Source: Paracoccaceae bacterium
GTDB taxonomy: Bacteria; Pseudomonadota; Alphaproteobacteria; Rhodobacterales; Rhodobacteraceae
DNA length: 64,000 bases
Direction of reading: 5' to 3'
Assembly: GCA_027489375.1 (NCBI GenBank)
Contig: JAIXZW010000012.1
Span: forward strand, 434,001 to 498,000
Part shown: positions 1-64,000 of the stretch, one piece after another
How positions within the stretch are numbered: the stretch's first letter is position 1
How the letters are laid out: each line of letters begins with the position of its first letter
Program-made: the position numbers and the translations under genes
Notes under the pieces: model-generated
Seen by the model: only the letters and a program-made list of their open reading frames with translations
What the model was told of the DNA's origin: nothing
Database searches by the model: none

Positions 1-1040
1 AGTTCGCGGTCCTTGCGCAGGGCTTTGTCGACCACGCCGCGGTTGAGGAAGAATTGCAACTCCTCCCACGACGGATAGGCGGGGGTGCAGCCGTGGCGGC
101 TGACGGCGAAAGCCCCGCAGGCATTGGCGTATTTCAGCGTGACGGGCCAAGGTTCGCCATCGAGCCAGCCCTTGATCAGGCCGGACATGAAGCCGTCGCC
201 CGCGCCGAGGACGTTGAACACCTCGATCGGGAAGCCCGGCCCTGCCTGACCTTCGTCCAGCGTGTCGGGGATGGGGCCGGTGAAGGCGGCGGCCCCCATC
301 GGGCCGCGTTTGCAGACGAGCGTGGCCTTGGACACGGCGCGGACGGCGCGGAGGGCTGCGATGGTGTCGGTGGTGCCGCCCGCGATGTGGAATTCCTCTT
401 CCGTGCCGACGATCAGGTCGAAGAGGTGCAGGGTCGCTTGCAGCTTGGCGGTGACGGCGGCGGATTCGATGAAGCGGCTTTCGCCATCGCCGTGGCCCGC
501 CAGACCCCAGAGGTTGGGGCGGTAGTCGATGTCGAGCGCGGTCTGCGCGCCGTGCTTGCGGGCAAGGGTCAGCGCCTTCATCACCGCCGCTTCGGTGCGG
601 GGGTGCGACAGGTGCGTTCCGGTGGCGACGACCGCGCGGGATTGGGCGATGAAGCCTTCGTCGATGTCATCCTCGCACAGCGCCATGTCGGCGCAGTTTT
701 CGCGGTAGAAGATGAGCGGGAATTGCTTTTCGTCGCGGATGCCAAGGAGGACGAGGGCGGTCAGGCGTTCCCTGTCGGTGATGACGCCGCGGGTGTCCAC
801 GCCTTCGCGGGCGAGTTCCTCGCGGATGAAGCGGCCCATGTGTTCGTCGCCGACGCGGGTGATCAGCGCGGATTTGAGGCCAAGCCGTGCGGTGCCTGCC
901 GCCATGTTGGTGGGCGAGCCGCCGATGTATTTCTGGAAACTGCCCATGTCTTCGAGCCGCCCGCCCACCTGCGCGCCGTAAAGGTCGACCGAGGAGCGGC
1001 CGATGGTGATGACGTCGAGCGTTTTGGTGGATGCGGTCAT
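1..1040 (-). CDS. iolC: 5-dehydro-2-deoxygluconokinase IolC (3' end cut by window edge)
   Basis: PfkB/ribokinase-family kinase that phosphorylates 5-dehydro-2-deoxy-D-gluconate in cytosolic myo-inositol breakdown. The N-terminus reads TLDVITIGRSSVDLYG, followed by the PfkB substrate-loop GGSPTN near residue 40. The second PfkB signature, with GAGDGF carrying the catalytic Asp, is near residue 280. The start is the ATG at 1040, where the family normally begins. The frame stays open past the usual ~325-residue end of a single-domain IolC (FFLNRGVVDKALRKD), so a C-terminal DUF2090 aldolase-like domain, common in alphaproteobacterial IolC, probably lies beyond the window. It follows the RpiR-type regulator on the same strand, with an IolR-type operator in the gap. 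The iolC call is strong; the fusion is inference. Confidence 0.9.
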   Translation of the reverse strand, partial: MTASTKTLDVITIGRSSVDLYGAQVGGRLEDMGSFQKYIGGSPTNMAAGTARLGLKSALITRVGDEHMGRFIREELAREGVDTRGVITDRERLTALVLLGIRDEKQFPLIFYRENCADMALCEDDIDEGFIAQSRAVVATGTHLSHPRTEAAVMKALTLARKHGAQTALDIDYRPNLWGLAGHGDGESRFIESAAVTAKLQATLHLFDLIVGTEEEFHIAGGTTDTIAALRAVRAVSKATLVCKRGPMGAAAFTGPIPDTLDEGQAGPGFPIEVFNVLGAGDGFMSGLIKGWLDGEPWPVTLKYANACGAFAVSRHGCTPAYPSWEELQFFLNRGVVDKALRKDRE

Positions 1041-1098
1041 GGAAATATCCCTATTCTGCGGCGGCGGCTGGCACGGAGACTCATGCGCCGCAGCTTTT

Positions 1099-1114
1099 TG
1101 GAATATTTATTCCA
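1099..1114. promoter_or_regulatory. IolR-type operator upstream of iolC
   Basis: TGGAATATTTATTCCA is a perfect 16-bp inverted repeat containing GGAA-N6-TTCC. It lies about 59 bp upstream of the iolC start. GGAA-N6-TTCC is the motif described for the RpiR-family repressor IolR of Sinorhizobium meliloti. A second copy precedes the regulator gene itself. Confidence 0.75.
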
Positions 1115-1141
1115 TTATGCACCGCAGGGGAAGCGAAAACT

Positions 1142-1972
1142 TCATTCCCGCGCCGAACCGACCGCAACGGCAAGCGAGAGCGCCAGCGCGATGGTGGCCG
1201 AGAGCGAGCGGAAGGCGCCGAAGTCCACCTCGGGCACGGTGATGATGGCGGAGGAGGTGCGGGCGAGCGGGCTGGTGACGCGGTCGGTCAGGCCGATCAC
1301 GGGAAGGCCACGGTCGCGGGCATCCTGTGCCAGCGTCAGAGTTTCTTCGGAATAGGGCGCGAAGGTGATGGCGAGGACCGCATCGCCGGGGCGCAGGGCG
1401 AAGCGGTGGTCAAGCTTGCCTACCCCGTCATGCAGCATGGCGGGGACGGACATCTTTTCGAAGACGTAGACGAGGTAGGAGGCCACGGGGAAGGCGCGGC
1501 GGAAGCCGACGACATGGATGGTTTCGGCCTTTGACAGGGTTTGCACCGCATCGGCCAGCGCGGTTTCATCCACGGTTTTGGCAAGGGATTCGAGCGAGAG
1601 GCGGCCTGCTTCGATGAATTCGGCCAGAAGCGCCGCGGGGCTGCCCGCGCCGCCCTCCTTGAGGTTGCGCAGGCGGGTGGAATAGTCGGGCCAGCCGGGG
1701 GCATAGGCTTCGCGGAACAGCTTCTGCATCTCGGAAAAGCCGGAGAAGCCGATGATCTGGCAAAAGCGCATGAGCGCCGAGGGCGGCACGTCGGCCCCTG
1801 CGGCAAGCTCGGCCACGGTCGAGACGGCGATGCGGTCGGAATGGGCGGCGATGTAATCGGCGCATTGGCGCAGGCGGCGCGGCAGGTCGGGGGTGATCTG
1901 GGTCAGGCGCTCGCGGAATTCATCGACCGTCGCGGGGGCGCTGCCGTGGTTTGCGATGCTGTCGTCGGTCAT
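1142..1972 (-). CDS. iolR: MurR/RpiR-family transcriptional regulator, probable inositol repressor
   Basis: A 276-residue regulator with an N-terminal RpiR helix-turn-helix (about residues 15-90, including VAELAAGADVPPSALMRFCQ) and a C-terminal SIS sugar-phosphate-binding domain (about 125-265, with IHVVGFRRAFPVASYLVYVF). RpiR/SIS regulators sense phosphorylated sugar intermediates. It lies just upstream of iolC on the same strand, and GGAA-N6-TTCC palindromes lie both before its own start (2006-2021) and before iolC. Together these make it the likely autoregulated repressor of inositol catabolism. The ATG at 1972 is followed by a low-complexity stretch before the HTH, and no better internal start is evident. 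The family assignment is firm; the iol role rests on context and operators. Confidence 0.85.
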   Translation of the reverse strand: MTDDSIANHGSAPATVDEFRERLTQITPDLPRRLRQCADYIAAHSDRIAVSTVAELAAGADVPPSALMRFCQIIGFSGFSEMQKLFREAYAPGWPDYSTRLRNLKEGGAGSPAALLAEFIEAGRLSLESLAKTVDETALADAVQTLSKAETIHVVGFRRAFPVASYLVYVFEKMSVPAMLHDGVGKLDHRFALRPGDAVLAITFAPYSEETLTLAQDARDRGLPVIGLTDRVTSPLARTSSAIITVPEVDFGAFRSLSATIALALSLAVAVGSARE

Positions 1973-2005
1973 GGCTGTCCCCTGTTTCGGGGCAAGCTAA
2001 CAACA

Positions 2006-2021
2006 TGGAACGAATATTCCA
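2006..2021. promoter_or_regulatory. IolR-type operator upstream of the rpiR-family gene
   Basis: TGGAACGAATATTCCA holds GGAA-N6-TTCC and lies 34 bp upstream of the regulator ATG, consistent with autoregulation. The outer six bases on each side (TGGAAC/ATTCCA) are symmetrical at five positions. A further GGAAC half site follows at about 2031. Confidence 0.7.
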
Positions 2022-2045
2022 ACTGTAAATGGAACGCGGGGGGCG

Positions 2046-2152
2046 CGTTTTCTGGCGCAGAAAACGGGACGGAATTTGGCGCAAATTCCGGCGGAAAGCG
2101 TCGGGGCCGTTTCCTGCGTCAGGAAACGGGGCGATTTCTGCGTCAGAAATCG
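2046..2152. repeat. Array of four short perfect palindromes
   Basis: Four consecutive hairpin sequences with different arms and a 3-nt loop. 2046-2066: arm CGTTTTCTG, loop GCG. 2070-2090: arm CGGAATTTG, loop GCG. 2107-2129: arm CCGTTTCCTG, loop CGT. 2132-2152: arm CGATTTCTG, loop CGT. All arms are perfect. The last palindrome contains the final codons and TGA stop (2143-2145) of the gamma carbonic anhydrase gene. The array ends the yicC-gmk operon, and a near-copy lies at 38443-38548. It may act as transcript-end structure, but there is no U-tract. Confidence 0.85.
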
Positions 2153-2670
2153 GCGACCGGGCGCAAGCCGTGGCGGAAGCGCAGCGCGTTGGCGCGGTAG
2201 CCTGCGGCGGATTTCAGAAGGCGCTCGCGTGCCGCTTCGTCCAGCATCCGGACCACCTTGCCCGGTGCGCCCATGACGAGGGCGCCAGCGGGGATTTCCT
2301 TGCCTTCGGTCACAAGCGCCCCTGCCCCAATCAGGCAGCCCTTGCCGATCCTTGCCCCGTTCAGGATGGTCGCGCCCATGCCGATCAGCGTGCCGTCACC
2401 GATGGTGCAGCCGTGCAGCATCGCCTTGTGGCCGATGGTGCAATCGGCTCCGATCACCAAGGGGTAGCCCATGTCGGTATGGAGGACGCAGTTTTCCTGC
2501 ACGTTGGACCCCTGCCCCACGGTGATCATTTCATTGTCGCCCCGGATGGTGGTGCCGAACCAGACGGAGGCATCGGCCAGAAGCGTGACGCGGCCGATCA
2601 GGTTGGCATCAGGTGCCACCCATGCGGCGGGGTCGATCGCGGGGGCGATGCCGTCGAGGGAATAGATCAT
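2143..2670 (-). CDS. Gamma-carbonic anhydrase family protein
   Basis: A 175-residue left-handed beta-helix protein built from hexapeptide repeats ([38 protein letters not shown]), of the gamma-carbonic anhydrase / PaaY / YrdA family. The zinc-ligand histidines typical of the family appear in QENCVLHTD and [11 protein letters not shown]. Members bind a metal between subunits of a trimer, and some hydrate CO2, but for this subfamily the substrate is often unproven. The ATG at 2670 has a good AAGGAG site, and its first bases overlap the gmk stop (ATGA), so the two are translationally coupled. The stop codon is supplied by one of the palindromes of the 2046-2152 array. Confidence 0.88.
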
Positions 2671-3308
2671 CGGGCCAGAAACTCCTTGTTCAGACCGCGC
2701 ACGAAATCGTTGAGCATGGGCTGGCGCGTGCGGCGCAGGCGTTCGGCGGTGAGGATGGTCTTGAGCCGCTCGAAGGTGTCGCCAAGGTCTTCGTTGATCA
2801 GGACGTAATCGTATTCGGCCCAATGGCTGATCTCGTCGCGGCTTTTCGCCATGCGGCCCGCGATCACCTCGTCGCTGTCCTGACCACGGCTGCGCAGGCG
2901 GCGGTCGAGTTCGGCGATGGAGGGGGGCAGGACGAAGATCGAGACGACATCGCCGCCAAGGGCGGAGTTGCGGATCTGCTGCCCGCCCTGCCAGTCGATG
3001 TCGAAGACGGTGTCGCGGCCTTCGCGCATGTTCGCCTCGACCGGGCTTTTGGGGGTGCCGTAGAAATTGCCGAACACCTCGGCATGTTCGAGCATCTCGC
3101 CCGCGGCGACCATGCCTTCGAATGCGTCGCGGCTGCGGAAGAAGTAGTCGCGGCCATCCGCCTCGCCCGCGCGGGGTTTGCGGGTGGTGGCCGAGACGGA
3201 GAAGCGCATGGAGGCATCCCATGCCATCAGCATCTTGGTCAGGGTCGATTTGCCCGCACCGGAGGGCGAGGAGAGGATGAGGAGAAGCCCGCGCCGATCC
3301 TGAGCCAT
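2667..3308 (-). CDS. gmk: Guanylate kinase
   Basis: Catalyses ATP + GMP to ADP + GDP in the cytosol. The 213-residue length is usual. The P-loop [10 protein letters not shown] lies at residues 13-22, followed by the GMP-binding segment with [16 protein letters not shown] and the [10 protein letters not shown] region. It sits between yicC (16 bp upstream) and the gamma-carbonic anhydrase gene (4-base ATGA overlap), an operon order common in Rhodobacteraceae. Confidence 0.96.
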
Positions 3309-3324
3309 CGTCTTTTCCCCCCGC

Positions 3325-4224
3325 TTATTCCACGTTCTGAACCTGCTCGCGCATCTGATCTATGACGGTCTTGAGGTCAAGGCCGATGCGGGTCAGCGCC
3401 GTGGACTGGGATTTGGAGCAGAGGGTGTTCGCCTCGCGCATGAATTCCTGCATCAGGAAATCGAATTTGCGGCCCACGGGGGCGGGGTCTGCCAGCAGGG
3501 CGCGGGCGGCGGCGACATGGGCGGAGAGGCGGTCGAGTTCTTCGGTCACGTCCTGTTTGACGGCGAGCAGGGCGAGTTCCTGCGCGATGCGGGATTCATC
3601 AAGGCTGTCGGTGTTGGACAGCAGTTTGGCGATGGCCTCGCGGAGGGCGGTGGCGGCAAGGGTGCGGCGGGCTTCGGCTTCCACCTTTGCCTCGGCGTGT
3701 AGGGTTCCGATGGTGTCGAGCTGGGCGGCAATGACGGCGTTGAGGGCGGCCCCTTCGGCGGCGCGCATGGCGGTGAAATCGGCAAGGAGCGCGGGCAGGT
3801 CGGCAAGGATCGCGGCGCGGAGGGGGGCGGTGTCTTCGTCCGCCGAGGAGGTGTCGAGCACGCCGCGTACCGACAGGACATCGGCGGCGGTGGCTTGGGC
3901 AAGGGTCACGCCCGCCGTCATCGCCGCCTGTTCGATCTGGCCGAGCGCGCGGAGCACCTGTGACAGCGCGGGGGCGTTGACGCGCAAGCCTTCGGCCCCT
4001 TCGGCCAGACCGTCGCGGGCGACCTTCAGCGAGAGCGAGACGTTGCCGCGCCCCAAGGCCTTGGAGATTTCCGTCCGCAGGGCGAGTTCCAGCCCGTCGA
4101 TCCAGTCGGGCACGCGCAGGCGCAGGTCCAGCCCCTTGCCGTTGACCGAGCGGATGTCCCATGTCCAGCCATGGCCCGCCCCCTGCCCCTTGGCGGCGGC
4201 GAAGCCTGTCATCGAGATGGTCAT
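3325..4224 (-). CDS. yicC: YicC/YloC family endoribonuclease
   Basis: A 299-residue protein with the YicC N-terminal signature ([31 protein letters not shown]) and the conserved C-terminal DUF1732 end ([20 protein letters not shown]...[16 protein letters not shown]). E. coli YicC is reported as an endoribonuclease acting on certain small RNAs. The gene is first in a yicC-gmk-gamma carbonic anhydrase transcription unit. The start fits the family exactly. Confidence 0.93.
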
Positions 4225-4415
4225 GGGCGGTCCCTTTCTGCGGCGGGGATGGGGCGTCTTTCTCGCGGTCGGGCGTTTACCATTTGTTTAGAATTTTCCC
4301 AAACCGACCGATGCGCGGTGTAACCTGTCCGAACGGATGGGGCGCTTACGGTCCCCGCCCTTCCGTCCGTAACAGAGGGGGACACAGGCGACAACTGGGC
4401 TGAACGGGCGGAACG

Positions 4416-5039
4416 ATGGGCGCGGAACGATCTAACCTTGCACGGCTGCACCCTGCGCCTGCGACCGCGCCGATGGCGGCGATGCTGCGCGCGCATTGGC
4501 AGCGTTTGCGGGACGGTGACGCCCTGCCCCGCCGCGACCAGTTCAGCCCGCGTGAATTGGCCCCCGTGCTGTCGTCGATGTTCCTGATCGAGGGGACGGA
4601 GCGGGGGGCGGCGCGGTTCCTGATTGCGGGGCGGGTGATCTGCGCGCTTTACGGGATGGAACTGCGCGGTGCGCCGCTGGGGCTGCTGTTCGAGCCTGTG
4701 GCGCGGGCCGAGATCGCGGGGATCGTGGCGGGGGTTGGTGACGGACCTTCGACGGTGGACCTGACGCTGCGGGCGGCGCGGGGGGCGGGGCGTCCGGCGC
4801 TGATGGCGCGGATGATGTTCCTGCCGATGGCGAACCGGATGGGGACGCGGGATCTGGCGATCGGAACGATGGAGGTTTCGGCCGAGGGTCGGGCGGTGCC
4901 GATGTGGCCCAACGGCGAATTCGGCCACCCGCCGCGGCGGTTCACCATCGAACGCTGCCTGCGCGGGCCGCTGGCGGCAGGCGGGGCCGAGGCCGTGGAG
5001 CCGCCCCCGCGTGGCGTACCGTTGCGGCTAGTGGAATAG
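4416..5039 (+). CDS. PAS domain-containing protein (PAS_5 family)
   Basis: A 207-residue cytosolic protein of the PAS_5 type found in many copies in Rhodobacteraceae. The conserved block runs from MLRAHWQRLRDGDALPRRDQ through a PAS-like fold (about residues 45-150) to FTIERCLRGP near the end. It has no effector domain, and its function is unknown. It is transcribed divergently from yicC across a 191-bp gap and convergently towards the DAHP synthase gene. Confidence 0.8.
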   Translation: MGAERSNLARLHPAPATAPMAAMLRAHWQRLRDGDALPRRDQFSPRELAPVLSSMFLIEGTERGAARFLIAGRVICALYGMELRGAPLGLLFEPVARAEIAGIVAGVGDGPSTVDLTLRAARGAGRPALMARMMFLPMANRMGTRDLAIGTMEVSAEGRAVPMWPNGEFGHPPRRFTIERCLRGPLAAGGAEAVEPPPRGVPLRLVE

Positions 5040-5040
5040 C

Positions 5041-5068
5041 AAAAGGGCGGCCCCTTGCGGGACCGCCC
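5041..5068 (-). terminator. Rho-independent terminator of the DAHP synthase gene
   Basis: Read on the minus strand, this is a 10-bp stem (arm GGGCGGTCCC, one G-U pair) with a GCAA tetraloop followed by TTTTGC. It lies about 20 bp beyond the stop of the gene at 5089. It may also end the convergent PAS gene. Confidence 0.8.
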
Positions 5069-5088
5069 CTGTCGGATATCGCCCGCGA

Positions 5089-6459
5089 TCAGAGCGCGAC
5101 GCGGCGCTGGGTGTCGCGCAGGGCCGTCAGTTCCTCGGCCACGAGGAAGGCCAGTTCCAGCGACTGCGAGGCGTTGAGGCGCGGGTCGCAGGCGGTGTGG
5201 TAGCGGTCCGACAGATCCTCGTCCGTCACGGCGCGCAGGCCGCCGGTGCATTCGGTCACGTCCTTGCCCGTCATCTCGAAATGCACGCCGCCGGGGATCG
5301 TGCCCTCGGCCTTGTGGATGGAGAAGAATTCGCGGACCTCGCGCAGCACGGAATCAAACGGGCGGGTCTTGTAGCCCGTGGACGATTTGATCGTGTTGCC
5401 GTGCATCGGGTCGCAGGACCAGACGACATTCGCGCCCTCGTCCTGCACCGTCTTGATCAGGCGTGGCAGGTGGTCGCCCACTTTGCCCGCGCCGAAGCGG
5501 GCGATCAGCGTCAGGCGACCGGCTTCGTTCTGCGGGTTCAGTTTCGCCATGAGGACCTTGAGGTCTTCGGCGGTGGTCGAGGGGCCGCATTTCAGGCCGA
5601 TGGGGTTCAGCACGCCACGGCAGAATTCGACATGCGCGCCATCGGGCTGGCGGGTGCGGTCGCCGATCCAGATCATGTGGCCGGAGCCTGCCACGTTCTG
5701 GCCGGTGATGCTGTCGACGCGGCAGAGCGCCTCTTCGTATTCCAGAAGCAGGGCTTCGTGGCTGGTGTAGAAGTCGACGCGGGAAAGTTCGTTGGCGGTG
5801 TCCGAATTCACCCCCGCCGCGTTCATGAAGTCGAGCGCGTCGGAGATGCGGTTCGAGAGTTCGCGGTAGCGTTCGGCCTTGTCATGTTCGGCAAAGCCGA
5901 GGGTCCAGCTATGGACGCGGTGGATATCGGCAAAGCCGCCGGTCGAGAAGGCGCGGAGCAGGTTGAGCGAGGCCGCGGCCTGCGTGTAGGCCTGCAACAT
6001 GCGCTGCGGATCGGCCACGCGGGCGGCGGGGGTCGCCTCGAACCCGTTGATGATGTCGCCCTTGTAGGAGGGCATCTCGACGCCGTCGATCACCTCGGTG
6101 GGCGCGGAGCGGGGCTTGGCGAACTGGCCCGCCATGCGGCCGACCTTGATGACCGGAACCTTGGCGCCATAGGTCAGCACCACGGCCATTTGCAGCATGA
6201 CGCGGAAGGTGTCGCGGATGTTGTCCGCCGAGAATTCGGCGAAGCTTTCGGCGCAGTCGCCGCCCTGAAGCAGGAAGGCCTTGCCTTCGGCGGCAAGGGC
6301 GAGCTGCTTTTTCAGCTTGCGTGCCTCACCCGCAAAGACGAGCGGCGGATATTTGGCAAGCTGCGCCTCGACGGCATTGAGTGCGGCCTGATCCGGATAG
6401 TCGGGCATCTGGATCCGCGGTTTTGCGCGCCAATCCGTTTTGGTCCAGCCCTTGGTCAT
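5089..6459 (-). CDS. Class II 3-deoxy-7-phosphoheptulonate (DAHP) synthase
   Basis: Condenses phosphoenolpyruvate with erythrose 4-phosphate, the first step of the shikimate pathway. The 456-residue class II (plant-like) enzyme shows [61 protein letters not shown] and [12 protein letters not shown]. The ATG at 6459 is preceded by GGAGCGAAG and gives the family N-terminus [14 protein letters not shown]; a longer upstream reading frame lacks homology-like sequence. It is monocistronic with its own terminator and divergent from the GlxA-type regulator. Confidence 0.96.
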
Positions 6460-6616
6460 ATCTTCGCTCCGAGAGTTTGCGGTAACGGGCGCGGTATAAG
6501 GAAAAGCGCGGCATATGCAAAGGGAGAAACTGGCCTTAAGGCGCCGCAAGCGGGTCTTGCGGTCGGCAAGGTTTGGTGAAAGGCTGCGCCCAATTACGAC
6601 ACCAGCAGGTCGCAAC

Positions 6617-7633
6617 ATGTCCATCACTCCGAAGAAGGCCCAGAACGTGGGCAAATCGGTCGAGCCGAGACGCTTCGTCTTTCTGCTCCTCGACCGCTTC
6701 ACGATGCTGTCCTTTGCGAGTGCCATCGAACCCCTGCGGATCGCCAACCGGATATCGGGGGCGGAGCTTTATACGTGGAAGCTTGCGGGCGAAGGCGGCG
6801 AGGTGGCGGTCTGTTCCAACGGGGCGGCCTTCAAGCTGGACATGGGGCTGGACGAGATCGAGCGCGAGGATACGGTTCTGGTCTGCGGCGGCATCGACGT
6901 GCAGCGGGCGACGACCAAGGCGGTGCTGAACTGGCTGCGGCGCGAGGCGCGGCGCGGGGTGACGATGGGCGGCCTTTGCACGGGTGCCTATGCGATTGCC
7001 AAGGCGGGGCTGCTGGACGGGAAAAAGGCGACGATCCACTGGGAGAACCAGGACGGGTTCCTTGAGGAATTCGAGGATGTGCGGCTGACGAAATCGGTCT
7101 TCGTGATGGATGGCAACCGCTGGACCACGGCGGGGGGGACAAGCTCGCTCGACCTCATGCTCAAGGTCATTGCCGCCGATCACGGCGAGGATATCGCCAA
7201 TACGGTGGCGGACCAGTTGATCTATTCCACCATCCGCACCGATCAGGACACGCAGCGCCTGTCGATCCCCACGCGTATCGGCGTGCGGCATCCCAAGCTG
7301 AGCCAGGTGATCCAGATGATGGAAGGCAACATCGAAGACCCGATGTCGCCCGCCGATCTGGCCGAGGAAGTGGGCATGTCGACGCGGCAGCTGGAGCGGC
7401 TGTTCCGCCGCTATCTGAACCGCTCGCCCAAACGCTATTACATGGAATTGCGGCTGCAAAAGGCGCGCAACCTGCTGATGCAGACGGATATGAGCGTGAT
7501 CAACGTGGCGCTGGCTTGCGGTTTCGCCTCGCCCTCGCATTTCTCGAAATGCTACCGCGCGCATTACAACACCACCCCCTACCGCGAGCGCGGCACGCAG
7601 GGTGGCGGCACGGGTGTCAGACTGTCCATTTGA
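6617..7633 (+). CDS. GlxA-family transcriptional regulator (DJ-1/PfpI-like + AraC)
   Basis: A 338-residue regulator. An N-terminal DJ-1/PfpI-like domain (about residues 15-190, with the nucleophile-elbow motif [11 protein letters not shown] near residue 120) is followed by a C-terminal AraC/XylS DNA-binding domain (about 230-325, with [20 protein letters not shown] and [17 protein letters not shown]). GbdR and related members control choline/glycine-betaine or other amine catabolism in pseudomonads. The start chosen (ATG 6617) avoids a 34-residue basic upstream extension. The downstream importer and DMGDH-like flavoprotein make regulation of that cluster plausible but unproven. A 7-bp hairpin (7634-7651, arm CGCAAGG) directly follows the stop. 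Confidence 0.85.
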
Positions 7634-7767
7634 CGCAAGGGAAGCCTTGCGGGCGGGCGGGTGCCGCGTGTAGCGGGGCGCGCCGATCCGGCACATGCGG
7701 GGTGCTGGCGGATCGGCTGCGGGGCGTGAGTCGGCGCAATATGTAGTCACCATGTCGACAAGAAGCG

Positions 7768-7786
7768 CCGGAAACGGCCATTCCGG
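7768..7786. promoter_or_regulatory. Inverted repeat upstream of livK-like gene
   Basis: CCGGAA-N7-TTCCGG, about 140 bp before the ATG of the binding-protein gene and 135 bp after the regulator stop. It has the form of an operator, but no partner is assigned. The rest of the 289-bp gap is AT-richer and promoter-like towards 7800-7870. Confidence 0.35.
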
Positions 7787-7823
7787 TCGTCAGTGCAAAT
7801 AATAACTTCCTGTAAGAAAAGAA

Positions 7824-7905
7824 GAACTTTCGGATTTTGGCCCGATCAACAAGACACTTTTCTTTTGGCGGGACGCGCACTACGTTCAGCGCAGGACGAA
7901 AGTTC
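7824..7905. promoter_or_regulatory. Long-range inverted repeat in the livK-like 5' region
   Basis: GAACTTTCG at 7824-7832 is the exact reverse complement of CGAAAGTTC at 7897-7905, just upstream of the AGGGAGA ribosome site and the ATG at 7923. The two could be separate half-sites, or could fold in the 5' untranslated RNA. Function unknown. Confidence 0.35.
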
Positions 7906-7922
7906 CATTCAGGGAGACAAGA

Positions 7923-9104
7923 ATGAAGAAACTGCTGCTGGCCACCGCCGCGACTGCGCTTTGCTCGGGCGCCGCTCTGGCCGATGACGTGAAACTGGGC
8001 ATCCTTCTCGGCTTCACCGGTCCGCTTGAATCGACCGTGCCGGACATGGCCAAGGGTGCGGAATTCGCCGTCAAGGAAGTCAACGATTCGGGCAAGTTCG
8101 CGCTCGGCACCGTGACGACTGTCAACGGCGACACCACCTGCGTCGACGCGACCGCTGCGACCGCTGCTGCCGAACGTCTGATCACCTCGGAAGGGGTGAA
8201 GGGCATCATCGGGGGCGACTGCTCGGGTGTCACGGGTGCCGTGCTCCAGAACGTCGCGCGTCCGAATGGCGTGGGCATGATCTCGCCCTCGGCCACCTCG
8301 CCCGCGCTTTCGACCGCCGAAGATGACGGCCTGTTCTTCCGCACCGCCCCGTCGGATGCGCGTCAGGGCGAAATCATGGCCGACATCCTGTCGGGCAAGG
8401 GCATCAAGTCGGTCGCCGTGTCCTACACGAACAACGACTACGGCAAGGGTCTGGCCGAAAGCTTCGACGCGGCCTTCAAGGCCAAGGGCGGCTCTGTCAC
8501 CATCTCGGCACCGCATGAAGACGGCAAGGCCGACTATTCGGCCGAAGTCGGCGCTCTGGCCTCGGCTGGCGGCGAGATGCTGATCGTGGCGGGCTATGTC
8601 GACCAGGGCGGCAAGGGCATCATCCAAGCCGCGCTCGACTCGGGCGCGTTCTCGTCCTTCTACCTTGTGGACGGGATGTATGGCGAAAGCCTGATCTCGG
8701 CCATCGGCGACGGGCTGAATGGCGCGATCGGCGCGGTTCCGGGCACGGATTCGCCCGGCGCGGCCAAGTATGAAGAAGCGTCCAAAGCCGCTGGCTTCGA
8801 CGGCTCGAACGCTTTCTCGAAGGAAAGCTATGACGCCGCCGCGCTGATCATGCTGTCGATGGCTGCCGCCAACTCGACCGACTCCAAGGTCTGGACCACC
8901 AAGGTCATGGATCTTGCCAACGCTCCGGGCGAGCAGATCTTCCCGGGCGAGCTTGCCAAGGCTCTCGAACTGATCGCGGCCGGCACGGACATCGACTATG
9001 TCGGCGCTTCGGCTGTCGAACTGGTCGGTCCGGGCGAATCCGCCGGTGCCTACCGCGAATACGAGATCAAGGACGGCAAGATCGAAACCGTCGGCTACCG
9101 CTGA
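7923..9104 (+). CDS. livK: Branched-chain amino-acid-type ABC transporter substrate-binding protein
   Basis: Periplasmic type I binding protein of the LivJ/LivK family, 393 residues. A Sec signal peptide (about 1-21, ending ALA) is followed by KLGILLGFTGPLESTVPDMAKGAE, the usual first ligand-contacting segment. MISPSATSPALS and VAVSYTNNDYGKGLAESF follow, and two Cys near residues 75 and 100 may form a disulfide. It heads a complete importer: ATPases, permeases and a DMGDH-like enzyme lie downstream on the same strand. A strong hairpin follows, suggesting that this gene is expressed above the rest. The ligand cannot be read from sequence; an amino acid or methylated amine is possible. Confidence 0.88.
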   Translation: MKKLLLATAATALCSGAALADDVKLGILLGFTGPLESTVPDMAKGAEFAVKEVNDSGKFALGTVTTVNGDTTCVDATAATAAAERLITSEGVKGIIGGDCSGVTGAVLQNVARPNGVGMISPSATSPALSTAEDDGLFFRTAPSDARQGEIMADILSGKGIKSVAVSYTNNDYGKGLAESFDAAFKAKGGSVTISAPHEDGKADYSAEVGALASAGGEMLIVAGYVDQGGKGIIQAALDSGAFSSFYLVDGMYGESLISAIGDGLNGAIGAVPGTDSPGAAKYEEASKAAGFDGSNAFSKESYDAAALIMLSMAAANSTDSKVWTTKVMDLANAPGEQIFPGELAKALELIAAGTDIDYVGASAVELVGPGESAGAYREYEIKDGKIETVGYR

Positions 9105-9129
9105 TCAATTGATCGCTTGACCACAGGCG

Positions 9130-9160
9130 CGGCCCGGGTAATTCCCCGGGCCGTTGCTTT
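9130..9160 (+). terminator. Hairpin (partial terminator) between livK and livG
   Basis: Perfect 9-bp stem, arm CGGCCCGGG, loop TAATTC, followed by TTGCTTT. It lies 26 bp past the livK stop and 90 bp before livG, a layout that usually lets the abundant binding protein be made in excess of the membrane parts. Confidence 0.7.
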
Positions 9161-9248
9161 AAGAGAAAGGCCGCAGCGCCACGCCGGACAACCGGCGGGA
9201 GAAGCAGGGGCCAACGGGAACCAATCTGGGACCAGTCGGGGGAAACGG

Positions 9249-10040
9249 ATGATAGTCGTCGAGGACTTGCATCGTCATTTTGGCGGCTTCCATGCCGTGG
9301 ACGGTGCATCGCTCAGGATCGAGACAGGCTCGATCACGGGATTGATCGGACCGAACGGGGCGGGGAAGACCACGCTGTTCAACGTGATCGCGGGGCGTCT
9401 GCCGCCCACGTCGGGCCGCGTCATCATGGATGGCGAGGACATCACCGGCCTGCCGCCGCACGAGCTTTTCGCCAAGGGGCTGCTGCGGACCTTCCAGATC
9501 GCGCATGAGTTCGGGTCGATGACGGTGCGCGAGAACCTGATGATGGTTCCGGCGCATCAGAAGGGCGAGACGCTCTGGAACACCTTCTTCAACCGCAAGG
9601 CCATCGCCGCGGAAGAGGAGGCGCTGCGCGCCAAGGCGGACGAGGTGCTGGAATTCCTGACGATCAGCCATCTGGCCGACCAGAAGGCGAGCCAGATTTC
9701 CGGCGGGCAGAAGAAGCTGCTGGAGCTTGGCCGCACCATGATGGTGGACGCCAAGATCGTCTTCCTTGACGAGGTCGGCGCGGGCGTGAACCGGACGCTG
9801 CTGAACACGATCGGCGATGCCATCGTGCGGCTGAACAAGGAACGCGGCTATACCTTCTGCGTGATCGAACACGACATGGATTTCATCGCCCGCCTGTGCA
9901 ATCCGGTCATCTGCATGGCCGAGGGCAAGGTGCTGGCGCAAGGCACGGTCGAAGAGGTCAAGAATGACGAGCGCGTCATCGAGGCCTATCTTGGCACCGG
10001 CCTGAAGAACAAGGTGAAAGAGGAGGCCGCGCATGGCTGA
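9249..10040 (+). CDS. livG: ABC transporter ATP-binding protein LivG-like
   Basis: A 263-residue ATPase of a branched-chain-type importer. Walker A GPNGAGKTT lies at residues 34-42; the signature is ISGGQKKLLELG and Walker B ends in VFLDE. The following positions read VGAGVN where most LivG have P-x-AGLN, so the usual proline after the Walker B Glu is Val. The ATG at 9249 follows GGGGGAAACGG; an upstream in-frame start would add 44 non-family residues. The stop overlaps livF by 8 bases. Confidence 0.92.
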   Translation: MIVVEDLHRHFGGFHAVDGASLRIETGSITGLIGPNGAGKTTLFNVIAGRLPPTSGRVIMDGEDITGLPPHELFAKGLLRTFQIAHEFGSMTVRENLMMVPAHQKGETLWNTFFNRKAIAAEEEALRAKADEVLEFLTISHLADQKASQISGGQKKLLELGRTMMVDAKIVFLDEVGAGVNRTLLNTIGDAIVRLNKERGYTFCVIEHDMDFIARLCNPVICMAEGKVLAQGTVEEVKNDERVIEAYLGTGLKNKVKEEAAHG

Positions 10041-10743
10041 GCCGTTCCTGATCGGCGAGGGGATGACGGGCGGCTATGGCGGCGCGGACATCCTGCACGG
10101 CTGCACGATTGCGGTCGAAAAAGGCGAAATCGCGGTGATCGTCGGTCCCAACGGGGCGGGCAAATCCACGGCGATGAAGGCGGTTTTCGGGATGCTGAAA
10201 CTGCGTCAGGGCCATGTGAAGCTGGCGGGCGAGGATATCACCAGCCTTTCGCCGCAGGACCGCGTGGCCAAGGGCATGGGCTTCGTGCCGCAGACGCATA
10301 ACATCTTTACCTCGATGACGGTGGAAGAGAACCTCGAGATGGGGGCTTTCATCCGCACCGATGATTTCAGCGATACGATGGCGCAGGTTTACGACCTGTT
10401 CCCGATCCTGAAGCAGAAGCGCAACCAGCCTGCGGGCGAGTTGTCGGGCGGGCAGCGCCAGCAGGTGGCCGTGGGCCGCGCGTTGATGACCCAGCCCAAG
10501 GTTCTGATGCTGGACGAACCCACGGCGGGGGTTTCGCCCATCGTGATGGACGAACTCTTCGACCGCATCATCGAGGTGGCGCGCACGGGGATTTCGATCC
10601 TGATGGTCGAGCAGAACGCGCGGCAGGCTCTCGAGATTGCCGACAAGGGTTACGTTCTGGTGCAGGGCGCGAACCGTTTCACCGACACCGGGGCCGCGCT
10701 GATGGCCGACCCCGAAGTCCGCCGTTCCTTCCTTGGGGGTTGA
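10033..10743 (+). CDS. livF: ABC transporter ATP-binding protein LivF-like
   Basis: A 236-residue second ATPase of the importer. Walker A is GPNGAGKST, the signature LSGGQRQQVAVGRALM and Walker B VLMLDEPTAGVSP, with the switch His missing because the segment ends MVEQNAR, as is normal for LivF (EQN in place of EHD). It starts within the livG stop region (ATGGCTGA overlap). It ends one base before the GATG leading into livH, so translation is coupled. Confidence 0.93.
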   Translation: MAEPFLIGEGMTGGYGGADILHGCTIAVEKGEIAVIVGPNGAGKSTAMKAVFGMLKLRQGHVKLAGEDITSLSPQDRVAKGMGFVPQTHNIFTSMTVEENLEMGAFIRTDDFSDTMAQVYDLFPILKQKRNQPAGELSGGQRQQVAVGRALMTQPKVLMLDEPTAGVSPIVMDELFDRIIEVARTGISILMVEQNARQALEIADKGYVLVQGANRFTDTGAALMADPEVRRSFLGG

Positions 10744-10744
10744 G

Positions 10745-11755
10745 ATGGATCTTCTGAACGCATCGATCACATTCCTCAACTTCGTCTTCGTGCCGGGTCT
10801 GGCCTATGGCGCGCAGCTTGCGCTCGGGGCGCTTGGTGTGACGCTGATCTACGGCATCCTGCGCTTTTCCAACTTTGCGCATGGCGACACGATGGCTTTC
10901 GGCACGATGGTGACGATCTATGCCACATGGGGGCTGCAAGCGGCGGGGATCACGCTGGGTGTGCTGCCCACCGCGCTGCTCGGCCTGCCGGTCGGGATCA
11001 TCGCAACGGCGCTTCTGGTGCTGCTGACGGATGTGCTGATCTACAAGTTCTACCGCAAGAAAAAGGCGGTTCCGACCATCCTTGTGATGGTGTCGCTGGG
11101 TGTGATGTTCGTGATGAACGGCATCGTGCGCCTGTTCATCGGGGTGGAGGAACAGGATTTCTCGGACGGGGCGCGCTTCCTGATCTCGGCCGGGGATTTC
11201 AAGAAATGGACCGGCCTGTCGGAAGGTCTGGCGATCAAGTCGACGCAGGCGATCACGGTCATCGTGGCGGTGATCGTGGTGGCGTGGCTGTTCTGGTTCC
11301 TGCAAAAGACCCGCACCGGCAAGTCGATGCGGGCCTTTTCGGACAACGAGGATCTGGCGCTGCTGTCGGGCATCAATCCCGACCGCGTGGTGCAGGTGAC
11401 GTGGATCATCGCCGCCGCGCTCGCCACCATCGCGGGGGTGCTTTACGGGTTGGACAAGAGCTTCAAGCCCTTCGTCTACTTCCAGCTTCTGCTGCCGATC
11501 TTTGCCGCGGCCATCGTGGGTGGTCTGGGCAATCCGCTCGGCGCGATTGCGGGCGGGTTCGTCATCGCCTTTTCCGAGGTGATGGTGACATACGCCTGGA
11601 AGAAGGTGCTGACTTATGCGCTGCCCGAAAGCATGGCGCCCGATAGCCTCGTGCAGCTTCTGACCACGGATTACAAATTCGCGGTCAGCTTCACCATCCT
11701 CATTCTCGTGCTGCTGGTGATGCCCACCGGCCTGTTCAAGGGGAAATCGGTATGA
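10745..11755 (+). CDS. livH: Branched-chain-type ABC transporter permease LivH-like
   Basis: A 336-residue inner-membrane permease with about eight hydrophobic segments. Family motifs are GVTLIYGILRFSNFAHGDTMAFG near the N-terminus and the cytoplasmic EAA-like loop with MRAFSDNEDLALLSGINPDRV, then AAALATIAGVLYGL. The ATG at 10745 is one base after the livF stop (TGAGATG). The TTG four codons upstream is less likely. The end overlaps livM by ATGA. Confidence 0.92.
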   Translation: MDLLNASITFLNFVFVPGLAYGAQLALGALGVTLIYGILRFSNFAHGDTMAFGTMVTIYATWGLQAAGITLGVLPTALLGLPVGIIATALLVLLTDVLIYKFYRKKKAVPTILVMVSLGVMFVMNGIVRLFIGVEEQDFSDGARFLISAGDFKKWTGLSEGLAIKSTQAITVIVAVIVVAWLFWFLQKTRTGKSMRAFSDNEDLALLSGINPDRVVQVTWIIAAALATIAGVLYGLDKSFKPFVYFQLLLPIFAAAIVGGLGNPLGAIAGGFVIAFSEVMVTYAWKKVLTYALPESMAPDSLVQLLTTDYKFAVSFTILILVLLVMPTGLFKGKSV

Positions 11756-13050
11756 GCCGGAACCTTGCGCTTTTCGCGGGCGTCGCCCTGCTTTTCGTCC
11801 TGACGGGCATGTTCCAGAGCTGGAACCTGTCCCTGTCGATCCTGAACATGGCGCTTCTGTCGGCCATCATGGCGATGGGGGTCAACATCCAGTGGGGCTA
11901 TGCCGGCCTGTTCAACACTGGCATCATGGGCTTTACCGCGCTTGGCGGTCTGGCCGTGGTGCTGGTCTCCTCGCGCCCCGTGCCCGAGGGTTGGGCGGCG
12001 GGTGGCTGGTCCATCGTGCTGGGGCTGCTGTTGGGGGCCGCGACGATTGCGGCTGCGGTGATGGCCAGCAAGCGGATGAAGAAGGGCGCGCTGCGCAATC
12101 TTGCCGTGGCGATCATTCTGGTCGTCGGCTTCCTTGCCTATCGTGCCGTGCTCGACCCTGCGGTCGAAGCGGTCGAGGCCTTCAACCCCGCGACCTTCGG
12201 CAATATCGGCGGGCTTGGCCTGCCCTCGCTGATCGCATGGCCGGTGGGGGCGCTGTTCGCCGCCGCTGCCGCCTGGGCGGTGGGCAAGGTCGCGCTGGGG
12301 CTGCGGTCCGATTACCTTGCCATCGCGACGCTGGGGATCGCCGAGATCGTCATCCAGGTGCTGAAGAACGAGGATTGGCTGACGCGCGGCGTGAAGAACA
12401 TCACGCAACTGCCGCGCCCCTGGCCCGTGCCGCTGGAGGTGGATTTGCAGAATTCCGCCACCTTCCTTGGCTGGGCCGAGCGGTTCGGGGCCGATCCCGT
12501 CGGTCTGTCGACGATCTTCGTGAAGCTGCTTTACGCCATGCTCTTCGCGCTGGTGCTGCTCTTCGTGATCTGGATGTCGGAACGCGCGCTGCACAGCCCG
12601 TGGGGCCGGATGATGCGCGCCATCCGCGACAACGAGGTTGCGGCGGCGGCGATGGGCAAGAACGTGACGAAGCGGCACTTGCAGGTCTTTATCATCGGTT
12701 GCGCCATCGTGGGCTTTGCCGGAGCGATGATGACCTCGATGGAAAACCAGATGGTGCCGGGGACCTATAACCCGCTGCGCTACACCTTCCTCATCTGGGT
12801 GATGGTGGTCGTGGGCGGTTCGGGCAACAACTGGGGGTCCGTGCTGGGGGCGCTGCTGATCGGCTGGCTCTGGCTGATCGTGGAAAGCCTCGGGCCTGCG
12901 GTGATGGGGCAGATTACCTCGGTCATGTCGGAAGGGCCGCTCAAGGCGCATCTGATCGACTCGGCCCCGCATATGCGTCTGCTCACGCTGGGGGTGATCC
13001 TGCTGCTGGTGCTGCGCTTCAACCCGCGCGGGTTGATCCCCGAGAAGTGA
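11752..13050 (+). CDS. livM: Branched-chain-type ABC transporter permease LivM-like
   Basis: A 432-residue inner-membrane permease that pairs with LivH. Signature segments are NIQWGYAGLFNTGIMGFTALGG, LRSDYLAIATLGIAEI, the EAA-like loop MMRAIRDNEVAAAAMGKNVTKRHL and WVMVVVGGSGNNWGSVLGALL. It is longer than the ~320-residue typical LivM because of additional N-terminal and mid-protein hydrophobic segments (about residues 70-200). Last gene of the importer; its stop is followed by a G/C hairpin that belongs to a dispersed repeat. Confidence 0.92.
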   Translation: MSRNLALFAGVALLFVLTGMFQSWNLSLSILNMALLSAIMAMGVNIQWGYAGLFNTGIMGFTALGGLAVVLVSSRPVPEGWAAGGWSIVLGLLLGAATIAAAVMASKRMKKGALRNLAVAIILVVGFLAYRAVLDPAVEAVEAFNPATFGNIGGLGLPSLIAWPVGALFAAAAAWAVGKVALGLRSDYLAIATLGIAEIVIQVLKNEDWLTRGVKNITQLPRPWPVPLEVDLQNSATFLGWAERFGADPVGLSTIFVKLLYAMLFALVLLFVIWMSERALHSPWGRMMRAIRDNEVAAAAMGKNVTKRHLQVFIIGCAIVGFAGAMMTSMENQMVPGTYNPLRYTFLIWVMVVVGGSGNNWGSVLGALLIGWLWLIVESLGPAVMGQITSVMSEGPLKAHLIDSAPHMRLLTLGVILLLVLRFNPRGLIPEK

Positions 13051-13056
13051 GGGAAT

Positions 13057-13129
13057 GGGGGGCTTTGCGCCCCCCGGTCCGCCGGTCCGGCGGCCCTCCC
13101 CCCGCAGAGTATTTGCGCCAAGGTGAAAG
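13057..13129 (+). repeat. Composite intergenic repeat, copy 1
   Basis: Hairpin with arm GGGGGGC and loop TTTGC (13057-13075), a second GC-rich inverted segment (about 13078-13095), then GAGTATTTGCGCCAAGGTGA from 13107. Related copies lie near 15717, 20898, 37721, 41698, 48256 and 50872. Here it directly follows livM and may help end that transcript. Confidence 0.8.
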
Positions 13130-13180
13130 GGCGGGCCGCAGGGTCCGCCCCTTTGCGTTTCGCAGGCGCGGGGAAAGGTT

Positions 13181-13197
13181 GCGACATATTTTGTCGC
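13181..13197. promoter_or_regulatory. Operator-like inverted repeat before the DMGDH-like gene
   Basis: GCGACA-TATTT-TGTCGC, a perfect 6+5+6 inverted repeat 68 bp upstream of the ATG at 13265. A second symmetrical site, ATTGGCGCCAAT, lies at 13232-13243, about 20 bp before the ATG. Their presence suggests separate control of this gene from the importer. Confidence 0.5.
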
Positions 13198-13264
13198 GTT
13201 CCGGCATGATGCGCGGCGGGGGCGGGGCCAAATTGGCGCCAATCAAATACGAGGGGCGTCCCAG

Positions 13265-15691
13265 ATGAAAACCCATACCCGTGTGCTTGTGATCGGCGGC
13301 GGCGTCGTCGGCTGTTCTGTGCTGTATCACCTGACGAAGCTTGGCTGGAAGGATGTGATGCTGGTCGAGCGGTCGGAACTGACCTCCGGCTCCACATGGC
13401 ACGCGGCGGGCGGGTTCCACACGCTGAACGGCGACACCAACATGGCCGCACTTCAGGGCTATACGATCCGGCTTTACAAGGAGCTTGAGGCGATCACCGG
13501 CATGTCCTGCGGGCTGCACCATGTGGGCGGCATCACGCTGGCCGACAACGCGGCGCGGTTCGAGCAGTTGAAGGCCGAACGCGCCAAGCACCGCTACATG
13601 GGGCTGGATACCGAAATCCTCGGCCCCGAAGAGATTGCAAAGCTGACGGACGGGATGGTCAACCTCGAAGGGATCATCGGCGCGCTTTATGACCCGCTGG
13701 ACGGCCACCTTGACCCGTCCGGCACGACCCATGCCTATGCCAAGGCCGCACGGATGGGCGGGGCCGAGATCGTGCTCCACAACCGCGTGCTGGAAACCAA
13801 CCCCCGTCCTGACGGGTCTTGGGAAGTGGTGACGGAAAAGGGCACGATCATCGCCGAGCATCTGGTGAACGCGGGCGGTCTTTGGGCGCGCGAGATCGGG
13901 GCGATGGCGGGGGTCTACCTGCCGCTGCTGCCGATGGCGCACCAGTATCTGGTGACGGATGATATCCCCGAGATCATGGACATCCTGAAATCGGGCCGCG
14001 AATTCCCGCATGTGATGGACCCCGGTGGCGAAAGCTATCTGAGGCAGGAAGGGCGCGGCCTGTGTATCGGCTTTTACGAAAAGCCCTGCGAGCCGTGGTC
14101 GGTCGATGGCACGCCGTGGGATTTCGGGCATGAGCTGCTGAACGAGCAATTCGACAAGATCGAGGATTCGGTCAATTTCGCCTATCGCCGCTTCCCCGTG
14201 CTGGAACGGTCGGGCGTGAAGCGGGTGATCCACGGGCCGTTCACCTTTGCCCCCGATGGCAACCCGCTGATCGGCCCCGTGCCGGGTCTGCGGAACTACT
14301 GGTCGGCCTGTGCGGTCATGGCGGGCTTCTCCCAAGGCGGCGGGATGGGTCTGGCGCTGGCGCAATGGATGATCGAGGGCGAGGTCGAGCGCGATCCGCG
14401 TGGCTTCGACGTGGCGCGCTTCGGCAACTGGACCAGCCCCGGCTATACCGTGCCGAAGGTGATCGAGAATTACCAGATGCGCTTCTCGGTCAGCTATCCG
14501 AACGAGGAGCGTCCGGCGGCGCGGCCCTTCCGCACCACGCCGATGTATGAAGTCTTTGACAAGATGGACGCGGTCTGGGGCCAGCAATACGGGCTTGAGG
14601 TGGTGAACTACCACGCCCTACCGGGCGAGCCGCGCTACGAGCAGCCGACCTTCCGCCGCTCGAACGCCTGGGAGGCGACGCGGCAGGAAGTCATGGCGGT
14701 GCGCGAAGGCGTGGGCATCAACGAGGTGCAGAACTTCGGCAAGTACCGTGTGACGGGGCCGAATGCGCGGGCATGGCTCGACCGGATCATGGCGGGGTCG
14801 ATCCCCAAGGTGGGGCGGCTGTCGCTGACGCCGATGCTGGCCCATTCGGGCAAGATCATCGGGGATTTCACGGTGTCCTGCCTGTCGGAGACGGAGTTCC
14901 AACTCACCGCAAGCTACGGCGCGCAGGGCTGGCATTCGCGCTGGTTCGAGCAGAACATGATGGAGGGCGTGCGGGTCGAGAACATCTCGGACGCCCGCTC
15001 GGGCTTCCAGATTGCGGGACCGAAGGCGCGTGAATTGCTGGCACGCGTGACGCGTTCGGATGTTTCGGCCGAAGCGTTCAAGTTCATGGACACGCGGCGC
15101 ATGACCGTGGGCATGGCAAATTGCATCGTGCAGCGCGTGAGCTACACGGGCGATCTGGGCTTCGAGATCTTCACCGACCACATGTCGGTGCGCCACCTGT
15201 GGGAGGTGCTGACGGAGGCGGGCAAGGACCTTGGCATCCGGCCCTTCGGGATGCGGGCGATGATGAGCTTGCGTCTCGACAAGTGGTTCGGGTCGTGGGG
15301 GCGCGAGTTCAGCCCCGATTACACGCCCTGCGAGACCGGCCTCGACCGTTTCATCCGCTGGAACAAGGAGGCGGACTGGATCGGCAAGGCCGCGGCCACG
15401 GCGGAAAAGGCAGCGGGGCCGAAGCGGCGGCTGGTGAATTTCGTCGTCGATGCCAATGAAGCCGATGTGGTGGCGTGGGAGCCGATCTGGCTCGATGGCA
15501 AGGTCGTGGGCTTCTGCACCAGCGGCGGGTTCAGCCATTGGACGGGGAAATCGGTCGCGATGGGCTTCCTGCCTTCGGATGCGGTCAAGGACGGTCTGGA
15601 CTGCGAGATCGAAATCCTCGGCGAGCGGCGCAAGGCGACCGTCCACCTCGCCCCGCTTTGGGACGGAGACGGGGCGCGGATGCGGGGCTGA
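13265..15691 (+). CDS. FAD-dependent oxidoreductase with GcvT domain, dimethylglycine/sarcosine dehydrogenase family
   Basis: An 808-residue enzyme with the DMGDH layout. An N-terminal DAO FAD domain opens with VLVIGGGVVGCSVLYHL. SGSTWHAAGG near residues 40-49 contains the His that binds FAD covalently in DMGDH/SDH. The FAO_M linker follows, and then the C-terminal GcvT aminomethyltransferase and GcvT_C domains (about 430-800, with VSYTGDLGFEIFT and MMSLRLDKWFGSWGREF). Such enzymes oxidatively demethylate N-methyl amines and pass the one-carbon unit to tetrahydrofolate. Its exact substrate (dimethylglycine, sarcosine or another) is not decided by sequence alone. It follows the importer after 214 bp and has its own operator-like sites. 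Confidence 0.88.
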   Translation: MKTHTRVLVIGGGVVGCSVLYHLTKLGWKDVMLVERSELTSGSTWHAAGGFHTLNGDTNMAALQGYTIRLYKELEAITGMSCGLHHVGGITLADNAARFEQLKAERAKHRYMGLDTEILGPEEIAKLTDGMVNLEGIIGALYDPLDGHLDPSGTTHAYAKAARMGGAEIVLHNRVLETNPRPDGSWEVVTEKGTIIAEHLVNAGGLWAREIGAMAGVYLPLLPMAHQYLVTDDIPEIMDILKSGREFPHVMDPGGESYLRQEGRGLCIGFYEKPCEPWSVDGTPWDFGHELLNEQFDKIEDSVNFAYRRFPVLERSGVKRVIHGPFTFAPDGNPLIGPVPGLRNYWSACAVMAGFSQGGGMGLALAQWMIEGEVERDPRGFDVARFGNWTSPGYTVPKVIENYQMRFSVSYPNEERPAARPFRTTPMYEVFDKMDAVWGQQYGLEVVNYHALPGEPRYEQPTFRRSNAWEATRQEVMAVREGVGINEVQNFGKYRVTGPNARAWLDRIMAGSIPKVGRLSLTPMLAHSGKIIGDFTVSCLSETEFQLTASYGAQGWHSRWFEQNMMEGVRVENISDARSGFQIAGPKARELLARVTRSDVSAEAFKFMDTRRMTVGMANCIVQRVSYTGDLGFEIFTDHMSVRHLWEVLTEAGKDLGIRPFGMRAMMSLRLDKWFGSWGREFSPDYTPCETGLDRFIRWNKEADWIGKAAATAEKAAGPKRRLVNFVVDANEADVVAWEPIWLDGKVVGFCTSGGFSHWTGKSVAMGFLPSDAVKDGLDCEIEILGERRKATVHLAPLWDGDGARMRG

Positions 15692-15716
15692 GACCCCTGC
15701 CCTTTTCATCTGTTCT

Positions 15717-15757
15717 CAAATATCCTCGGGGGGTCCGGGGGGCTGACGGCCCCCCGG
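15717..15757. repeat. Composite intergenic repeat, copy 2
   Basis: CAAATATCCTC followed by a hairpin with arm CCGGGGGGC and loop TGACG (15735-15757), then CCTTTCCGTTT. The hairpin with its pyrimidine tail could end the preceding plus-strand transcript. It is inverted relative to copy 1 and closest to copies at 37721 and 50872. Confidence 0.8.
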
Positions 15758-15776
15758 CCTTTCCGTTTGGGGCCAC

Positions 15777-16367
15777 ATGCAGACGCATATCCTGATCCTC
15801 GCTGCCGGAGCCGCCTCGCGGATGCGCGGCGGGGACAAATGCCTTGAGCAGGTCGCGGGCGAGCCGTTGCTGCGGCGGCTGGCGCGTTTGGCTTTGGAAA
15901 CGGGGTGTGCCGTGACCGTGGCCCTGCCCCCCGACCACCCCAAGCGCGGCGCGGCGTTGGAAGGGTTGGGCGTGGCCACCGTCACTGTGGCGGATGCGGG
16001 GGACGGGATGGCGGCAAGCCTTGTCGCGGGCGTCTCGTCTTTGCCCGTGGGGGTGCCGGTCCTCCTGCTTCTTGCCGATCTGCCGATGATCGACGGGGAT
16101 GATCTGGCAAGGATGCTGGCCGAGGCGGCGGCGCATCCGCAAACGATCCTGCGCGGGGCCGAGGCGGACGGGCGGGCGGGGCATCCTGTCGTCTTTCCAC
16201 CCGATCTGCGGGCCGAGTTGCTGGCGCTGGCGGGCGACGAAGGCGCGCGGTGGGTGCTGAAGCGCCATGCGGCACGGGTGCGGCTGGTCACGCTGCCTGC
16301 TGGCCATGCGACGACCGACCTCGACACGCCCGAGGATTGGGCAGAGTGGCGGCTCAGGAACGGGTGA
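15777..16367 (+). CDS. Nucleotidyltransferase family protein (MobA/MocA-like)
   Basis: A 196-residue protein of the NTP_transf_3 group. ILILAAGAASRMRGGDKCLE is the nucleotide-binding loop, with Gly-rich turn and Lys; LLLADLPMIDGDDL carries the metal-binding Asp; GRAGHPVVFPPDL matches the MocA/CoxI pattern. The family includes molybdenum cofactor cytidylyl- and guanylyltransferases. No molybdoenzyme lies in the window, so the acceptor is uncertain. The 3' end overlaps the convergent glycosyltransferase gene by 14 bases. Confidence 0.8.
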   Translation: MQTHILILAAGAASRMRGGDKCLEQVAGEPLLRRLARLALETGCAVTVALPPDHPKRGAALEGLGVATVTVADAGDGMAASLVAGVSSLPVGVPVLLLLADLPMIDGDDLARMLAEAAAHPQTILRGAEADGRAGHPVVFPPDLRAELLALAGDEGARWVLKRHAARVRLVTLPAGHATTDLDTPEDWAEWRLRNG

Positions 16368-17943
16368 AGACCGAGAAGTCGAGCTTGCGGCCATTGCCGA
16401 GCGCTACGCCCGTGATCGCGCCGCTTTGCGGGACGGTGGGTGAGAATTCCTTGGCCACGCGGCGTTCGAGGACGAGCGTCACGCAGCCCGGCTTCGACCA
16501 TTCCGCCGCCGCCCCTGCCGCATCGGTGCGGATGGCGCGGTTCTGGGTCAGGAAGACGAGCGAGGGTTCGGTGAAGCCCGAGACGACAAGGCGGCAACCG
16601 GGGCGTTCTAGGGCTGCGATGGCCTTGGCGGGCCAGAGTTGCGGCATGGCGGCAAGCGTGGGGTAGAAGGCCGAAGACAGCGCGAGGCCAGAGGCGGCAA
16701 GGCCGAGGATCAGGTTCCCCGTCTGCCCCCGCGCCTGCGCCGCCAGCAGGAAAGCCACGGCGGCCATCAGGGCAAGCGCGCCAGCGTAATAGGTCCAGCC
16801 AAGCGTGCCGCCCACCTGATCCGCGCCGAAGGGGAGGGCTGCGAGCAGCAGGAAGGGGACAAGGGCGAGGAGGCGCGCCACCCAGACCTTGCCCCCGCCC
16901 GATTGCACCAGCGCCCATGCGGTGAGGAGTGCGAGCATCGGGTAGGTCGGCATGGTGTAATGCACGAGCTTCGTCGGCGTCAGTTCGAAGACCAGCCAGA
17001 AGGGAACGGCCCAGAGAGCGGCGAAGGTAACAAGCGGGTGGCGGCGGTTCCGCCAGATGGCGGGCAGGCTTGCGCCGAGCAGGAGTGCGGCGGGCCAGAA
17101 GGTCAGCCACAGCGCCACGAGGTAGCTGCCGGGGGGTGCGCCGTGGCTTTCCTTGGCCGATCCGACCTTGGCCAGCATGTCCTCGCCCACCGAGGCGGTC
17201 CAGAATGCGCCGTCCGAGCGCAGGGTGATGGCGATAACCCAAGGCAGGACGAGCGCCGCGACGAGGGCGAGGCCATAGGCAGGCCGCAGCGCGCGGAGAA
17301 GGGCGAGGTCGCGGCGGAGGACGCAGAGGCCCGCGAGAAGTGGCAGGGTGACGAGCGGGCCGATGGGGCCTTTGACCAGCACCTGCACGGCGAGGGCGAG
17401 CCAGAACAGCAGGGCGAGCGGGAGCGACAGGGCCACGCTTTGCGCCCTGCCCGCAGGCAGCCAGAGGCGGGCGAGCACATAGCCCGCCACCGTGATGCTG
17501 CCCAGCAGGAAGGCATCGGTCTTGGCAAGCCGCATCTCGGCCCCGAGGATGAAGCTCGACCCCAGCATGACGGCGGCAAGGCAGGCCCCCACCGGCGAAA
17601 GCACCCGCGCGGCCATCGCATAGGTGAAGCCCACCGCAACCAGCCCGCCGATGACCGAGGCGAGGCGGTAGCTCTGGATCGCCTGCGGCTGGCCCGTGGC
17701 CCAAGCCAGCGCCGATTGCACCCAGTAGATGCCCACGGGTTTCTTGTAGCGGGTCTGGTCGGCGAAGCGGATGTCCACGGGATCGCCCGAGGCGAGCATC
17801 TGCGCCGAGGATTGCGCAAAGAGCACCTCGTCGCGGTCGACGGGGGGAAGGGCAAAGAATCCGGGAAGGGCGAGAAGGAGGGTGAGCGCGAGCGCAAGCC
17901 AAAGCCCTGCCCCGCGCTGCATCAGCCTGTCGATCCGTTCCAT
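16354..17943 (-). CDS. Glycosyltransferase family 39 (ArnT/PMT-like) membrane protein
   Basis: A 529-residue multi-span inner-membrane protein. The first extracytoplasmic loop has PPVDRDEVLFAQSS, where the Asp-Glu pair matches the catalytic acidic motif of GT39/GT83 enzymes such as ArnT, followed by RYKKPVGIYWVQS. These transfer sugars from polyprenyl carriers to lipid A or other envelope acceptors. The ATG at 17943 follows GGGCAGGGCGGC; a GTG eight codons upstream is possible. The acceptor is not known, and no arn genes are near. Confidence 0.82.
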   Translation of the reverse strand: MERIDRLMQRGAGLWLALALTLLLALPGFFALPPVDRDEVLFAQSSAQMLASGDPVDIRFADQTRYKKPVGIYWVQSALAWATGQPQAIQSYRLASVIGGLVAVGFTYAMAARVLSPVGACLAAVMLGSSFILGAEMRLAKTDAFLLGSITVAGYVLARLWLPAGRAQSVALSLPLALLFWLALAVQVLVKGPIGPLVTLPLLAGLCVLRRDLALLRALRPAYGLALVAALVLPWVIAITLRSDGAFWTASVGEDMLAKVGSAKESHGAPPGSYLVALWLTFWPAALLLGASLPAIWRNRRHPLVTFAALWAVPFWLVFELTPTKLVHYTMPTYPMLALLTAWALVQSGGGKVWVARLLALVPFLLLAALPFGADQVGGTLGWTYYAGALALMAAVAFLLAAQARGQTGNLILGLAASGLALSSAFYPTLAAMPQLWPAKAIAALERPGCRLVVSGFTEPSLVFLTQNRAIRTDAAGAAAEWSKPGCVTLVLERRVAKEFSPTVPQSGAITGVALGNGRKLDFSVFTRS

Positions 17944-18001
17944 GCCGCCCTGCCCTTCAGTTCCCACGGGCTATAGCGCGGGCGGCGCGGGATGGGAAGT
18001 T

Positions 18002-18214
18002 TCAGCGGCGCTTGCGCGGCGTCAGGTCGAAGCCGAGCTTGGGCTTGGCATAGACGAGCGGCGCGCCATCGGGGCCGAGCAGGCGCGAGAAGCGGGGCGT
18101 GCCCTCAAACACCTCGTCGCCGCGGGTTTTGCCCCATTGGTCCATGTCATTGTCGAACCAGTGCTGGGTCACGTTCAGCATGCCGAGGGTGGGGTCTTTG
18201 GACGAGCGGGTCAT
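18002..18214 (-). CDS. Small conserved-looking hypothetical protein, 70 aa
   Basis: Not recognised. A 70-residue soluble protein, basic at its C-terminus (KLGFDLTPRKRR), with an aromatic-rich centre (VTQHWFDNDMDQWG). No signal peptide or membrane segment. It lies 58 bp upstream of the ArnT-like gene on the same strand and may share its transcript. AAGGAT precedes the ATG by about 12 bases, a loose ribosome site. The coding bias matches the neighbours, so I accept it as real. Confidence 0.6.
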   Translation of the reverse strand: MTRSSKDPTLGMLNVTQHWFDNDMDQWGKTRGDEVFEGTPRFSRLLGPDGAPLVYAKPKLGFDLTPRKRR

Positions 18215-18322
18215 GGGGCGGCAATCCTTGGGCGGTGTCTTGCCCGTTGGATACCGCCCCGAAGACGGCGGCGCAATTCAACCCACGGATGCGCCGCCAC
18301 AGCCTTTCGCATTCAAACTGGA

Positions 18323-18511
18323 TCAGCTTTTGCCGCCCGCCTTGCCCCCCTTGGACGCGCCCCCCTTGGACGCGCCGCCCTTGGCGCCTGCGGTGCCTTC
18401 GGCCTTGTCCTCGCCACCCTTGCGCGAGGCTTCCTGCGCCTTGGCGATGCCGCCGCGCTGGTCGTTGGCCGAGCCGCTGCCCTTGCCGCCCTTGGATTTG
18501 TTGCCTGCCAT
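18323..18511 (-). CDS. Lys/Gly-rich small protein (KGG-like), 62 aa
   Basis: A 62-residue, very low-complexity, hydrophilic and basic protein made of KGG/GG repeats (KSKGGKGSGS, SRKGGEDKAEG, KGGASKGGASKGG). It resembles the stress-induced KGG-motif proteins in composition, but the repeats are degenerate. Likely intrinsically disordered. The ATG at 18511 has a strong AAGGGGA ribosome site six bases upstream, which argues for real translation. Function unknown. Confidence 0.6.
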   Translation of the reverse strand: MAGNKSKGGKGSGSANDQRGGIAKAQEASRKGGEDKAEGTAGAKGGASKGGASKGGKAGGKS

Positions 18512-18658
18512 GATGATCCCCTTTCAGGATGTGCCGTAATCGCAGGGGAAAATGCGAAAGGCAGGCGCAGGGTTCCTGCGACCTTGGGTCAGGGTCAAGC
18601 CGTTGGCGGGGAATGGCTTATCGGGACGGTGCGGGGGGAATGGCGGCCGAGCGGCCTT

Positions 18659-18742
18659 TGGTGCGGGTGGTCGGACTCGAACCGACACTCCTTTCGGAAA
18701 CAGAGTTTGAGTCTGTCGCGTCTACCATTCCACCACACCCGC
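18659..18742 (-). tRNA. tRNA-Leu (anticodon CAA)
   Basis: On the minus strand the 5' acceptor arm GCGGGTG pairs with CACCCGC, followed by discriminator A and an encoded CCA. The anticodon stem ACAGA/TCTGT encloses CTCAAAC with anticodon CAA (decoding UUG). A long variable arm (TTCCGAAAGGAGT) marks a class II tRNA, and the T-loop is TTCGAGT. Length is 81 nt without CCA. Confidence 0.96.
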
Positions 18743-18830
18743 ACTGGTGCTGACATAGGAGAGCGGACGGGGGAGTGTCAAGCGGGGGGCGGGGCCTTTC
18801 GCCCTGCCCTGCCCGCCCGTGGCTTTGCGG

Positions 18831-19679
18831 TCAGAGCGAGTCGCTGCCGAATGTGTCGCAGCTTTCGATCTTGCCCGATTGCTGGCCGGTGCGGAACCAT
18901 TCCATGCGCTGCCCGGAGGTGCCGTGGGTGAAGCTGTCGGGCACGGGGCGGCGGCCTGCGGCGCGTTGCAACGTGTCGTCGCCGATGCGGGATGCGGCGT
19001 TCATCGCCTCTTCGACATCGCCCGCCTCGATGGAGCCGAACTGCGCTTCGGCGGCATTGGCCCAGACACCGGCAAGGCAATCGGCCATCAATTCCACGCG
19101 GACCGAGACGGCGTTGCTGTCGGCTTCGGACATGGATTGGCGGAGTTTCGTGGTCTGGTCGAGGATGCCAAGCTCGTCCTGCACATGGTGGCCCACCTCA
19201 TGCGCGATGACATAGGCGGCGGCGAAATCGCCCCCCGCGCCAAGCTGGTCGCGCATCAGGGCGAAGAAATCGGTGTCGAGATAGACCTGGCCGTCGACGG
19301 GGCAGTAAAACGGGCCGGAGGCCTGGCTTGCCGTGCCGCAACCCGAGTCGGTGATGCCCGAGAAAAGGACAAGGGTGGTGGGCCTATAGCTGCGCCCGAC
19401 CTGTTCGCGGAAGATGCGCTGCCAGACCTCTTCGGTATCGGCAAGCGTGACCGACACGAATTGCCCGATCTCGCGGTCCTCGGCGGTGAGTTCGCGGGGG
19501 GTGCCCTGGGTGGCGACCGGACCGCCCTGTTGCAGAAGCGGTGTAAGGTCCACCCCGAAGAACCAGCCGATCAGGACGACCGCGATGACACCGACCCCGC
19601 CCACGCCCGCGCGGCCCCCGCCACCCATGCGGCGACGATCTTCGATATTGCCGCTGCCGCGGCGTCCACGCCATTCCAT
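18831..19679 (-). CDS. Neutral zinc metallopeptidase (YpfJ family)
   Basis: A 282-residue membrane-anchored protein. The Gly/Arg-rich N-terminus (MEWRGRRGSGN) is followed by one transmembrane segment (about residues 27-45, VGVIAVVLIGWFFGV), then the YpfJ-type domain with zinc motif HEVGHH near residue 164. VYLDTDFFALM, SGQRMEWFRTGQQSG and a second acidic ligand segment lie downstream. The family (PF04228) is predicted to be a periplasmic-facing peptidase; substrates are unknown. Divergent from the YqaA/dsbB pair. Confidence 0.9.
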   Translation of the reverse strand: MEWRGRRGSGNIEDRRRMGGGGRAGVGGVGVIAVVLIGWFFGVDLTPLLQQGGPVATQGTPRELTAEDREIGQFVSVTLADTEEVWQRIFREQVGRSYRPTTLVLFSGITDSGCGTASQASGPFYCPVDGQVYLDTDFFALMRDQLGAGGDFAAAYVIAHEVGHHVQDELGILDQTTKLRQSMSEADSNAVSVRVELMADCLAGVWANAAEAQFGSIEAGDVEEAMNAASRIGDDTLQRAAGRRPVPDSFTHGTSGQRMEWFRTGQQSGKIESCDTFGSDSL

Positions 19680-19779
19680 GATGAACCCTTTCGCTCGCTA
19701 CCCTGTCACTTGACCTCTGGTCGGGGTCGTGATGCAAGGCCAAATGAAACGCCCATGTGCAACGCCGAAAGGGGCCGTG

Positions 19780-20364
19780 ATGATCCGCGCGCTATACGAC
19801 TGGACGCTCCGCTGGTCGGGGTCGCGGCAGGCTCCGGTGGCGCTGGGGGCGGTGTCTTTCGTGGAAAGCTCGGTCTTTCCGGTGCCTGCGGATGTGCTTT
19901 TCCTGCCGATGTGTCTGGCGCGGCCCGATCTTGCGATGCGCTATGCCTTCATCGCCACGGTCACGAGCGTGCTGGGCGGCATCTTCGGCTGGGCCATCGG
20001 GCATTGGGCATTCCACGCGCTGGCGCTGCCGCTTCTGGAATTCTACGGCAAGGTCGATGCCTTCGAGGCGCTGAAGGACCGCACGGGGACATGGGCGATC
20101 CTGACCATGCTCGTCACCTCGGGGCTGTCGCATATTCCGCCGATGAAGGTGGTGACGATCCTGTCGGGGGTCGTGGCCTTCGATCTCAAGCTCTTCATCG
20201 CCTCGGCCATCGTGGCGCGGGGCGGGCGGTTCTATCTGCTGGCGTGGCTCTTGCGGCGCTACGGGTTGCAGATTGCCGCCTTCATCGAAACACGTCTGCA
20301 CTGGATCGCGCTTGGCGTGGTGGCGGTGCTGGCGGTTCTTTTTGTCATCATCGAGGTGCTCTGA
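19780..20364 (+). CDS. YqaA family inner-membrane protein
   Basis: A 194-residue protein with about four or five hydrophobic segments, related to YqaA and more distantly to DedA/VTT proteins. FVESSVFPVPADVLFLPMCLARPD matches the family re-entrant motif (E-S-x-x-F-P-x-P). The ATG at 19780 follows GAAAGGGG; an upstream GTG would add 17 polar residues. The stop TGA shares one base with the dsbB start (TGATG), so the two are co-translated. Function unproven. Confidence 0.85.
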   Translation: MIRALYDWTLRWSGSRQAPVALGAVSFVESSVFPVPADVLFLPMCLARPDLAMRYAFIATVTSVLGGIFGWAIGHWAFHALALPLLEFYGKVDAFEALKDRTGTWAILTMLVTSGLSHIPPMKVVTILSGVVAFDLKLFIASAIVARGGRFYLLAWLLRRYGLQIAAFIETRLHWIALGVVAVLAVLFVIIEVL

Positions 20365-20831
20365 TGCGGGACGGCAGGACTCAGGCGTTGATCGTCGCGG
20401 CGGCGGGCGGGTCGGCGCTGTTGTTGGCGGGGGCCTTCGCCTTCCAATACATCGGCGGGCTGGCGCCCTGCCAGTTGTGCCTGTGGCAGCGCTGGCCGCA
20501 CGGGGCGGCGGTGCTGGTCGGCGTGCTTGCGCTGTTCATCGGCGGGCGGCTGCTTCCGGTGCTCGGAGCGCTTGGCGCTTTTGCCACGGCGGCGATCGGG
20601 GTGTTCCATGTGGGGGTGGAGCAGAAGTGGTGGGCGGGCCTGCCCTCTTGCACCGCAAGCAGTCTGACGGGCGTGTCGGGGGCGGACCTGCTGAACACCG
20701 ATGTGGCCGTGGGTGCCGTGGTGCGCTGCGACGAGATCGCATGGCAGATGCTTGGGATTTCGATGGCAGGCTGGAACGTGATCCTGTCGCTCGGCCTGAT
20801 GCTTTTGTGGCTGCGGGCGGCGCGGCGCTAG
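20364..20831 (+). CDS. dsbB: Disulfide bond formation protein B
   Basis: A 155-residue four-helix inner-membrane protein that reoxidises DsbA and passes electrons to quinone. The first periplasmic pair is PCQLC (residues 35-39), and a second pair is formed by Cys in LPSCTAS and VVRCDE. Short DsbB variants of this type are common in alphaproteobacteria. It overlaps the YqaA stop by one base, and a strong hairpin immediately follows the stop. Confidence 0.9.
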   Translation: MRDGRTQALIVAAAGGSALLLAGAFAFQYIGGLAPCQLCLWQRWPHGAAVLVGVLALFIGGRLLPVLGALGAFATAAIGVFHVGVEQKWWAGLPSCTASSLTGVSGADLLNTDVAVGAVVRCDEIAWQMLGISMAGWNVILSLGLMLLWLRAARR

Positions 20832-20863
20832 GGACCACGATTTTTCTGCGAAAAATCAGTCCC
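20831..20863. repeat. Hairpin at the convergent dsbB / DUF1684 junction
   Basis: Inner perfect stem with arm GATTTTTC and loop TGC (20839-20857), bracketed by GGGAC (20831) and GTCCC (20859-20863). It starts at the dsbB stop codon. It resembles the single units of the arrays at 2046 and 38443 (AT-rich arms, 3-nt loop) and probably marks the transcript end. Confidence 0.7.
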
Positions 20864-20897
20864 GCGTCGAGGCGGCGCGGGGACAGCTGACTGCTGT

Positions 20898-20918
20898 TTC
20901 ACCTTGGTCCAAATACTC
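20898..20918 (-). repeat. Composite intergenic repeat, copy 3
   Basis: On the minus strand this reads GAGTATTTGGACCAAGGTGA and one more A. It is identical in this core to the copy at 41698 and differs at two positions from the copy at 13107. No flanking G/C hairpin is evident here. Confidence 0.75.
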
Positions 20919-20981
20919 ATGCGCGGTTTCCGCCTGCGCTGCCCTGTCAGGACCAGCGCCGGAACTTTCGCAGAAAATCCG

Positions 20982-21728
20982 TCAGCCCAAGGGCAATTTT
21001 TCGCCCGCTTCGATGCGGAAGGGCAGGATGTTCTCGCGCGGGGGAAGCGGGCAGATGGCGTGTTCGGAAAAGGCGCAAGGTGGATTGAAGGCGGTGTTGA
21101 AGTCGAGCGTGATGGTGCCGTCGCCGTTTTCGGTTCCGTAGAGGAAACGTCCCGCGCCATAGGTTTCGCCCGCCGTGCGGTCGCGGAAGACGAACATCGG
21201 CCCTTCGGCTTTGCGATGCGCCACGGTCAGGGCGATGGCCTGACCGTCATGCGTGAATTCGGCGCGGTGGGTTTGGGCCAGGGTCACGGTGGCCCCGTTG
21301 ACCATGTCGATCCGCACCGCTTGCGGGGTGGCAAGCGGCACCCATCGGGCGGTGATGCGCCATGCGGGGTTCACGGGGTAGCGCGGGATTTCGGGCGGGG
21401 TGACGGCTTTGCCAAGGTCACGCACGCGGAGCGCGCGTTGGCCGTCGACGGTCATGACCTCGAGCAGCAGGTCCGCCACGCGCAGCATCGGGTTGCCTCC
21501 CTGCGCCACGAAGGGCAGCACCGCGCCGTTGCGTGTCAGGGTGATCGCCTCGCCCACCGCAAGCGTGCCAAGATGGGCGGGGCCAGCGGTCAGGACCAGA
21601 TCGTTTCCGGCATCGCGGCCCACCGTCCACGCGCCCTGCCCCACATCGACGCGGTCGGTGAGGTTGAGCCAGCCTTCGGGTGCTGCAAGTTCGGCCAGCC
21701 TTGCGCGGTGCCATGCGTCATAGTCCAT
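20982..21728 (-). CDS. DUF1684 domain-containing protein
   Basis: A 248-residue soluble protein of the DUF1684 family. Conserved segments are DGQRALRVRDLGKA, AEGPMFVFRDRTAGETYGAGRFLY and the terminal ITLDFNTAFNPPCAFSEHAICPLPPRENILPF. The function of the family is unknown. The ATG at 21728 is preferred over a GTG four codons earlier. It lies inside the end of dgt (11-base overlap), indicating one operon with coupled translation. Confidence 0.88.
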   Translation of the reverse strand: MDYDAWHRARLAELAAPEGWLNLTDRVDVGQGAWTVGRDAGNDLVLTAGPAHLGTLAVGEAITLTRNGAVLPFVAQGGNPMLRVADLLLEVMTVDGQRALRVRDLGKAVTPPEIPRYPVNPAWRITARWVPLATPQAVRIDMVNGATVTLAQTHRAEFTHDGQAIALTVAHRKAEGPMFVFRDRTAGETYGAGRFLYGTENGDGTITLDFNTAFNPPCAFSEHAICPLPPRENILPFRIEAGEKLPLG

Positions 21729-22896
21729 CGACACCCCCACACAGGCGGGCGTGTTCCTGAATGGCGAAGCGGTCGGTCATGCCGGCCACGTAATCGGCGA
21801 CGATGCGGGCCAGCGTCACCTCGTCCTTGGCCGCTTCGATATCCGTCCGCCATTCCTGCGGCAAAAGGTCGGGGCGGGACATGAAGAGCGGGAAAAGGTC
21901 GTTGACCACACGCGTCACCTTGGCCCGTTCGGCCATGACGCTTGGCGCACGATACATGCGGTGGAAAAGGAAGGAGCGGATCGCCTTGAGTTCCTGATAG
22001 AGCGGTTTGGAGAAGCGGATGACCGTCGTTCCCATGTGGCGGATTTCGTCCACCGATTTGGGCTGCGCGGCGGTCAGGCGGTTCTGGGCCACGGCGATGA
22101 CGTCTTCGACCATGCGGCCAAAGACGCGGCGAAGCGCCTCGTGGCGGCGGCGCATCTTGTCGAGGTCGGGGTAGAGGCGGTCAACCTCGTCAAAGGCGGG
22201 GCCGGTGACGGGGAGGTCCATCAGGTCGGCTTCGGTGAAAAGGCCCGAGCGCAGGCCATCGTGCAGGTCGTGGTGGGAATAGGCCACATCGTCGGCGATG
22301 GCGGCAACCTGCGCCTCGGCGCTGGCATGGGTGGAAAGTTCGAGGTCCCACATCGCGTTCACCTCGGCCAGCGCATAGGGAAGCGGGCCTTCGTGCTTTT
22401 TGTCGGCATTGGGTCCGGTGACGGGACCGTTGTGCTTGGCGATGCCTTCAAGGGATTCCCATGTCAGGTTCAGCCCGTCGAAATCGGCGTAATGGCGTTC
22501 GAGCCGCGTCACGATCCGAAGCGCCTGCGCGTTGTGATCGAACCCGCCGAAGGGTTCCATCAGCAGCCCCAGCGCATCCTCGCCCGTATGGCCAAAGGGG
22601 GTGTGGCCAAGGTCATGCGCCAGCGCGATGGCTTCGGCGAGATCGGTGTTGAGGCCGAGCACGCCGGAAATCGTGCGGGCGACCTGTGCCACCTCGATCG
22701 AATGGGTCAGGCGGGTGCGGTAATAGTCGCCCTCGTGTTCCACGAAGACCTGCGTCTTGTGTTTCAGGCGGCGGAAGGCCGAGGAATGGATGATCCGGTC
22801 GCGGTCGCGCTGGAAGGGAGAGCGGAAGGAGGACATGCGTTCCTGATGCAGGCGTCCACGGGACCCATCGGGGAGGCAGGCATAGGGGGCAAGCAT
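21718..22896 (-). CDS. dgt: Deoxyguanosinetriphosphate triphosphohydrolase-like protein
   Basis: HD-domain dNTP triphosphohydrolase, 392 residues, which cleaves dNTPs to nucleoside and tripolyphosphate. Motifs are FQRDRDRIIHSSAFRRLKHKTQVF, the metal-binding H in RTRLTHSIEVAQ, HDLGHTPFGHTGED and DDVAYSHHDLHDG. The start used, MLAPYACLPDGSRGRL, follows AGGATGCCC; an ATG two codons upstream is equally possible. Divergent from the Fe-S carrier gene, 77 bp apart. Confidence 0.92.
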   Translation of the reverse strand: MLAPYACLPDGSRGRLHQERMSSFRSPFQRDRDRIIHSSAFRRLKHKTQVFVEHEGDYYRTRLTHSIEVAQVARTISGVLGLNTDLAEAIALAHDLGHTPFGHTGEDALGLLMEPFGGFDHNAQALRIVTRLERHYADFDGLNLTWESLEGIAKHNGPVTGPNADKKHEGPLPYALAEVNAMWDLELSTHASAEAQVAAIADDVAYSHHDLHDGLRSGLFTEADLMDLPVTGPAFDEVDRLYPDLDKMRRRHEALRRVFGRMVEDVIAVAQNRLTAAQPKSVDEIRHMGTTVIRFSKPLYQELKAIRSFLFHRMYRAPSVMAERAKVTRVVNDLFPLFMSRPDLLPQEWRTDIEAAKDEVTLARIVADYVAGMTDRFAIQEHARLCGGVDGL

Positions 22897-22973
22897 GGGC
22901 ATCCTGTTCTTGTTGCGCGGTCTTTCCCCACCTATATTGAAGCCGCACACTCAGGACCACGGAAAGTTTCGAC

Positions 22974-23321
22974 ATGGACCTTGCCCTTCCGCCCGCCGAT
23001 CTTCCCCCCCGCGTCACCGACCGCGCCTTTGCCCGCCTTGCCGAGATTTGCGAGGCAACGGGCGAGGACAAGGCGCTGCGCGTCGCGGTCGAAGGCGGCG
23101 GCTGTTCGGGGTTCCAGTATGACATCAAGCTTGATGATCCGGCGGCGGATGATCTGGTGCTGGAAAAGGACGGGCGGCGGGTGCTGGTGGATGCGGTGTC
23201 GCTTCCCTTCCTGCAAAACGCGGTGATCGATTATACCGAAGAGCTGATCGGGGCGCGTTTCGTGATCCAGAACCCGAATGCCACCGCATCCTGCGGATGT
23301 GGCACGTCTTTTTCGATCTGA
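22974..23321 (+). CDS. A-type iron-sulfur carrier protein (HesB/IscA/ErpA)
   Basis: A 115-residue HesB-like protein that delivers Fe-S clusters to target proteins. The three ligand cysteines are present: one in GGGCSGFQY and two in the terminal SCGCGTSFSI. It is monocistronic, with no isc/suf genes beside it, as is usual for ErpA-like carriers in Rhodobacteraceae. Sequence alone does not separate ErpA from IscA. Confidence 0.9.
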   Translation: MDLALPPADLPPRVTDRAFARLAEICEATGEDKALRVAVEGGGCSGFQYDIKLDDPAADDLVLEKDGRRVLVDAVSLPFLQNAVIDYTEELIGARFVIQNPNATASCGCGTSFSI

Positions 23322-23402
23322 CCTTTAAGAAAAGTTACCTAAGGGACTCGTCTTAACCACCCGCCGCGCTACCCTTTAGCTTGGGTGACGCAATGGGTGT
23401 GG

Positions 23403-24122
23403 ATGATGACGGTTGTGCTGATGCTCGGCTCGGCGCCGATGGCATTGCAGGCAGAGGCTTGGCCAAGGGCGGCTTTCGACAGCCTGCTTGCGATCAACAA
23501 TGCCCATGTGATCCGGCCGGATTGGGATTACCACATCTACCCGTGGGATTTCCCCCCGGAGCGGCGGCCCGCGCCGCAGGCGGGGCGGGTCACGGTGCTG
23601 GAGGATGACTTCGTTCCCGCGCAGAATGCCTATGGCGGTTTCGTCTATGCGGGCGGGACGATGGCCTATACGGCGGCCTATTGGGCGCTGCACGCGCTGC
23701 GTCCCACGGTGCTTGCCGCCTTTGGCTGCGACATGCATTACGGCGGCACGCAGACGCATTTCTACGGCAAGGGCACGCCCGATCCGCTGCGGGCGGATAT
23801 CACGCTGCAATCGCTTGAGGCGAAATCGGCGCGGTTGATGGTGCTGGCGGCGCGGCAGGGTTGTGCCATGGTCAACCTGTCGGTCGGCCCGTCGCGGCTG
23901 GTCTTTCCGCGCGTGACGCTGGCGGGGATGCGGACGGCACGGCCCCTGCCCTATGACGCGGCGGCGGCGGAAGAGGCGTTGGGGCGCGAGGCGGAGTTGG
24001 GGTACTACGTCCCCTCGGGCCGCTATTGGGAAGAGGCGGAGCGGTTCGATCCGGCGCAGTTGCGGGCGCTGGATAAGGTCTGGCTGCGGGCGGCGCGGGC
24101 GGACCTTGCCGCCATCGCCTGA
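23403..24122 (+). CDS. Hypothetical protein with Rossmann-like (DUF115-like) nucleotide-binding pattern
   Basis: A 239-residue protein. The N-terminus (VVLMLGSAPMALQ) resembles a signal peptide. However, VVLMLGSAP followed by PRAAFDSLLAINNAHVIRPDWD looks like a Rossmann strand and loop, and this changes the expected location from periplasm to cytosol. The second half has FGCDMHYGG-TQTHFYGKGTPDPLR and SLEAKSARLMVLAARQGC. These resemble DUF115/MAF-type glycosyltransferase-like proteins. A GTG six codons earlier is possible. The function is not known, and the family link is by pattern recognition only. Confidence 0.6.
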   Translation: MMTVVLMLGSAPMALQAEAWPRAAFDSLLAINNAHVIRPDWDYHIYPWDFPPERRPAPQAGRVTVLEDDFVPAQNAYGGFVYAGGTMAYTAAYWALHALRPTVLAAFGCDMHYGGTQTHFYGKGTPDPLRADITLQSLEAKSARLMVLAARQGCAMVNLSVGPSRLVFPRVTLAGMRTARPLPYDAAAAEEALGREAELGYYVPSGRYWEEAERFDPAQLRALDKVWLRAARADLAAIA

Positions 24123-24173
24123 CTTGCCCGCCCACGATGCCCGCCGTATGACGGTGGCAAAGGGAGCGCCGCC

Positions 24174-24953
24174 ATGAAACTCGCCACGTTCAACATCAAC
24201 GGGATCAAGGCGCGGATCGAGGCGCTGCCCGCGTGGCTGGCCGAGGCCAAGCCCGATGTGGTCTGCCTGCAAGAGATCAAATCGGTGGACGAGGCCTTCC
24301 CGCGCGAGGTGTTCGAGGACATGGGCTATCGCGTGGAAACCCACGGGATGAAAAGCTTCAACGGCGTGGCGATCCTGTCGAAACTGCCCTTGGAGGATGT
24401 GACGCGGGGCTTGCCGGGGGACGAGAGCGACGAGCAGGCGCGCTGGATCGAGGCGACGGTGATCGGGGCGCGGGCCGTTCGGGTCTGCGGGCTTTACCTG
24501 CCCAACGGCAACCCCGCGCCGGGGCCGAAGTATGATTACAAGCTGGCATGGATGGCGCGGATGGAAGCGCGGGTCAGGGCGCTTCTGGCAACCGAGGAGC
24601 CGGTGGTCTTTTGCGGCGATTACAACGTGATCCCGCAGGCCGGGGATGCCGCGAAACCGCAGGCTTGGGTCGATGACGCGCTGTTCCTGCCCGAGACACG
24701 GGCGGCGTTCCAGCGCATCGTCAACCTTGGCCTGACCGATGCCTTCCGCGCCGTGGAACAGGGGGCGGGGCATTACTCGTTCTGGGACTATCAGGCGGGC
24801 GCGTGGGAGCGGAACAACGGCATCCGCATCGACCATCTGCTGCTCAGCCCGCAATGCGCCGACCTGCTGGTCGATTGCCGCATTGACAAGGCGGTGAGGG
24901 GTGGCGAGAAGCCGTCGGACCATGTGCCGGTCTGGGTGGAGCTTGCGGCCTGA
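24174..24953 (+). CDS. xth: Exodeoxyribonuclease III (AP endonuclease)
   Basis: A 259-residue EEP-family nuclease of base-excision repair that cuts DNA at abasic sites and degrades 3' ends. Motifs are FNINGIKARIEALPAWL, VVCLQEIKS (metal Glu), GLYLPNGN, CGDYNVIPQ, and catalytic ends RIDHLLLS and SDHVPVWVEL. Full family length, and the start matches the family. Confidence 0.95.
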   Translation: MKLATFNINGIKARIEALPAWLAEAKPDVVCLQEIKSVDEAFPREVFEDMGYRVETHGMKSFNGVAILSKLPLEDVTRGLPGDESDEQARWIEATVIGARAVRVCGLYLPNGNPAPGPKYDYKLAWMARMEARVRALLATEEPVVFCGDYNVIPQAGDAAKPQAWVDDALFLPETRAAFQRIVNLGLTDAFRAVEQGAGHYSFWDYQAGAWERNNGIRIDHLLLSPQCADLLVDCRIDKAVRGGEKPSDHVPVWVELAA

Positions 24954-25091
24954 ACCCGTGCCGATCACGGCTGCGTGATGCAGGCGGGGCACAGGGCAAT
25001 GGTGATTATTTCATTTAGATTAAATTTGATTGCCGAAAGGCGGGCTGCTGCCGTCTCTGAAATGCGGATTACATCCTTTCCGGAGTTCGCC

Positions 25092-25445
25092 ATGACCCGT
25101 TTTGCCCCGACCCGTTTTGCCCTGCCCCGTTTCGCCTTTCCCGCCTTTGCCGCCTTGCTTCTGGCCTCTGCCCTTCCGGCGCGGGCCGAGGATCGCCGCG
25201 TCGAGATCGTCAACAACACCGGCTACACGATCACCAATTTCTACGGCTCGAACACGGGGTCGAACTCGTGGGAGGAAGATATCCTCGGCAAGGATTTGCT
25301 GCCCCCCGGCGGATCGGTGGTGATCAACTTCGACGATGCCTCGGGCTATTGCATGTTCGACTTCAAGGCGGTGTTCGAGGATGGCGACGAGATCGTCGAT
25401 GAAAAGATCGACGTCTGCACCATCGGCACCTTTACCTATCACTAG
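25092..25445 (+). CDS. Small exported protein, 117 aa
   Basis: Secreted protein with a Sec signal peptide (about residues 1-32; PAFAALLLASALPARA, cleavage after ARA), then a beta-rich mature part starting RRVEIVNNTGYTITNFYGSN. Two Cys (YCMFDF, DVCTIG) probably form a disulfide. Similar small exported proteins occur in Rhodobacteraceae, sometimes mislabelled as argininosuccinate lyase. GGAG precedes the ATG at 25092 by seven bases; an upstream in-frame start at 24975 lacks these features. An AT-rich promoter-like stretch occupies about 25000-25040. It overlaps the convergent monooxygenase by four bases. Confidence 0.75.
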   Translation: MTRFAPTRFALPRFAFPAFAALLLASALPARAEDRRVEIVNNTGYTITNFYGSNTGSNSWEEDILGKDLLPPGGSVVINFDDASGYCMFDFKAVFEDGDEIVDEKIDVCTIGTFTYH

Positions 25446-26623
25446 CGGTCAGCCGTCACATCGTGGCGGTAGATCCAGTCGTAGCGTTTGAGCGCGAGGT
25501 TGGGGGCAAGCATTCCGCCGAGCCTTAGCCCCGCGTGGGCAAGGCTGCGGGTCGGACCCGAGAGGTGATAGGCGCGGGCCGAAGCGTTGGCGGCTTCGAC
25601 GATGCGGGCGGTGCGCGGGGCGCGGGCGGCCTGATAGGCGGCAAGGCCCGCGTCAAGCGTGTCGGCGCGGGCGATGCTGTCGGCCATGACCCAAGCATCT
25701 TCGAGAGCCATGTTGGCGCCTTGGGCCAGGAATGGCAGCGTGGGGTGGGCTGCGTCGCCGATCAGCGCCGCCGCGCCGTGGGGCAGCGTGGCGAACCAGC
25801 GTTTCGCCACCGGATGGCGGAACAGACCCCAAAGCCAGACATCGCTGACCTGATCGAGCCAGCCGCGCACGCGGGGGCCGAAACCTTCGAAGGCGAGGCG
25901 CAGTTCCATCGGGTCGTCGCGGAGGGACCAGCCCTCTTCGACCCAGCGGCGGCGTTCCTCGACCGCGACGATGTTGCGGACTGTGCCGCCCCGCAGGGGG
26001 TAGCTGACGAGGTGGCGTCCGGGGCCCATGTGAACCTCGGCCACGTTCGGCTCGGACGGGGTGGCGGGCAAGAGGGCGCGCCACGCGACCTGATGGGTGA
26101 AGAAGGGCGCGACATGGCCGTTGAGCGCGGCGCGGGTCGGGGAATGCAGGCCGTCTGCCCCGATCAGCAGATGGGCGTCGATGTCCAGCCCTTGGGCGGT
26201 GACGGCGCGGGGGCGTTCGCCCGAAAGGTCCACGCGGTCGATCTTCGTCAAAAGGCGGATGTCCACCCCCGCCTCGCGCGCGCCTTTGGCCAGAAGGTCG
26301 ATCAGGTCGGCGCGGTGGACGAAATGCCAGCCCATGTCGGGCCGCAGGCGGGCAAGGTCAAGGCGCAGGACGCGGGAGCCGTCGAAGCCGTCGCGCAATT
26401 CCACCGCCTCGGCACGGGTGGAAATGGCAGCAAGGTCAAGGCCGAGCGCGTGCAGCACCGCCGCGCCATTGGGGCTGATTTGCAGGCCCGCGCCCACTTC
26501 GCGGATCGCGTCGGCCTGTTCCAGCAGCGTCACGGAAGCCCCGCGCAGGGCCAGCGCACGGGCGACCGCAAGGCCCGCCACCCCTGCCCCGAGGATGGTT
26601 ACGGGAAGTCCGATCAGGCTCAT
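25442..26623 (-). CDS. FAD-dependent monooxygenase (salicylate hydroxylase / UbiH-like)
   Basis: A 393-residue class A flavoprotein monooxygenase. TILGAGVAGLAVARALA is the FAD Rossmann motif, LLIGADGLHSPTR the DG motif and ALIGDAAHPTLPFLAQGAN the second FAD motif. SPNGAAVLHALGLD is typical of the salicylate/3-hydroxybenzoate hydroxylase group. The substrate cannot be assigned, and no aromatic degradation genes flank it. The ATG at 26623 gives the standard N-terminus. It sits downstream of the dksA terminator. Confidence 0.85.
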   Translation of the reverse strand: MSLIGLPVTILGAGVAGLAVARALALRGASVTLLEQADAIREVGAGLQISPNGAAVLHALGLDLAAISTRAEAVELRDGFDGSRVLRLDLARLRPDMGWHFVHRADLIDLLAKGAREAGVDIRLLTKIDRVDLSGERPRAVTAQGLDIDAHLLIGADGLHSPTRAALNGHVAPFFTHQVAWRALLPATPSEPNVAEVHMGPGRHLVSYPLRGGTVRNIVAVEERRRWVEEGWSLRDDPMELRLAFEGFGPRVRGWLDQVSDVWLWGLFRHPVAKRWFATLPHGAAALIGDAAHPTLPFLAQGANMALEDAWVMADSIARADTLDAGLAAYQAARAPRTARIVEAANASARAYHLSGPTRSLAHAGLRLGGMLAPNLALKRYDWIYRHDVTADR

Positions 26624-26639
26624 GCTGCCCCCGAAATGC

Positions 26640-26666
26640 AAAACGCCGGACCCGAAGATCCGGCGT
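26640..26666 (-). terminator. Rho-independent terminator of dksA
   Basis: Minus-strand stem with arm ACGCCGGA and 8-nt loop TCTTCGGG, followed by TTTTGC. Located 46 bp past the dksA stop and 17 bp before the monooxygenase start, so the latter depends on read-through or its own promoter. Confidence 0.75.
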
Positions 26667-26711
26667 CAGTCTTTGCCCAAGCGGCGCGGGGCGCAAGCCC
26701 GCGTCACGCGA

Positions 26712-27185
26712 TCAATCGTCGCGGTGGACCTTTTCGCGGCGCTCGTGCTTTTCCTGCGCTTCCAGCGTCATGGTGGCGATGGGGCGGGCGTCGAGACGTT
26801 TCAGGCTGATCGGTTCGCCCGTCATCTCGCAATAGCCGTATTCGCCGTTCTCGATGCGGCGCAGGGCCGAGTCGATCTTCGACACCAGTTTGCGCTGCCG
26901 GTCGCGGGTGCGCAGTTCGAGCGCGCGATCCGTTTCCTCGGAGGCGCGGTCGGCGATGTCGGGGACGTTGCGGGCCGAATCCTGCAAGTTGTCGATGGTT
27001 TCGGCGCTTTGTTCGATGAGTTCGTTTTTCCAGTTGATCAGCTTGCGGCGGAAATATTCAAGCTGGCGTTCGTTCATGAACGGCTCGTCCTCGGCAGGAC
27101 GATAGTCATCTGGCAGGAACACCTCGGGCTTCATAGCTGCTCTCTCCATAATCTCGGGAACCGCCGACAGATCACTTTCTGGCAT
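26712..27185 (-). CDS. dksA: RNA polymerase-binding transcription factor DksA, single-cysteine type
   Basis: DksA/TraR protein that binds the RNA polymerase secondary channel and works with ppGpp. The coiled-coil tip region reads PDIADRASEETDRALELRTRDRQRKL, with the Asp-x-x-Asp-x-A tip. The C-terminal zinc finger is degenerate: YGYCEMTGEPISLKRLDARP keeps only the first Cys. This is as reported for the functional DksA of Rhodobacter sphaeroides. The ATG at 27185 has a strong GGAGGAG site and gives 157 residues. An internal ATG at 27134 (MKPEVFLPDDYRP, 140 residues) fits the more usual family N-terminus, so the start is open. Confidence 0.92.
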   Translation of the reverse strand: MPESDLSAVPEIMERAAMKPEVFLPDDYRPAEDEPFMNERQLEYFRRKLINWKNELIEQSAETIDNLQDSARNVPDIADRASEETDRALELRTRDRQRKLVSKIDSALRRIENGEYGYCEMTGEPISLKRLDARPIATMTLEAQEKHERREKVHRDD

Positions 27186-27297
27186 GGCGCTCCTCCGTTT
27201 GGGGCTGCGTCTAGCCGATTGGCGGGACGTTGTCACTAGCGGTTGCGACGAAAACACCCGAGGTCTAGGGTCGATCCATGCCAGACGGGACCAAATG

Positions 27298-28131
27298 ATG
27301 AAATTCGCCTCCACCGACCGCTACATCGCGACCGAAGAGCTGACGGTGGCGGTCAATGCCGCCGTGACGCTGGAACGGCCGCTGCTGGTGAAGGGGGAAC
27401 CGGGGACGGGAAAGACCGAACTGGCGCGGCAGGTGGCGGCGTCCTTGGGGATGCCGCTGATCGAATGGCATGTGAAATCCACCACGCGGGCGCAGCAGGG
27501 GCTTTACGAATACGATGCGGTCAGCCGCCTGCGCGACAGCCAGTTGGGCGAGGCGCGGGTGCATGAGGTGCAGAACTACATCAAGCGCGGCAAGCTGTGG
27601 CAGGCTTTCGACGCGCCCGAAAAGGTGGTCTTGCTGATCGACGAGGTGGACAAGGCCGATATCGAATTCCCCAACGACCTGTTGCAGGAATTGGACCGCA
27701 TGGAATTCCACGTCTATGAAACCGGCGAGACGGTGCGGGCGCGGCACAGGCCCGTGGTCATCATCACCTCGAACAACGAGAAAGACCTGCCCGATGCCTT
27801 CCTGCGGCGGTGCTTTTTCCACTTCATCCGCTTCCCCGACCCCGCCACGCTGGAAGCCATCGTCCGCGTGCATTTCCCCGCGATCAAGGAGACGCTTCTG
27901 CACACCGCGCTGACGCAGTTCTACGAAATCCGCGAGGTGCCGGGGTTGAAGAAGAAGCCCTCCACCTCCGAGGTGCTGGATTGGCTCAAGCTTCTTCTGG
28001 CCGAGGATCTGGGGGCCGAGGATCTGAAGCGGGATGCCAAATCCATCCTGCCCAAGCTGCATGGCGCGCTTCTGAAGACCGAGCAGGATATCCACCTGTT
28101 CGAGCGTCTGGCCTTTGCCGCACGGCGTTGA
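27298..28131 (+). CDS. MoxR-family AAA+ ATPase
   Basis: A 277-residue AAA+ ATPase. Walker A is GEPGTGKTE, Walker B LLIDEVDKAD and sensor 1 VIITSNNEKDLPDAFLRRC. This is the CoxD/MoxR type, which acts with a vWA protein as a chaperone pair to mature metalloenzymes or complexes. The partner vWA gene lies 2.1 kb downstream on the same strand, separated by a lipoprotein and a small membrane protein. The start MKFAST is placed seven bases after GGGA; the ATG one codon earlier is also possible. Confidence 0.9.
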   Translation: MKFASTDRYIATEELTVAVNAAVTLERPLLVKGEPGTGKTELARQVAASLGMPLIEWHVKSTTRAQQGLYEYDAVSRLRDSQLGEARVHEVQNYIKRGKLWQAFDAPEKVVLLIDEVDKADIEFPNDLLQELDRMEFHVYETGETVRARHRPVVIITSNNEKDLPDAFLRRCFFHFIRFPDPATLEAIVRVHFPAIKETLLHTALTQFYEIREVPGLKKKPSTSEVLDWLKLLLAEDLGAEDLKRDAKSILPKLHGALLKTEQDIHLFERLAFAARR

Positions 28132-28599
28132 GCGATTCGCATTATTTTGCCGTGGTTTGGCCACGGTTCTGACACAATGTGGTAACGCGACGCCCGATTA
28201 TCGCAATATTCGGAAACAATCCGTGAGAACGGGACGCCAGATGTCGCGGATTTCGGATCATCCTCGCCCAGTGGTTGATCTGCATGCTGACATGAAGATT
28301 CCCGCAGATTGACACCGATGCGCCCCAGTGCGGTCATGGGAGCGGGGTTATCTCAACCCGTGGTTCCAGTGCCGAAGGTTTGTCCGTGGTGTTCCTGTCT
28401 GTCGCTCTCCCCATACCGGAAGGGTCGCGCTTTGCGCGGCGGGGGCGGATTGTTCGGGACGGGCTGCACGGGCGGGCGGCGGAACCATCCGGTCCGATGA
28501 TGCGGGGGCGTCATGCGGGCAGGACGGACGGTGCCATGCGCATCGGGTGCGGCCGGATTGTCCGGCCGTCTTGTCAGTACCAGGAACGAGCTGCCATTC
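28132..28599. other. 468-bp gap without a recognised gene
   Basis: No reading frame here has convincing coding character. Immediately after the moxR stop is a 6-bp hairpin (28150-28166, arm CCGTGG, loop TTTGG) followed by TTCT, a weak terminator candidate. The stretch 28135-28310 is AT-richer than its surroundings and likely holds the promoter of the DUF2927 lipoprotein gene. The rest (28320-28590) looks like non-coding GC-rich leader. Confidence 0.5.
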
Positions 28600-30003
28600 A
28601 TGCTTATCGCACCGCAATTGCGCACACTGCGCCGGACCCTGCCCTTTCTTGCGCTGATGCTGGGGGGATGCACCACGCTTCCCTTGGCGGACGTGTCGAT
28701 GAACCGCGGCGTCGAAGCCTCGGGGATGTCGGGCGGGTCGGGAATCGCCGGATTTGCCGGTCGGGCCGGTAGCGCGCCGCGCCAGTCCAACGCGGAAATC
28801 GCCAAGGATATCCTCGATCTGCAATTCGCGATGGAAAGCGGGCGCCCCCTGCCGGCGCTGAGCCGTTTCGAAGGGCCGATCACCATCGCGCTGACGGGGA
28901 ACGTGCCCCCGACCGCGGCGGGCGATCTGGCCCGCGTGATCAAACGGTTCCGCAACGAGGCGGGGCTGGATGTCCGGCCCGCACAGGCGGGTGAACGGGC
29001 GAATATCACGATGGAATTCCGCCCGCGTGCCATGCTGGGCCGCGTGGTTGCCAATGCGGCCTGTTTCGTGGTGCCCCGCGTGAGTTCCTTTGAGGAATAC
29101 CGCGCCAACAGGTCCGCGCCGGAAACCGACTGGACCACCGTGCGCGAGCGCGAGCATGTGGCGATCTTTGCGCCGTCGGACACCACCCCGCAGGAAGTGC
29201 GCGACTGCCTGCACGAAGAGGTGGCGCAGGCGATGGGGCCGCTGAACGACCTCTACCGGCTGTCGGATTCGGTGTTCAACGACGACAACTTCCATACGGT
29301 TCTGACCGGCTTCGACATGCTGGTGCTGCGGGTCCACAACGACCCCGCCCTGCGGGTCGGAATGACGAAGGCCGAGGTCGCCGCGCGGCTTCCGGCGATT
29401 TTGCGGCGGCTGCATCCGGCGGGCGAAGGGCGGCGCGGGACCGAGGATACCAGCCCCACGCCACGGGCATGGGAAGCGGCGGTGGAGCGGGCGCTCGGGG
29501 CTCGCGGGTCGCAGGCGGCGCGGGCCGAGGCGGCGGCGGCGATGATGCGGATCGCACGGGCGCAGGGGTGGCAGGACGGGCGCATGGCCTTTAGCCTCTT
29601 CGCCTATGGACGGTCGCAGGTGCGCAGCGATTTTCCGGCGGCGCTGGCCGCGTTCCGGCAGGCGGGCGAGATCTATCGCGGCCTTCCCGGGGGCGAGGTT
29701 CAGGCCGCGCATGTGGACATGCAGCTTGCCGCCTTTGCCATCGGTCAGGGGCATCCCGAAGAGGCGCTGGCGCTGACGGAGCGGGCGCTGCCCGTGGTGA
29801 TTTCGGCCGAGAACGCCTCGCTTCTGGCGACGCTGCATCTGATCCGTGCACAGGCCTTCGAGCGGCTTGGCATGAAGGCGCAGGCGAAGGCGGCGCGTCT
29901 CGACAGTCTGCCTTGGGCGAGATATGGCTTCGGCTCGGACGCGCAGGTCCGTGCCCGCATGGACGAGATCGCGGGTCTGGCGGCGCGGGCGGGCAAAGGC
30001 TGA
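28600..30003 (+). CDS. DUF2927 domain-containing lipoprotein
   Basis: A 467-residue predicted lipoprotein. The signal peptide ends in lipobox LMLGGC (Cys about residue 25), so it is anchored in the envelope. The DUF2927 domain (about 70-290) includes ERANITMEFRPRAMLGRV, ACFVVPRVSSFEEYR and RDCLHEEVAQAMGPLNDLYRL, whose HEE could be metal-binding. The C-terminal third is helical and Ala-rich, with TPR-like repeats (YGRSQVRSDFPAALAAFRQAGEIY...). The ATG at 28600 puts the lipobox at normal distance. Located between moxR and its vWA partner. Confidence 0.82.
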   Translation: MLIAPQLRTLRRTLPFLALMLGGCTTLPLADVSMNRGVEASGMSGGSGIAGFAGRAGSAPRQSNAEIAKDILDLQFAMESGRPLPALSRFEGPITIALTGNVPPTAAGDLARVIKRFRNEAGLDVRPAQAGERANITMEFRPRAMLGRVVANAACFVVPRVSSFEEYRANRSAPETDWTTVREREHVAIFAPSDTTPQEVRDCLHEEVAQAMGPLNDLYRLSDSVFNDDNFHTVLTGFDMLVLRVHNDPALRVGMTKAEVAARLPAILRRLHPAGEGRRGTEDTSPTPRAWEAAVERALGARGSQAARAEAAAAMMRIARAQGWQDGRMAFSLFAYGRSQVRSDFPAALAAFRQAGEIYRGLPGGEVQAAHVDMQLAAFAIGQGHPEEALALTERALPVVISAENASLLATLHLIRAQAFERLGMKAQAKAARLDSLPWARYGFGSDAQVRARMDEIAGLAARAGKG

Positions 30004-30055
30004 ACGGGGACGGGGACGAAACGCGCCCTGCCCCGCAAAACGGGGGCAAGGCCAT

Positions 30056-30220
30056 ATGATCGTCATTGCGGGGCTAGTGATCGGGGCGGCCTTGGGCGCG
30101 CGCATCGCGTTGAAGAGCGGCGGGCGACGGCTTGACGCGTTGCAATATGCTGCGGGCTACGGCATCCTTTTCGCACTTGTCGGGTTGTTCCTTACGATTG
30201 CCATAGACCGCATGGTGTAA
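30056..30220 (+). CDS. Small membrane protein, 54 aa
   Basis: A 54-residue protein with two hydrophobic segments (IVIAGLVIGAALGARIAL and YGILFALVGLFLTIAIDRMV) joined by a short basic loop (KSGGRRLDAL). Homologous small proteins exist next to MoxR/vWA genes in Rhodobacteraceae under varied labels. Function unknown. It starts 53 bp after the DUF2927 stop and ends 12 bp before the vWA gene, so it belongs to the run. Confidence 0.7.
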   Translation: MIVIAGLVIGAALGARIALKSGGRRLDALQYAAGYGILFALVGLFLTIAIDRMV

Positions 30221-30232
30221 CGGGGGACGCGG

Positions 30233-31414
30233 ATGTTCCTGCCCTTTTTCGAACGGCTCAGGGCAGAGGGCGTCCCCGTCTCGATCCGCGAATACCTGAG
30301 CTTTGTGGAAGGCGTGGCGGCGGGTCTTGCGACCTATGACCTGACGGGGTTTTACCACCTTGCCCGCGTGGCGATGGTCAAGGACGAGCGGCATCTGGAC
30401 CGCTTCGACCGCGCCTTTGCGGCAAGCTTCAACGGATTGGACGAGCTGGACGACGTGGCGGTGCTGGAAGCGCTGGATCTGCCGCGCGACTGGCTCGAGA
30501 AGCTGGCGGAAAAGACCCTGACACCGGAAGAGCGGGCCGAGGTTGCGGCCACGGGCGGCTTTGCCGCGCTGATGGAGCGGTTGCGCCAAAGGCTGGCCGA
30601 GCAGCGGGCGCGGCATCAGGGCGGGTCGAAATGGGTGGGAACGGCGGGGACATCGCCCTTCGGCGCCTATGGCTACAACCCCGAAGGCGTGCGGATCGGG
30701 CAGGATCAGGGGCGGCACGGGCGGGCCGTGAAGGTCTGGGACAGGCGCGAATTCCGCGATCTGGACGACAAGGTGGAGCTTGGCACGCGGGGCATCAAGC
30801 TTGCGCTGCGCCGGTTGCGCCGCTGGGCGCGGGACGGGGCAGAACAGGAACTGGACCTCGACGGGACGATCCGCGCCACGGCGGAGCATGGCTGGCTGGA
30901 TGTGCAGACGCGGCCCGAGCGGCGCAATGCGGTGAAGGTTCTGCTGTTCCTAGACATCGGCGGGTCGATGGACGCGCATGTGAAGGTGATGGAGGAATTG
31001 TTCAGCGCGGCGAAGTCGGAATTCCGCACGCTGCAAAGCTGGTATTTCCACAATTGCCTTTACGAAGGCGTCTGGCAGAACAACGCCCGCCGCTGGAACG
31101 AACAGACCCCCACATGGGACATCCTGCGCAGCCACGGGCCGGACTGGACCTGCATCTTCGTCGGCGACGCGGCGATGAGCCCTTATGAGGTGCTCCACCC
31201 CGGAGGCGCGAACGAGCATTGGAACAAGGAAGCGGGCAAGGTCTGGCTGGAGCGGGCCTGCGCGCAATGGCCGAAGCACCTGTGGATCAACCCCACGCCG
31301 GAAGCGCATTGGCAATATACGCAAAGCACGCGCCTGATCGGGGATATCTTTGCCGGACGGATGGTGCCGATGACGCTTGAGGGGCTGACGCGGGGAATGG
31401 CGGTGCTGAAATGA
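30233..31414 (+). CDS. vWA domain-containing CoxE-like protein
   Basis: A 393-residue protein with an N-terminal helical CoxE-like region and a C-terminal von Willebrand A domain (about residues 225-390). The MIDAS motif reads LLFLDIGGSMDAH: D-x-G-G-S in place of the classical D-x-S-x-S, a substitution seen in this subgroup. It is the expected partner of the MoxR ATPase at 27298. The target enzyme of the pair is not evident here. The stop overlaps the next gene by ATGA. Confidence 0.88.
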   Translation: MFLPFFERLRAEGVPVSIREYLSFVEGVAAGLATYDLTGFYHLARVAMVKDERHLDRFDRAFAASFNGLDELDDVAVLEALDLPRDWLEKLAEKTLTPEERAEVAATGGFAALMERLRQRLAEQRARHQGGSKWVGTAGTSPFGAYGYNPEGVRIGQDQGRHGRAVKVWDRREFRDLDDKVELGTRGIKLALRRLRRWARDGAEQELDLDGTIRATAEHGWLDVQTRPERRNAVKVLLFLDIGGSMDAHVKVMEELFSAAKSEFRTLQSWYFHNCLYEGVWQNNARRWNEQTPTWDILRSHGPDWTCIFVGDAAMSPYEVLHPGGANEHWNKEAGKVWLERACAQWPKHLWINPTPEAHWQYTQSTRLIGDIFAGRMVPMTLEGLTRGMAVLK

Positions 31415-31746
31415 TCGGGCGGTTGTGGCGGCGGCATCCGGTGATGCTGCCGGTCTTTGCGCTGGCGCTGCTGGCGGCGCTGTTCTTCGGCGGGCGGGCG
31501 CTGACCTTCGCCGTGACGCTGGCGTGGCGGGCCGAGCAACCCGTCGCGGGCTGGATGACGCCGCGCTACATCCTGCGGACCTATGGCCTTTCGCGCGAGG
31601 CGGTGGGGGCGATCCTCGACGTCGATGACCAGTCCGAGGCGCGGATGCCGGTCGATGCGCTGGCGCGGGCGCTGGGGCGGCCCCTTGCCGATGTGCTGGC
31701 CGAGTTGCAGGCCGCAATCGACGCGCAGGGGGTGGCGGGCGAATGA
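31411..31746 (+). CDS. Hypothetical membrane-anchored protein, 111 aa
   Basis: Not recognised. It has one N-terminal transmembrane segment (about residues 11-35, VMLPVFALALLAALFFGG). A soluble part follows with WMTPRYILRTYGLSREAVGAIL and helix-rich ARALGRPLADVLAELQAAI. This suggests a small DNA- or protein-binding-like helical module facing one side of the membrane. It overlaps both neighbours by ATGA (vWA upstream, DedA downstream), so it is part of a tightly coupled operon. Confidence 0.7.
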   Translation: MIGRLWRRHPVMLPVFALALLAALFFGGRALTFAVTLAWRAEQPVAGWMTPRYILRTYGLSREAVGAILDVDDQSEARMPVDALARALGRPLADVLAELQAAIDAQGVAGE

Positions 31747-32342
31747 CCGAGACGCTGCTTGCCCTTGTGCCCGAATGGGGGGCGTGGCTGGTCTTTGTCG
31801 GCAATTTCCTTGCCTGTCTGGCGGTGCCGATTCCCGCCTCGCTGATCATGCTGGCGGGGGGGGCTTTTGCCTCGGCGGGCGACCTGCCGCTGGGCTTGGT
31901 CTGGGCGGCGGGGCTGGCGGGGGCGGTGCTGGGCGATCAGGGCGGGTATCTTCTGGGCCGTGTCGCGGGCGGGCCGATCCTGCGCTGGATGGAAAAGCGG
32001 CGCAAGAGCGGGCGGCTCATGCGGCGGGCGGTGGCGTGGTTGCAGGAGCGCGAGCGTCCGGCGGTGTTCTATTCGCGCTGGCTGGTGTCGGCGCTGGGGC
32101 CATACATCAACCTTGCCGCAGGGGCGGCGCGGCTGCCTTGGGCGGGTTTCGCGGTGGCATCGGCCAGCGGCGAGGCGCTTTGGGTGACGATCTACCTTGG
32201 CCTTGGTTATCTGTTTTCGGGCGATGTGCAGGCGTTGGGATCGACGCTCGGCAACCTTGGGATGGCGGTGGCGGCAGGGGTGGTGGCGCTGGTGCTGGGG
32301 CGGGTGCTGTGGAAGACCGCGCGGGAGAGCGGGACGGAATGA
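31743..32342 (+). CDS. DedA family membrane protein
   Basis: A 199-residue DedA/VTT inner-membrane protein. The conserved re-entrant region reads NFLACLAVPIPASLIMLAGGAFA, and VLGDQGGYLLGRVAGG and FYSRWLVSALGPYINLAAGAARLPW carry the essential Gly/Arg positions. DedA proteins act as lipid (polyprenyl phosphate or phospholipid) flippases and support envelope homeostasis. It overlaps the upstream gene by four bases. Confidence 0.9.
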   Translation: MTETLLALVPEWGAWLVFVGNFLACLAVPIPASLIMLAGGAFASAGDLPLGLVWAAGLAGAVLGDQGGYLLGRVAGGPILRWMEKRRKSGRLMRRAVAWLQERERPAVFYSRWLVSALGPYINLAAGAARLPWAGFAVASASGEALWVTIYLGLGYLFSGDVQALGSTLGNLGMAVAAGVVALVLGRVLWKTARESGTE

Positions 32343-32415
32343 GCGGTGCGGTGAAATTTGCGCGAGGTGCGGGCGCGGCCTTTCCTTGCGCCCGATGGCT
32401 GACCATATCCCTGCC

Positions 32416-33102
32416 ATGACAAAGTTCCTGCCCCTGATCCTTGCGCTGGCCTATGCCTTCCTGATGTACCGCTTTTCGGTCTGGCGGACGCATAAGACGC
32501 TGGACGCCAAGTCGCAGCCGCTAACGGATCCGTCGATCCTGCGGCTGACCGAGGGCATGGCGAAGGCACTGGAGTTGCCGACGATCAAGGTGAACGTGTT
32601 CGAGGTGGAGCCGGTGAACGGCCTTGCGGCACCTGACGGGCGCATCTTCCTGACGCGGGGGCTTTTGAACCGCAAGGCGCGGGGCGAGATCACGGCGGAA
32701 GAGATCGCGGCGGTGATCGCGCATGAGCTGGGCCATGTCGCCTTGGGCCATGCGCGGCGGCGGATGATTGATTTCACCGGGCAGAATGCGGTGTTCTTCA
32801 TGCTGACCGCGCTGCTCAGCCGGTTCATTCCGGTGCTTGGCGTCTGGATCGCCAATGTCATCACGGGGGCGCTGGCGGCCAAGCTGTCGCGGCGGGACGA
32901 GTTCGAGGCGGATGCCTATGCCTCGGCCCTGCTGATCAAGACGGGGATCGGGACGGGGCCGCAGGTGTCGCTGTTCCACAAGCTCGACCGGATGACGGGC
33001 AACCCTGCCGAGGGGATGCCCGCGTGGCTGCTGTCGCATCCGAAATCGGCCGAGCGGATCGCGGCCATCGAAGCCAATGCGCGGCGCTGGGTCGGGGCCT
33101 AG
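32416..33102 (+). CDS. M48 family metallopeptidase
   Basis: A 228-residue zinc peptidase with an N-terminal hydrophobic anchor (about residues 3-17, KFLPLILALAYAFLM). The zinc motif HELGHVALGH lies near residue 101, with a third ligand Glu in RRDEFEADAYAS. It has a further hydrophobic stretch (AVFFMLTALLSRFIPVLG) and the conserved end LLSHPKSAERI. The ATG at 32416 fits the anchor; an ATG seven codons earlier is possible. Its TAG stop overlaps the TAG of the convergent PIN gene in a CTAG palindrome. Confidence 0.88.
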   Translation: MTKFLPLILALAYAFLMYRFSVWRTHKTLDAKSQPLTDPSILRLTEGMAKALELPTIKVNVFEVEPVNGLAAPDGRIFLTRGLLNRKARGEITAEEIAAVIAHELGHVALGHARRRMIDFTGQNAVFFMLTALLSRFIPVLGVWIANVITGALAAKLSRRDEFEADAYASALLIKTGIGTGPQVSLFHKLDRMTGNPAEGMPAWLLSHPKSAERIAAIEANARRWVGA

Positions 33103-33641
33103 GCGGTCACGGCCTTGGCCAGACGCGGCAGTTGCGCGCGTTTCAGCAAGGCTTTGAGCGAGACTTCGGTCCCCGCCATACGCTCGGCGGTCGCGTGGAC
33201 GCGTGCGATGACCGCGCCCATCTCGGCGGGGTGATGCGACCACAGCTCCCACAGGAAGCCGTCCGGGTCGCGGCGGGCGATGCCTTCCTCGGCCAGCAGG
33301 TGGCGGGGGAAATCCTTGGCGTTGAAGGTGACGATGGCATCGGCCCCCGCATGGATCGCCACGGCAAGGACATGGATGTCATTGGCATCGGGCAGGATCA
33401 GGCGGGCTTCGATCGCGGGCACGGGCTGCACCGTGCAGGCGGGGAAAGCGCCCCGCATCAGCGCGATGTCGGCGCGTGCGGCGGCCTCGTGCGCGGGGCC
33501 GAGCTTGACGGTGGCACGCGCCCATTCCTCGAGGATGCGGTCGGACCAGCGGGCTTCGAACAGCCCCCGCGCGGCGGCACCCAGAAGCAGGTCGCGCAGC
33601 ACGGGGGGGTAAAGGACGCAGGCGTCGAGGACGGCGCGCAA
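33099..33641 (-). CDS. PIN domain-containing protein (TTG start)
   Basis: A 180-residue predicted ribonuclease of the PIN fold. The first acidic residue is in RAVLDACVLYPPVLRD, further Asp are in LILPDANDIHVLAVA, and the catalytic tail is AIVTFNAKDFP. There is no ATG in a suitable place: TTG at 33641 gives the family N-terminus MRAVLDACVLYP and lies four bases after the methyltransferase stop, so translation is probably coupled. No antitoxin gene is adjacent, so it is not an obvious VapC pair. Confidence 0.78.
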   Translation of the reverse strand: MRAVLDACVLYPPVLRDLLLGAAARGLFEARWSDRILEEWARATVKLGPAHEAAARADIALMRGAFPACTVQPVPAIEARLILPDANDIHVLAVAIHAGADAIVTFNAKDFPRHLLAEEGIARRDPDGFLWELWSHHPAEMGAVIARVHATAERMAGTEVSLKALLKRAQLPRLAKAVTA

Positions 33642-33645
33642 GGGG

Positions 33646-34902
33646 TCAGTCCAGCCGGAAGGCAAGCGCCTTGAGGTAGCCCGATTCCGCCAGTTGCGGC
33701 AGCATCGGATGATCTGCTCCCGCAAAGCCGGTGTAAAGCAGTTGCCCCCGCCGCCCGCCCCGCCCGATCCCGCGGGCCGAGGCGTTGCGGAACGCGTGCA
33801 GGTCGGCAGCGTGCGAGCAGGAGCAGAGCACGATATACCCCCCCGGCGCCACCAAGGGCGCGGCAAGGCGGGCGATGCGTTCATAGGCGCGCAGCCCCGC
33901 CTCAAGCGCGGGTTTGGCGGGCGCGAATGCGGGCGGGTCGCAGATCACCACGTCGAATTTCGCGCCTTCGGCCCCCAGCTTTTCCAGCACGTCGAAGGCA
34001 TCGCCCTGACGGGTCGCAAAGCGGTCGGCCACGCCCGAGGCTTCGGCCCCCTGCCCTGCCAGCGCCAGCGCCGCGGCAGAGGCGTCAACCGCCAAGGCTT
34101 CGGTCGCACCTGCGGCAAGCGCGGCAAGGGCGAAGCCGCCGACATGGGTGAAGACGTCGAGCACAGATTTGCCCCGCGCAAGGCGGGCGGCAAAGGCATG
34201 GTTCGGACGCTGGTCGTAGAACAGCCCCGTCTTCTGCCCCCCCGTCACATCGGCCATATAGGTGGCCCCGTTCATCGGCACGGGGATCGGGCCGGAAACG
34301 GAACCGGAGAGGATCACGTTTTCCTCGGCCATCCCCTCAAGCCCGCGCGAGCGGCCCGTGCCGTTCTTGACCACCGTTGCAACGCCGGTCACGGCTTGCA
34401 GGGCTGCGGTCAGGGCGGGCAGATGCGCCTCGGCCCATGCGGCATTGGGCTGGATCACGGCGGTGTCGCCGAAACGGTCGATCACGATGCCGGGCAGCGC
34501 GTCCGCCTCGGCATGGACCAGACGGTAGAAGGGCGCGTCGTAAAGCGTCTCGCGCAGGGCGAGTGCGCGGGTCAGGCGGGCCTCGAACCACGCCTGGTCG
34601 ATCACCGCGTCGATATCGCGGTCGAGCATGCGGGCGATGATCTTGGATTTCGTGTTGACCGTGACAAGGCCAAGCGGGCGGCGGTCGGCATCTTCAAGCA
34701 CCGCCAGCGCACCGGGGGCGAGTTTCTGCGTGCGGCGGTCTGTCACCAGCTCGTCGGCATAGACCCAAGGGAAGCCGTGGCGGATGGCCCGCGCCTCGGA
34801 CTTGGGCCGCAGGCGGACGGTGGGATGGGCATAAGCCGGACCCGTGGGGGTGCCGGCTTCGTCAAACTCGGGGTCGCTGTGGGACGGGGAAGGAGTGTTC
34901 AT
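33646..34902 (-). CDS. Class I SAM-dependent rRNA (cytosine-C5) methyltransferase, RlmI-like
   Basis: A 418-residue protein. An N-terminal PUA domain (about 28-100, RLRPKSEARAIRHGFPWVYADEL) is followed by an RlmI-type linker and the Rossmann methyltransferase domain, with VLDVFTHVGGFALAALAAGA (SAM loop), DVVICDPPAFAPAK and IVLCSCSHAAD carrying the catalytic Cys pair. E. coli RlmI methylates C1962 of 23S rRNA; the exact site here is inferred. The ATG at 34902 follows GGGGA. The PIN gene is coupled downstream. Confidence 0.88.
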   Translation of the reverse strand: MNTPSPSHSDPEFDEAGTPTGPAYAHPTVRLRPKSEARAIRHGFPWVYADELVTDRRTQKLAPGALAVLEDADRRPLGLVTVNTKSKIIARMLDRDIDAVIDQAWFEARLTRALALRETLYDAPFYRLVHAEADALPGIVIDRFGDTAVIQPNAAWAEAHLPALTAALQAVTGVATVVKNGTGRSRGLEGMAEENVILSGSVSGPIPVPMNGATYMADVTGGQKTGLFYDQRPNHAFAARLARGKSVLDVFTHVGGFALAALAAGATEALAVDASAAALALAGQGAEASGVADRFATRQGDAFDVLEKLGAEGAKFDVVICDPPAFAPAKPALEAGLRAYERIARLAAPLVAPGGYIVLCSCSHAADLHAFRNASARGIGRGGRRGQLLYTGFAGADHPMLPQLAESGYLKALAFRLD

Positions 34903-34944
34903 TCCCCGTCCATAGCGCAAAGCGGCGCCAAAGGGAAACGCCTG

Positions 34945-35634
34945 TCAGCGGGTGATGATCAGGGGTTCGAGCGCACGGGCCTGCGCACGGGCGACGATCA
35001 TCGGATCGGTGACGGGGGCGGAGAGTTCGCGCCGCAGCACCTCGGTCAGGCGGTTGGTCACGACGACCTTCTGCGTGAAACCTGCCGCCTCTTCGGCGAT
35101 GGCCTGATCGCCGCCCGCCGCCTTGACATCAGCCACGACGAGGCGGGGACCGTCCAGCACCTCGCCCGTGGCAGCGTCGCGCACGGTCAGGTCGAAGCGC
35201 AGGTCATGCATGCCGCCGATGGTGTAGCGGGTCTTTGCCGTGACGCCGTGAAATTTGACAAGCGCGATGTCGAGCGTCACCGGGCGGCCATCCGCCATGC
35301 CTGTCGTGGCGCGGGTGGCGGCTGCGGTCAGGATGTCGCCGACCTGCTGGTAGCGGTCGCCCGTCGGGTCGCCATGCCAGACGATATCGGCGCGGGGTTT
35401 GAAGGTGTTCGCCTCGGAAACCTTCAGCGTGCGCGGGACGATGACGTTGAAACCTGTCACGTCATACTTCGCGGCCATCAGCGTTGCCCCGGGGTCCAGC
35501 GGCATCGGGCCGCCCCCTTGCGAGGCGATGGTCAGGTTCTCCATCATCGCGGAGCGCGTGGCGGGTTCGGTCCCCGCACAGGCCGAAAGGCCAAGCACCA
35601 GACCGAGGGCAATCAGAATCTTATGCGCGTTCAT
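34945..35634 (-). CDS. DUF6778-like lipoprotein
   Basis: A 229-residue predicted lipoprotein with signal peptide and lipobox LGLSAC (Cys about residue 19). The mature part has NVIVPRTLKVSEANTFKPRADIVWHGDP, DLRFDLTVRDAATGEVLDGPRLVVADVKA and a C-terminal helix. It resembles a Rhodobacteraceae lipoprotein family of unknown function. The second ATG (35634) is preferred because AGAGG lies seven bases before it; the ATG at 35640 overlaps that site. Divergent from edd. Confidence 0.7.
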   Translation of the reverse strand: MNAHKILIALGLVLGLSACAGTEPATRSAMMENLTIASQGGGPMPLDPGATLMAAKYDVTGFNVIVPRTLKVSEANTFKPRADIVWHGDPTGDRYQQVGDILTAAATRATTGMADGRPVTLDIALVKFHGVTAKTRYTIGGMHDLRFDLTVRDAATGEVLDGPRLVVADVKAAGGDQAIAEEAAGFTQKVVVTNRLTEVLRRELSAPVTDPMIVARAQARALEPLIITR

Positions 35635-35680
35635 ATCCATACCTCTGGGACAATTCTCCATCCCTTTGGTTGGGTTTATC

Positions 35681-35698
35681 GTTGCCGAATGTGGCAAC
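35681..35698. promoter_or_regulatory. Inverted repeat upstream of the lipoprotein gene
   Basis: GTTGCC-GAATGT-GGCAAC, 6+6+6 symmetry, 47 bp before the lipoprotein ATG (minus strand). Part of it (TGCCACATT on the complementary strand) recurs in direct form at 35791-35799. A transcription factor site is likely; the factor is unknown. Confidence 0.45.
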
Positions 35699-35815
35699 AC
35701 TTGGCTATTCGCGGTGTATTTTCAGGTTTCAACCTAAGCGAGAAACAATCGCCATCCTATTGCCTTAACCGATATGAAGGCCGCAAGCCGTGCCACATTG
35801 CAATGCAGGGACGGG

Positions 35816-35844
35816 TTGTTAGCGCTAACAGGGTGTGCTAGACA
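35816..35844 (+). promoter_or_regulatory. edd-eda promoter with LacI-type operator
   Basis: TTGTTA (35816-35821), a 17-bp spacer and TAGACA (35839-35844) form a sigma70-like promoter 50 bp before edd. The perfect 14-bp palindrome TGTTAGCGCTAACA (35817-35830) covers the -35 and fits the LacI-family consensus with central CG. A repressor of the LacI/GntR type should block this promoter; no such gene lies in the window. Confidence 0.72.
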
Positions 35845-35894
35845 GAGCGCAGCCGACTCTGCCGCCAGACGCGGCACAAGAACAGGAGAGCGCC

Positions 35895-37700
35895 ATGTCG
35901 CTGCACCCCACCATCGCCCGTGTGACCGACCGCATCCGTGCGCGTTCCGAAGCGACGCGCGGCACCTATCTGGAACGGATGGGCAAGGCGGCGGGGCAAG
36001 GGCCGGCGCGGGGGCATCTGGCCTGCGGCAACCAGGCCCATGCCTATGCGGCGATGGGCGCGGACAAGGACGCGCTGGCAGCGGGGCGCGTGCCGAATAT
36101 CGGGATCGTCACCGCCTATAACGACATGCTGTCCGCCCACCAGCCCTTCGAGACCTATCCGCAACTGATCCGCGAAGCCGCGCGCCGCGCGGGGGCCACG
36201 GCGCAGGTGGCGGGCGGGGTTCCGGCGATGTGCGACGGGGTCACGCAAGGTCAGGCGGGGATGGAGCTGTCGCTGTTTTCCCGGGACGTGATCGCCCTCG
36301 CGGCGGGGGTGTCGCTGTCGCACAACACCTTTGACGCCGCCCTTTTCCTCGGCGTCTGCGACAAGATCGTGCCGGGCCTCATCATGGCGGCGGCGACCTT
36401 CTCGCACCTGCCCTCGATCTTCGTGCCCGCTGGGCCGATGACGAGCGGGCTGCCCAACGACGAGAAATCCGCCGTGCGCAATGCCTATGCCAAGGGCGAG
36501 ATCGGGCGCGATGCGCTGATGGCAGCCGAGATGGCGTCCTATCACGGGCCGGGCACCTGCACCTTCTACGGCACGGCGAACACCAACCAGATGCTGATGG
36601 AGTTCATGGGCCTGCACCTGCCGGGATCGTCCTTCGTCAATCCCGGCACCCCGCTGCGCGAGGCGCTGACGGTGGCGGCGGTGCAGCGCGCCGCCGAGAT
36701 CACGGCGCAGGGCAACGATTACCGCCCCGTGGGCGAGATCCTCGACGAACGCGCCTTTGTGAACGGGCTGGTCGGGCTGATGGCGACGGGCGGGTCGACG
36801 AACCTTGTCCTGCATCTTCCCGCGATGGCGCGGGCGGCGGGGGTGCTGCTTGATTTGCAGGACTTCGCCGACATTTCCGAAGCCGTGCCGCTGATGGCCA
36901 AGGTCTATCCCAACGGTCTGGCGGATGTGAACCATTTCCACGCGGCGGGCGGCTTGGGCTATATGATCGGGCAACTCCTTGACGCGGGGCTGCTGCATGG
37001 CGATGCCAAGACCGTGGCGGGCGATGGCCTCTCGCTTTACCGGCAAGAGCCGAAGCTGCGGGACGGGAAACTCGTCTGGGAAGACGGTGCCGCCAGCACG
37101 CTGAACGACAAGATCCTGCGCCCCGCAAGCGACCCCTTCGCCAAGACCGGCGGGTTGAAGCAACTGACCGGAAATCTGGGGCGCGGGGTGATCAAGGTCT
37201 CGGCCGTGGCGCCGGAGCGCCATGTCATCGAAGCCCCCGCCCGCATCTTCCACGATCAGGAAGAGGTGAAGGCCGCCTTCAAGCGCGGCGAATTCACCGC
37301 CGACACCGTGGTCGTGGTGCGCTTCCAGGGACCGCAGGCGAACGGGATGCCGGAACTCCACTCGCTCACCCCCACACTCTCCGTGCTGCAAGAGCGCGGG
37401 CTGAAGGTGGCGCTGGTGACGGACGGGCGCATGTCGGGTGCCTCGGGCAAGGTGCCTGCCGCCATCCACGTCTCGCCCGAAGCCGCCGCAGGCGGGCCGC
37501 TGGCACGCCTGCGCGATGGCGACATCGTGCGGCTTGACGCCGTGGCGGGAACGCTGACGGTTCTCGCCCCCGATTTCGACGCCCGCCCCCCCGTGACCGC
37601 CGACCTCTCGGCCAACCGCTTCGGCACGGGCCGCGAGCTGTTCGAGGCGTTCCGCAACATGGTCGGCCCCTCCGACACCGGCGCTGCGGTCGTCGTTTGA
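35895..37700 (+). CDS. edd: Phosphogluconate dehydratase
   Basis: Converts 6-phosphogluconate to 2-keto-3-deoxy-6-phosphogluconate, the first committed step of the Entner-Doudoroff pathway. A 601-residue IlvD/Edd protein with cluster-binding cysteines in [24 protein letters not shown] and [15 protein letters not shown], plus [20 protein letters not shown] near the C-terminus. The ATG at 35895 follows CAGGAG. eda lies 100 bp downstream. Confidence 0.96.
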
Positions 37701-37720
37701 CCGCTGCCTCCTTCTTCTTT

Positions 37721-37762
37721 TCTCAAATATCCTGCGGGGGTCCGGGGGTGCAAAACCCCCGG
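37721..37762. repeat. Composite intergenic repeat, copy 4
   Basis: TCTCAAATATCCTGCGG followed by a hairpin with arm CCGGGGG (37742-37762, loop TGCAAAA). It sits between edd and eda on the same strand, so it may reduce but cannot abolish eda expression. Confidence 0.8.
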
Positions 37763-37800
37763 CGCGTTCCGCCAAAGCTGCCCATGAAAGGTAACGCCCC

Positions 37801-38439
37801 ATGACCCCCGCCGAACAAAGCGCCGCCGCCGCCCGCGTCTGTGGCCTTGCCCCCGTCGTGCCCGTTCTGGTGATCGACGATCTCGACCACGCCAAACCCT
37901 TGGCCGAGGCGCTGGTGGCCGGTGGCCTGCCCGCGCTCGAAGTCACCTTGCGCACGCATTGCGCGCTCGACGCCATCCGCGCGATGGCCGAGGTGCCGGG
38001 CGGCGTGGTGGGGGCAGGCACGCTGCTGACGCCCGCCGATGTGAAGGCGGCAAAGGCGGCGGGGGCGACCTTTGGCGTCAGCCCCGGTGCCACCGACCGC
38101 CTGATCGCCGCCTGCGAGGACGAAGGGTTGCCGCTCCTGCCCGGCGCCGTCACGGCCTCGGAAATCATGGCGCTGTTGGAGCGGGGCTATACGGTGCAGA
38201 AATTCTTTCCCGCCGAACAGTCGGGGGGGGCGGCTTTCCTCAAATCCATCGGCGCGCCGATCCCGCAGGTGAAGTTCTGCCCCACGGGCGGGATCAGCCT
38301 GAAGAATGCGGGGGATTATCTGGCGCTGAAGAACATCCTCTGCGTCGGCGGCTCGTGGGTCGCACCGAAAGAGGCGATGGCCAAGGGCGACTGGGCCGAA
38401 GTCACGCGCCTTGCTGCCGAGGCGAAGCGTCTGCGCTGA
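37801..38439 (+). CDS. eda: Bifunctional KHG/KDPG aldolase
   Basis: Cleaves 2-keto-3-deoxy-6-phosphogluconate to pyruvate and glyceraldehyde 3-phosphate. The 212-residue class I aldolase has [23 protein letters not shown] and the Schiff-base Lys in [13 protein letters not shown]. The KFCPTGGIS phosphate-binding segment follows. It follows edd and is followed directly by an array of palindromes. Confidence 0.95.
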
Positions 38440-38442
38440 GGG

Positions 38443-38548
38443 CGATTTCTGACGCAGAAATCGGGGCGGAATTTGACGCAAATTCCGCGCCCCCATCGTC
38501 TGCGCCAATTCCTGCGTCAGGAATTGGTCCGTTTTCTGCGTCAGAAAA
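38443..38548. repeat. Array of four short perfect palindromes (second copy)
   Basis: 38443-38463: arm CGATTTCTG, loop ACG. 38466-38488: arm GCGGAATTTG, loop ACG. 38505-38527: arm CCAATTCCTG, loop CGT. 38532-38548: arm TTTTCTG, loop CGT. The same four arm types occur in the array at 2046-2152, in another order. It fills the whole gap between the convergent eda gene and the gene at 38554, fitting a bidirectional transcript-end role. Confidence 0.85.
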
Positions 38549-38553
38549 AGGGG

Positions 38554-38829
38554 TCATGCCCCGCCCTGCACCCGCGCGGCGCGGCCGCCTCGGCGCTTGG
38601 GTGCTTCGGGGGCAAGCAGGCCCGCCTCCATCACGCCGCTCATCGGGTGGTCGGGTTCGGGCAGCGCGTAATGCGCGATCAGCGCGCGCAGCGCGTCTTT
38701 CATCGGCGCATCGACCGGCAGGCTCAGCGCCCAGTCGACGAAGATCGAGCGGCATTCGCCAAGGGTGATGCCCTCGATCCGGTAGCTTTCGCGGATCAGC
38801 CCCTTGGGGTCTGCCTCATCAATCTGCAT
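38554..38829 (-). CDS. Conserved hypothetical protein downstream of glnE, 91 aa
   Basis: Not functionally recognised. A 91-residue soluble, acidic-then-basic protein: MQIDEADPKGLIRESYRIEGI, ECRSIFVDWALSLP, LIAHYALPEPDHPMSGVMEAGL and a basic Arg/Gly tail (KRRGGRAARVQGG). The start overlaps the end of glnE by 11 bases, so it is probably translated from the glnE message. Confidence 0.7.
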   Translation of the reverse strand: MQIDEADPKGLIRESYRIEGITLGECRSIFVDWALSLPVDAPMKDALRALIAHYALPEPDHPMSGVMEAGLLAPEAPKRRGGRAARVQGGA

Positions 38830-41635
38830 CGCCCGTCTCCCCATCTTCCGCTCCGCCACCCAGATGCGCGTCGATCACCGCCGCCGCAAGGCGCGATGCC
38901 GCTTCGATCCGCGCGGTCAGCGCCGCTGCCCCCTCCTCCGCGGTTTCCCGCAGAAGGAAGGCGCGCGCGCCCTCGCCGATCGTGTCGGGGTCGAGCGTGC
39001 CTTCGGTCACAAGCCGCGTCGCGGCCTGAACGCGCCAGAGCAGTCTGTAGGCATCGGTCAGGACCGTCTGGTCGGAATCCGACAGGATAGAGGCCTTTCC
39101 CCCCGCCCGAAGCTGCGCCTCCACCCCGCGTGCGGGGCTGGCGGCGATCAGCGCCACGGTTTCGGCAAGAAGTTCGATGTCCATGATACGGCCCGCGCCG
39201 TTCTTCGCCTCCCACGCGCCCTTGGCGGGTTTGGCGGCTTGCAGGCGGGCGCGCATCTCGGCCACGTCGGCGCGGACCTGTGCGCCCTGCCCCTTGGCGG
39301 CGAGCAGGTTGCGGCGGAACTCTTCGATCTCGGCCCGCAGCGAGGGGTCTCCGACCAGCGGGCGCGCGCGGGTCAGGGCGAGGTGTTCCCATGTCCAGGC
39401 CTCGGTCTCCTGATAGCTGCGGAAACTGTCGAGCGAGGTGGCGACCGGACCCTGCCGCCCGCTGGGGCGCAGGCGCATGTCGACCTCGTAGAGCTTGCCT
39501 TCGGCCATGGGTGCGGTCAGCGCCGTGACCAGCGCCTGTGTCAGCCGCGCGAAATAGGGCCGCACGGCAAGCGGGCGCGGGCCGTCCGAGGCTTCGGCAT
39601 CGCCCGCGTCATAGATCACGATCAGGTCGAGGTCGGAACCCGCATTGAGCCGCGCAGCACCCAGCGATCCCATGCCCAGCACCACCGCCCCTCGCCCCGG
39701 CATTGGGCCGTGCTTGCGCGCCACCTCGGCCACCACAAGCGGCCAGATCACGGCAATCACCGCCTCGGCCAGATCGGCATATTGCTTGGCAGCCTCGAAG
39801 GCGTCGATCAGCCCGCGCAGGTGATGCACGCCGATGCGGAAATGCACCTCTTTCATCCAGCGGCGGGCGGCGTCGAGCGATCCTTCGTAGTCCTTCACCT
39901 CGGCCAGACGCGCCGCCCCTTCGGCCACCAACGCGGGCGTTCCGGCCCAAGGCGCGAAGAAGGAGCCGCCGATCACCCCGTCCAGCACGGCGGCATTGCG
40001 CGAGAGATAACGGGCCAGTGCCGGAGAGGTCGCGGCGATGTCGATGATGAGGTCGATCAGCGCGGGGTTCGCCTCGAACAGCGAAAAGAGCTGCACCCCC
40101 GCAGGCAGGCCGCGCAGAAACCCGTCAAGCGCCACCAGCGCCTCGTCCGGGTTCGACGCACGGGCGAGGCGCGAGAGGAACGCGGGACGCAGGCGGCGGA
40201 AAATCTGCTGCGCACGGTCCGACCGCAGGCAGGGATAGGCGTTCCAGCCTTCGACGATGGTCTGCGCCGTGGCCGAAAGCTCGGGCACCGCATCGGCGGC
40301 GGCGGTGGGGGCGAAGAAGCCTTCGGTCAGGGCATCGGTGCGCGACAGACGGTCGAGCAGCCCCTTGCGGAAGGCCGCGTCATCCTCGCCGAAAAAGGCC
40401 GCGATGCGGGCGACCCCTTCGGCCGAGTTCGGCATCGTGTGGGTCTGGGCGTCATGGACCATCTGCAGGCGATGCTCCACCTCGCGGTGGGCGCGGTAGA
40501 GGGTGACGAGCTCTTCGGCCACGGCATCGGGAATCCAGCCCTGCGCCGACAGGGCGCGCAGGCCGCCAACGGTGGTGCGGTCGCGCAGTGCGGGGTCGCG
40601 GCCTCCGGCGATGAGTTGGCGGGTCTGGGTGAAGAATTCGATCTCGCGGATGCCGCCCTGACCGAGTTTCATGTCATGCCCCTCGACCGCGAGGGCGCGG
40701 TTGAGCTGGCGGTGTTCGCGGATGCGCAGGCGCATGTCGTGAGCATCCTGAATGGCGGCAAAGTCGAGGTGTTTGCGCCAGACGAAGGGGACGAGGGTTT
40801 TCAGGAACCGCTCCCCCGCCGCAAGGTCGCCGCCGCAGGGGCGGGCCTTGATATAGGCGGCGCGTTCCCATGTGCGGCCCACGCTTTCGTAATAGCTTTC
40901 CGCCGCCGCCATCGACAGGCAGACGGGCGTCACGGCGGCATCGGGGCGCAGGCGCAGGTCGGTGCGGAAGACGTAGCCGCCTGCGGTCAGGTCCGACAGA
41001 AGCGCGGTCATGCGGCGGGTGACGCGGATAAAGGCGGTGCGGGCCTCTTGCTCGACCCCTTTGTAGCGGGTTTCGTCAAACAGGCAGACAAGGTCGATGT
41101 CGGAGGAATAGTTCAGCTCCCCCGCCCCCATCTTGCCCATCGCAAGCGCGACCATGCCCGCCCCCGTCTCGGCATCTTCGGGCGCGGCACCGGGAAGGCG
41201 GCCACGGCGGATTTCATCGGCCACGCCCGAACGGATCGACAGGTCCACCGCGGTATCGGCAAGGCGGGTCAGCGCGCCCGTCACCTGCTCGAGCGGCCAG
41301 ACCCCGCCAAGGTCGCAGAGCGCCGTGAACAGCGCCGCGCGGCGTTTGGCAAGGCGCAGCGCATCGGAAAGCTGGTCGGGCGGGACGGCGCCGAGATCGG
41401 CAAGAAGCGCGTCCATCACCGTTTCCGGCACGCCGGACAGCGCCGCACGCAGCCAGACCGCTTCGCGCTGCATCAGATCGCGCAGAAAGGGGCTGCATCC
41501 GGCGGTATCGGCCAGCAGCGACGCCAGTTCGGGCGCAAGGTCGGCAAAGGCGGCGCGGGTTTCGGAAGCGGTCGCGGCATCGAAGGCGATGGGCGAACGG
41601 GTCAGGCGGGCGGGAAAGGTCGAAGCGGTGCTCAT
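38819..41635 (-). CDS. glnE: Glutamine synthetase adenylyltransferase/deadenylase
   Basis: Bifunctional enzyme that adds and removes AMP on glutamine synthetase in response to PII. A 938-residue protein with two nucleotidyltransferase domains, each followed by a helical GlnD-PII-uridylylase-like region. The N-terminal (deadenylylase) domain carries GAGELNYSSDIDLVCLFDE and the C-terminal (adenylylase) domain GSLGAARLNAGSDLDLIVIYD. FRTDLRLRPDA and VDMRLRPSGRQGPV also match. The ATG at 41635 gives the usual N-terminal length. Confidence 0.95.
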   Translation of the reverse strand: MSTASTFPARLTRSPIAFDAATASETRAAFADLAPELASLLADTAGCSPFLRDLMQREAVWLRAALSGVPETVMDALLADLGAVPPDQLSDALRLAKRRAALFTALCDLGGVWPLEQVTGALTRLADTAVDLSIRSGVADEIRRGRLPGAAPEDAETGAGMVALAMGKMGAGELNYSSDIDLVCLFDETRYKGVEQEARTAFIRVTRRMTALLSDLTAGGYVFRTDLRLRPDAAVTPVCLSMAAAESYYESVGRTWERAAYIKARPCGGDLAAGERFLKTLVPFVWRKHLDFAAIQDAHDMRLRIREHRQLNRALAVEGHDMKLGQGGIREIEFFTQTRQLIAGGRDPALRDRTTVGGLRALSAQGWIPDAVAEELVTLYRAHREVEHRLQMVHDAQTHTMPNSAEGVARIAAFFGEDDAAFRKGLLDRLSRTDALTEGFFAPTAAADAVPELSATAQTIVEGWNAYPCLRSDRAQQIFRRLRPAFLSRLARASNPDEALVALDGFLRGLPAGVQLFSLFEANPALIDLIIDIAATSPALARYLSRNAAVLDGVIGGSFFAPWAGTPALVAEGAARLAEVKDYEGSLDAARRWMKEVHFRIGVHHLRGLIDAFEAAKQYADLAEAVIAVIWPLVVAEVARKHGPMPGRGAVVLGMGSLGAARLNAGSDLDLIVIYDAGDAEASDGPRPLAVRPYFARLTQALVTALTAPMAEGKLYEVDMRLRPSGRQGPVATSLDSFRSYQETEAWTWEHLALTRARPLVGDPSLRAEIEEFRRNLLAAKGQGAQVRADVAEMRARLQAAKPAKGAWEAKNGAGRIMDIELLAETVALIAASPARGVEAQLRAGGKASILSDSDQTVLTDAYRLLWRVQAATRLVTEGTLDPDTIGEGARAFLLRETAEEGAAALTARIEAASRLAAAVIDAHLGGGAEDGETGDAD

Positions 41636-41697
41636 ATTTTCACCATGCGGCGCAGGCGCGGCAGGGTCAACCAAAGGCCGTGTCGCACCCCTGCCCC

Positions 41698-41719
41698 GTT
41701 CACCTTGGTCCAAATACTC
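41698..41719 (-). repeat. Composite intergenic repeat, copy 5
   Basis: Minus strand reads GAGTATTTGGACCAAGGTGA and A, the same 21-bp core as at 20898. It lies in the divergent region between glnE and the DUF2852 gene, 63 bp upstream of glnE, so this copy is not at a transcript end. Confidence 0.8.
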
Positions 41720-41871
41720 TGTCGGGGGCGGCCATCGGGTGCGCCGTTGGTTTTTTGAACCCATCGACCGGAGGAGCAGACGGCCCGCCCTGCCCCTGCC
41801 CCCGTTTGCCCGATGTGAATTATTTTAACATCGACCCTTGAAAGCGGACCCCGCCCTGCGCATCTGATGCA

Positions 41872-41890
41872 ATGTGAAAGACATTCACAT
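41872..41890. promoter_or_regulatory. Inverted repeat upstream of the DUF2852 gene
   Basis: ATGTGAA-AGACA-TTCACAT, perfect 7+5+7 symmetry, ending 28 bp before the ATG at 41919. A related TGTGAATTATTTTAACA stretch lies at about 41814-41832. The position fits an operator or a structure in the 5' leader; no factor is assigned. Confidence 0.5.
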
Positions 41891-41918
41891 GACACAACCG
41901 AACGGGGAGCGACCGTCC

Positions 41919-42362
41919 ATGAGTTACACGAACCCTGCCGCACCGCGCTATGCACCGCGCATGGGCGGTATCCTGTCCCTGCCCGCCCGCGCGCGGGACT
42001 GGCTTGACGAGCGTGGCAAGCCCGCGTGGATCGCGGCGATGATCCTTGCCTTCGTTTTCGTCTGGCCTGTCGGCCTTGCCCTTCTCGCCTACATGATCTG
42101 GAGCAAACGCATGTTCAACCGTTCCTGCCGCCACAGCCACACCCACAGCCGCAGCGCATGGGGCGGGGGTGTCTATGCCTCGTCCGGCAATACGGCTTTC
42201 GATGCCTACAAGGCCGAAACCCTGCGCCGTCTCGAAGAGGAACAGGCCGCGTTCGAGGGCTTCCTGCAACGCCTGCGCGATGCCAAGGACAAGTCCGAGT
42301 TCGACGCCTTCATGGACGACCGCGCGAAAAAGGCCCAAGCGGGCGACACGCCCGAGGCCTGA
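41919..42362 (+). CDS. DUF2852 domain-containing membrane protein
   Basis: A 147-residue protein with one clear transmembrane segment (about 38-63, AWIAAMILAFVFVWPVGLALLAYMIW). A His/Ser-rich stretch and the DUF2852 block (NTAFDAYKAETLRRLEEEQAAFEGFLQRLRDAKDKSEFDAFMDDR) follow. The C-terminal part is probably a cytoplasmic helical hairpin. ATG 41919 has GGGGAG eight bases before it; an ATG ten codons upstream is less well placed. Function unknown. Confidence 0.85.
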   Translation: MSYTNPAAPRYAPRMGGILSLPARARDWLDERGKPAWIAAMILAFVFVWPVGLALLAYMIWSKRMFNRSCRHSHTHSRSAWGGGVYASSGNTAFDAYKAETLRRLEEEQAAFEGFLQRLRDAKDKSEFDAFMDDRAKKAQAGDTPEA

Positions 42363-42374
42363 TCCCAATAAAAC

Positions 42375-42403
42375 GGGGCGGCGCATCCGCCGCCCCTTTC
42401 CCT
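42375..42403 (+). terminator. Rho-independent terminator after the DUF2852 gene
   Basis: Perfect 9-bp stem with arm GGGGCGGCG and loop CATC, followed by TTTCCCTTT, 13 bp past the stop. The RDD gene starts 18 bp further on. Confidence 0.75.
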
Positions 42404-42420
42404 TTGCACCGAGGACGCCC

Positions 42421-42873
42421 ATGTATTCCGGCATGAGTTACGACACCGCCCTGCCCGACCCCGACCGCCACGCCGCCTTTTACGACGGAGTGGCGTTGAA
42501 GCGCGGGCTTGCGTGGATCGTCGATACGATCTTCGTCACGCTTCTGGTGATGCTGGCGACGCTGTTCACCGCCTTTACCGCACTGTTCTTCCTGCCGCTT
42601 CTGTGGCTGACGGTCAGCTTCGTCTATCGCTGGGTCACGGTGTCGAACCGTTCCGCGACTTGGGGGATGCGGCTTATGGGGATCGAATTCCTCGACCGCA
42701 CGGGGCTGCGCTTCGATGCGGCGACCGCTTTCCTGCATACGCTTGGCTATACGCTGTCGATGGCTTTCGTGCTGCCGCAGGTGATCTCGGTCGGGTTGAT
42801 GTGCCTGTCGCGGCGCGGTCAGGGGCTGACGGACATGCTGATCGGCTCGGTCGCGATCAATCGGGCGGGATGA
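42421..42873 (+). CDS. RDD family membrane protein
   Basis: A 150-residue protein with three transmembrane segments. The RDD signature appears as LKRGLAWIVDTIFVTLLV (Arg then Asp), and ATWGMRLMGIEFLDRTG and QGLTDMLIGSV are also typical. Proposed roles of the family include transport or ion exchange, without firm evidence here. ATG 42421 follows the terminator directly, so transcription may depend on read-through. Confidence 0.88.
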   Translation: MYSGMSYDTALPDPDRHAAFYDGVALKRGLAWIVDTIFVTLLVMLATLFTAFTALFFLPLLWLTVSFVYRWVTVSNRSATWGMRLMGIEFLDRTGLRFDAATAFLHTLGYTLSMAFVLPQVISVGLMCLSRRGQGLTDMLIGSVAINRAG

Positions 42874-43017
42874 TGCCGAAGCGGGGCGCGGCGCAGGGCT
42901 AAAGTCGTGAAAGACGCGACTCACCGCTTGGCGGGTGGCATTTGCCTTGCTAGGGTATCGCTGCAATCCCTTTGATAGTGATTACCCCCAAGGCGAAACA
43001 CGGCGTCTCACGGCCAC

Positions 43018-43854
43018 ATGCGGCATACACTTCCCATCGCGCCCCAGTTCTATGTGACGGCTCCGCAACCTTGCCCCTATCTTGACGGGCGCATGGAACG
43101 GAAGCTTTTCACCGCATTGCAGGGGGAACATGCGCAGCGGCTGAACGACACGCTGTCCAAGCAGGGCTTCCGCCGCAGCCAGAACGTGCTGTATCGCCCG
43201 TCCTGCGCGGAATGTTCGGCCTGCCTTTCGGCGCGCATCCGTGTGGCGGATTTCGAACCCTCGCGCGGGCATCGGCGCATCCTGAAGAAGGGCGCCGAGA
43301 TGCGGCGCAACGCGACCAGCCCCTGGGCGACCGAGGAACAGTTCGGTCTTTTCCGCCGCTATCTCGACACCCGCCACGCCGATGGCGGGATGGCGGATAT
43401 GGATATCTTCGAATTCGCCGCGATGATCGAGGAAACGCCGATCAAAAGCCGCGTGATCGAATACACCCGCCCGCCCGCAGCGGGCGAGCGTGGCAGGCCG
43501 CTCGCCGCCGTCTGCCTGACGGATGTCTTCGATGACGGGCTGAGCATGGTCTACAGCTTCTACGACCCCGATCTGGCCGACCTGTCGCTGGGGACCTATG
43601 TCATCCTCGACCATATCGCCATCGCGCGCGAGGCGGGGTTGCCTTATGTCTACCTTGGCTACTGGGTGCCGGGCAGCCGGAAGATGGGCTACAAGGCAAG
43701 CTTTCCCGCGCTGGAAATCTACAAGGGCGGGCGCTGGCAGGACATCGGCGACCCCGCCGACCACAAGGCCGAGCTGCACCCCCTGTCGGTCGACCCGATC
43801 GCGGAACAGGTGGCGCGCATCAACCTGCCGGAAACGCGGCTCCCGCGCGAGTGA
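43018..43854 (+). CDS. bpt: Aspartate/glutamate leucyltransferase (arginyltransferase family)
   Basis: Transfers leucine from Leu-tRNA to proteins with N-terminal Asp or Glu, marking them for ClpS/ClpAP. A 278-residue Bpt-type protein with [38 protein letters not shown] (the two CxxC-like Cys motifs) and [20 protein letters not shown]. The stop overlaps the VOC gene by GTGA. Confidence 0.93.
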
Positions 43855-44240
43855 GCGGAGCGCATCTTTCCGCGGTGGCACTTGTCGTGCCGGACTACGA
43901 ACCCGCCATCCGCTTCTTCGTCGATGTGATGGGCTTTGCGCTGGCCGAAGATATTCCGATGGGACCGAAACGCTGGGTCACGGTCTGCCCGCCCGGCGGA
44001 GGTGCGCAGCTTGTCCTTGCCCGCGCCGAAGGGGCCGAGCAGCAGGCGGCCATAGGGGCGCAGGCTGGCGGGCGGGTGTTTCTGTTTCTCGAGACCGACG
44101 ACATCACCCGCGACCGCAGGCGGATGGAAGCGGCGGGTGTCCGGTTCGAAGAGCCGATACGCGACGAAACCTATGGCAAGGTCTGCGTCTGGCGCGATCC
44201 GTTCGGAAACCGCTGGGACCTGATCGAACGCAAAAGGTAA
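43851..44240 (+). CDS. VOC family protein (glyoxalase/bleomycin-resistance fold)
   Basis: A 129-residue single VOC module with paired beta-alpha-beta-beta-beta units: [27 protein letters not shown] and [25 protein letters not shown], ending [14 protein letters not shown]. Metal-ligand His/Glu positions are plausible, but the activity is unknown. The GTG start lies in the bpt stop (GTGA), so it is translated by coupling. Confidence 0.85.
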
Positions 44241-44263
44241 GGCGGGGCCGTCACGACCCCGCC
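44241..44263. terminator. Convergent-gene hairpin between VOC and gst
   Basis: Arm GGCGGGG (44241-44247) and CCCCGCC (44257-44263) with a 9-nt loop, directly after the VOC stop and 10 bp from the gst stop. It is likely to serve both strands; U-tracts are poor. Confidence 0.55.
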
Positions 44264-44272
44264 CCCCGTGTC

Positions 44273-44878
44273 TTACTTCAGCAGCCCTTCGGCCTTCATC
44301 GCCGCCTGAACGGCGGGGCGCGCCGCCACACGCGCGCGCCATGCGACGAGGTGCGGGAAGGCCGAAAGGTCGTGTTTGATACCCGCCGACCAGTTCGTCA
44401 CGGTGAAGAGATAGGCATCGGCAGGCGTGAATTGCGCGCCGAGGAGGAAGGCGCGACCGTCCGCGAGTTTGGCTTCCACAAGGTTCAGACGGCTTTCCAA
44501 CAGCGCGATCTGGGCGGTGCGGGCATCGCCCTCGAGCCCGCGGAAGAAGGGGGAATAGGTCTTGTGCACCTCGGTCGAGACGAAGTTCAGCATCTCTTGC
44601 AGGCGCGCGCGTTCCAGTGTTCCTGCCGCCGGAAGCGTGCCGGGGGTCAGGCTGTCGGCCACGTATTGCATGATGGCGACGCCCTCGCACAGCACCTCGC
44701 CAGTGTCGAGTTGCAGCGCAGGCACGGCACCGCGCGGGGTGATGGCAAGGAAATCGGCCCCCGTCTCGGTCTTCTTGGCGCGGATGTCGGCGCGTTCGAT
44801 CTCGAAGGGTTTGCCGGTTTCGGCAAGCACGATATGCGAGGCGAGCGAGCAGGCACCGGGGGAGTAATAGAGTTTCAT
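44273..44878 (-). CDS. gst: Glutathione S-transferase (beta-class-like)
   Basis: A 201-residue GST with thioredoxin-fold N-terminus MKLYYSPGACSLASHIVLAE. Cys10 is in the position of the beta-class catalytic cysteine. RGAVPALQLDTGEVLCEGVAIMQYVAD gives the glutathione-binding cis-Pro and Glu-(Gly) motif; an all-helical C-terminal domain follows. Start at ATG 44878 with AGAGGG upstream. Substrate unknown. Confidence 0.92.
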   Translation of the reverse strand: MKLYYSPGACSLASHIVLAETGKPFEIERADIRAKKTETGADFLAITPRGAVPALQLDTGEVLCEGVAIMQYVADSLTPGTLPAAGTLERARLQEMLNFVSTEVHKTYSPFFRGLEGDARTAQIALLESRLNLVEAKLADGRAFLLGAQFTPADAYLFTVTNWSAGIKHDLSAFPHLVAWRARVAARPAVQAAMKAEGLLK

Positions 44879-45107
44879 CGTTACCCTCTTTCTACGGGAT
44901 GGGGGGCGAAGCGGCCCCAAGGACGGCGGGAGTCCTAGCGTGCGGCAGGGGCGGGGCCAAGGCATTGGCGGGGGCAAAGGCGACTCAGGACCGCGCAGGG
45001 CCTGTGCAAAGCCGCGCGGATTTGCGAAAATTGCGCATAAGCCGACACGTCGGAAAGAAAAGTTCAAAAATTGCCACCCCCGCGACACTTTCGATGCGTT
45101 TTTGCGG

Positions 45108-45136
45108 TTGACGCCCCCCTTCGGCGCACCTAGGTT
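45108..45136 (+). promoter_or_regulatory. sigma70-like promoter of the ilv operon
   Basis: TTGACG (45108-45113), 17-bp spacer, TAGGTT (45131-45136). The expected start near 45143 would give a short leader before the peptide start at 45167. Confidence 0.65.
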
Positions 45137-45166
45137 CCGCCCAGACCAACCCAAAGGGGATCGGGC

Positions 45167-45214
45167 ATGACCGGCCTGCTTGTAGAGGTAAGGAAACGGC
45201 GCATGGGGCGGTGA
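45167..45214 (+). CDS. Putative ilv leader peptide, 15 aa
   Basis: Reads MTGLLVEVRKRRMGR. It is preceded by AAAGGGGA at good spacing. Five codons, 45176-45190, read Leu-Leu-Val-Glu-Val. The two Val codons are GTA, rare in this GC-rich DNA, which would make stalling sensitive to branched-chain aminoacyl-tRNA. The stop codon lies just past the 5' half of the antiterminator. This is inferred from layout, with no protein evidence. Confidence 0.72.
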   Translation: MTGLLVEVRKRRMGR

Positions 45215-45265
45215 CGCTGACCATATGGTTCCCATGCGCCCCCGAGACACCCTCGGGGGCTTTTT
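45199..45265 (+). terminator. ilv transcription attenuator (antiterminator/terminator)
   Basis: Terminator: 9-bp stem, arm GCCCCCGAG (45238-45246), 5-nt loop, CTCGGGGGC (45252-45260), then TTTTT. Antiterminator: GGCGCATGGG (45199-45208) is the exact reverse complement of CCCATGCGCC (45231-45240). Its 3' half shares three bases with the foot of the terminator stem, so the two exclude each other at the U-tract-proximal end. The geometry fits stalling on Leu/Val codons 45176-45190. Confidence 0.75.
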
Positions 45266-45306
45266 GTTGACGAAAGGGTCGGCTGACCCGACGAGAGGAT
45301 GACGAG

Positions 45307-47073
45307 ATGACCAAGGCTGCGAGCATGACGATGACGGGCGCCAGAATGGTGGTGCAGGCGCTGAAGGATCACGGCGTCGAGGTCGTCTTCGGCTATCCGG
45401 GCGGCGCGGTGCTGCCGATCTATGACGAAATCTTCCAGCAGAACGACATCCGCCACATCCTCGTGCGGCACGAACAGGGCGCCGTGCATATGGCCGAAGG
45501 CTATGCGCGTTCGACCGGCAAGCCGGGCGTGGTGCTGGTGACGAGCGGGCCGGGTGCCACCAATGCGGTGACGGGTCTGACGGACGCGCTGCTCGATTCC
45601 ATCCCGCTGGTCGTGCTGTCGGGTCAGGTGCCCACCTTCATGATCGGCACGGACGGGTTCCAGGAGGCCGACACGGTCGGCATCACCCGCCCCTGCACCA
45701 AGCACAACTGGCTGGTGAAGGATACGGCGGACCTTGCCGCGACGATCCATACGGCGTTTCAGGTGGCGACCTCGGGCCGTCCCGGCCCCGTGCTGGTCGA
45801 TATCCCCAAGGACGTGCAATTCGCCACCGCGCAATACACCCCCAAGGAATCGAGCCGCGCCCCGCATTACCAGCCGCGCACCAACGGCGATCCCGAACAG
45901 GTGCTGCGTCTGGTCGAGATGATGGAAGCCGCCGAGCGCCCCGTGTTCTACACCGGCGGCGGCGTGATCAACTCCGGTCCCGAAGCAAGCCGCACCCTGC
46001 GCGAGCTGGTGGCGGGCACCGATTTCCCGATCACCTCCACCCTCATGGGTCTGGGGTCCTACCCCGCTTCGGGCAAGAACTGGCTGGGGATGCTGGGGAT
46101 GCACGGCCTTTACGAGGCCAACCTTGCCATGCACGGCTGCGATCTGATGATCAACGTCGGCGCGCGTTTCGATGACCGCATCACCGGACGGGTCAAGGAT
46201 TTCTCGCCCCATTCCAGGAAAGCGCATATCGACATCGACCCGTCGTCGATCAACAAGGTGATCCGCGTGGATGTGCCGATCGTGGGCGATGTCGGCTCGG
46301 TTCTGGCGGATGTGCTGGCGCTGTGGAAGGCGCGCGGGTCCAAGACCAACAAGGCGGGTCTGGCCAAGTGGTGGGCGCAGATCAACGAATGGCGCGCGGT
46401 GGAGTGTCTGAACTACCAGAACTCGGCCAAGACCATCAAACCGCAATACGCGCTGCAACGGCTGGAAGCCCTGACCAAGGGCATGGACCGCTACATCACG
46501 ACCGAGGTGGGCCAGCACCAGATGTGGGCGGCGCAATTCCTCGGCTTCGAGGAGCCGAACCGCTGGATGACCTCGGGCGGCCTCGGGACGATGGGCTACG
46601 GCCTGCCCGCCTCGATCGGCGTGCAGATCGCGCACCCGCAAGCGCTGGTCATCAACGTGGCGGGCGAAGCAAGCTGGCTGATGAACATGCAGGAAATGGG
46701 GACAGCGATGCAGTTCCGCGCGCCCGTCAAGCAGTTCATCCTGAACAACGAACGCCTTGGCATGGTGCGCCAGTGGCAGGAATTGCTGCATGGCGAGCGT
46801 TACAGCCATTCGTGGAGCGAGAGCCTGCCCGATTTCGTGAAGCTGGCAGAAGCCTTCGGGTGCAAGGGGATCAAGTGTTCCGACCCCAAGGACCTCGACG
46901 ATGCGATCATGGAAATGATCCGCTACGACGGTCCGGTGATCTTCGACTGCCTTGTCGAGAAGCACGAGAACTGCTTCCCGATGATCCCGTCGGGCAAGCC
47001 GCATAACGAGATGCTCTTGGGCGAGGCGGATACGCAAGGGGTGATCGGCGCCAAAGGGGCGGTGCTGGTGTGA
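45307..47073 (+). CDS. ilvI: Acetolactate synthase large subunit
   Basis: ThDP- and FAD-dependent enzyme that makes 2-acetolactate and 2-aceto-2-hydroxybutyrate in Ile/Val/Leu synthesis. A 588-residue protein with GYPGGAVLPIYDEIF and the catalytic Glu in VRHEQGAVHMAEGYAR. It also has SGPGATNAVTGL, and the C-terminal ThDP/Mg region GEASWLMNMQEMGTAMQF with NNERLGMVRQWQ. AGAGGATGACGAG precedes the ATG. Controlled by the upstream attenuator. Its stop overlaps the lipoprotein gene by GTGA. Confidence 0.96.
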   Translation: MTKAASMTMTGARMVVQALKDHGVEVVFGYPGGAVLPIYDEIFQQNDIRHILVRHEQGAVHMAEGYARSTGKPGVVLVTSGPGATNAVTGLTDALLDSIPLVVLSGQVPTFMIGTDGFQEADTVGITRPCTKHNWLVKDTADLAATIHTAFQVATSGRPGPVLVDIPKDVQFATAQYTPKESSRAPHYQPRTNGDPEQVLRLVEMMEAAERPVFYTGGGVINSGPEASRTLRELVAGTDFPITSTLMGLGSYPASGKNWLGMLGMHGLYEANLAMHGCDLMINVGARFDDRITGRVKDFSPHSRKAHIDIDPSSINKVIRVDVPIVGDVGSVLADVLALWKARGSKTNKAGLAKWWAQINEWRAVECLNYQNSAKTIKPQYALQRLEALTKGMDRYITTEVGQHQMWAAQFLGFEEPNRWMTSGGLGTMGYGLPASIGVQIAHPQALVINVAGEASWLMNMQEMGTAMQFRAPVKQFILNNERLGMVRQWQELLHGERYSHSWSESLPDFVKLAEAFGCKGIKCSDPKDLDDAIMEMIRYDGPVIFDCLVEKHENCFPMIPSGKPHNEMLLGEADTQGVIGAKGAVLV

Positions 47074-47657
47074 TCGGTCAGACTGTAAACCGACTGGCGC
47101 GGATTTTCGCTGTCGTCGCAGCCAGCCTTGTCGCTGGCTGCGATTCCAGTTCGCGGGAAATTGCCGCGGGCGGACTTCTGCCTGAAGAGTACGCGCGGGT
47201 TGCGGACGGGATAAAGGACGTGCCTTCGGCACGGGCTTTCCTGTCCGGCACGACAATGCTGACGATGCGAGACGGTTACGGCACCCAGATCGAGTATCTC
47301 AATCCGGACGGATCGACCGAGCTTTGGTTTCGCGAGCAGGCCTACACCACGCCGGGACAGTGGAAGGTTGATGCGAGCAAGGCTGGAAACCCGGTGATGT
47401 GCTTCCGCTACGGAGCGAATTCTTACGACCCCGTGCAAAGGAATTACGGCGGGAGTTGGGAATGCGGGGCAATGCGCATCTATATGTCGGGCGTCGCGAT
47501 GATGCTCGAGGGGGATCCCTTCGAACTTGCAGACGGGCGGGCACCCTTTGTCATGCCGAAGGGCAACTATACCGCCAATGAAGCCAAGCAGATGGCCGGA
47601 GCGAATGCACCCAAACATCCGCTGAAATATGTCTTCAACCAGATAAAGAATCGTTAG
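47070..47657 (+). CDS. Putative lipoprotein inserted between ilvI and ilvN
   Basis: A 195-residue predicted lipoprotein: basic N-terminus, hydrophobic core and lipobox LVAGC (Cys about residue 24). The mature part has ARAFLSGTTMLTMRDGYGTQ, STELWFREQAYTTPGQWKVD and VMCFRYGANSYDPVQRN, a pattern reminiscent of DUF995-type proteins. The GTG start overlaps the ilvI stop, so it is translated from the ilv message. Codon choice and composition are visibly less GC-rich than ilvI and ilvN. It has no known role in amino-acid synthesis. Confidence 0.7.
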   Translation: MIGQTVNRLARIFAVVAASLVAGCDSSSREIAAGGLLPEEYARVADGIKDVPSARAFLSGTTMLTMRDGYGTQIEYLNPDGSTELWFREQAYTTPGQWKVDASKAGNPVMCFRYGANSYDPVQRNYGGSWECGAMRIYMSGVAMMLEGDPFELADGRAPFVMPKGNYTANEAKQMAGANAPKHPLKYVFNQIKNR

Positions 47658-47683
47658 TTCGCGCGGACTGGGAAAGGTTCATC

Positions 47684-48244
47684 ATGAACGCACTCAATAT
47701 CAAAAAAGGCTCCAGCAGCCATTCGGCCTATGACCTGCGCGACCCGAATGCGGTGGTGATCGAACAGCATACGCTGGCGGTTCTTGTCGATAACGAAAGC
47801 GGTGTCCTTGCGCGGGTGATCGGCCTGTTCTCGGGGCGTGGCTACAACATCGACAGCCTGACCGTGGCCGAGGTGGACCATGCGGGGCACCGGTCGCGCA
47901 TCACGGTGGTCACGCGCGGCACGCCGCAGGTGATCGAGCAGATCAAGGCGCAACTGGCGCGCATGGTTCCGGTGCATGACGTGCATGACCTGACCGCCGA
48001 AGGCCCCGCCGTGCAGCGCGAACTGGCACTGTTCAAGGTGGCGGGCAAGGGCGAGGCGCGGATCGAGGCGCTGCGTCTGGCCGAGATTTTCCGCGCCAAT
48101 GTGGTGGACAGCACGTTGGAAAGCTTCGTCTTCGAGATCACGGGGACGCCGGAAAAGATCGACGCCTTCGGCGATCTGATGCGGCCCCTGGGCCTGCTCG
48201 AGATGGCGCGGACCGGCGTTGCGGCGCTGGCGCGGGGCGTCTGA
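47684..48244 (+). CDS. ilvN: Acetolactate synthase small (regulatory) subunit
   Basis: A 186-residue regulatory subunit with an N-terminal ACT domain (about 22-95, HTLAVLVDNESGVLARVIGLFSGRGYNIDSLTV) and a C-terminal ACT-like domain. It binds valine and activates the large subunit. A GGAAAGG ribosome site precedes the ATG, which lies 26 bp after the lipoprotein stop. Followed by a G/C hairpin. Confidence 0.95.
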   Translation: MNALNIKKGSSSHSAYDLRDPNAVVIEQHTLAVLVDNESGVLARVIGLFSGRGYNIDSLTVAEVDHAGHRSRITVVTRGTPQVIEQIKAQLARMVPVHDVHDLTAEGPAVQRELALFKVAGKGEARIEALRLAEIFRANVVDSTLESFVFEITGTPEKIDAFGDLMRPLGLLEMARTGVAALARGV

Positions 48245-48255
48245 CCGCGCTTCCG

Positions 48256-48302
48256 GCGGGGGGCCAGCCCCCCGCACCCGCTCGAGTATTAGGGCAAGGA
48301 TG
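48256..48302. repeat. Composite intergenic repeat, copy 6 (degenerate)
   Basis: Hairpin with arm GCGGGGGGC (48256-48275), then CGAGTATTAGGGCAAGGATG (48283-48302). It matches the other copies in order but with several changes in the second part. It lies between convergent ilvN and ccmH. Confidence 0.65.
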
Positions 48303-48331
48303 ATGGGGCGTGGGGGGTATCCCTCGCGCCC

Positions 48332-48775
48332 TCAGTCTTTCAGGAGTTCGGCGAGGCGTTGCGATTCCTCGGTGCTGAGGTCGGCTTCGGCGGTCGGGCG
48401 GCGGCGCAGGGTGGCGAAGGCCACGGCGATGCCGCCGAGCAGCATGAGCGGGCCTGCGGCCCAGAGCATGAGGTTCCAGCCAGAGGTCGAGGGTTTCAGC
48501 AGCACGAATTCGCCGAAGCGGTCGGTGACGAAGGCCATGACCTCTGCGTCGGTGTCGCCCGCGCTGATGCGTTCGCGGATCACCATGCGCAGGGTCTGGG
48601 CGATCTGGGCATCGCTGTCGTCGATGTTCTCGTTCTGGCAGACGGGGCAGCGGAGCTGGAGCGACAGCGCACGGGCGCGGGCCTCGAGCGCGGGGTCTTT
48701 CAGCATCTCGGATGGTTGCACCGCGAAGACGGGGCTGGCGAGGCCGAGCGCGAGGATCAGGGCAAGCCGCTTCAT
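48332..48775 (-). CDS. ccmH: Cytochrome c-type biogenesis protein CcmH
   Basis: A 147-residue membrane-anchored thioredoxin-like oxidoreductase that reduces apocytochrome c before haem attachment. It has a signal peptide (about 1-18), the CxxC motif LRCPVCQN and conserved RERISAGDTDAEVMAFVTDRFGEFVLLKP. A transmembrane segment (about 98-118) follows. The start ATG overlaps the ccmF stop (ATGA). Confidence 0.93.
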   Translation of the reverse strand: MKRLALILALGLASPVFAVQPSEMLKDPALEARARALSLQLRCPVCQNENIDDSDAQIAQTLRMVIRERISAGDTDAEVMAFVTDRFGEFVLLKPSTSGWNLMLWAAGPLMLLGGIAVAFATLRRRPTAEADLSTEESQRLAELLKD

Positions 48776-50745
48776 TCGGCGGGCACCCCTGCGGGCGCGC
48801 TGCGGCGGGCGCCTGCGGCCACGCGGTAGCGGCGGTCGGACAGGCTGAGCAGGCCGCCGAGCGCCATGATGATCGCCCCGCCCCAAAGCCAGTTGGCGAA
48901 GGGTTCGATGTAAGAGCGCACCGCCCAGCCGCCATTGTCCTGCGGATCGCCGATCACGAGGTAGAGGTCGCGCAGGAAGCCGAAGTCGATGGCGGCTTCG
49001 GTCGTCGGCATTCCGGCGATGGTGTAGAAGCGTTTTTCGGGGTGGAGGAGCGCGATTTCCGCCCCGTTCTTCGTCACCCGCATGTCGGCGGTGGTGGAGG
49101 TGAAGTTCGGCCCCTGCACCTCGCGCACGTCTTGGAGGGTGATCTCGTAGGGGCCGAGGGGGAAGGTTTCGCCCTTTTGCAGGACGCGGATGTCTTCGGT
49201 CTTCCATGACAGCATCGCGGCCACGGCGAAGATGGTGATGCCAAGGCCGGTGTGGGCCGTGGCCTTGCCCCAGTCGCCGCGCGGCAGGCGTGTCAGGCGG
49301 GCCAGCCGCTGCCCGACCGTGCCGCGCCCCGTGCGGGTGAAAAGGTCCACCCCTGCCCCGCCGATCACCCAGACGGAAAGAAGCAACCCCACGGGGCCAA
49401 GCGCCGAACGGCCCGATTGCAAGGCGTAGACGAGCGAGCCGAGCGCGATGGCCAGCACCGCCACGGGCCAGAGCGGGCGCATGGTGCGCAGCGCCTGCCC
49501 GCGCTTCCACGGCAGCATCGCGCCGAGCGGCAAGAGGAGGGCAAGCGCCAGCATGAAGGGCGAGAAGGCGGCGTCGAAGAAGGGTTCGCCCACCGAAAGC
49601 TTGCGGTCGAAGAACATCTCGGCCACCAGCGGCCAGATCGTGCCGACGAAGACGACGAAGGCCGAAACGGCGAGCAACAGGTTGTTCGCCACCAGCGCGG
49701 ATTCGCGGCTGACGAGGGAGAAGACGCCCTTCGCCTCCATCGTCGCGGCGCGGGCGGCAAAGAGGGTCAGCGCCCCGCCCATGAAGACGCCGAGGATGGC
49801 GAGGATGAACACCCCGCGCTCGGGATCATTGGCGAAGGCATGGACCGAGGTGATGACGCCGGAGCGCACGATGAAGGTGCCGATCAGCGAGAAACCGAAG
49901 GCAAGGATGGCAAGCAGGATGGTCCAGGCCTTCAGCGACTCGCGCTTTTCGACGACGATGGCGGAATGGAGCAGCGCGCCTGCAAGGAGCCACGGCATGA
50001 AGGAGGCGTTCTCGACCGGGTCCCAGAACCAGAAGCCGCCCCAGCCGAGTTCATAATAGGCCCACCATGAGCCGAGCGCGATGCCGATGGTCAGAAAGAC
50101 CCAGGAGATCAGCGTCCAGGGCCGCACCCAGCGCGCCCAGGCCGCGTCGATGCGGCCTTCGATCAGGGCGGCGACGGCGAAGCTGAAGGACATCGAGAGC
50201 CCGACATAGCCGAGGTAGAGGAAGGGCGGGTGAAAGGCGAGGCCGGGGTCTTGCAGCAGCGGGTTCATGTCCTGCCCGTTCAGGGGGGGAATTTCCAGCC
50301 GCAGGAAGGGGTTGGAGGTGAGCAGCATGAACAGCAGGAACGCCACCGCCACCATCGCCTGCACCGCAAGCACGCGCGCTTTCAGTTGCGGCGGAAGGTT
50401 GCCGCCGAACCAGACCGCGCAGGCCCCGTAAAGCGCGAGGATCAGCACCCAGAGGAGGAGCGAGCCTTCATGGTTCCCCCAGACGCCCGCCACCTTGTAG
50501 AGCATGGGTTTCAGGGTATGCGAATTCTCGACCACCACCTTGAGCGAGAAGTCCGAGCCGACGAAGGCCCAGGTCAGCACGGCGAAGGAAAAGGCGATCA
50601 GCAGGAATTGCGCGATGGCCGCCGCATCGCCGATGGCCATCCATGCCGCATCCCGCCGCTGCGCGCCGACCAGAGGCACCACCGATTGCACCACCGCCAC
50701 GGCGAGGGCGAGGATCAGGGCGAAATGTCCAAGCTCGATGATCAC
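48772..50745 (-). CDS. ccmF: Haem lyase CcmF
   Basis: A 657-residue multi-span inner-membrane haem lyase for c-type cytochromes. The tryptophan-rich WWD-type motif GWGGFWFWDPVENASFMPWL is present, with conserved histidines in flanking loops. The start is GTG at 50745, with AGGAGG seven bases upstream and N-terminus IIELGHFALILALAVAVVQS, as in the family. A longer upstream reading frame lacks support. Operon ccmF-ccmH. Confidence 0.94.
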   Translation of the reverse strand: MIIELGHFALILALAVAVVQSVVPLVGAQRRDAAWMAIGDAAAIAQFLLIAFSFAVLTWAFVGSDFSLKVVVENSHTLKPMLYKVAGVWGNHEGSLLLWVLILALYGACAVWFGGNLPPQLKARVLAVQAMVAVAFLLFMLLTSNPFLRLEIPPLNGQDMNPLLQDPGLAFHPPFLYLGYVGLSMSFSFAVAALIEGRIDAAWARWVRPWTLISWVFLTIGIALGSWWAYYELGWGGFWFWDPVENASFMPWLLAGALLHSAIVVEKRESLKAWTILLAILAFGFSLIGTFIVRSGVITSVHAFANDPERGVFILAILGVFMGGALTLFAARAATMEAKGVFSLVSRESALVANNLLLAVSAFVVFVGTIWPLVAEMFFDRKLSVGEPFFDAAFSPFMLALALLLPLGAMLPWKRGQALRTMRPLWPVAVLAIALGSLVYALQSGRSALGPVGLLLSVWVIGGAGVDLFTRTGRGTVGQRLARLTRLPRGDWGKATAHTGLGITIFAVAAMLSWKTEDIRVLQKGETFPLGPYEITLQDVREVQGPNFTSTTADMRVTKNGAEIALLHPEKRFYTIAGMPTTEAAIDFGFLRDLYLVIGDPQDNGGWAVRSYIEPFANWLWGGAIIMALGGLLSLSDRRYRVAAGARRSAPAGVPAE

Positions 50746-50871
50746 GGTGTGGCCTCCTGCGTTCGGGGGGGAGTCTAGGCGCAAATGCGGGGCAGTTCCA
50801 TGCCCCTGCGGCTTGAAGGCGCAGGGGTGACGAAAGGGTGAACGGGGCCTGCGCCGCGTCTGGGGCCGCCC

Positions 50872-50928
50872 CCGGGAGGGCCGTCTGCCCTCCCGGACCC
50901 ACCCGAGGATATTTGGGGCGAGAGGAAG
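50872..50928. repeat. Composite intergenic repeat, copy 7
   Basis: Hairpin arm CCGGGAGGGC, loop CGTCT (50872-50896), then CCGAGGATATTTGGGGCGAG (from 50903). It is close to copies at 15717 and 37721 read on the other strand. It lies between the divergent ccmF and arginase genes, hence not at a transcript end. Confidence 0.8.
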
Positions 50929-51007
50929 CGGGGGGACAAAGGGGAGCCACAGGCGGGGTGACGGGTCGGGTGCGAGGCGTTAAGAACGGGGGAAAGGGAG
51001 AAGAACC

Positions 51008-51928
51008 ATGTCCAATGCCATCCTGATCGGAGCGCCCATCGACACCGGCCAACGCTATGCGGGCTGTCTGATGGGGCCGGCGGCCTATCGCGTGGCAGGC
51101 ATCGCGGGGGCGTTGCGCGATCTGGGGCATGGGGTGGAGGATTGGGGCGATGTGGCGCTGCCCGATCTGCGCGCGGTCGCCTGCGCCAACGGGGCCGTGC
51201 ATTCGCTGGCCGAAACCGTGGGCTGGACCGAGGTTCTGGCGGATCGCGTCGACGATGCCTTGTCGGCGGGCGGCTTGCCCGTGGTGATGGGGGGGGATCA
51301 TTCGCTGGCGCTCGGGTCGGTCGCGGGGGCGGCAGGCTTTGCCGCGCGGGCGGGGCGGCCCCTGTTCCTGCTCTGGCTCGATGCCCATTCCGATTTCCAC
51401 ACGCCGCTGACGACCACTTCGGGCAATCTGCATGGGACGCCCGTGGCCTATATCGCAGGGCGGGACGGGTTCGATGCCTTTCCCCCCTTCCCCGCCCCGA
51501 TCCCGCCGGAGCGGATCTGTCTTTACGGCATCCGCTCGGTCGATCCGGCCGAACATGCGGCGCTGCTGACGCATGACATCGCCATCAACGACATGCGCGT
51601 GCTGGACGAACGCGGGATCGTCGCCCCCTTGCGCGAATTCCTGCAACGGGTCGCGGCCGAGGGGGGGATGCTGCATGTCTCGCTCGACGTCGATTTCCTC
51701 GACCCCTCGATCGCGCCTGCGGTGGGCACGACCGTTCCGGGGGGCACGACCTTCCGCGAGGCGCATCTGGTGATGGAGCTGTTGCACGAGAGCGGGCTTG
51801 TCACCTCGCTCGACCTTGTGGAGTTGAACCCCTTCCTTGACGAGCGCGGGCGCACGGCGCGGCTGATGGTGGACCTTGTCGCAAGCCTGATGGGGCGCAA
51901 GGTCTTTGACCGGCCAACGCGGGCGTAA
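51008..51928 (+). CDS. rocF: Arginase (ureohydrolase family)
   Basis: Hydrolyses arginine to ornithine and urea. A 306-residue ureohydrolase with a two-manganese site: GGDHSLALG, LWLDAHSDFHTP, SLDVDFLDPSIAP and the terminal DLVELNPFLD. The arginase-type (rather than agmatinase) pattern includes SGNLHGTPVAY. Monocistronic; a composite repeat lies upstream. Confidence 0.93.
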   Translation: MSNAILIGAPIDTGQRYAGCLMGPAAYRVAGIAGALRDLGHGVEDWGDVALPDLRAVACANGAVHSLAETVGWTEVLADRVDDALSAGGLPVVMGGDHSLALGSVAGAAGFAARAGRPLFLLWLDAHSDFHTPLTTTSGNLHGTPVAYIAGRDGFDAFPPFPAPIPPERICLYGIRSVDPAEHAALLTHDIAINDMRVLDERGIVAPLREFLQRVAAEGGMLHVSLDVDFLDPSIAPAVGTTVPGGTTFREAHLVMELLHESGLVTSLDLVELNPFLDERGRTARLMVDLVASLMGRKVFDRPTRA

Positions 51929-51959
51929 GGGTTTCTTCGGGCCGATCCGGCCCCCTGCC

Positions 51960-52238
51960 TCAGTGCAGGCGGAATTCGCCCACCACGTTGCGCCATTCGC
52001 CGGGGCTGATCAGCTTGCGGTGGGTGAAACGCACGGAATGCAGCGGCCCCTCGATCTTGTCCTGCCAGAATTCGATGAAGCGGAAAAGTTCGGGGTAGTC
52101 GGGGGCAAGATCGTAGGTCTGCCAGACGAAGGTATTGAGAACGTTGCGATAATCGGGAATGCGGTAGTAGAATTCCGCCGTGGTCAGCCCGTAGCCTTTC
52201 AGCATCTTTTCGGTATCACTCAGCACGCGGTCTTGCAT
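51960..52238 (-). CDS. usg: usg family protein
   Basis: A 92-residue small soluble protein of the usg family (named for its position upstream of trp genes in some alphaproteobacteria). KGYGLTTAEFYYRIPDY, FVWQTYDLAPDYPEL and IEGPLHSVRFTHRKLISPGEWR are characteristic. The ATG at 52238 has GGGGA before it; an ATG four codons earlier is possible. Function unknown. Divergent from gyrA. Confidence 0.85.
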   Translation of the reverse strand: MQDRVLSDTEKMLKGYGLTTAEFYYRIPDYRNVLNTFVWQTYDLAPDYPELFRFIEFWQDKIEGPLHSVRFTHRKLISPGEWRNVVGEFRLH

Positions 52239-52434
52239 GGTGTTCCCCATGTTGCGGTTGCCTGTCCGGAAAGACTGCCGCGAATCGATTTAATCTTCAA
52301 CGAAAACAGTATGTTGGCACTTCGCGGCGGTGGCTGCCAAAAGCGGCGGGATGCGGCCATTGCACCCCATATCCGCGATAGTGTAAGGTCGCGCCAACCA
52401 TATATTGATCCCTTGCAGGAAGGCCCGGCCCGCC

Positions 52435-55167
52435 GTGACCGATACGCCCGAAACCCCTGAAAACACAGAAGACGCAGCGCCTGAATCGGGCCCGAAATCG
52501 ACCTGGACGGGACAGCAGCGCTCTATCTCGGAAGAGATGAAGACGGCCTATCTCGACTATGCGATGAGCGTGATCGTCAGCCGTGCCATCCCCGATCTGC
52601 GTGACGGGCTGAAGCCGGTGCATCGCCGCATCCTTTTCGCGATGCACGAGACGGGGAACAACCACGAAAAGCCCTATCGCAAATCGGCGCGTCCGGTGGG
52701 CGATACGATGGGGAAATACCACCCCCACGGCGACTCGGCCATTTATGACGCGCTGGTGCGGATGGCGCAGCCGTTTTCCATGAGCCTCAAGCTCTTGGAC
52801 GGTCAGGGCAACTTCGGCTCGATGGACGGCGATAGCGCCGCCGCCATGCGCTACACCGAGGTGCGGATGGACAAGCCCGCCGCCTTCCTTCTGGCCGATA
52901 TCGACAAGGAAACGGTGGAGTTTCAGGACAACTACGATGGCAAGGACCGCGAACCCACGGTTCTGCCCGCGCGGTTCCCGAACATGCTGGTCAATGGCGC
53001 GGGCGGCATCGCGGTCGGCATGGCCACGAACATCCCGCCGCACAACCTTGGCGAGGTGATCGACGGCACGCTTGCGATGATCGAGAACCCCGACATCTCG
53101 ACCGAGGCGTTGATGGAGATCATCCCCGCCCCCGACTTTCCCACGGGCGGCGTGATCCTTGGCCGGTCGGGCGCGCGCAAGGCCTATCTCGAGGGGCGCG
53201 GGTCCGTCATCATCCGCGCCAAGACCCGGGTCGAGGAAATCCGCAAGGACCGTTTCGCCATCATTCTGGACGAAATTCCCTATCAGGTGAACAAGGCCAC
53301 CATGATCGAGAAGATCGCCGAAATGGTGCGCGACAAGCGGATCGAAGGCATCGCCCATGTGCAGGACGAATCCGACCGGATCGGCGTGCGTGTGGTGATC
53401 GAACTCAAGCGCGATGCGACGCCGGATGTGGTGCTGAACCAGCTCTTCCGCTTCACCACCATGCAGGTCAGCTTCGGCTGCAACATGCTGGCGCTGAACG
53501 GCGGCCGCCCCGAGCAGTTGGGCTTGCGCGATTTCCTGAGCCATTTCATCACCTTCCGCGAGGAAGTTGTCGCAAGGCGCACTGCTTTCGAATTGCGCAA
53601 GGCCCGCGAGCGGAGCCATATCCTCTGCGGTCTGGCGGTCGCCGTGTCCAACGTGGACGAGGTGGTGAAGACCATCCGTTCCTCGGCCGATGCGGCCGAG
53701 GCGCGGGAACGGCTGATGACCCGCCGCTGGCCTGCGCAGGACATCGCCGATTACATCCGCCTGATCGACGATCCGGGCCATACGCTCAACGAAGACGGGA
53801 CTTATAACCTGTCCGAATTGCAAGCCCGCGCCATCCTCGACCTGCGCCTGCAACGCCTGACGGCGATGGGGGTGAAGGAGGTCACGGACGAGCTGGCCGA
53901 GCTTGCCGCGAAGATCCGCGATTACCTTGACATCCTTGGCAGCCGCGAGCGGATCATGGCGATCATCTCGGACGAGCTGCGCGAGGTGAAAGCCGCCTTT
54001 GCCGTGCCGCGCCGGACCGAGATTCAGGACTGGTCGGGCGATATGGACGACGAGGACCTGATCGAGCGCGAGGATATGGTCGTGACCATCACCTCGGGCG
54101 GTTACATCAAGCGCACGCCGCTGGCCGAATTCCGCGCGCAGAACCGGGGCGGCAAAGGGCTTTCGTCGATGGCGACGAAGGAAGACGATGTCGTCACCAC
54201 GCTTTTCGTCGCCAATACCCACACGCATCTGCTGTTCTTCACGACTGACGGTATGGTCTACAAGATGAAGACATGGCGCCTGCCGCTGGCGGGGCGCACG
54301 GCGAAGGGCAAGGCCATCGTCAACATCCTGCCGATCCAGAACGGCGTCTCCATCGCGGCGCTGATGCCCGTGGATGTGCCCGAGGAGGAATGGGACAAGC
54401 TGCAAATCGTCTTTGCCACCAGCGATGGCGATGTGCGGCAGAACGACCTGTCCGATTTCACCAATGTGAAGCGCAACGGCAAGATCGCCATGAACCTGCC
54501 CGAAGGTGTTCTGCTGGTGAACGCGGCGATTGCCGACGAGAATGACGATGTGATGCTGGTCACGGCGGGGGGCCGCGCGATCCGCTTCCCGACGACCGAT
54601 ATCCGCGTGTTCAAATCGCGCGGCTCGACCGGCGTGCGCGGCATCCGGCTGGCCGAGGGTGACAAGGTCGTGTCGATGGCGATCATCCGCCATTTCGAGG
54701 CGACACCGGAAGAGCGCGAAGCCTATCTCAAGCAGCGCCGCCTGATGGCCGGTGCGGTGGAGGACGAGGGCGAGGCAGACGAGGACGAAGAGGCGGTTGC
54801 CGCAGTCGGCCAGCTTTCGACCGAACGCTATGCCGAAATGTCGGCGGCCGAGGACCTGATCCTGACCATCACCGCAGGCGGTTCGGGCAAGCTGTCGTCG
54901 AGCCACGGCTACCCCGTGCGCGGGCGCGGCGGCATGGGCGTCAAGGCGATGGATGGCGCGATGCGCGGCGGCAAGCTGGTCGCCAGCTTCCCCGTCGAGT
55001 TGTCGGACCAGATCATGCTTGCCACCTCGACCGGCCAGTCGATCCGCGTGCCAGTCGAACAGATCAGCTTCCGCTCGCGCTCGGCGGGCGGGGTCAAGGT
55101 GTTCAACGTGGGCGCGGATGAAGAGGTCGTCTCGGTCGCCCGCGTGGCCGAACAGGGCGATGAGTGA
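52435..55167 (+). CDS. gyrA: DNA gyrase subunit A
   Basis: Cleaves and rejoins DNA in the gyrase A2B2 complex. A 910-residue protein. The N-terminal half has [20 protein letters not shown], the quinolone-resistance region [19 protein letters not shown] (Ser and Asp at the usual susceptible positions) and catalytic Tyr in [10 protein letters not shown]. The C-terminal beta-pinwheel carries the GyrA box (AQNRGGKG). An acidic linker ([12 protein letters not shown]) lies near residue 785, in the distal part. The start is GTG 52435, loosely spaced after AGGAAGG. Confidence 0.95.
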
Positions 55168-55474
55168 TGCCCCTGCCCTGCTGGCCCAAAGGCTGGCAGG
55201 GCTGGCGGCTTCGGGCAGAACCGTGACCTATGGCGCGCTGGCGGCGGAGTTCGGCCTGCGGGTGGCCGAGCTGACCGCCGCGCTGGAAGCGACGATGGAG
55301 GCAGACGCCGCAGCGGGCGCACCGCTGCGGGCGGCGGTGCTGGAGGGGAAGCTGTCGGGCGGGCTTCCGGCGAAGGGCTTCTTCGACAAGGCGGCGGAGC
55401 TGGGCTTCGACACCTCTGATCCGGCGGGATTTGTGCGCGACATGCGCGCGCGGTTACGGGTTAATGACGGTTAA
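55160..55474 (+). CDS. Hypothetical protein coupled to gyrA, 104 aa
   Basis: Not recognised. A 104-residue soluble protein: a helix-turn-helix-like N-terminal half ([31 protein letters not shown]) and a second half with [19 protein letters not shown]. The start overlaps the gyrA end by eight bases, so it is translationally coupled. Similar genes follow gyrA in other Rhodobacteraceae as far as I can recall. TTAA-containing sequence surrounds the stop. Confidence 0.65.
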
Positions 55475-55584
55475 TCGTGCATTTCCGCACAGGGGCTTTG
55501 CGCCCCTTGGGCTGTAGAAAAGCGGAACCTGCGGTTAATCATTCCCCATCCGGCCCCGATAAGCCGGGCGAAATCAGGGGAACC

Positions 55585-55962
55585 ATGATGAACAAAGTGA
55601 ACGAATTCGGACCGGTTGCGGCGCGTCTGCTGATGGCGGTGCTGTTCCTGCTGGCCGGTCTTGGCAAGCTTGCCGATGTGCAGGGCTTTGCGGGCTATCT
55701 CACCTCGGGCGGGTTGCCGGCCTTTCTTGCCTGGCCGTCGATCCTGTTCGAGATCGCGGTGGGTGTGCTTCTGGTGATCGGCTACCAGACGCGGATCGTC
55801 GGCCTTGCCGGTGCGGCCTTCTGCGTGGTGGCGGCGGCGCTTTATCACAACAACTTCGCGGACCAGATGCAGATGGTCATGTTCCTCAAGAACCTTGCCA
55901 TCGCGGGCGGCTTCCTGCTGCTTTCGGCCAATGGCGCGGGGAAATACGCGCTGGACAAATAA
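55585..55962 (+). CDS. DoxX family membrane protein
   Basis: A 125-residue protein with four transmembrane segments. DoxX motifs are LLMAVLFLLAGLGKLADVQGF, LEIAVGV-like (FEIAVGVLLVIGYQTRI) and HNNFADQMQMVMFLKNLAIAGGF. Redox or membrane-associated roles are proposed for the family. ATG follows CAGGGGAACC. A terminator follows. Confidence 0.88.
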   Translation: MMNKVNEFGPVAARLLMAVLFLLAGLGKLADVQGFAGYLTSGGLPAFLAWPSILFEIAVGVLLVIGYQTRIVGLAGAAFCVVAAALYHNNFADQMQMVMFLKNLAIAGGFLLLSANGAGKYALDK

Positions 55963-55986
55963 GCGCGACCTGTCGGCATTGCAAAA

Positions 55987-56010
55987 GGGTCGGGCCACGC
56001 CCGGCCCTTT
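55987..56010 (+). terminator. Rho-independent terminator after the DoxX gene
   Basis: 9-bp stem with arm GGGTCGGGC, one G-U pair and loop CAC, followed by TTTCCTATT. Located 24 bp past the stop and 34 bp before trmFO. Confidence 0.75.
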
Positions 56011-56043
56011 CCTATTGCGGGGAAAGCGACTATTTCCCGCGAC

Positions 56044-57378
56044 ATGACAAAAGAACTCCACATCGTCGGCGGCGGAATGGCCGGATCGGAAGCGGCATGG
56101 CAGGCGGCCGAAATGGGCGTGCCCGTGGTGCTGCATGAAATGCGCCCCAAGGTCGGCACCTTTGCCCACCGCACGGGGTCCTTTGCGGAAATGGTCTGCT
56201 CCAACTCGTTCCGCTCGGACGATGACGAGCGGAACGCCGTGGGTCTGCTGCATTGGGAAATGGGCGCGGCCAAGGGGCTGATCATGGAACAGGCCCGCGC
56301 CCATCGCCTGCCTGCGGGCGGGGCGCTGGCGGTGGACCGCGATCCCTTTGCCGAAGCTGTGACGGCGCGGCTCATGTCGCATCCGCTGATACGGGCCGAG
56401 TATGACGAGATCACCGAACTTCCCACGGAGGACCATTGGATCATCGCCACGGGGCCGCTGACCAGCACGGCGCTGGCGACCAGCATCCGCGCCGAGACGG
56501 GGGCAGAAAGCCTTGCCTTCTTCGATGCCATCGCGCCCATCGTCTATGCGGAATCGGTGGATATGTCGGTCGCATGGATGCAATCGCGCTACGACAAGGG
56601 CGAGACGGTCGAGGAACAGACCGCCTATATGAACTGCCCGATGGACCGCGACCAGTATTACGCCTTTATCGACGCGCTTCTGGCCGCCGACAAAACCGAA
56701 TTCCACGAGGGCGAGACGGCGGGCTATTTCGACGGCTGCCTGCCGATCGAGGTGATGGCCGAACGCGGGCGCGAGACGCTGCGCTTTGGTCCGATGAAAC
56801 CCGTGGGCCTGACCAACCCGCATTCCGACAAGAAGCCCTATGCCGTGGTGCAACTGCGTCGCGACAACAAGCTTGGCACGCTCTACAACATCGTGGGCTT
56901 CCAGACGAAGATGAAATACGGCGCGCAAACCGCTGTTTTCAAAATGATTCCGGGGCTTGAGAATGCCTCCTTCGCGCGGCTTGGCGGGATCCATCGCAAC
57001 ACCTTCATCAACTCGCCCACGCTTCTGGATGCGCAGATGCGATTGAAGTCGCGGCCCAATATCCGCTTTGCGGGTCAGGTTACGGGCGTCGAAGGCTATG
57101 TCGAAAGCGCCGCGATGGGGCTTTTGGCGGGGCGGATGGCAGCGGCGGAAATCCTCGGGCGCGAGGTGCCGCCCCCGCCGCCGGAAACGGCGATGGGCGC
57201 GCTGATCACCCACATCACCGGCGGGGCCGAGGCCAAGACCTTCCAGCCGATGAACGTGAACTTCGGCCTGTTTCCCCCGATCGACGCCAAGGGCGGGCGC
57301 AAGGGGCGCAAGGACCGCTACAAGGCCTATACCGACCGCGCCAAGGAAAGCTTTGCCGCATGGCTGGCCGCGCAGTAG
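56044..57378 (+). CDS. trmFO: Methylenetetrahydrofolate--tRNA-(uracil-5-)-methyltransferase TrmFO
   Basis: FAD/folate-dependent enzyme that makes m5U54 in the T-loop of tRNA. A 444-residue protein with [16 protein letters not shown] (FAD), VLHEMRP, and [12 protein letters not shown] with catalytic Cys. It also carries [45 protein letters not shown] and [16 protein letters not shown]. It overlaps gluQ by 19 bases. Confidence 0.95.
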
Positions 57379-58214
57379 CCTTCCGCACGCGATTTGCCCC
57401 CTCGCCCACGGGGCCGTTGCATCTGGGCCATGCCTATTCCGCCATCCTTGCCCATGACATGGCGCGGGCGGCGGGGGGCGAATTCCTGCTGCGGATGGAG
57501 GATACCGACCTCGACCGCTGCCGCCCCGAATGGGAGGCGCTGATCGTCGAGGATCTGGCATGGCTCGGCCTGACATGGGACGGACCCGTGCTGCGCCAGT
57601 CGGACAGGATCGCCGAATACAACCGCCGCCTTGAACCGCTGGGCGACAGGGGGTTGCTCTACCCCTGCTCCTGCACCCGCGCCGATATCCGTGCGGCCCT
57701 GTCCGCCCCGCAAGAGGGCGTGGCCTTTGCCGTCTACCCCGGCACCTGTCGCGGGCGGGGGATGGACAGCCGCACATCGGGCGATGCGCTGCGGCTGGAC
57801 CTGAACGCCGGCTTCGATGCGCTGGAGGGGGAGGCTTTGACCTTTACCGAGACCGGCGCTGCCCATGCGGGGACGCACCCTATCGACCGCGCCACGGCAC
57901 TCGCCCGTATCGGTGACGTCGTGCTGTCGCGCAAGGGCGAGGATATCGTGGCCTATTTCCTCGCCTCGGCCTTCGACGATGCGGATCAGGGGATCAGCCA
58001 TGTGATACGGGGCGAGGATCTGTTCGACTTCACCCCCGTGCAGGTGATCCTGCAACATCTGCTCGGCCTGCCCACGCCGGTCTACCACCACCACGCGCTG
58101 GTGCGGGACGAGGCGGGCAAACGGCTGGCCAAGCGCGACGATGCGCGGGCCTTGGCAAAATTCCGCGCCGAGGGGGCGACACCTGCGGATATCAGGATGA
58201 TGGTCGGGCTGTGA
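57360..58214 (+). CDS. gluQ: Glutamyl-Q tRNA(Asp) synthetase
   Basis: Attaches glutamate to queuosine 34 of tRNA-Asp. A 284-residue truncated GluRS-like protein: [18 protein letters not shown] (HIGH-type motif as HLGH), [13 protein letters not shown] and a zinc site from [10 protein letters not shown] with [19 protein letters not shown] replaces the KMSKS-like loop, and the anticodon-binding domain is absent as usual. Overlaps the trmFO end, so the two tRNA-modification genes are co-translated. Confidence 0.93.
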
Positions 58215-58218
58215 GAGA

Positions 58219-58263
58219 CAAATTCCTTCGAAGGAATTTGCAATTTTCTTCGAAGAAAATTGC
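58219..58263. repeat. Tandem AT-rich palindromes between gluQ and hisI
   Basis: 58219-58240 is a perfect 22-bp palindrome with arm CAAATTCCTTC; 58240-58263 a perfect 24-bp palindrome with arm GCAATTTTCTTC. Both have TTCGAA at the centre, and they share a base. They fill the gap between convergent genes. Similar in style to the arrays at 2046 and 38443, but with a TTCGAA centre rather than a 3-nt loop. Confidence 0.8.
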
Positions 58264-58266
58264 GCC

Positions 58267-58626
58267 CTAGACCATCGGTTCGGTCAAGACGACCTCATCC
58301 CCGCTGCGGATCGCGGTGTAGAAACACGAGCGGCGGTTGGTGTGGCAGGCCGGTCCTTCCTGTTCCACCAGCGCAAGCAGGCAATCGCTGTCGCAATCGA
58401 CGCGCAGCTCCACCAGCCTTTGCACATGGCCCGAGGTTTCGCCCTTGATCCAGAACGCCTGACGCGAGCGGCTCCAATATGTCACGCGCCCCGTCGCCAG
58501 CGTCTGCGCCACGGCTTCCGCGTTCATCCATGCCATCATCAAGACCTCGCCCGTCGCTTGGTCCTGCGCGATGCAGGGGATCAGGCCGTTCACATCATAC
58601 TTTAGGCTGACGGGATCGAAGGGCAT
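58267..58626 (-). CDS. hisI: Phosphoribosyl-AMP cyclohydrolase
   Basis: Third step of histidine synthesis: opens the adenine ring of phosphoribosyl-AMP. A 119-residue protein with VLMMAWMNAEAVAQTLATGR, YWSRSRQAFWIKGETSGHVQ and DCDSDCLLALVEQ. The zinc Cys motif is CHTNRRSCFY. A monofunctional HisI with no HisE domain. AAGGAG precedes the ATG by seven bases. Confidence 0.95.
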   Translation of the reverse strand: MPFDPVSLKYDVNGLIPCIAQDQATGEVLMMAWMNAEAVAQTLATGRVTYWSRSRQAFWIKGETSGHVQRLVELRVDCDSDCLLALVEQEGPACHTNRRSCFYTAIRSGDEVVLTEPMV

Positions 58627-58693
58627 GCGCCTTCTCCTTGGCAGGGCGGGGATGGGGGTCTATCTAAGGGGTCGGAAGGCGAAGGGAAAGCCC

Positions 58694-59143
58694 ATGTCGG
58701 ACGCGGATCTGGTCAAGCTTTATTCGGGGCGCATTCTGGCGCTGGCGGCGGATATCCCGCATCTCGGGCGGCTGACCGCCCCCGATGGCACCGCCAAGAA
58801 ACGCTCGCCGCTTTGCGGGTCCACCGTGACGGTGGATGTCAAACTCGACCACGGGCGGATCGCGGAATTCGGGCAGGATGTGAAGGCCTGCGCCTTGGGT
58901 CAAGCCTCGGCGGCGGTCGTGGGCGCTTCGGTCATCGGGCGCACGCGGGACGAGGTGGCGCGGGCCCGCGACCAGCTTATGGCGATGCTGAAACAGAACG
59001 GCCCTGCCCCCGACGCGCCCTTCGACGGGCTGGAAGTGCTGCTTCCGGCGCGGGACTATGCGAACCGCCACGCCTCGATCCTGCTGGCGCTGGAAGCCAC
59101 GCTCGAAGCGATGGACAGCGCGGCGGCCAAGCAGAGCGCGTAA
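58694..59143 (+). CDS. Iron-sulfur cluster assembly scaffold protein (NifU/IscU-like)
   Basis: A 149-residue NifU_N-type protein. LYSGRILALAADIPHLGRL leads into SPLCGSTVTVDV, the first ligand Cys, and VKACALGQASAAVVG holds the second. The third scaffold cysteine of classical IscU is absent in the C-terminal part (LPARDYANRHASILLALEA). So it may be a divergent scaffold or use another ligand. The ATG at 58694 has AAGGGA upstream. No isc or suf gene is near. Confidence 0.82.
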   Translation: MSDADLVKLYSGRILALAADIPHLGRLTAPDGTAKKRSPLCGSTVTVDVKLDHGRIAEFGQDVKACALGQASAAVVGASVIGRTRDEVARARDQLMAMLKQNGPAPDAPFDGLEVLLPARDYANRHASILLALEATLEAMDSAAAKQSA

Positions 59144-59178
59144 AAAAAACCGCCGCGCATCCGGTTGGATGGCGGCGG
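59142..59178 (-). terminator. Rho-independent terminator of the 40-aa peptide gene
   Basis: Minus strand: 12-bp stem (arms CCGCCGC+CATCC on one side, one bulged base), 4-nt loop, followed by eight U. One of the best terminators in the window. It follows the small minus-strand gene by about 95 bp and also lies at the stop of the plus-strand scaffold gene. Confidence 0.82.
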
Positions 59179-59271
59179 AGGAGCGTGTCTTTCCGGTGAT
59201 GGGGCTTGGGGTTCCCCTGCGCGTCACTTGGGGACCGACGCGCGACCGATGGCAGACCGCAGGCAGAAAAC

Positions 59272-59394
59272 TCAGGCGTTGCCAGAGAGGTAGAGTCCGG
59301 CGACGAGCAGCGAGAACAGCGTGACCATGCCAAGCGCATCTTCGATCAGCGTGGCGCGGGAGCGGAGGACGATTTCTTTCAGTTCCGTCAGCAT
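59272..59394 (-). CDS. 40-aa single-span membrane peptide, candidate SOS-regulated gene
   Basis: A 40-residue product: amphipathic, charged N-terminus (MLTELKEIVLRSRATLIEDA) then one transmembrane segment (LGMVTLFSLLVAGLYLSGNA). AGGAG lies seven bases before the ATG, the gene has its own terminator, and a GAACN7GAAC box lies 62-76 bp upstream. This small ORF would be missed by length cut-offs. Small SOS-linked membrane peptides in other bacteria (SidA in Caulobacter, TisB in E. coli) offer a parallel, but no sequence match is claimed. Homologous short ORFs may exist in relatives. Confidence 0.68.
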   Translation of the reverse strand: MLTELKEIVLRSRATLIEDALGMVTLFSLLVAGLYLSGNA

Positions 59395-59455
59395 GGGCAA
59401 CTCCTGTTGGTTAACGAGTTGCCACTTTGTTCTCATATTTTCCCGAATCGGGCAA

Positions 59456-59470
59456 GAACTTTTTAGGAAC
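59456..59470 (-). promoter_or_regulatory. LexA-type (SOS) box
   Basis: GAAC-TTTTTAG-GAAC matches the alphaproteobacterial LexA site GAACN7GAAC (GTTCN7GTTC on the minus strand). On the minus strand it overlaps a plausible -35 (GTTCTT), about 16 bp from TATGAG. It is upstream of the 40-aa gene, and just past the recG stop. Confidence 0.7.
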
Positions 59471-59533
59471 ATTCGGGAACACAAGGGCAACATGGCCCTA
59501 AGTGTCGGGAAGATTTGAAAAACTTGTCGCGGA

Positions 59534-63903
<4,370 letters not shown>

Positions 63904-63927
63904 TCAAGGCGGCGTCCAGAGTTGTGC

Positions 63928-64000
63928 TTAGCCCGCTGCCGCGATCGACACGCGGCGCAGGGCCACTTCGGGGATCGGGTCGCGCATCACGTAGCCACGG
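63928..64000 (-). CDS. ctrA: Partial gene, probable C-terminal end of CtrA
   Basis: Only the last 23 codons are in the window, ending TAA. The visible end, RGYVMRDPIPEVALRRVSIA and three more residues, matches the pattern of OmpR-type winged-helix ends of CtrA (W-G-R-G-Y-V-x-R-D-P). Upstream position relative to ligA-recG is as in Rhodobacterales. The identity is likely but cannot be confirmed from so little sequence. Confidence 0.55.
   Translation of the reverse strand, partial: RGYVMRDPIPEVALRRVSIAAAG

Follow-up and report, generated by a model that had tools for sequence, protein, structure and literature searches.

A candidate SOS-controlled gene beside recG in Rhodobacteraceae for a predicted single-span membrane peptide, with a structured 3'UTR RNA

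Does the short interval downstream of recG in Rhodobacteraceae hold an SOS-controlled gene, and what might its product do? The question arose for a window of 64,000 nt from a Paracoccaceae bacterium (contig JAIXZW010000012.1, positions 434,001 to 498,000), in which an initial annotation had proposed a LexA-controlled membrane peptide. Translation confirmed the 40-codon ORF on the minus strand (59272-59394), 3' of recG, with the product MLTELKEIVLRSRATLIEDALGMVTLFSLLVAGLYLSGNA, and the AGGAG ribosome-binding site was found at 59401-59405 on the same strand. To place the gene among its relatives, 138 loci were fetched and reduced to 115 non-redundant ones. The C-terminus of recG (59534-61618, minus strand, in the window) lies upstream and on the same strand in 114 of these 115 loci, at a distance to the peptide ATG of 83-305 nt in 113 loci and 623 nt in one. 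On the other side, the window holds a neighbour on the plus strand (58571-59143), with no other minus-strand gene in the transcript before it; because this next gene is convergent, a downstream operon driven by the LexA-type box described below was ruled out for this window.

Judged by comparison of relatives, the ORF is a coding and conserved sequence. All 115 non-redundant loci have an ATG start with an SD-like site before it, and the median dN/dS within the genus was 0.21. The ratio stayed below 1 in each of the 128 pairs (of 136) for which it could be computed; this contrast was lost in one shifted frame and reversed in the other. On this comparative footing, the ORF is almost certainly translated into the peptide. 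A search with the single sequence gave peptide matches in 28 of 61 genomes, of which 27 were credible (the genome itself, 17 of 18 further genomes from its genus and 9 of 18 from the family), and the weak matches L028-L030 were discounted as chance. A profile of 21 sequences recovered the peptide in 345 of 394 sampled Rhodobacteraceae genomes at an E value of 0.01 or better, a cut-off that implies about 4 chance hits; together with the dN/dS values, this bears out the conservation of the frame in relatives on which the initial annotation had staked its reading. The small gene is kept in most sampled genera of the family, and named carriers include Gemmobacter straminiformis, Tabrizicola oligotrophica, Rhodobacter amnigenus and Cereibacter ovatus. 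The same profile search gave no match in 49 of the 394 genomes, some of which may reflect divergence. Within a class-wide sample of 385 genomes, 8 matches were obtained, 5 of them inside Rhodobacteraceae at 8e-12 or better, and the 3 matches outside the family (0.0055-0.01) were at chance level, leaving no credible relative there in this sample.

Among individual genomes, locus L194 (G289) combined a two-operator promoter like the one described below with a hydrophobic peptide of 42 residues that has diverged strongly and is not picked up by the profile, and promoter matches without a peptide match were also seen in G065, G332, G342 and G385. Two peptide matches each were recorded in G129, G146, G228, G288, G343, G366, G383 and G424, possibly representing a second copy or a chance second match. 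A search for plasmid carriage with the 40-aa query gave no match at E values up to 1. Family libraries did not provide a name either: Pfam gave no match to the window peptide or to the 21 members and NCBIfam none to the window peptide, PHROGs returned 8 families, each matched by one of the 21 members (best E value 0.01), and the PDB contained no convincing relative (best E value 0.61). The initial annotation had found no similar peptide described by name for this position. In the accessible text of the open-licence PMC literature, no description of the locus was found; a prior mention in subscription papers is possible.

We then turn to the promoter, for which the initial annotation had pointed to a perfect GAACN7GAAC box. 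The box is present (GAACTTTTTAGGAAC as read at 59456-59470, corresponding to GTTCCTAAAAAGTTC on the minus strand, hereafter operator 1), but the 4+4 motif by itself is not significant, as one box was seen in the window versus 1.58 expected, and the genome scan suggested by the initial annotation yielded no excess, with 114 boxes versus 130 for the reversed control pattern. Because the count alone is at chance level, the weight of the box comes from its conservation: an exact GTTCN7GTTC or GAACN7GAAC box was found within 260 nt of the start codon in 113 of 115 loci, the exceptions being L003 and L156, and on this point, too, the initial annotation was borne out. A gap-free alignment of 113 promoters, picked by a GTT[CG]N7GTTCT anchor (which dropped L123 and L156), revealed the order GTTC-N6-GTTCTtAaAAAGTTCTTtACa, about 14 loose positions, and then TGAGAACAAannggCAACA, in which the anchor columns are conserved by construction because the loci were chosen by the anchor; the outermost flanks displayed no conservation.

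By comparison, the promoter architecture is conserved in several further elements. The extra GAAC reported at 59477 proved real and represents a GTTC half-site on the minus strand (59477-59480) with a 6-base spacer to operator 1, and GTTC occurs at that spacing in 90 of the 113 aligned promoters. The box had also been placed over a plausible -35. A -35-like element does exist (59450-59455, minus strand; TTGCCC here, with TTTACA as the commonest form in relatives), but it follows the box instead of lying beneath it, and a sigma-70 consensus scan of the window found no promoter at the locus. The -10 of the candidate promoter is non-canonical, and Rhodobacter promoters may tolerate a -10 that lacks the usual T. 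A second operator, GAACAAAGTGGCAAC (59418-59432, minus strand), located over the presumed -10/start region, had been missed by the initial annotation. The spacing of its GAAC from the first box is exactly 38 bp in 109 of 113 promoters, and CAAC or GAAC follows eleven bases further along in 104 of 113. In a test of regulon membership, a GTTCN7GTTC-type operator (113/115 loci) and a second operator at 38 bp (109/113) were both found. A strict promoter pattern with at most one mismatch matched 280 of 394 family genomes, the reversed control none; among the matches listed there was one per genome, except for one genome with two, and 114 of the 394 genomes had no strict match.

Operators of the same style were found in the own genome, where the lexA promoter carries GAACGCTGACAGAAC and the recA promoter carries ATGAGAACACTTGGGGAAC, the latter in the same arrangement as operator 2 (ATGAGAACAAAGTGGCAAC). 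The conserved promoter geometry, together with these lexA- and recA-style boxes, therefore provides strong, albeit indirect, evidence for LexA control, and we consider SOS (LexA) control of the peptide gene very likely from its sequence. Two operators straddling the promoter would suit a product that is harmful to growth if made too early, and the promoter would allow a sharp test of the way in which LexA recognises direct-repeat operators that come in pairs. Ten further box stretches of the own genome were fetched, most of them for their AT-rich spacers, and ORFs, whose starts are uncertain, were scanned in eight. AT-rich GTTCN7GTTC boxes stood just before an IMS-family polymerase ORF (L195) and a UvrD helicase ORF (L197), which are likely further SOS genes; an SOS-type gene was absent in the other six of the eight, one box preceding a proline dehydrogenase ORF and five lacking a Pfam match.

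The peptide itself had been described as single-span, and AlphaFold2, run without an alignment, indeed predicted one helix covering residues 2-39 (mean pLDDT 95), while a hydropathy peak above 1.6 was present in 114 of 115 loci. In all 115 loci, K/R is absent after residue 19 and D/E after residue 22, and because of the positive-inside rule for membrane topology the N-terminus would be cytoplasmic. Across the 98 members of forty residues, T15, G22 and L34 never vary, and D19 is D in 97, L30 is kept in 96 and L26 in 95. The helical moment of conservation over residues 3-38 reached 14.8 versus 4.8 in shuffled data (p 0.0003) and was best at 100 degrees, with positions 15, 19, 26 and 30 on the conserved face and positions 22 and 34 just beyond its 50-degree sector; for residues 20-38 alone the moment was weaker (p 0.0066), with a best angle of 180 degrees. 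By comparison, the conservation of the predicted helix is thus one-sided, and such a face speaks for a specific contact, be it with a partner or between copies of the peptide, more than for general membrane damage.

The explanation we favour, tentatively and at somewhat less than even chances, is that the peptide is SOS-induced, spans the membrane once and, like SidA, binds a membrane protein and thereby arrests division. The locus would represent a monocistronic SOS gene of Rhodobacteraceae, silenced by LexA bound at both operators, immediately before the -35 and across the -10/start region. RecA-driven cleavage of LexA would release a transcript of ~280 nt and with it the 40-residue peptide, which would insert as a single helix with its N-terminus on the inside and its C-terminus outside. 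The conserved face with T15, D19, L26 and L30, bordered by the invariant G22 and L34, would contact a membrane protein; the likeliest partner would be the septal wall-synthesis complex (FtsW/FtsI/FtsN), and division would halt until the DNA is repaired. The 3'UTR RNA would end the transcript and may also act on its own. In this scheme we infer LexA binding, induction and topology, while the target and the division block are guesses by analogy.

The analogy draws on excerpts of published reports. SidA of Caulobacter crescentus is a 29-aa, SOS-induced inner-membrane protein that interacts with FtsW, and DidA of the same species is a 71-aa, single-TM, DNA-damage-induced but SOS-independent protein that interacts with FtsN (PMC4211646); YneA is likewise a small SOS-induced membrane protein acting at FtsW (PMC13396833). 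Because SidA and YneA act at FtsW and DidA at FtsN, a division checkpoint is favoured. With SidA, the peptide has in common that it is a very small alphaproteobacterial peptide with a predicted single span, encoded behind LexA-type operators, whereas it differs in its 40 aa, its conserved 3' RNA and its restriction to the family in the 385-genome class sample; this comparison is one of kind, made from published descriptions. As a DNA-damage-induced single-TM division inhibitor, DidA resembles what is proposed for the present peptide, but it is longer, SOS-independent and directed at FtsN, in contrast to the 40 aa and LexA-type operators of the present gene. The resemblance to SidA and TisB claimed by the initial annotation therefore stands in kind, but no homology to any known family was found in Pfam, NCBIfam, PHROGs or the PDB.

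A helix conserved on one side would be expected equally for FtsW, for any other membrane partner and for self-assembly, and the peptide could instead be an SOS-induced modulator of another membrane protein, such as a protease, a transporter or a sensor kinase, outside the divisome. The conserved face would suggest a specific partner here as well, and nothing found singles out FtsW; against this, SidA and YneA, the SOS-induced single-span proteins with known targets in the source excerpts, act on the divisome, and we consider a target elsewhere rather unlikely. Also unlikely is a toxin that, once SOS-induced, oligomerises, depolarises the inner membrane, slows growth and thereby aids survival, in the manner of TisB and DinQ of Escherichia coli, which are LexA-controlled inner-membrane peptides of 29 and 27 aa (excerpts of PMC8309996). 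The likeness consists of a small hydrophobic membrane helix and LexA-type control, which is inferred in our case, but the TisB helix carries a charged stripe (D5, K12, D22, K26; PMC8309996), whereas the membrane part of the present peptide has none, with no charge after residue 22 in any of the 115 loci. Type I toxins of the TisB kind are further defined by an antisense RNA antitoxin.

Rhodobacteraceae include abundant marine and photosynthetic model bacteria, and the division-arresting peptide that we favour may be the missing DNA-damage checkpoint of this family. In the accessible text of the open-licence PMC literature, no SOS division inhibitor and no mechanism that halts division upon damage was found for Rhodobacteraceae, and recG is not mentioned in the available main text of a Dinoroseobacter study with predicted LexA sites (PMC6473078). 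With its presence in 345 of 394 genomes, a near-constant promoter and no family name in the searched libraries, the gene is a directly testable candidate.

The second element missed by the initial annotation is a 130-nt 3'UTR (59142-59271, minus strand) that contains C-rich loops and ends in the intrinsic terminator. The latter (59142-59178, minus strand), a GC hairpin followed by U8, had been recognised correctly and is part of the minimum-energy fold, though a simple terminator scan listed no site here. For the window 3'UTR the fold has an energy of -56.3 kcal/mol (z -3.6), unmatched by any shuffle, and single-sequence folds of 22 of 109 UTRs gave a median z of -4.0, the weakest being +0.1. 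Comparison of relatives establishes that the 3'UTR is a conserved structured RNA. CTGCCTGC does not vary among 25 close relatives, and GTCCC hardly does. An RNA model trained on these 25 (R1) matched 88 of 91 untrained loci at E values up to 0.1, and in 80 the value was below 0.001; the 91 loci are 71 + 20, with L145 not counted as an apparent duplicate of L079. At L167 the match covered the terminator part only, and L133, L152 and L194 gave none; L133 keeps both peptide and promoter, and therefore the peptide is not always dependent on the RNA. The own genome held one convincing R1 match, and no second copy was convincing (next best E value 2.1). Rfam returned no match for the 3'UTR, either at the gathering score or at E values up to 5, and this folded RNA, linked to the peptide gene, would constitute a new family.

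Alignment cells with compensatory changes numbered 39 versus 10.8 after shuffling in one alignment and 23 versus 5.7 in a second alignment of 16 loci (A5), in both cases above all 500 shuffles, although these counts may be inflated by related sequences. A long-range stem, with both-sided changes in 6 of 7 pairs in A5, is missed by the first MAFFT alignment (A3) but appears in A5 and in a duplex test, where own arms paired at -21.5 versus -16.7 kcal/mol for crossed arms (87 of 109 loci, the other 22 being left out by the motif filter; relatives are among the crossed pairs). When only ungapped pairing was counted, a stricter criterion, the signal was weaker, with full pairing in 15 of 70 own pairs versus 5.4% of crossed and 1% of shuffled ones (39 of 109 left out). 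Two C-rich motifs are strongly repeated, as TGCCTG occurs 171 times in 109 UTRs versus 15.8 in shuffles and CTGTCC 141 times versus 8.4; this count covered 109 of 115 loci, since L084, L107, L133, L138, L152 and L172 had no terminator by pattern. The bases of both motifs are 63-66% unpaired versus 41% overall, and we would guess that the C-rich loops base-pair with G-rich sites on mRNAs or serve to bind a protein. The idea that the 3'UTR hides the SD was not supported, as the unpaired probability in 36 loci was 0.23 with it, 0.25 without it and 0.28 with shuffled sequence.

A comparable known system is Pos19 of Rhodobacter sphaeroides, an RpoE-controlled 219-nt RNA with a 150-nt ORF that affects sulfur-metabolism genes (excerpts of PMC5036791); it is a small stress-induced RNA that also codes for a short protein, as the present transcript would be, but the present gene has LexA-type operators and a separate structured 3'UTR. 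One SOS transcript might deliver two effectors, a peptide that arrests division by a specific contact between membrane helices and a structured 3' RNA whose repeated C-rich loops would work in trans, on mRNAs or on a protein that binds RNA. Together they would form the DNA-damage checkpoint of Rhodobacteraceae, a reading that we regard as doubtful. A reading that puts the 3' RNA first, as a small RNA induced by SOS that base-pairs with targets or binds a protein through its C-rich loops, and makes the ORF secondary, draws on the conserved structure with covariation and on motif repeats far above shuffles, but is quite improbable given purifying selection on the ORF and the lack of an RNA match at L133, which has peptide and promoter, and at L194, which has the promoter and a diverged peptide. 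Finally, a chance origin of both the box and the ORF in the gap from recG to the next gene would agree with the background frequency of the box alone, but is ruled out for all practical purposes by the conservation of ORF, promoter and position.
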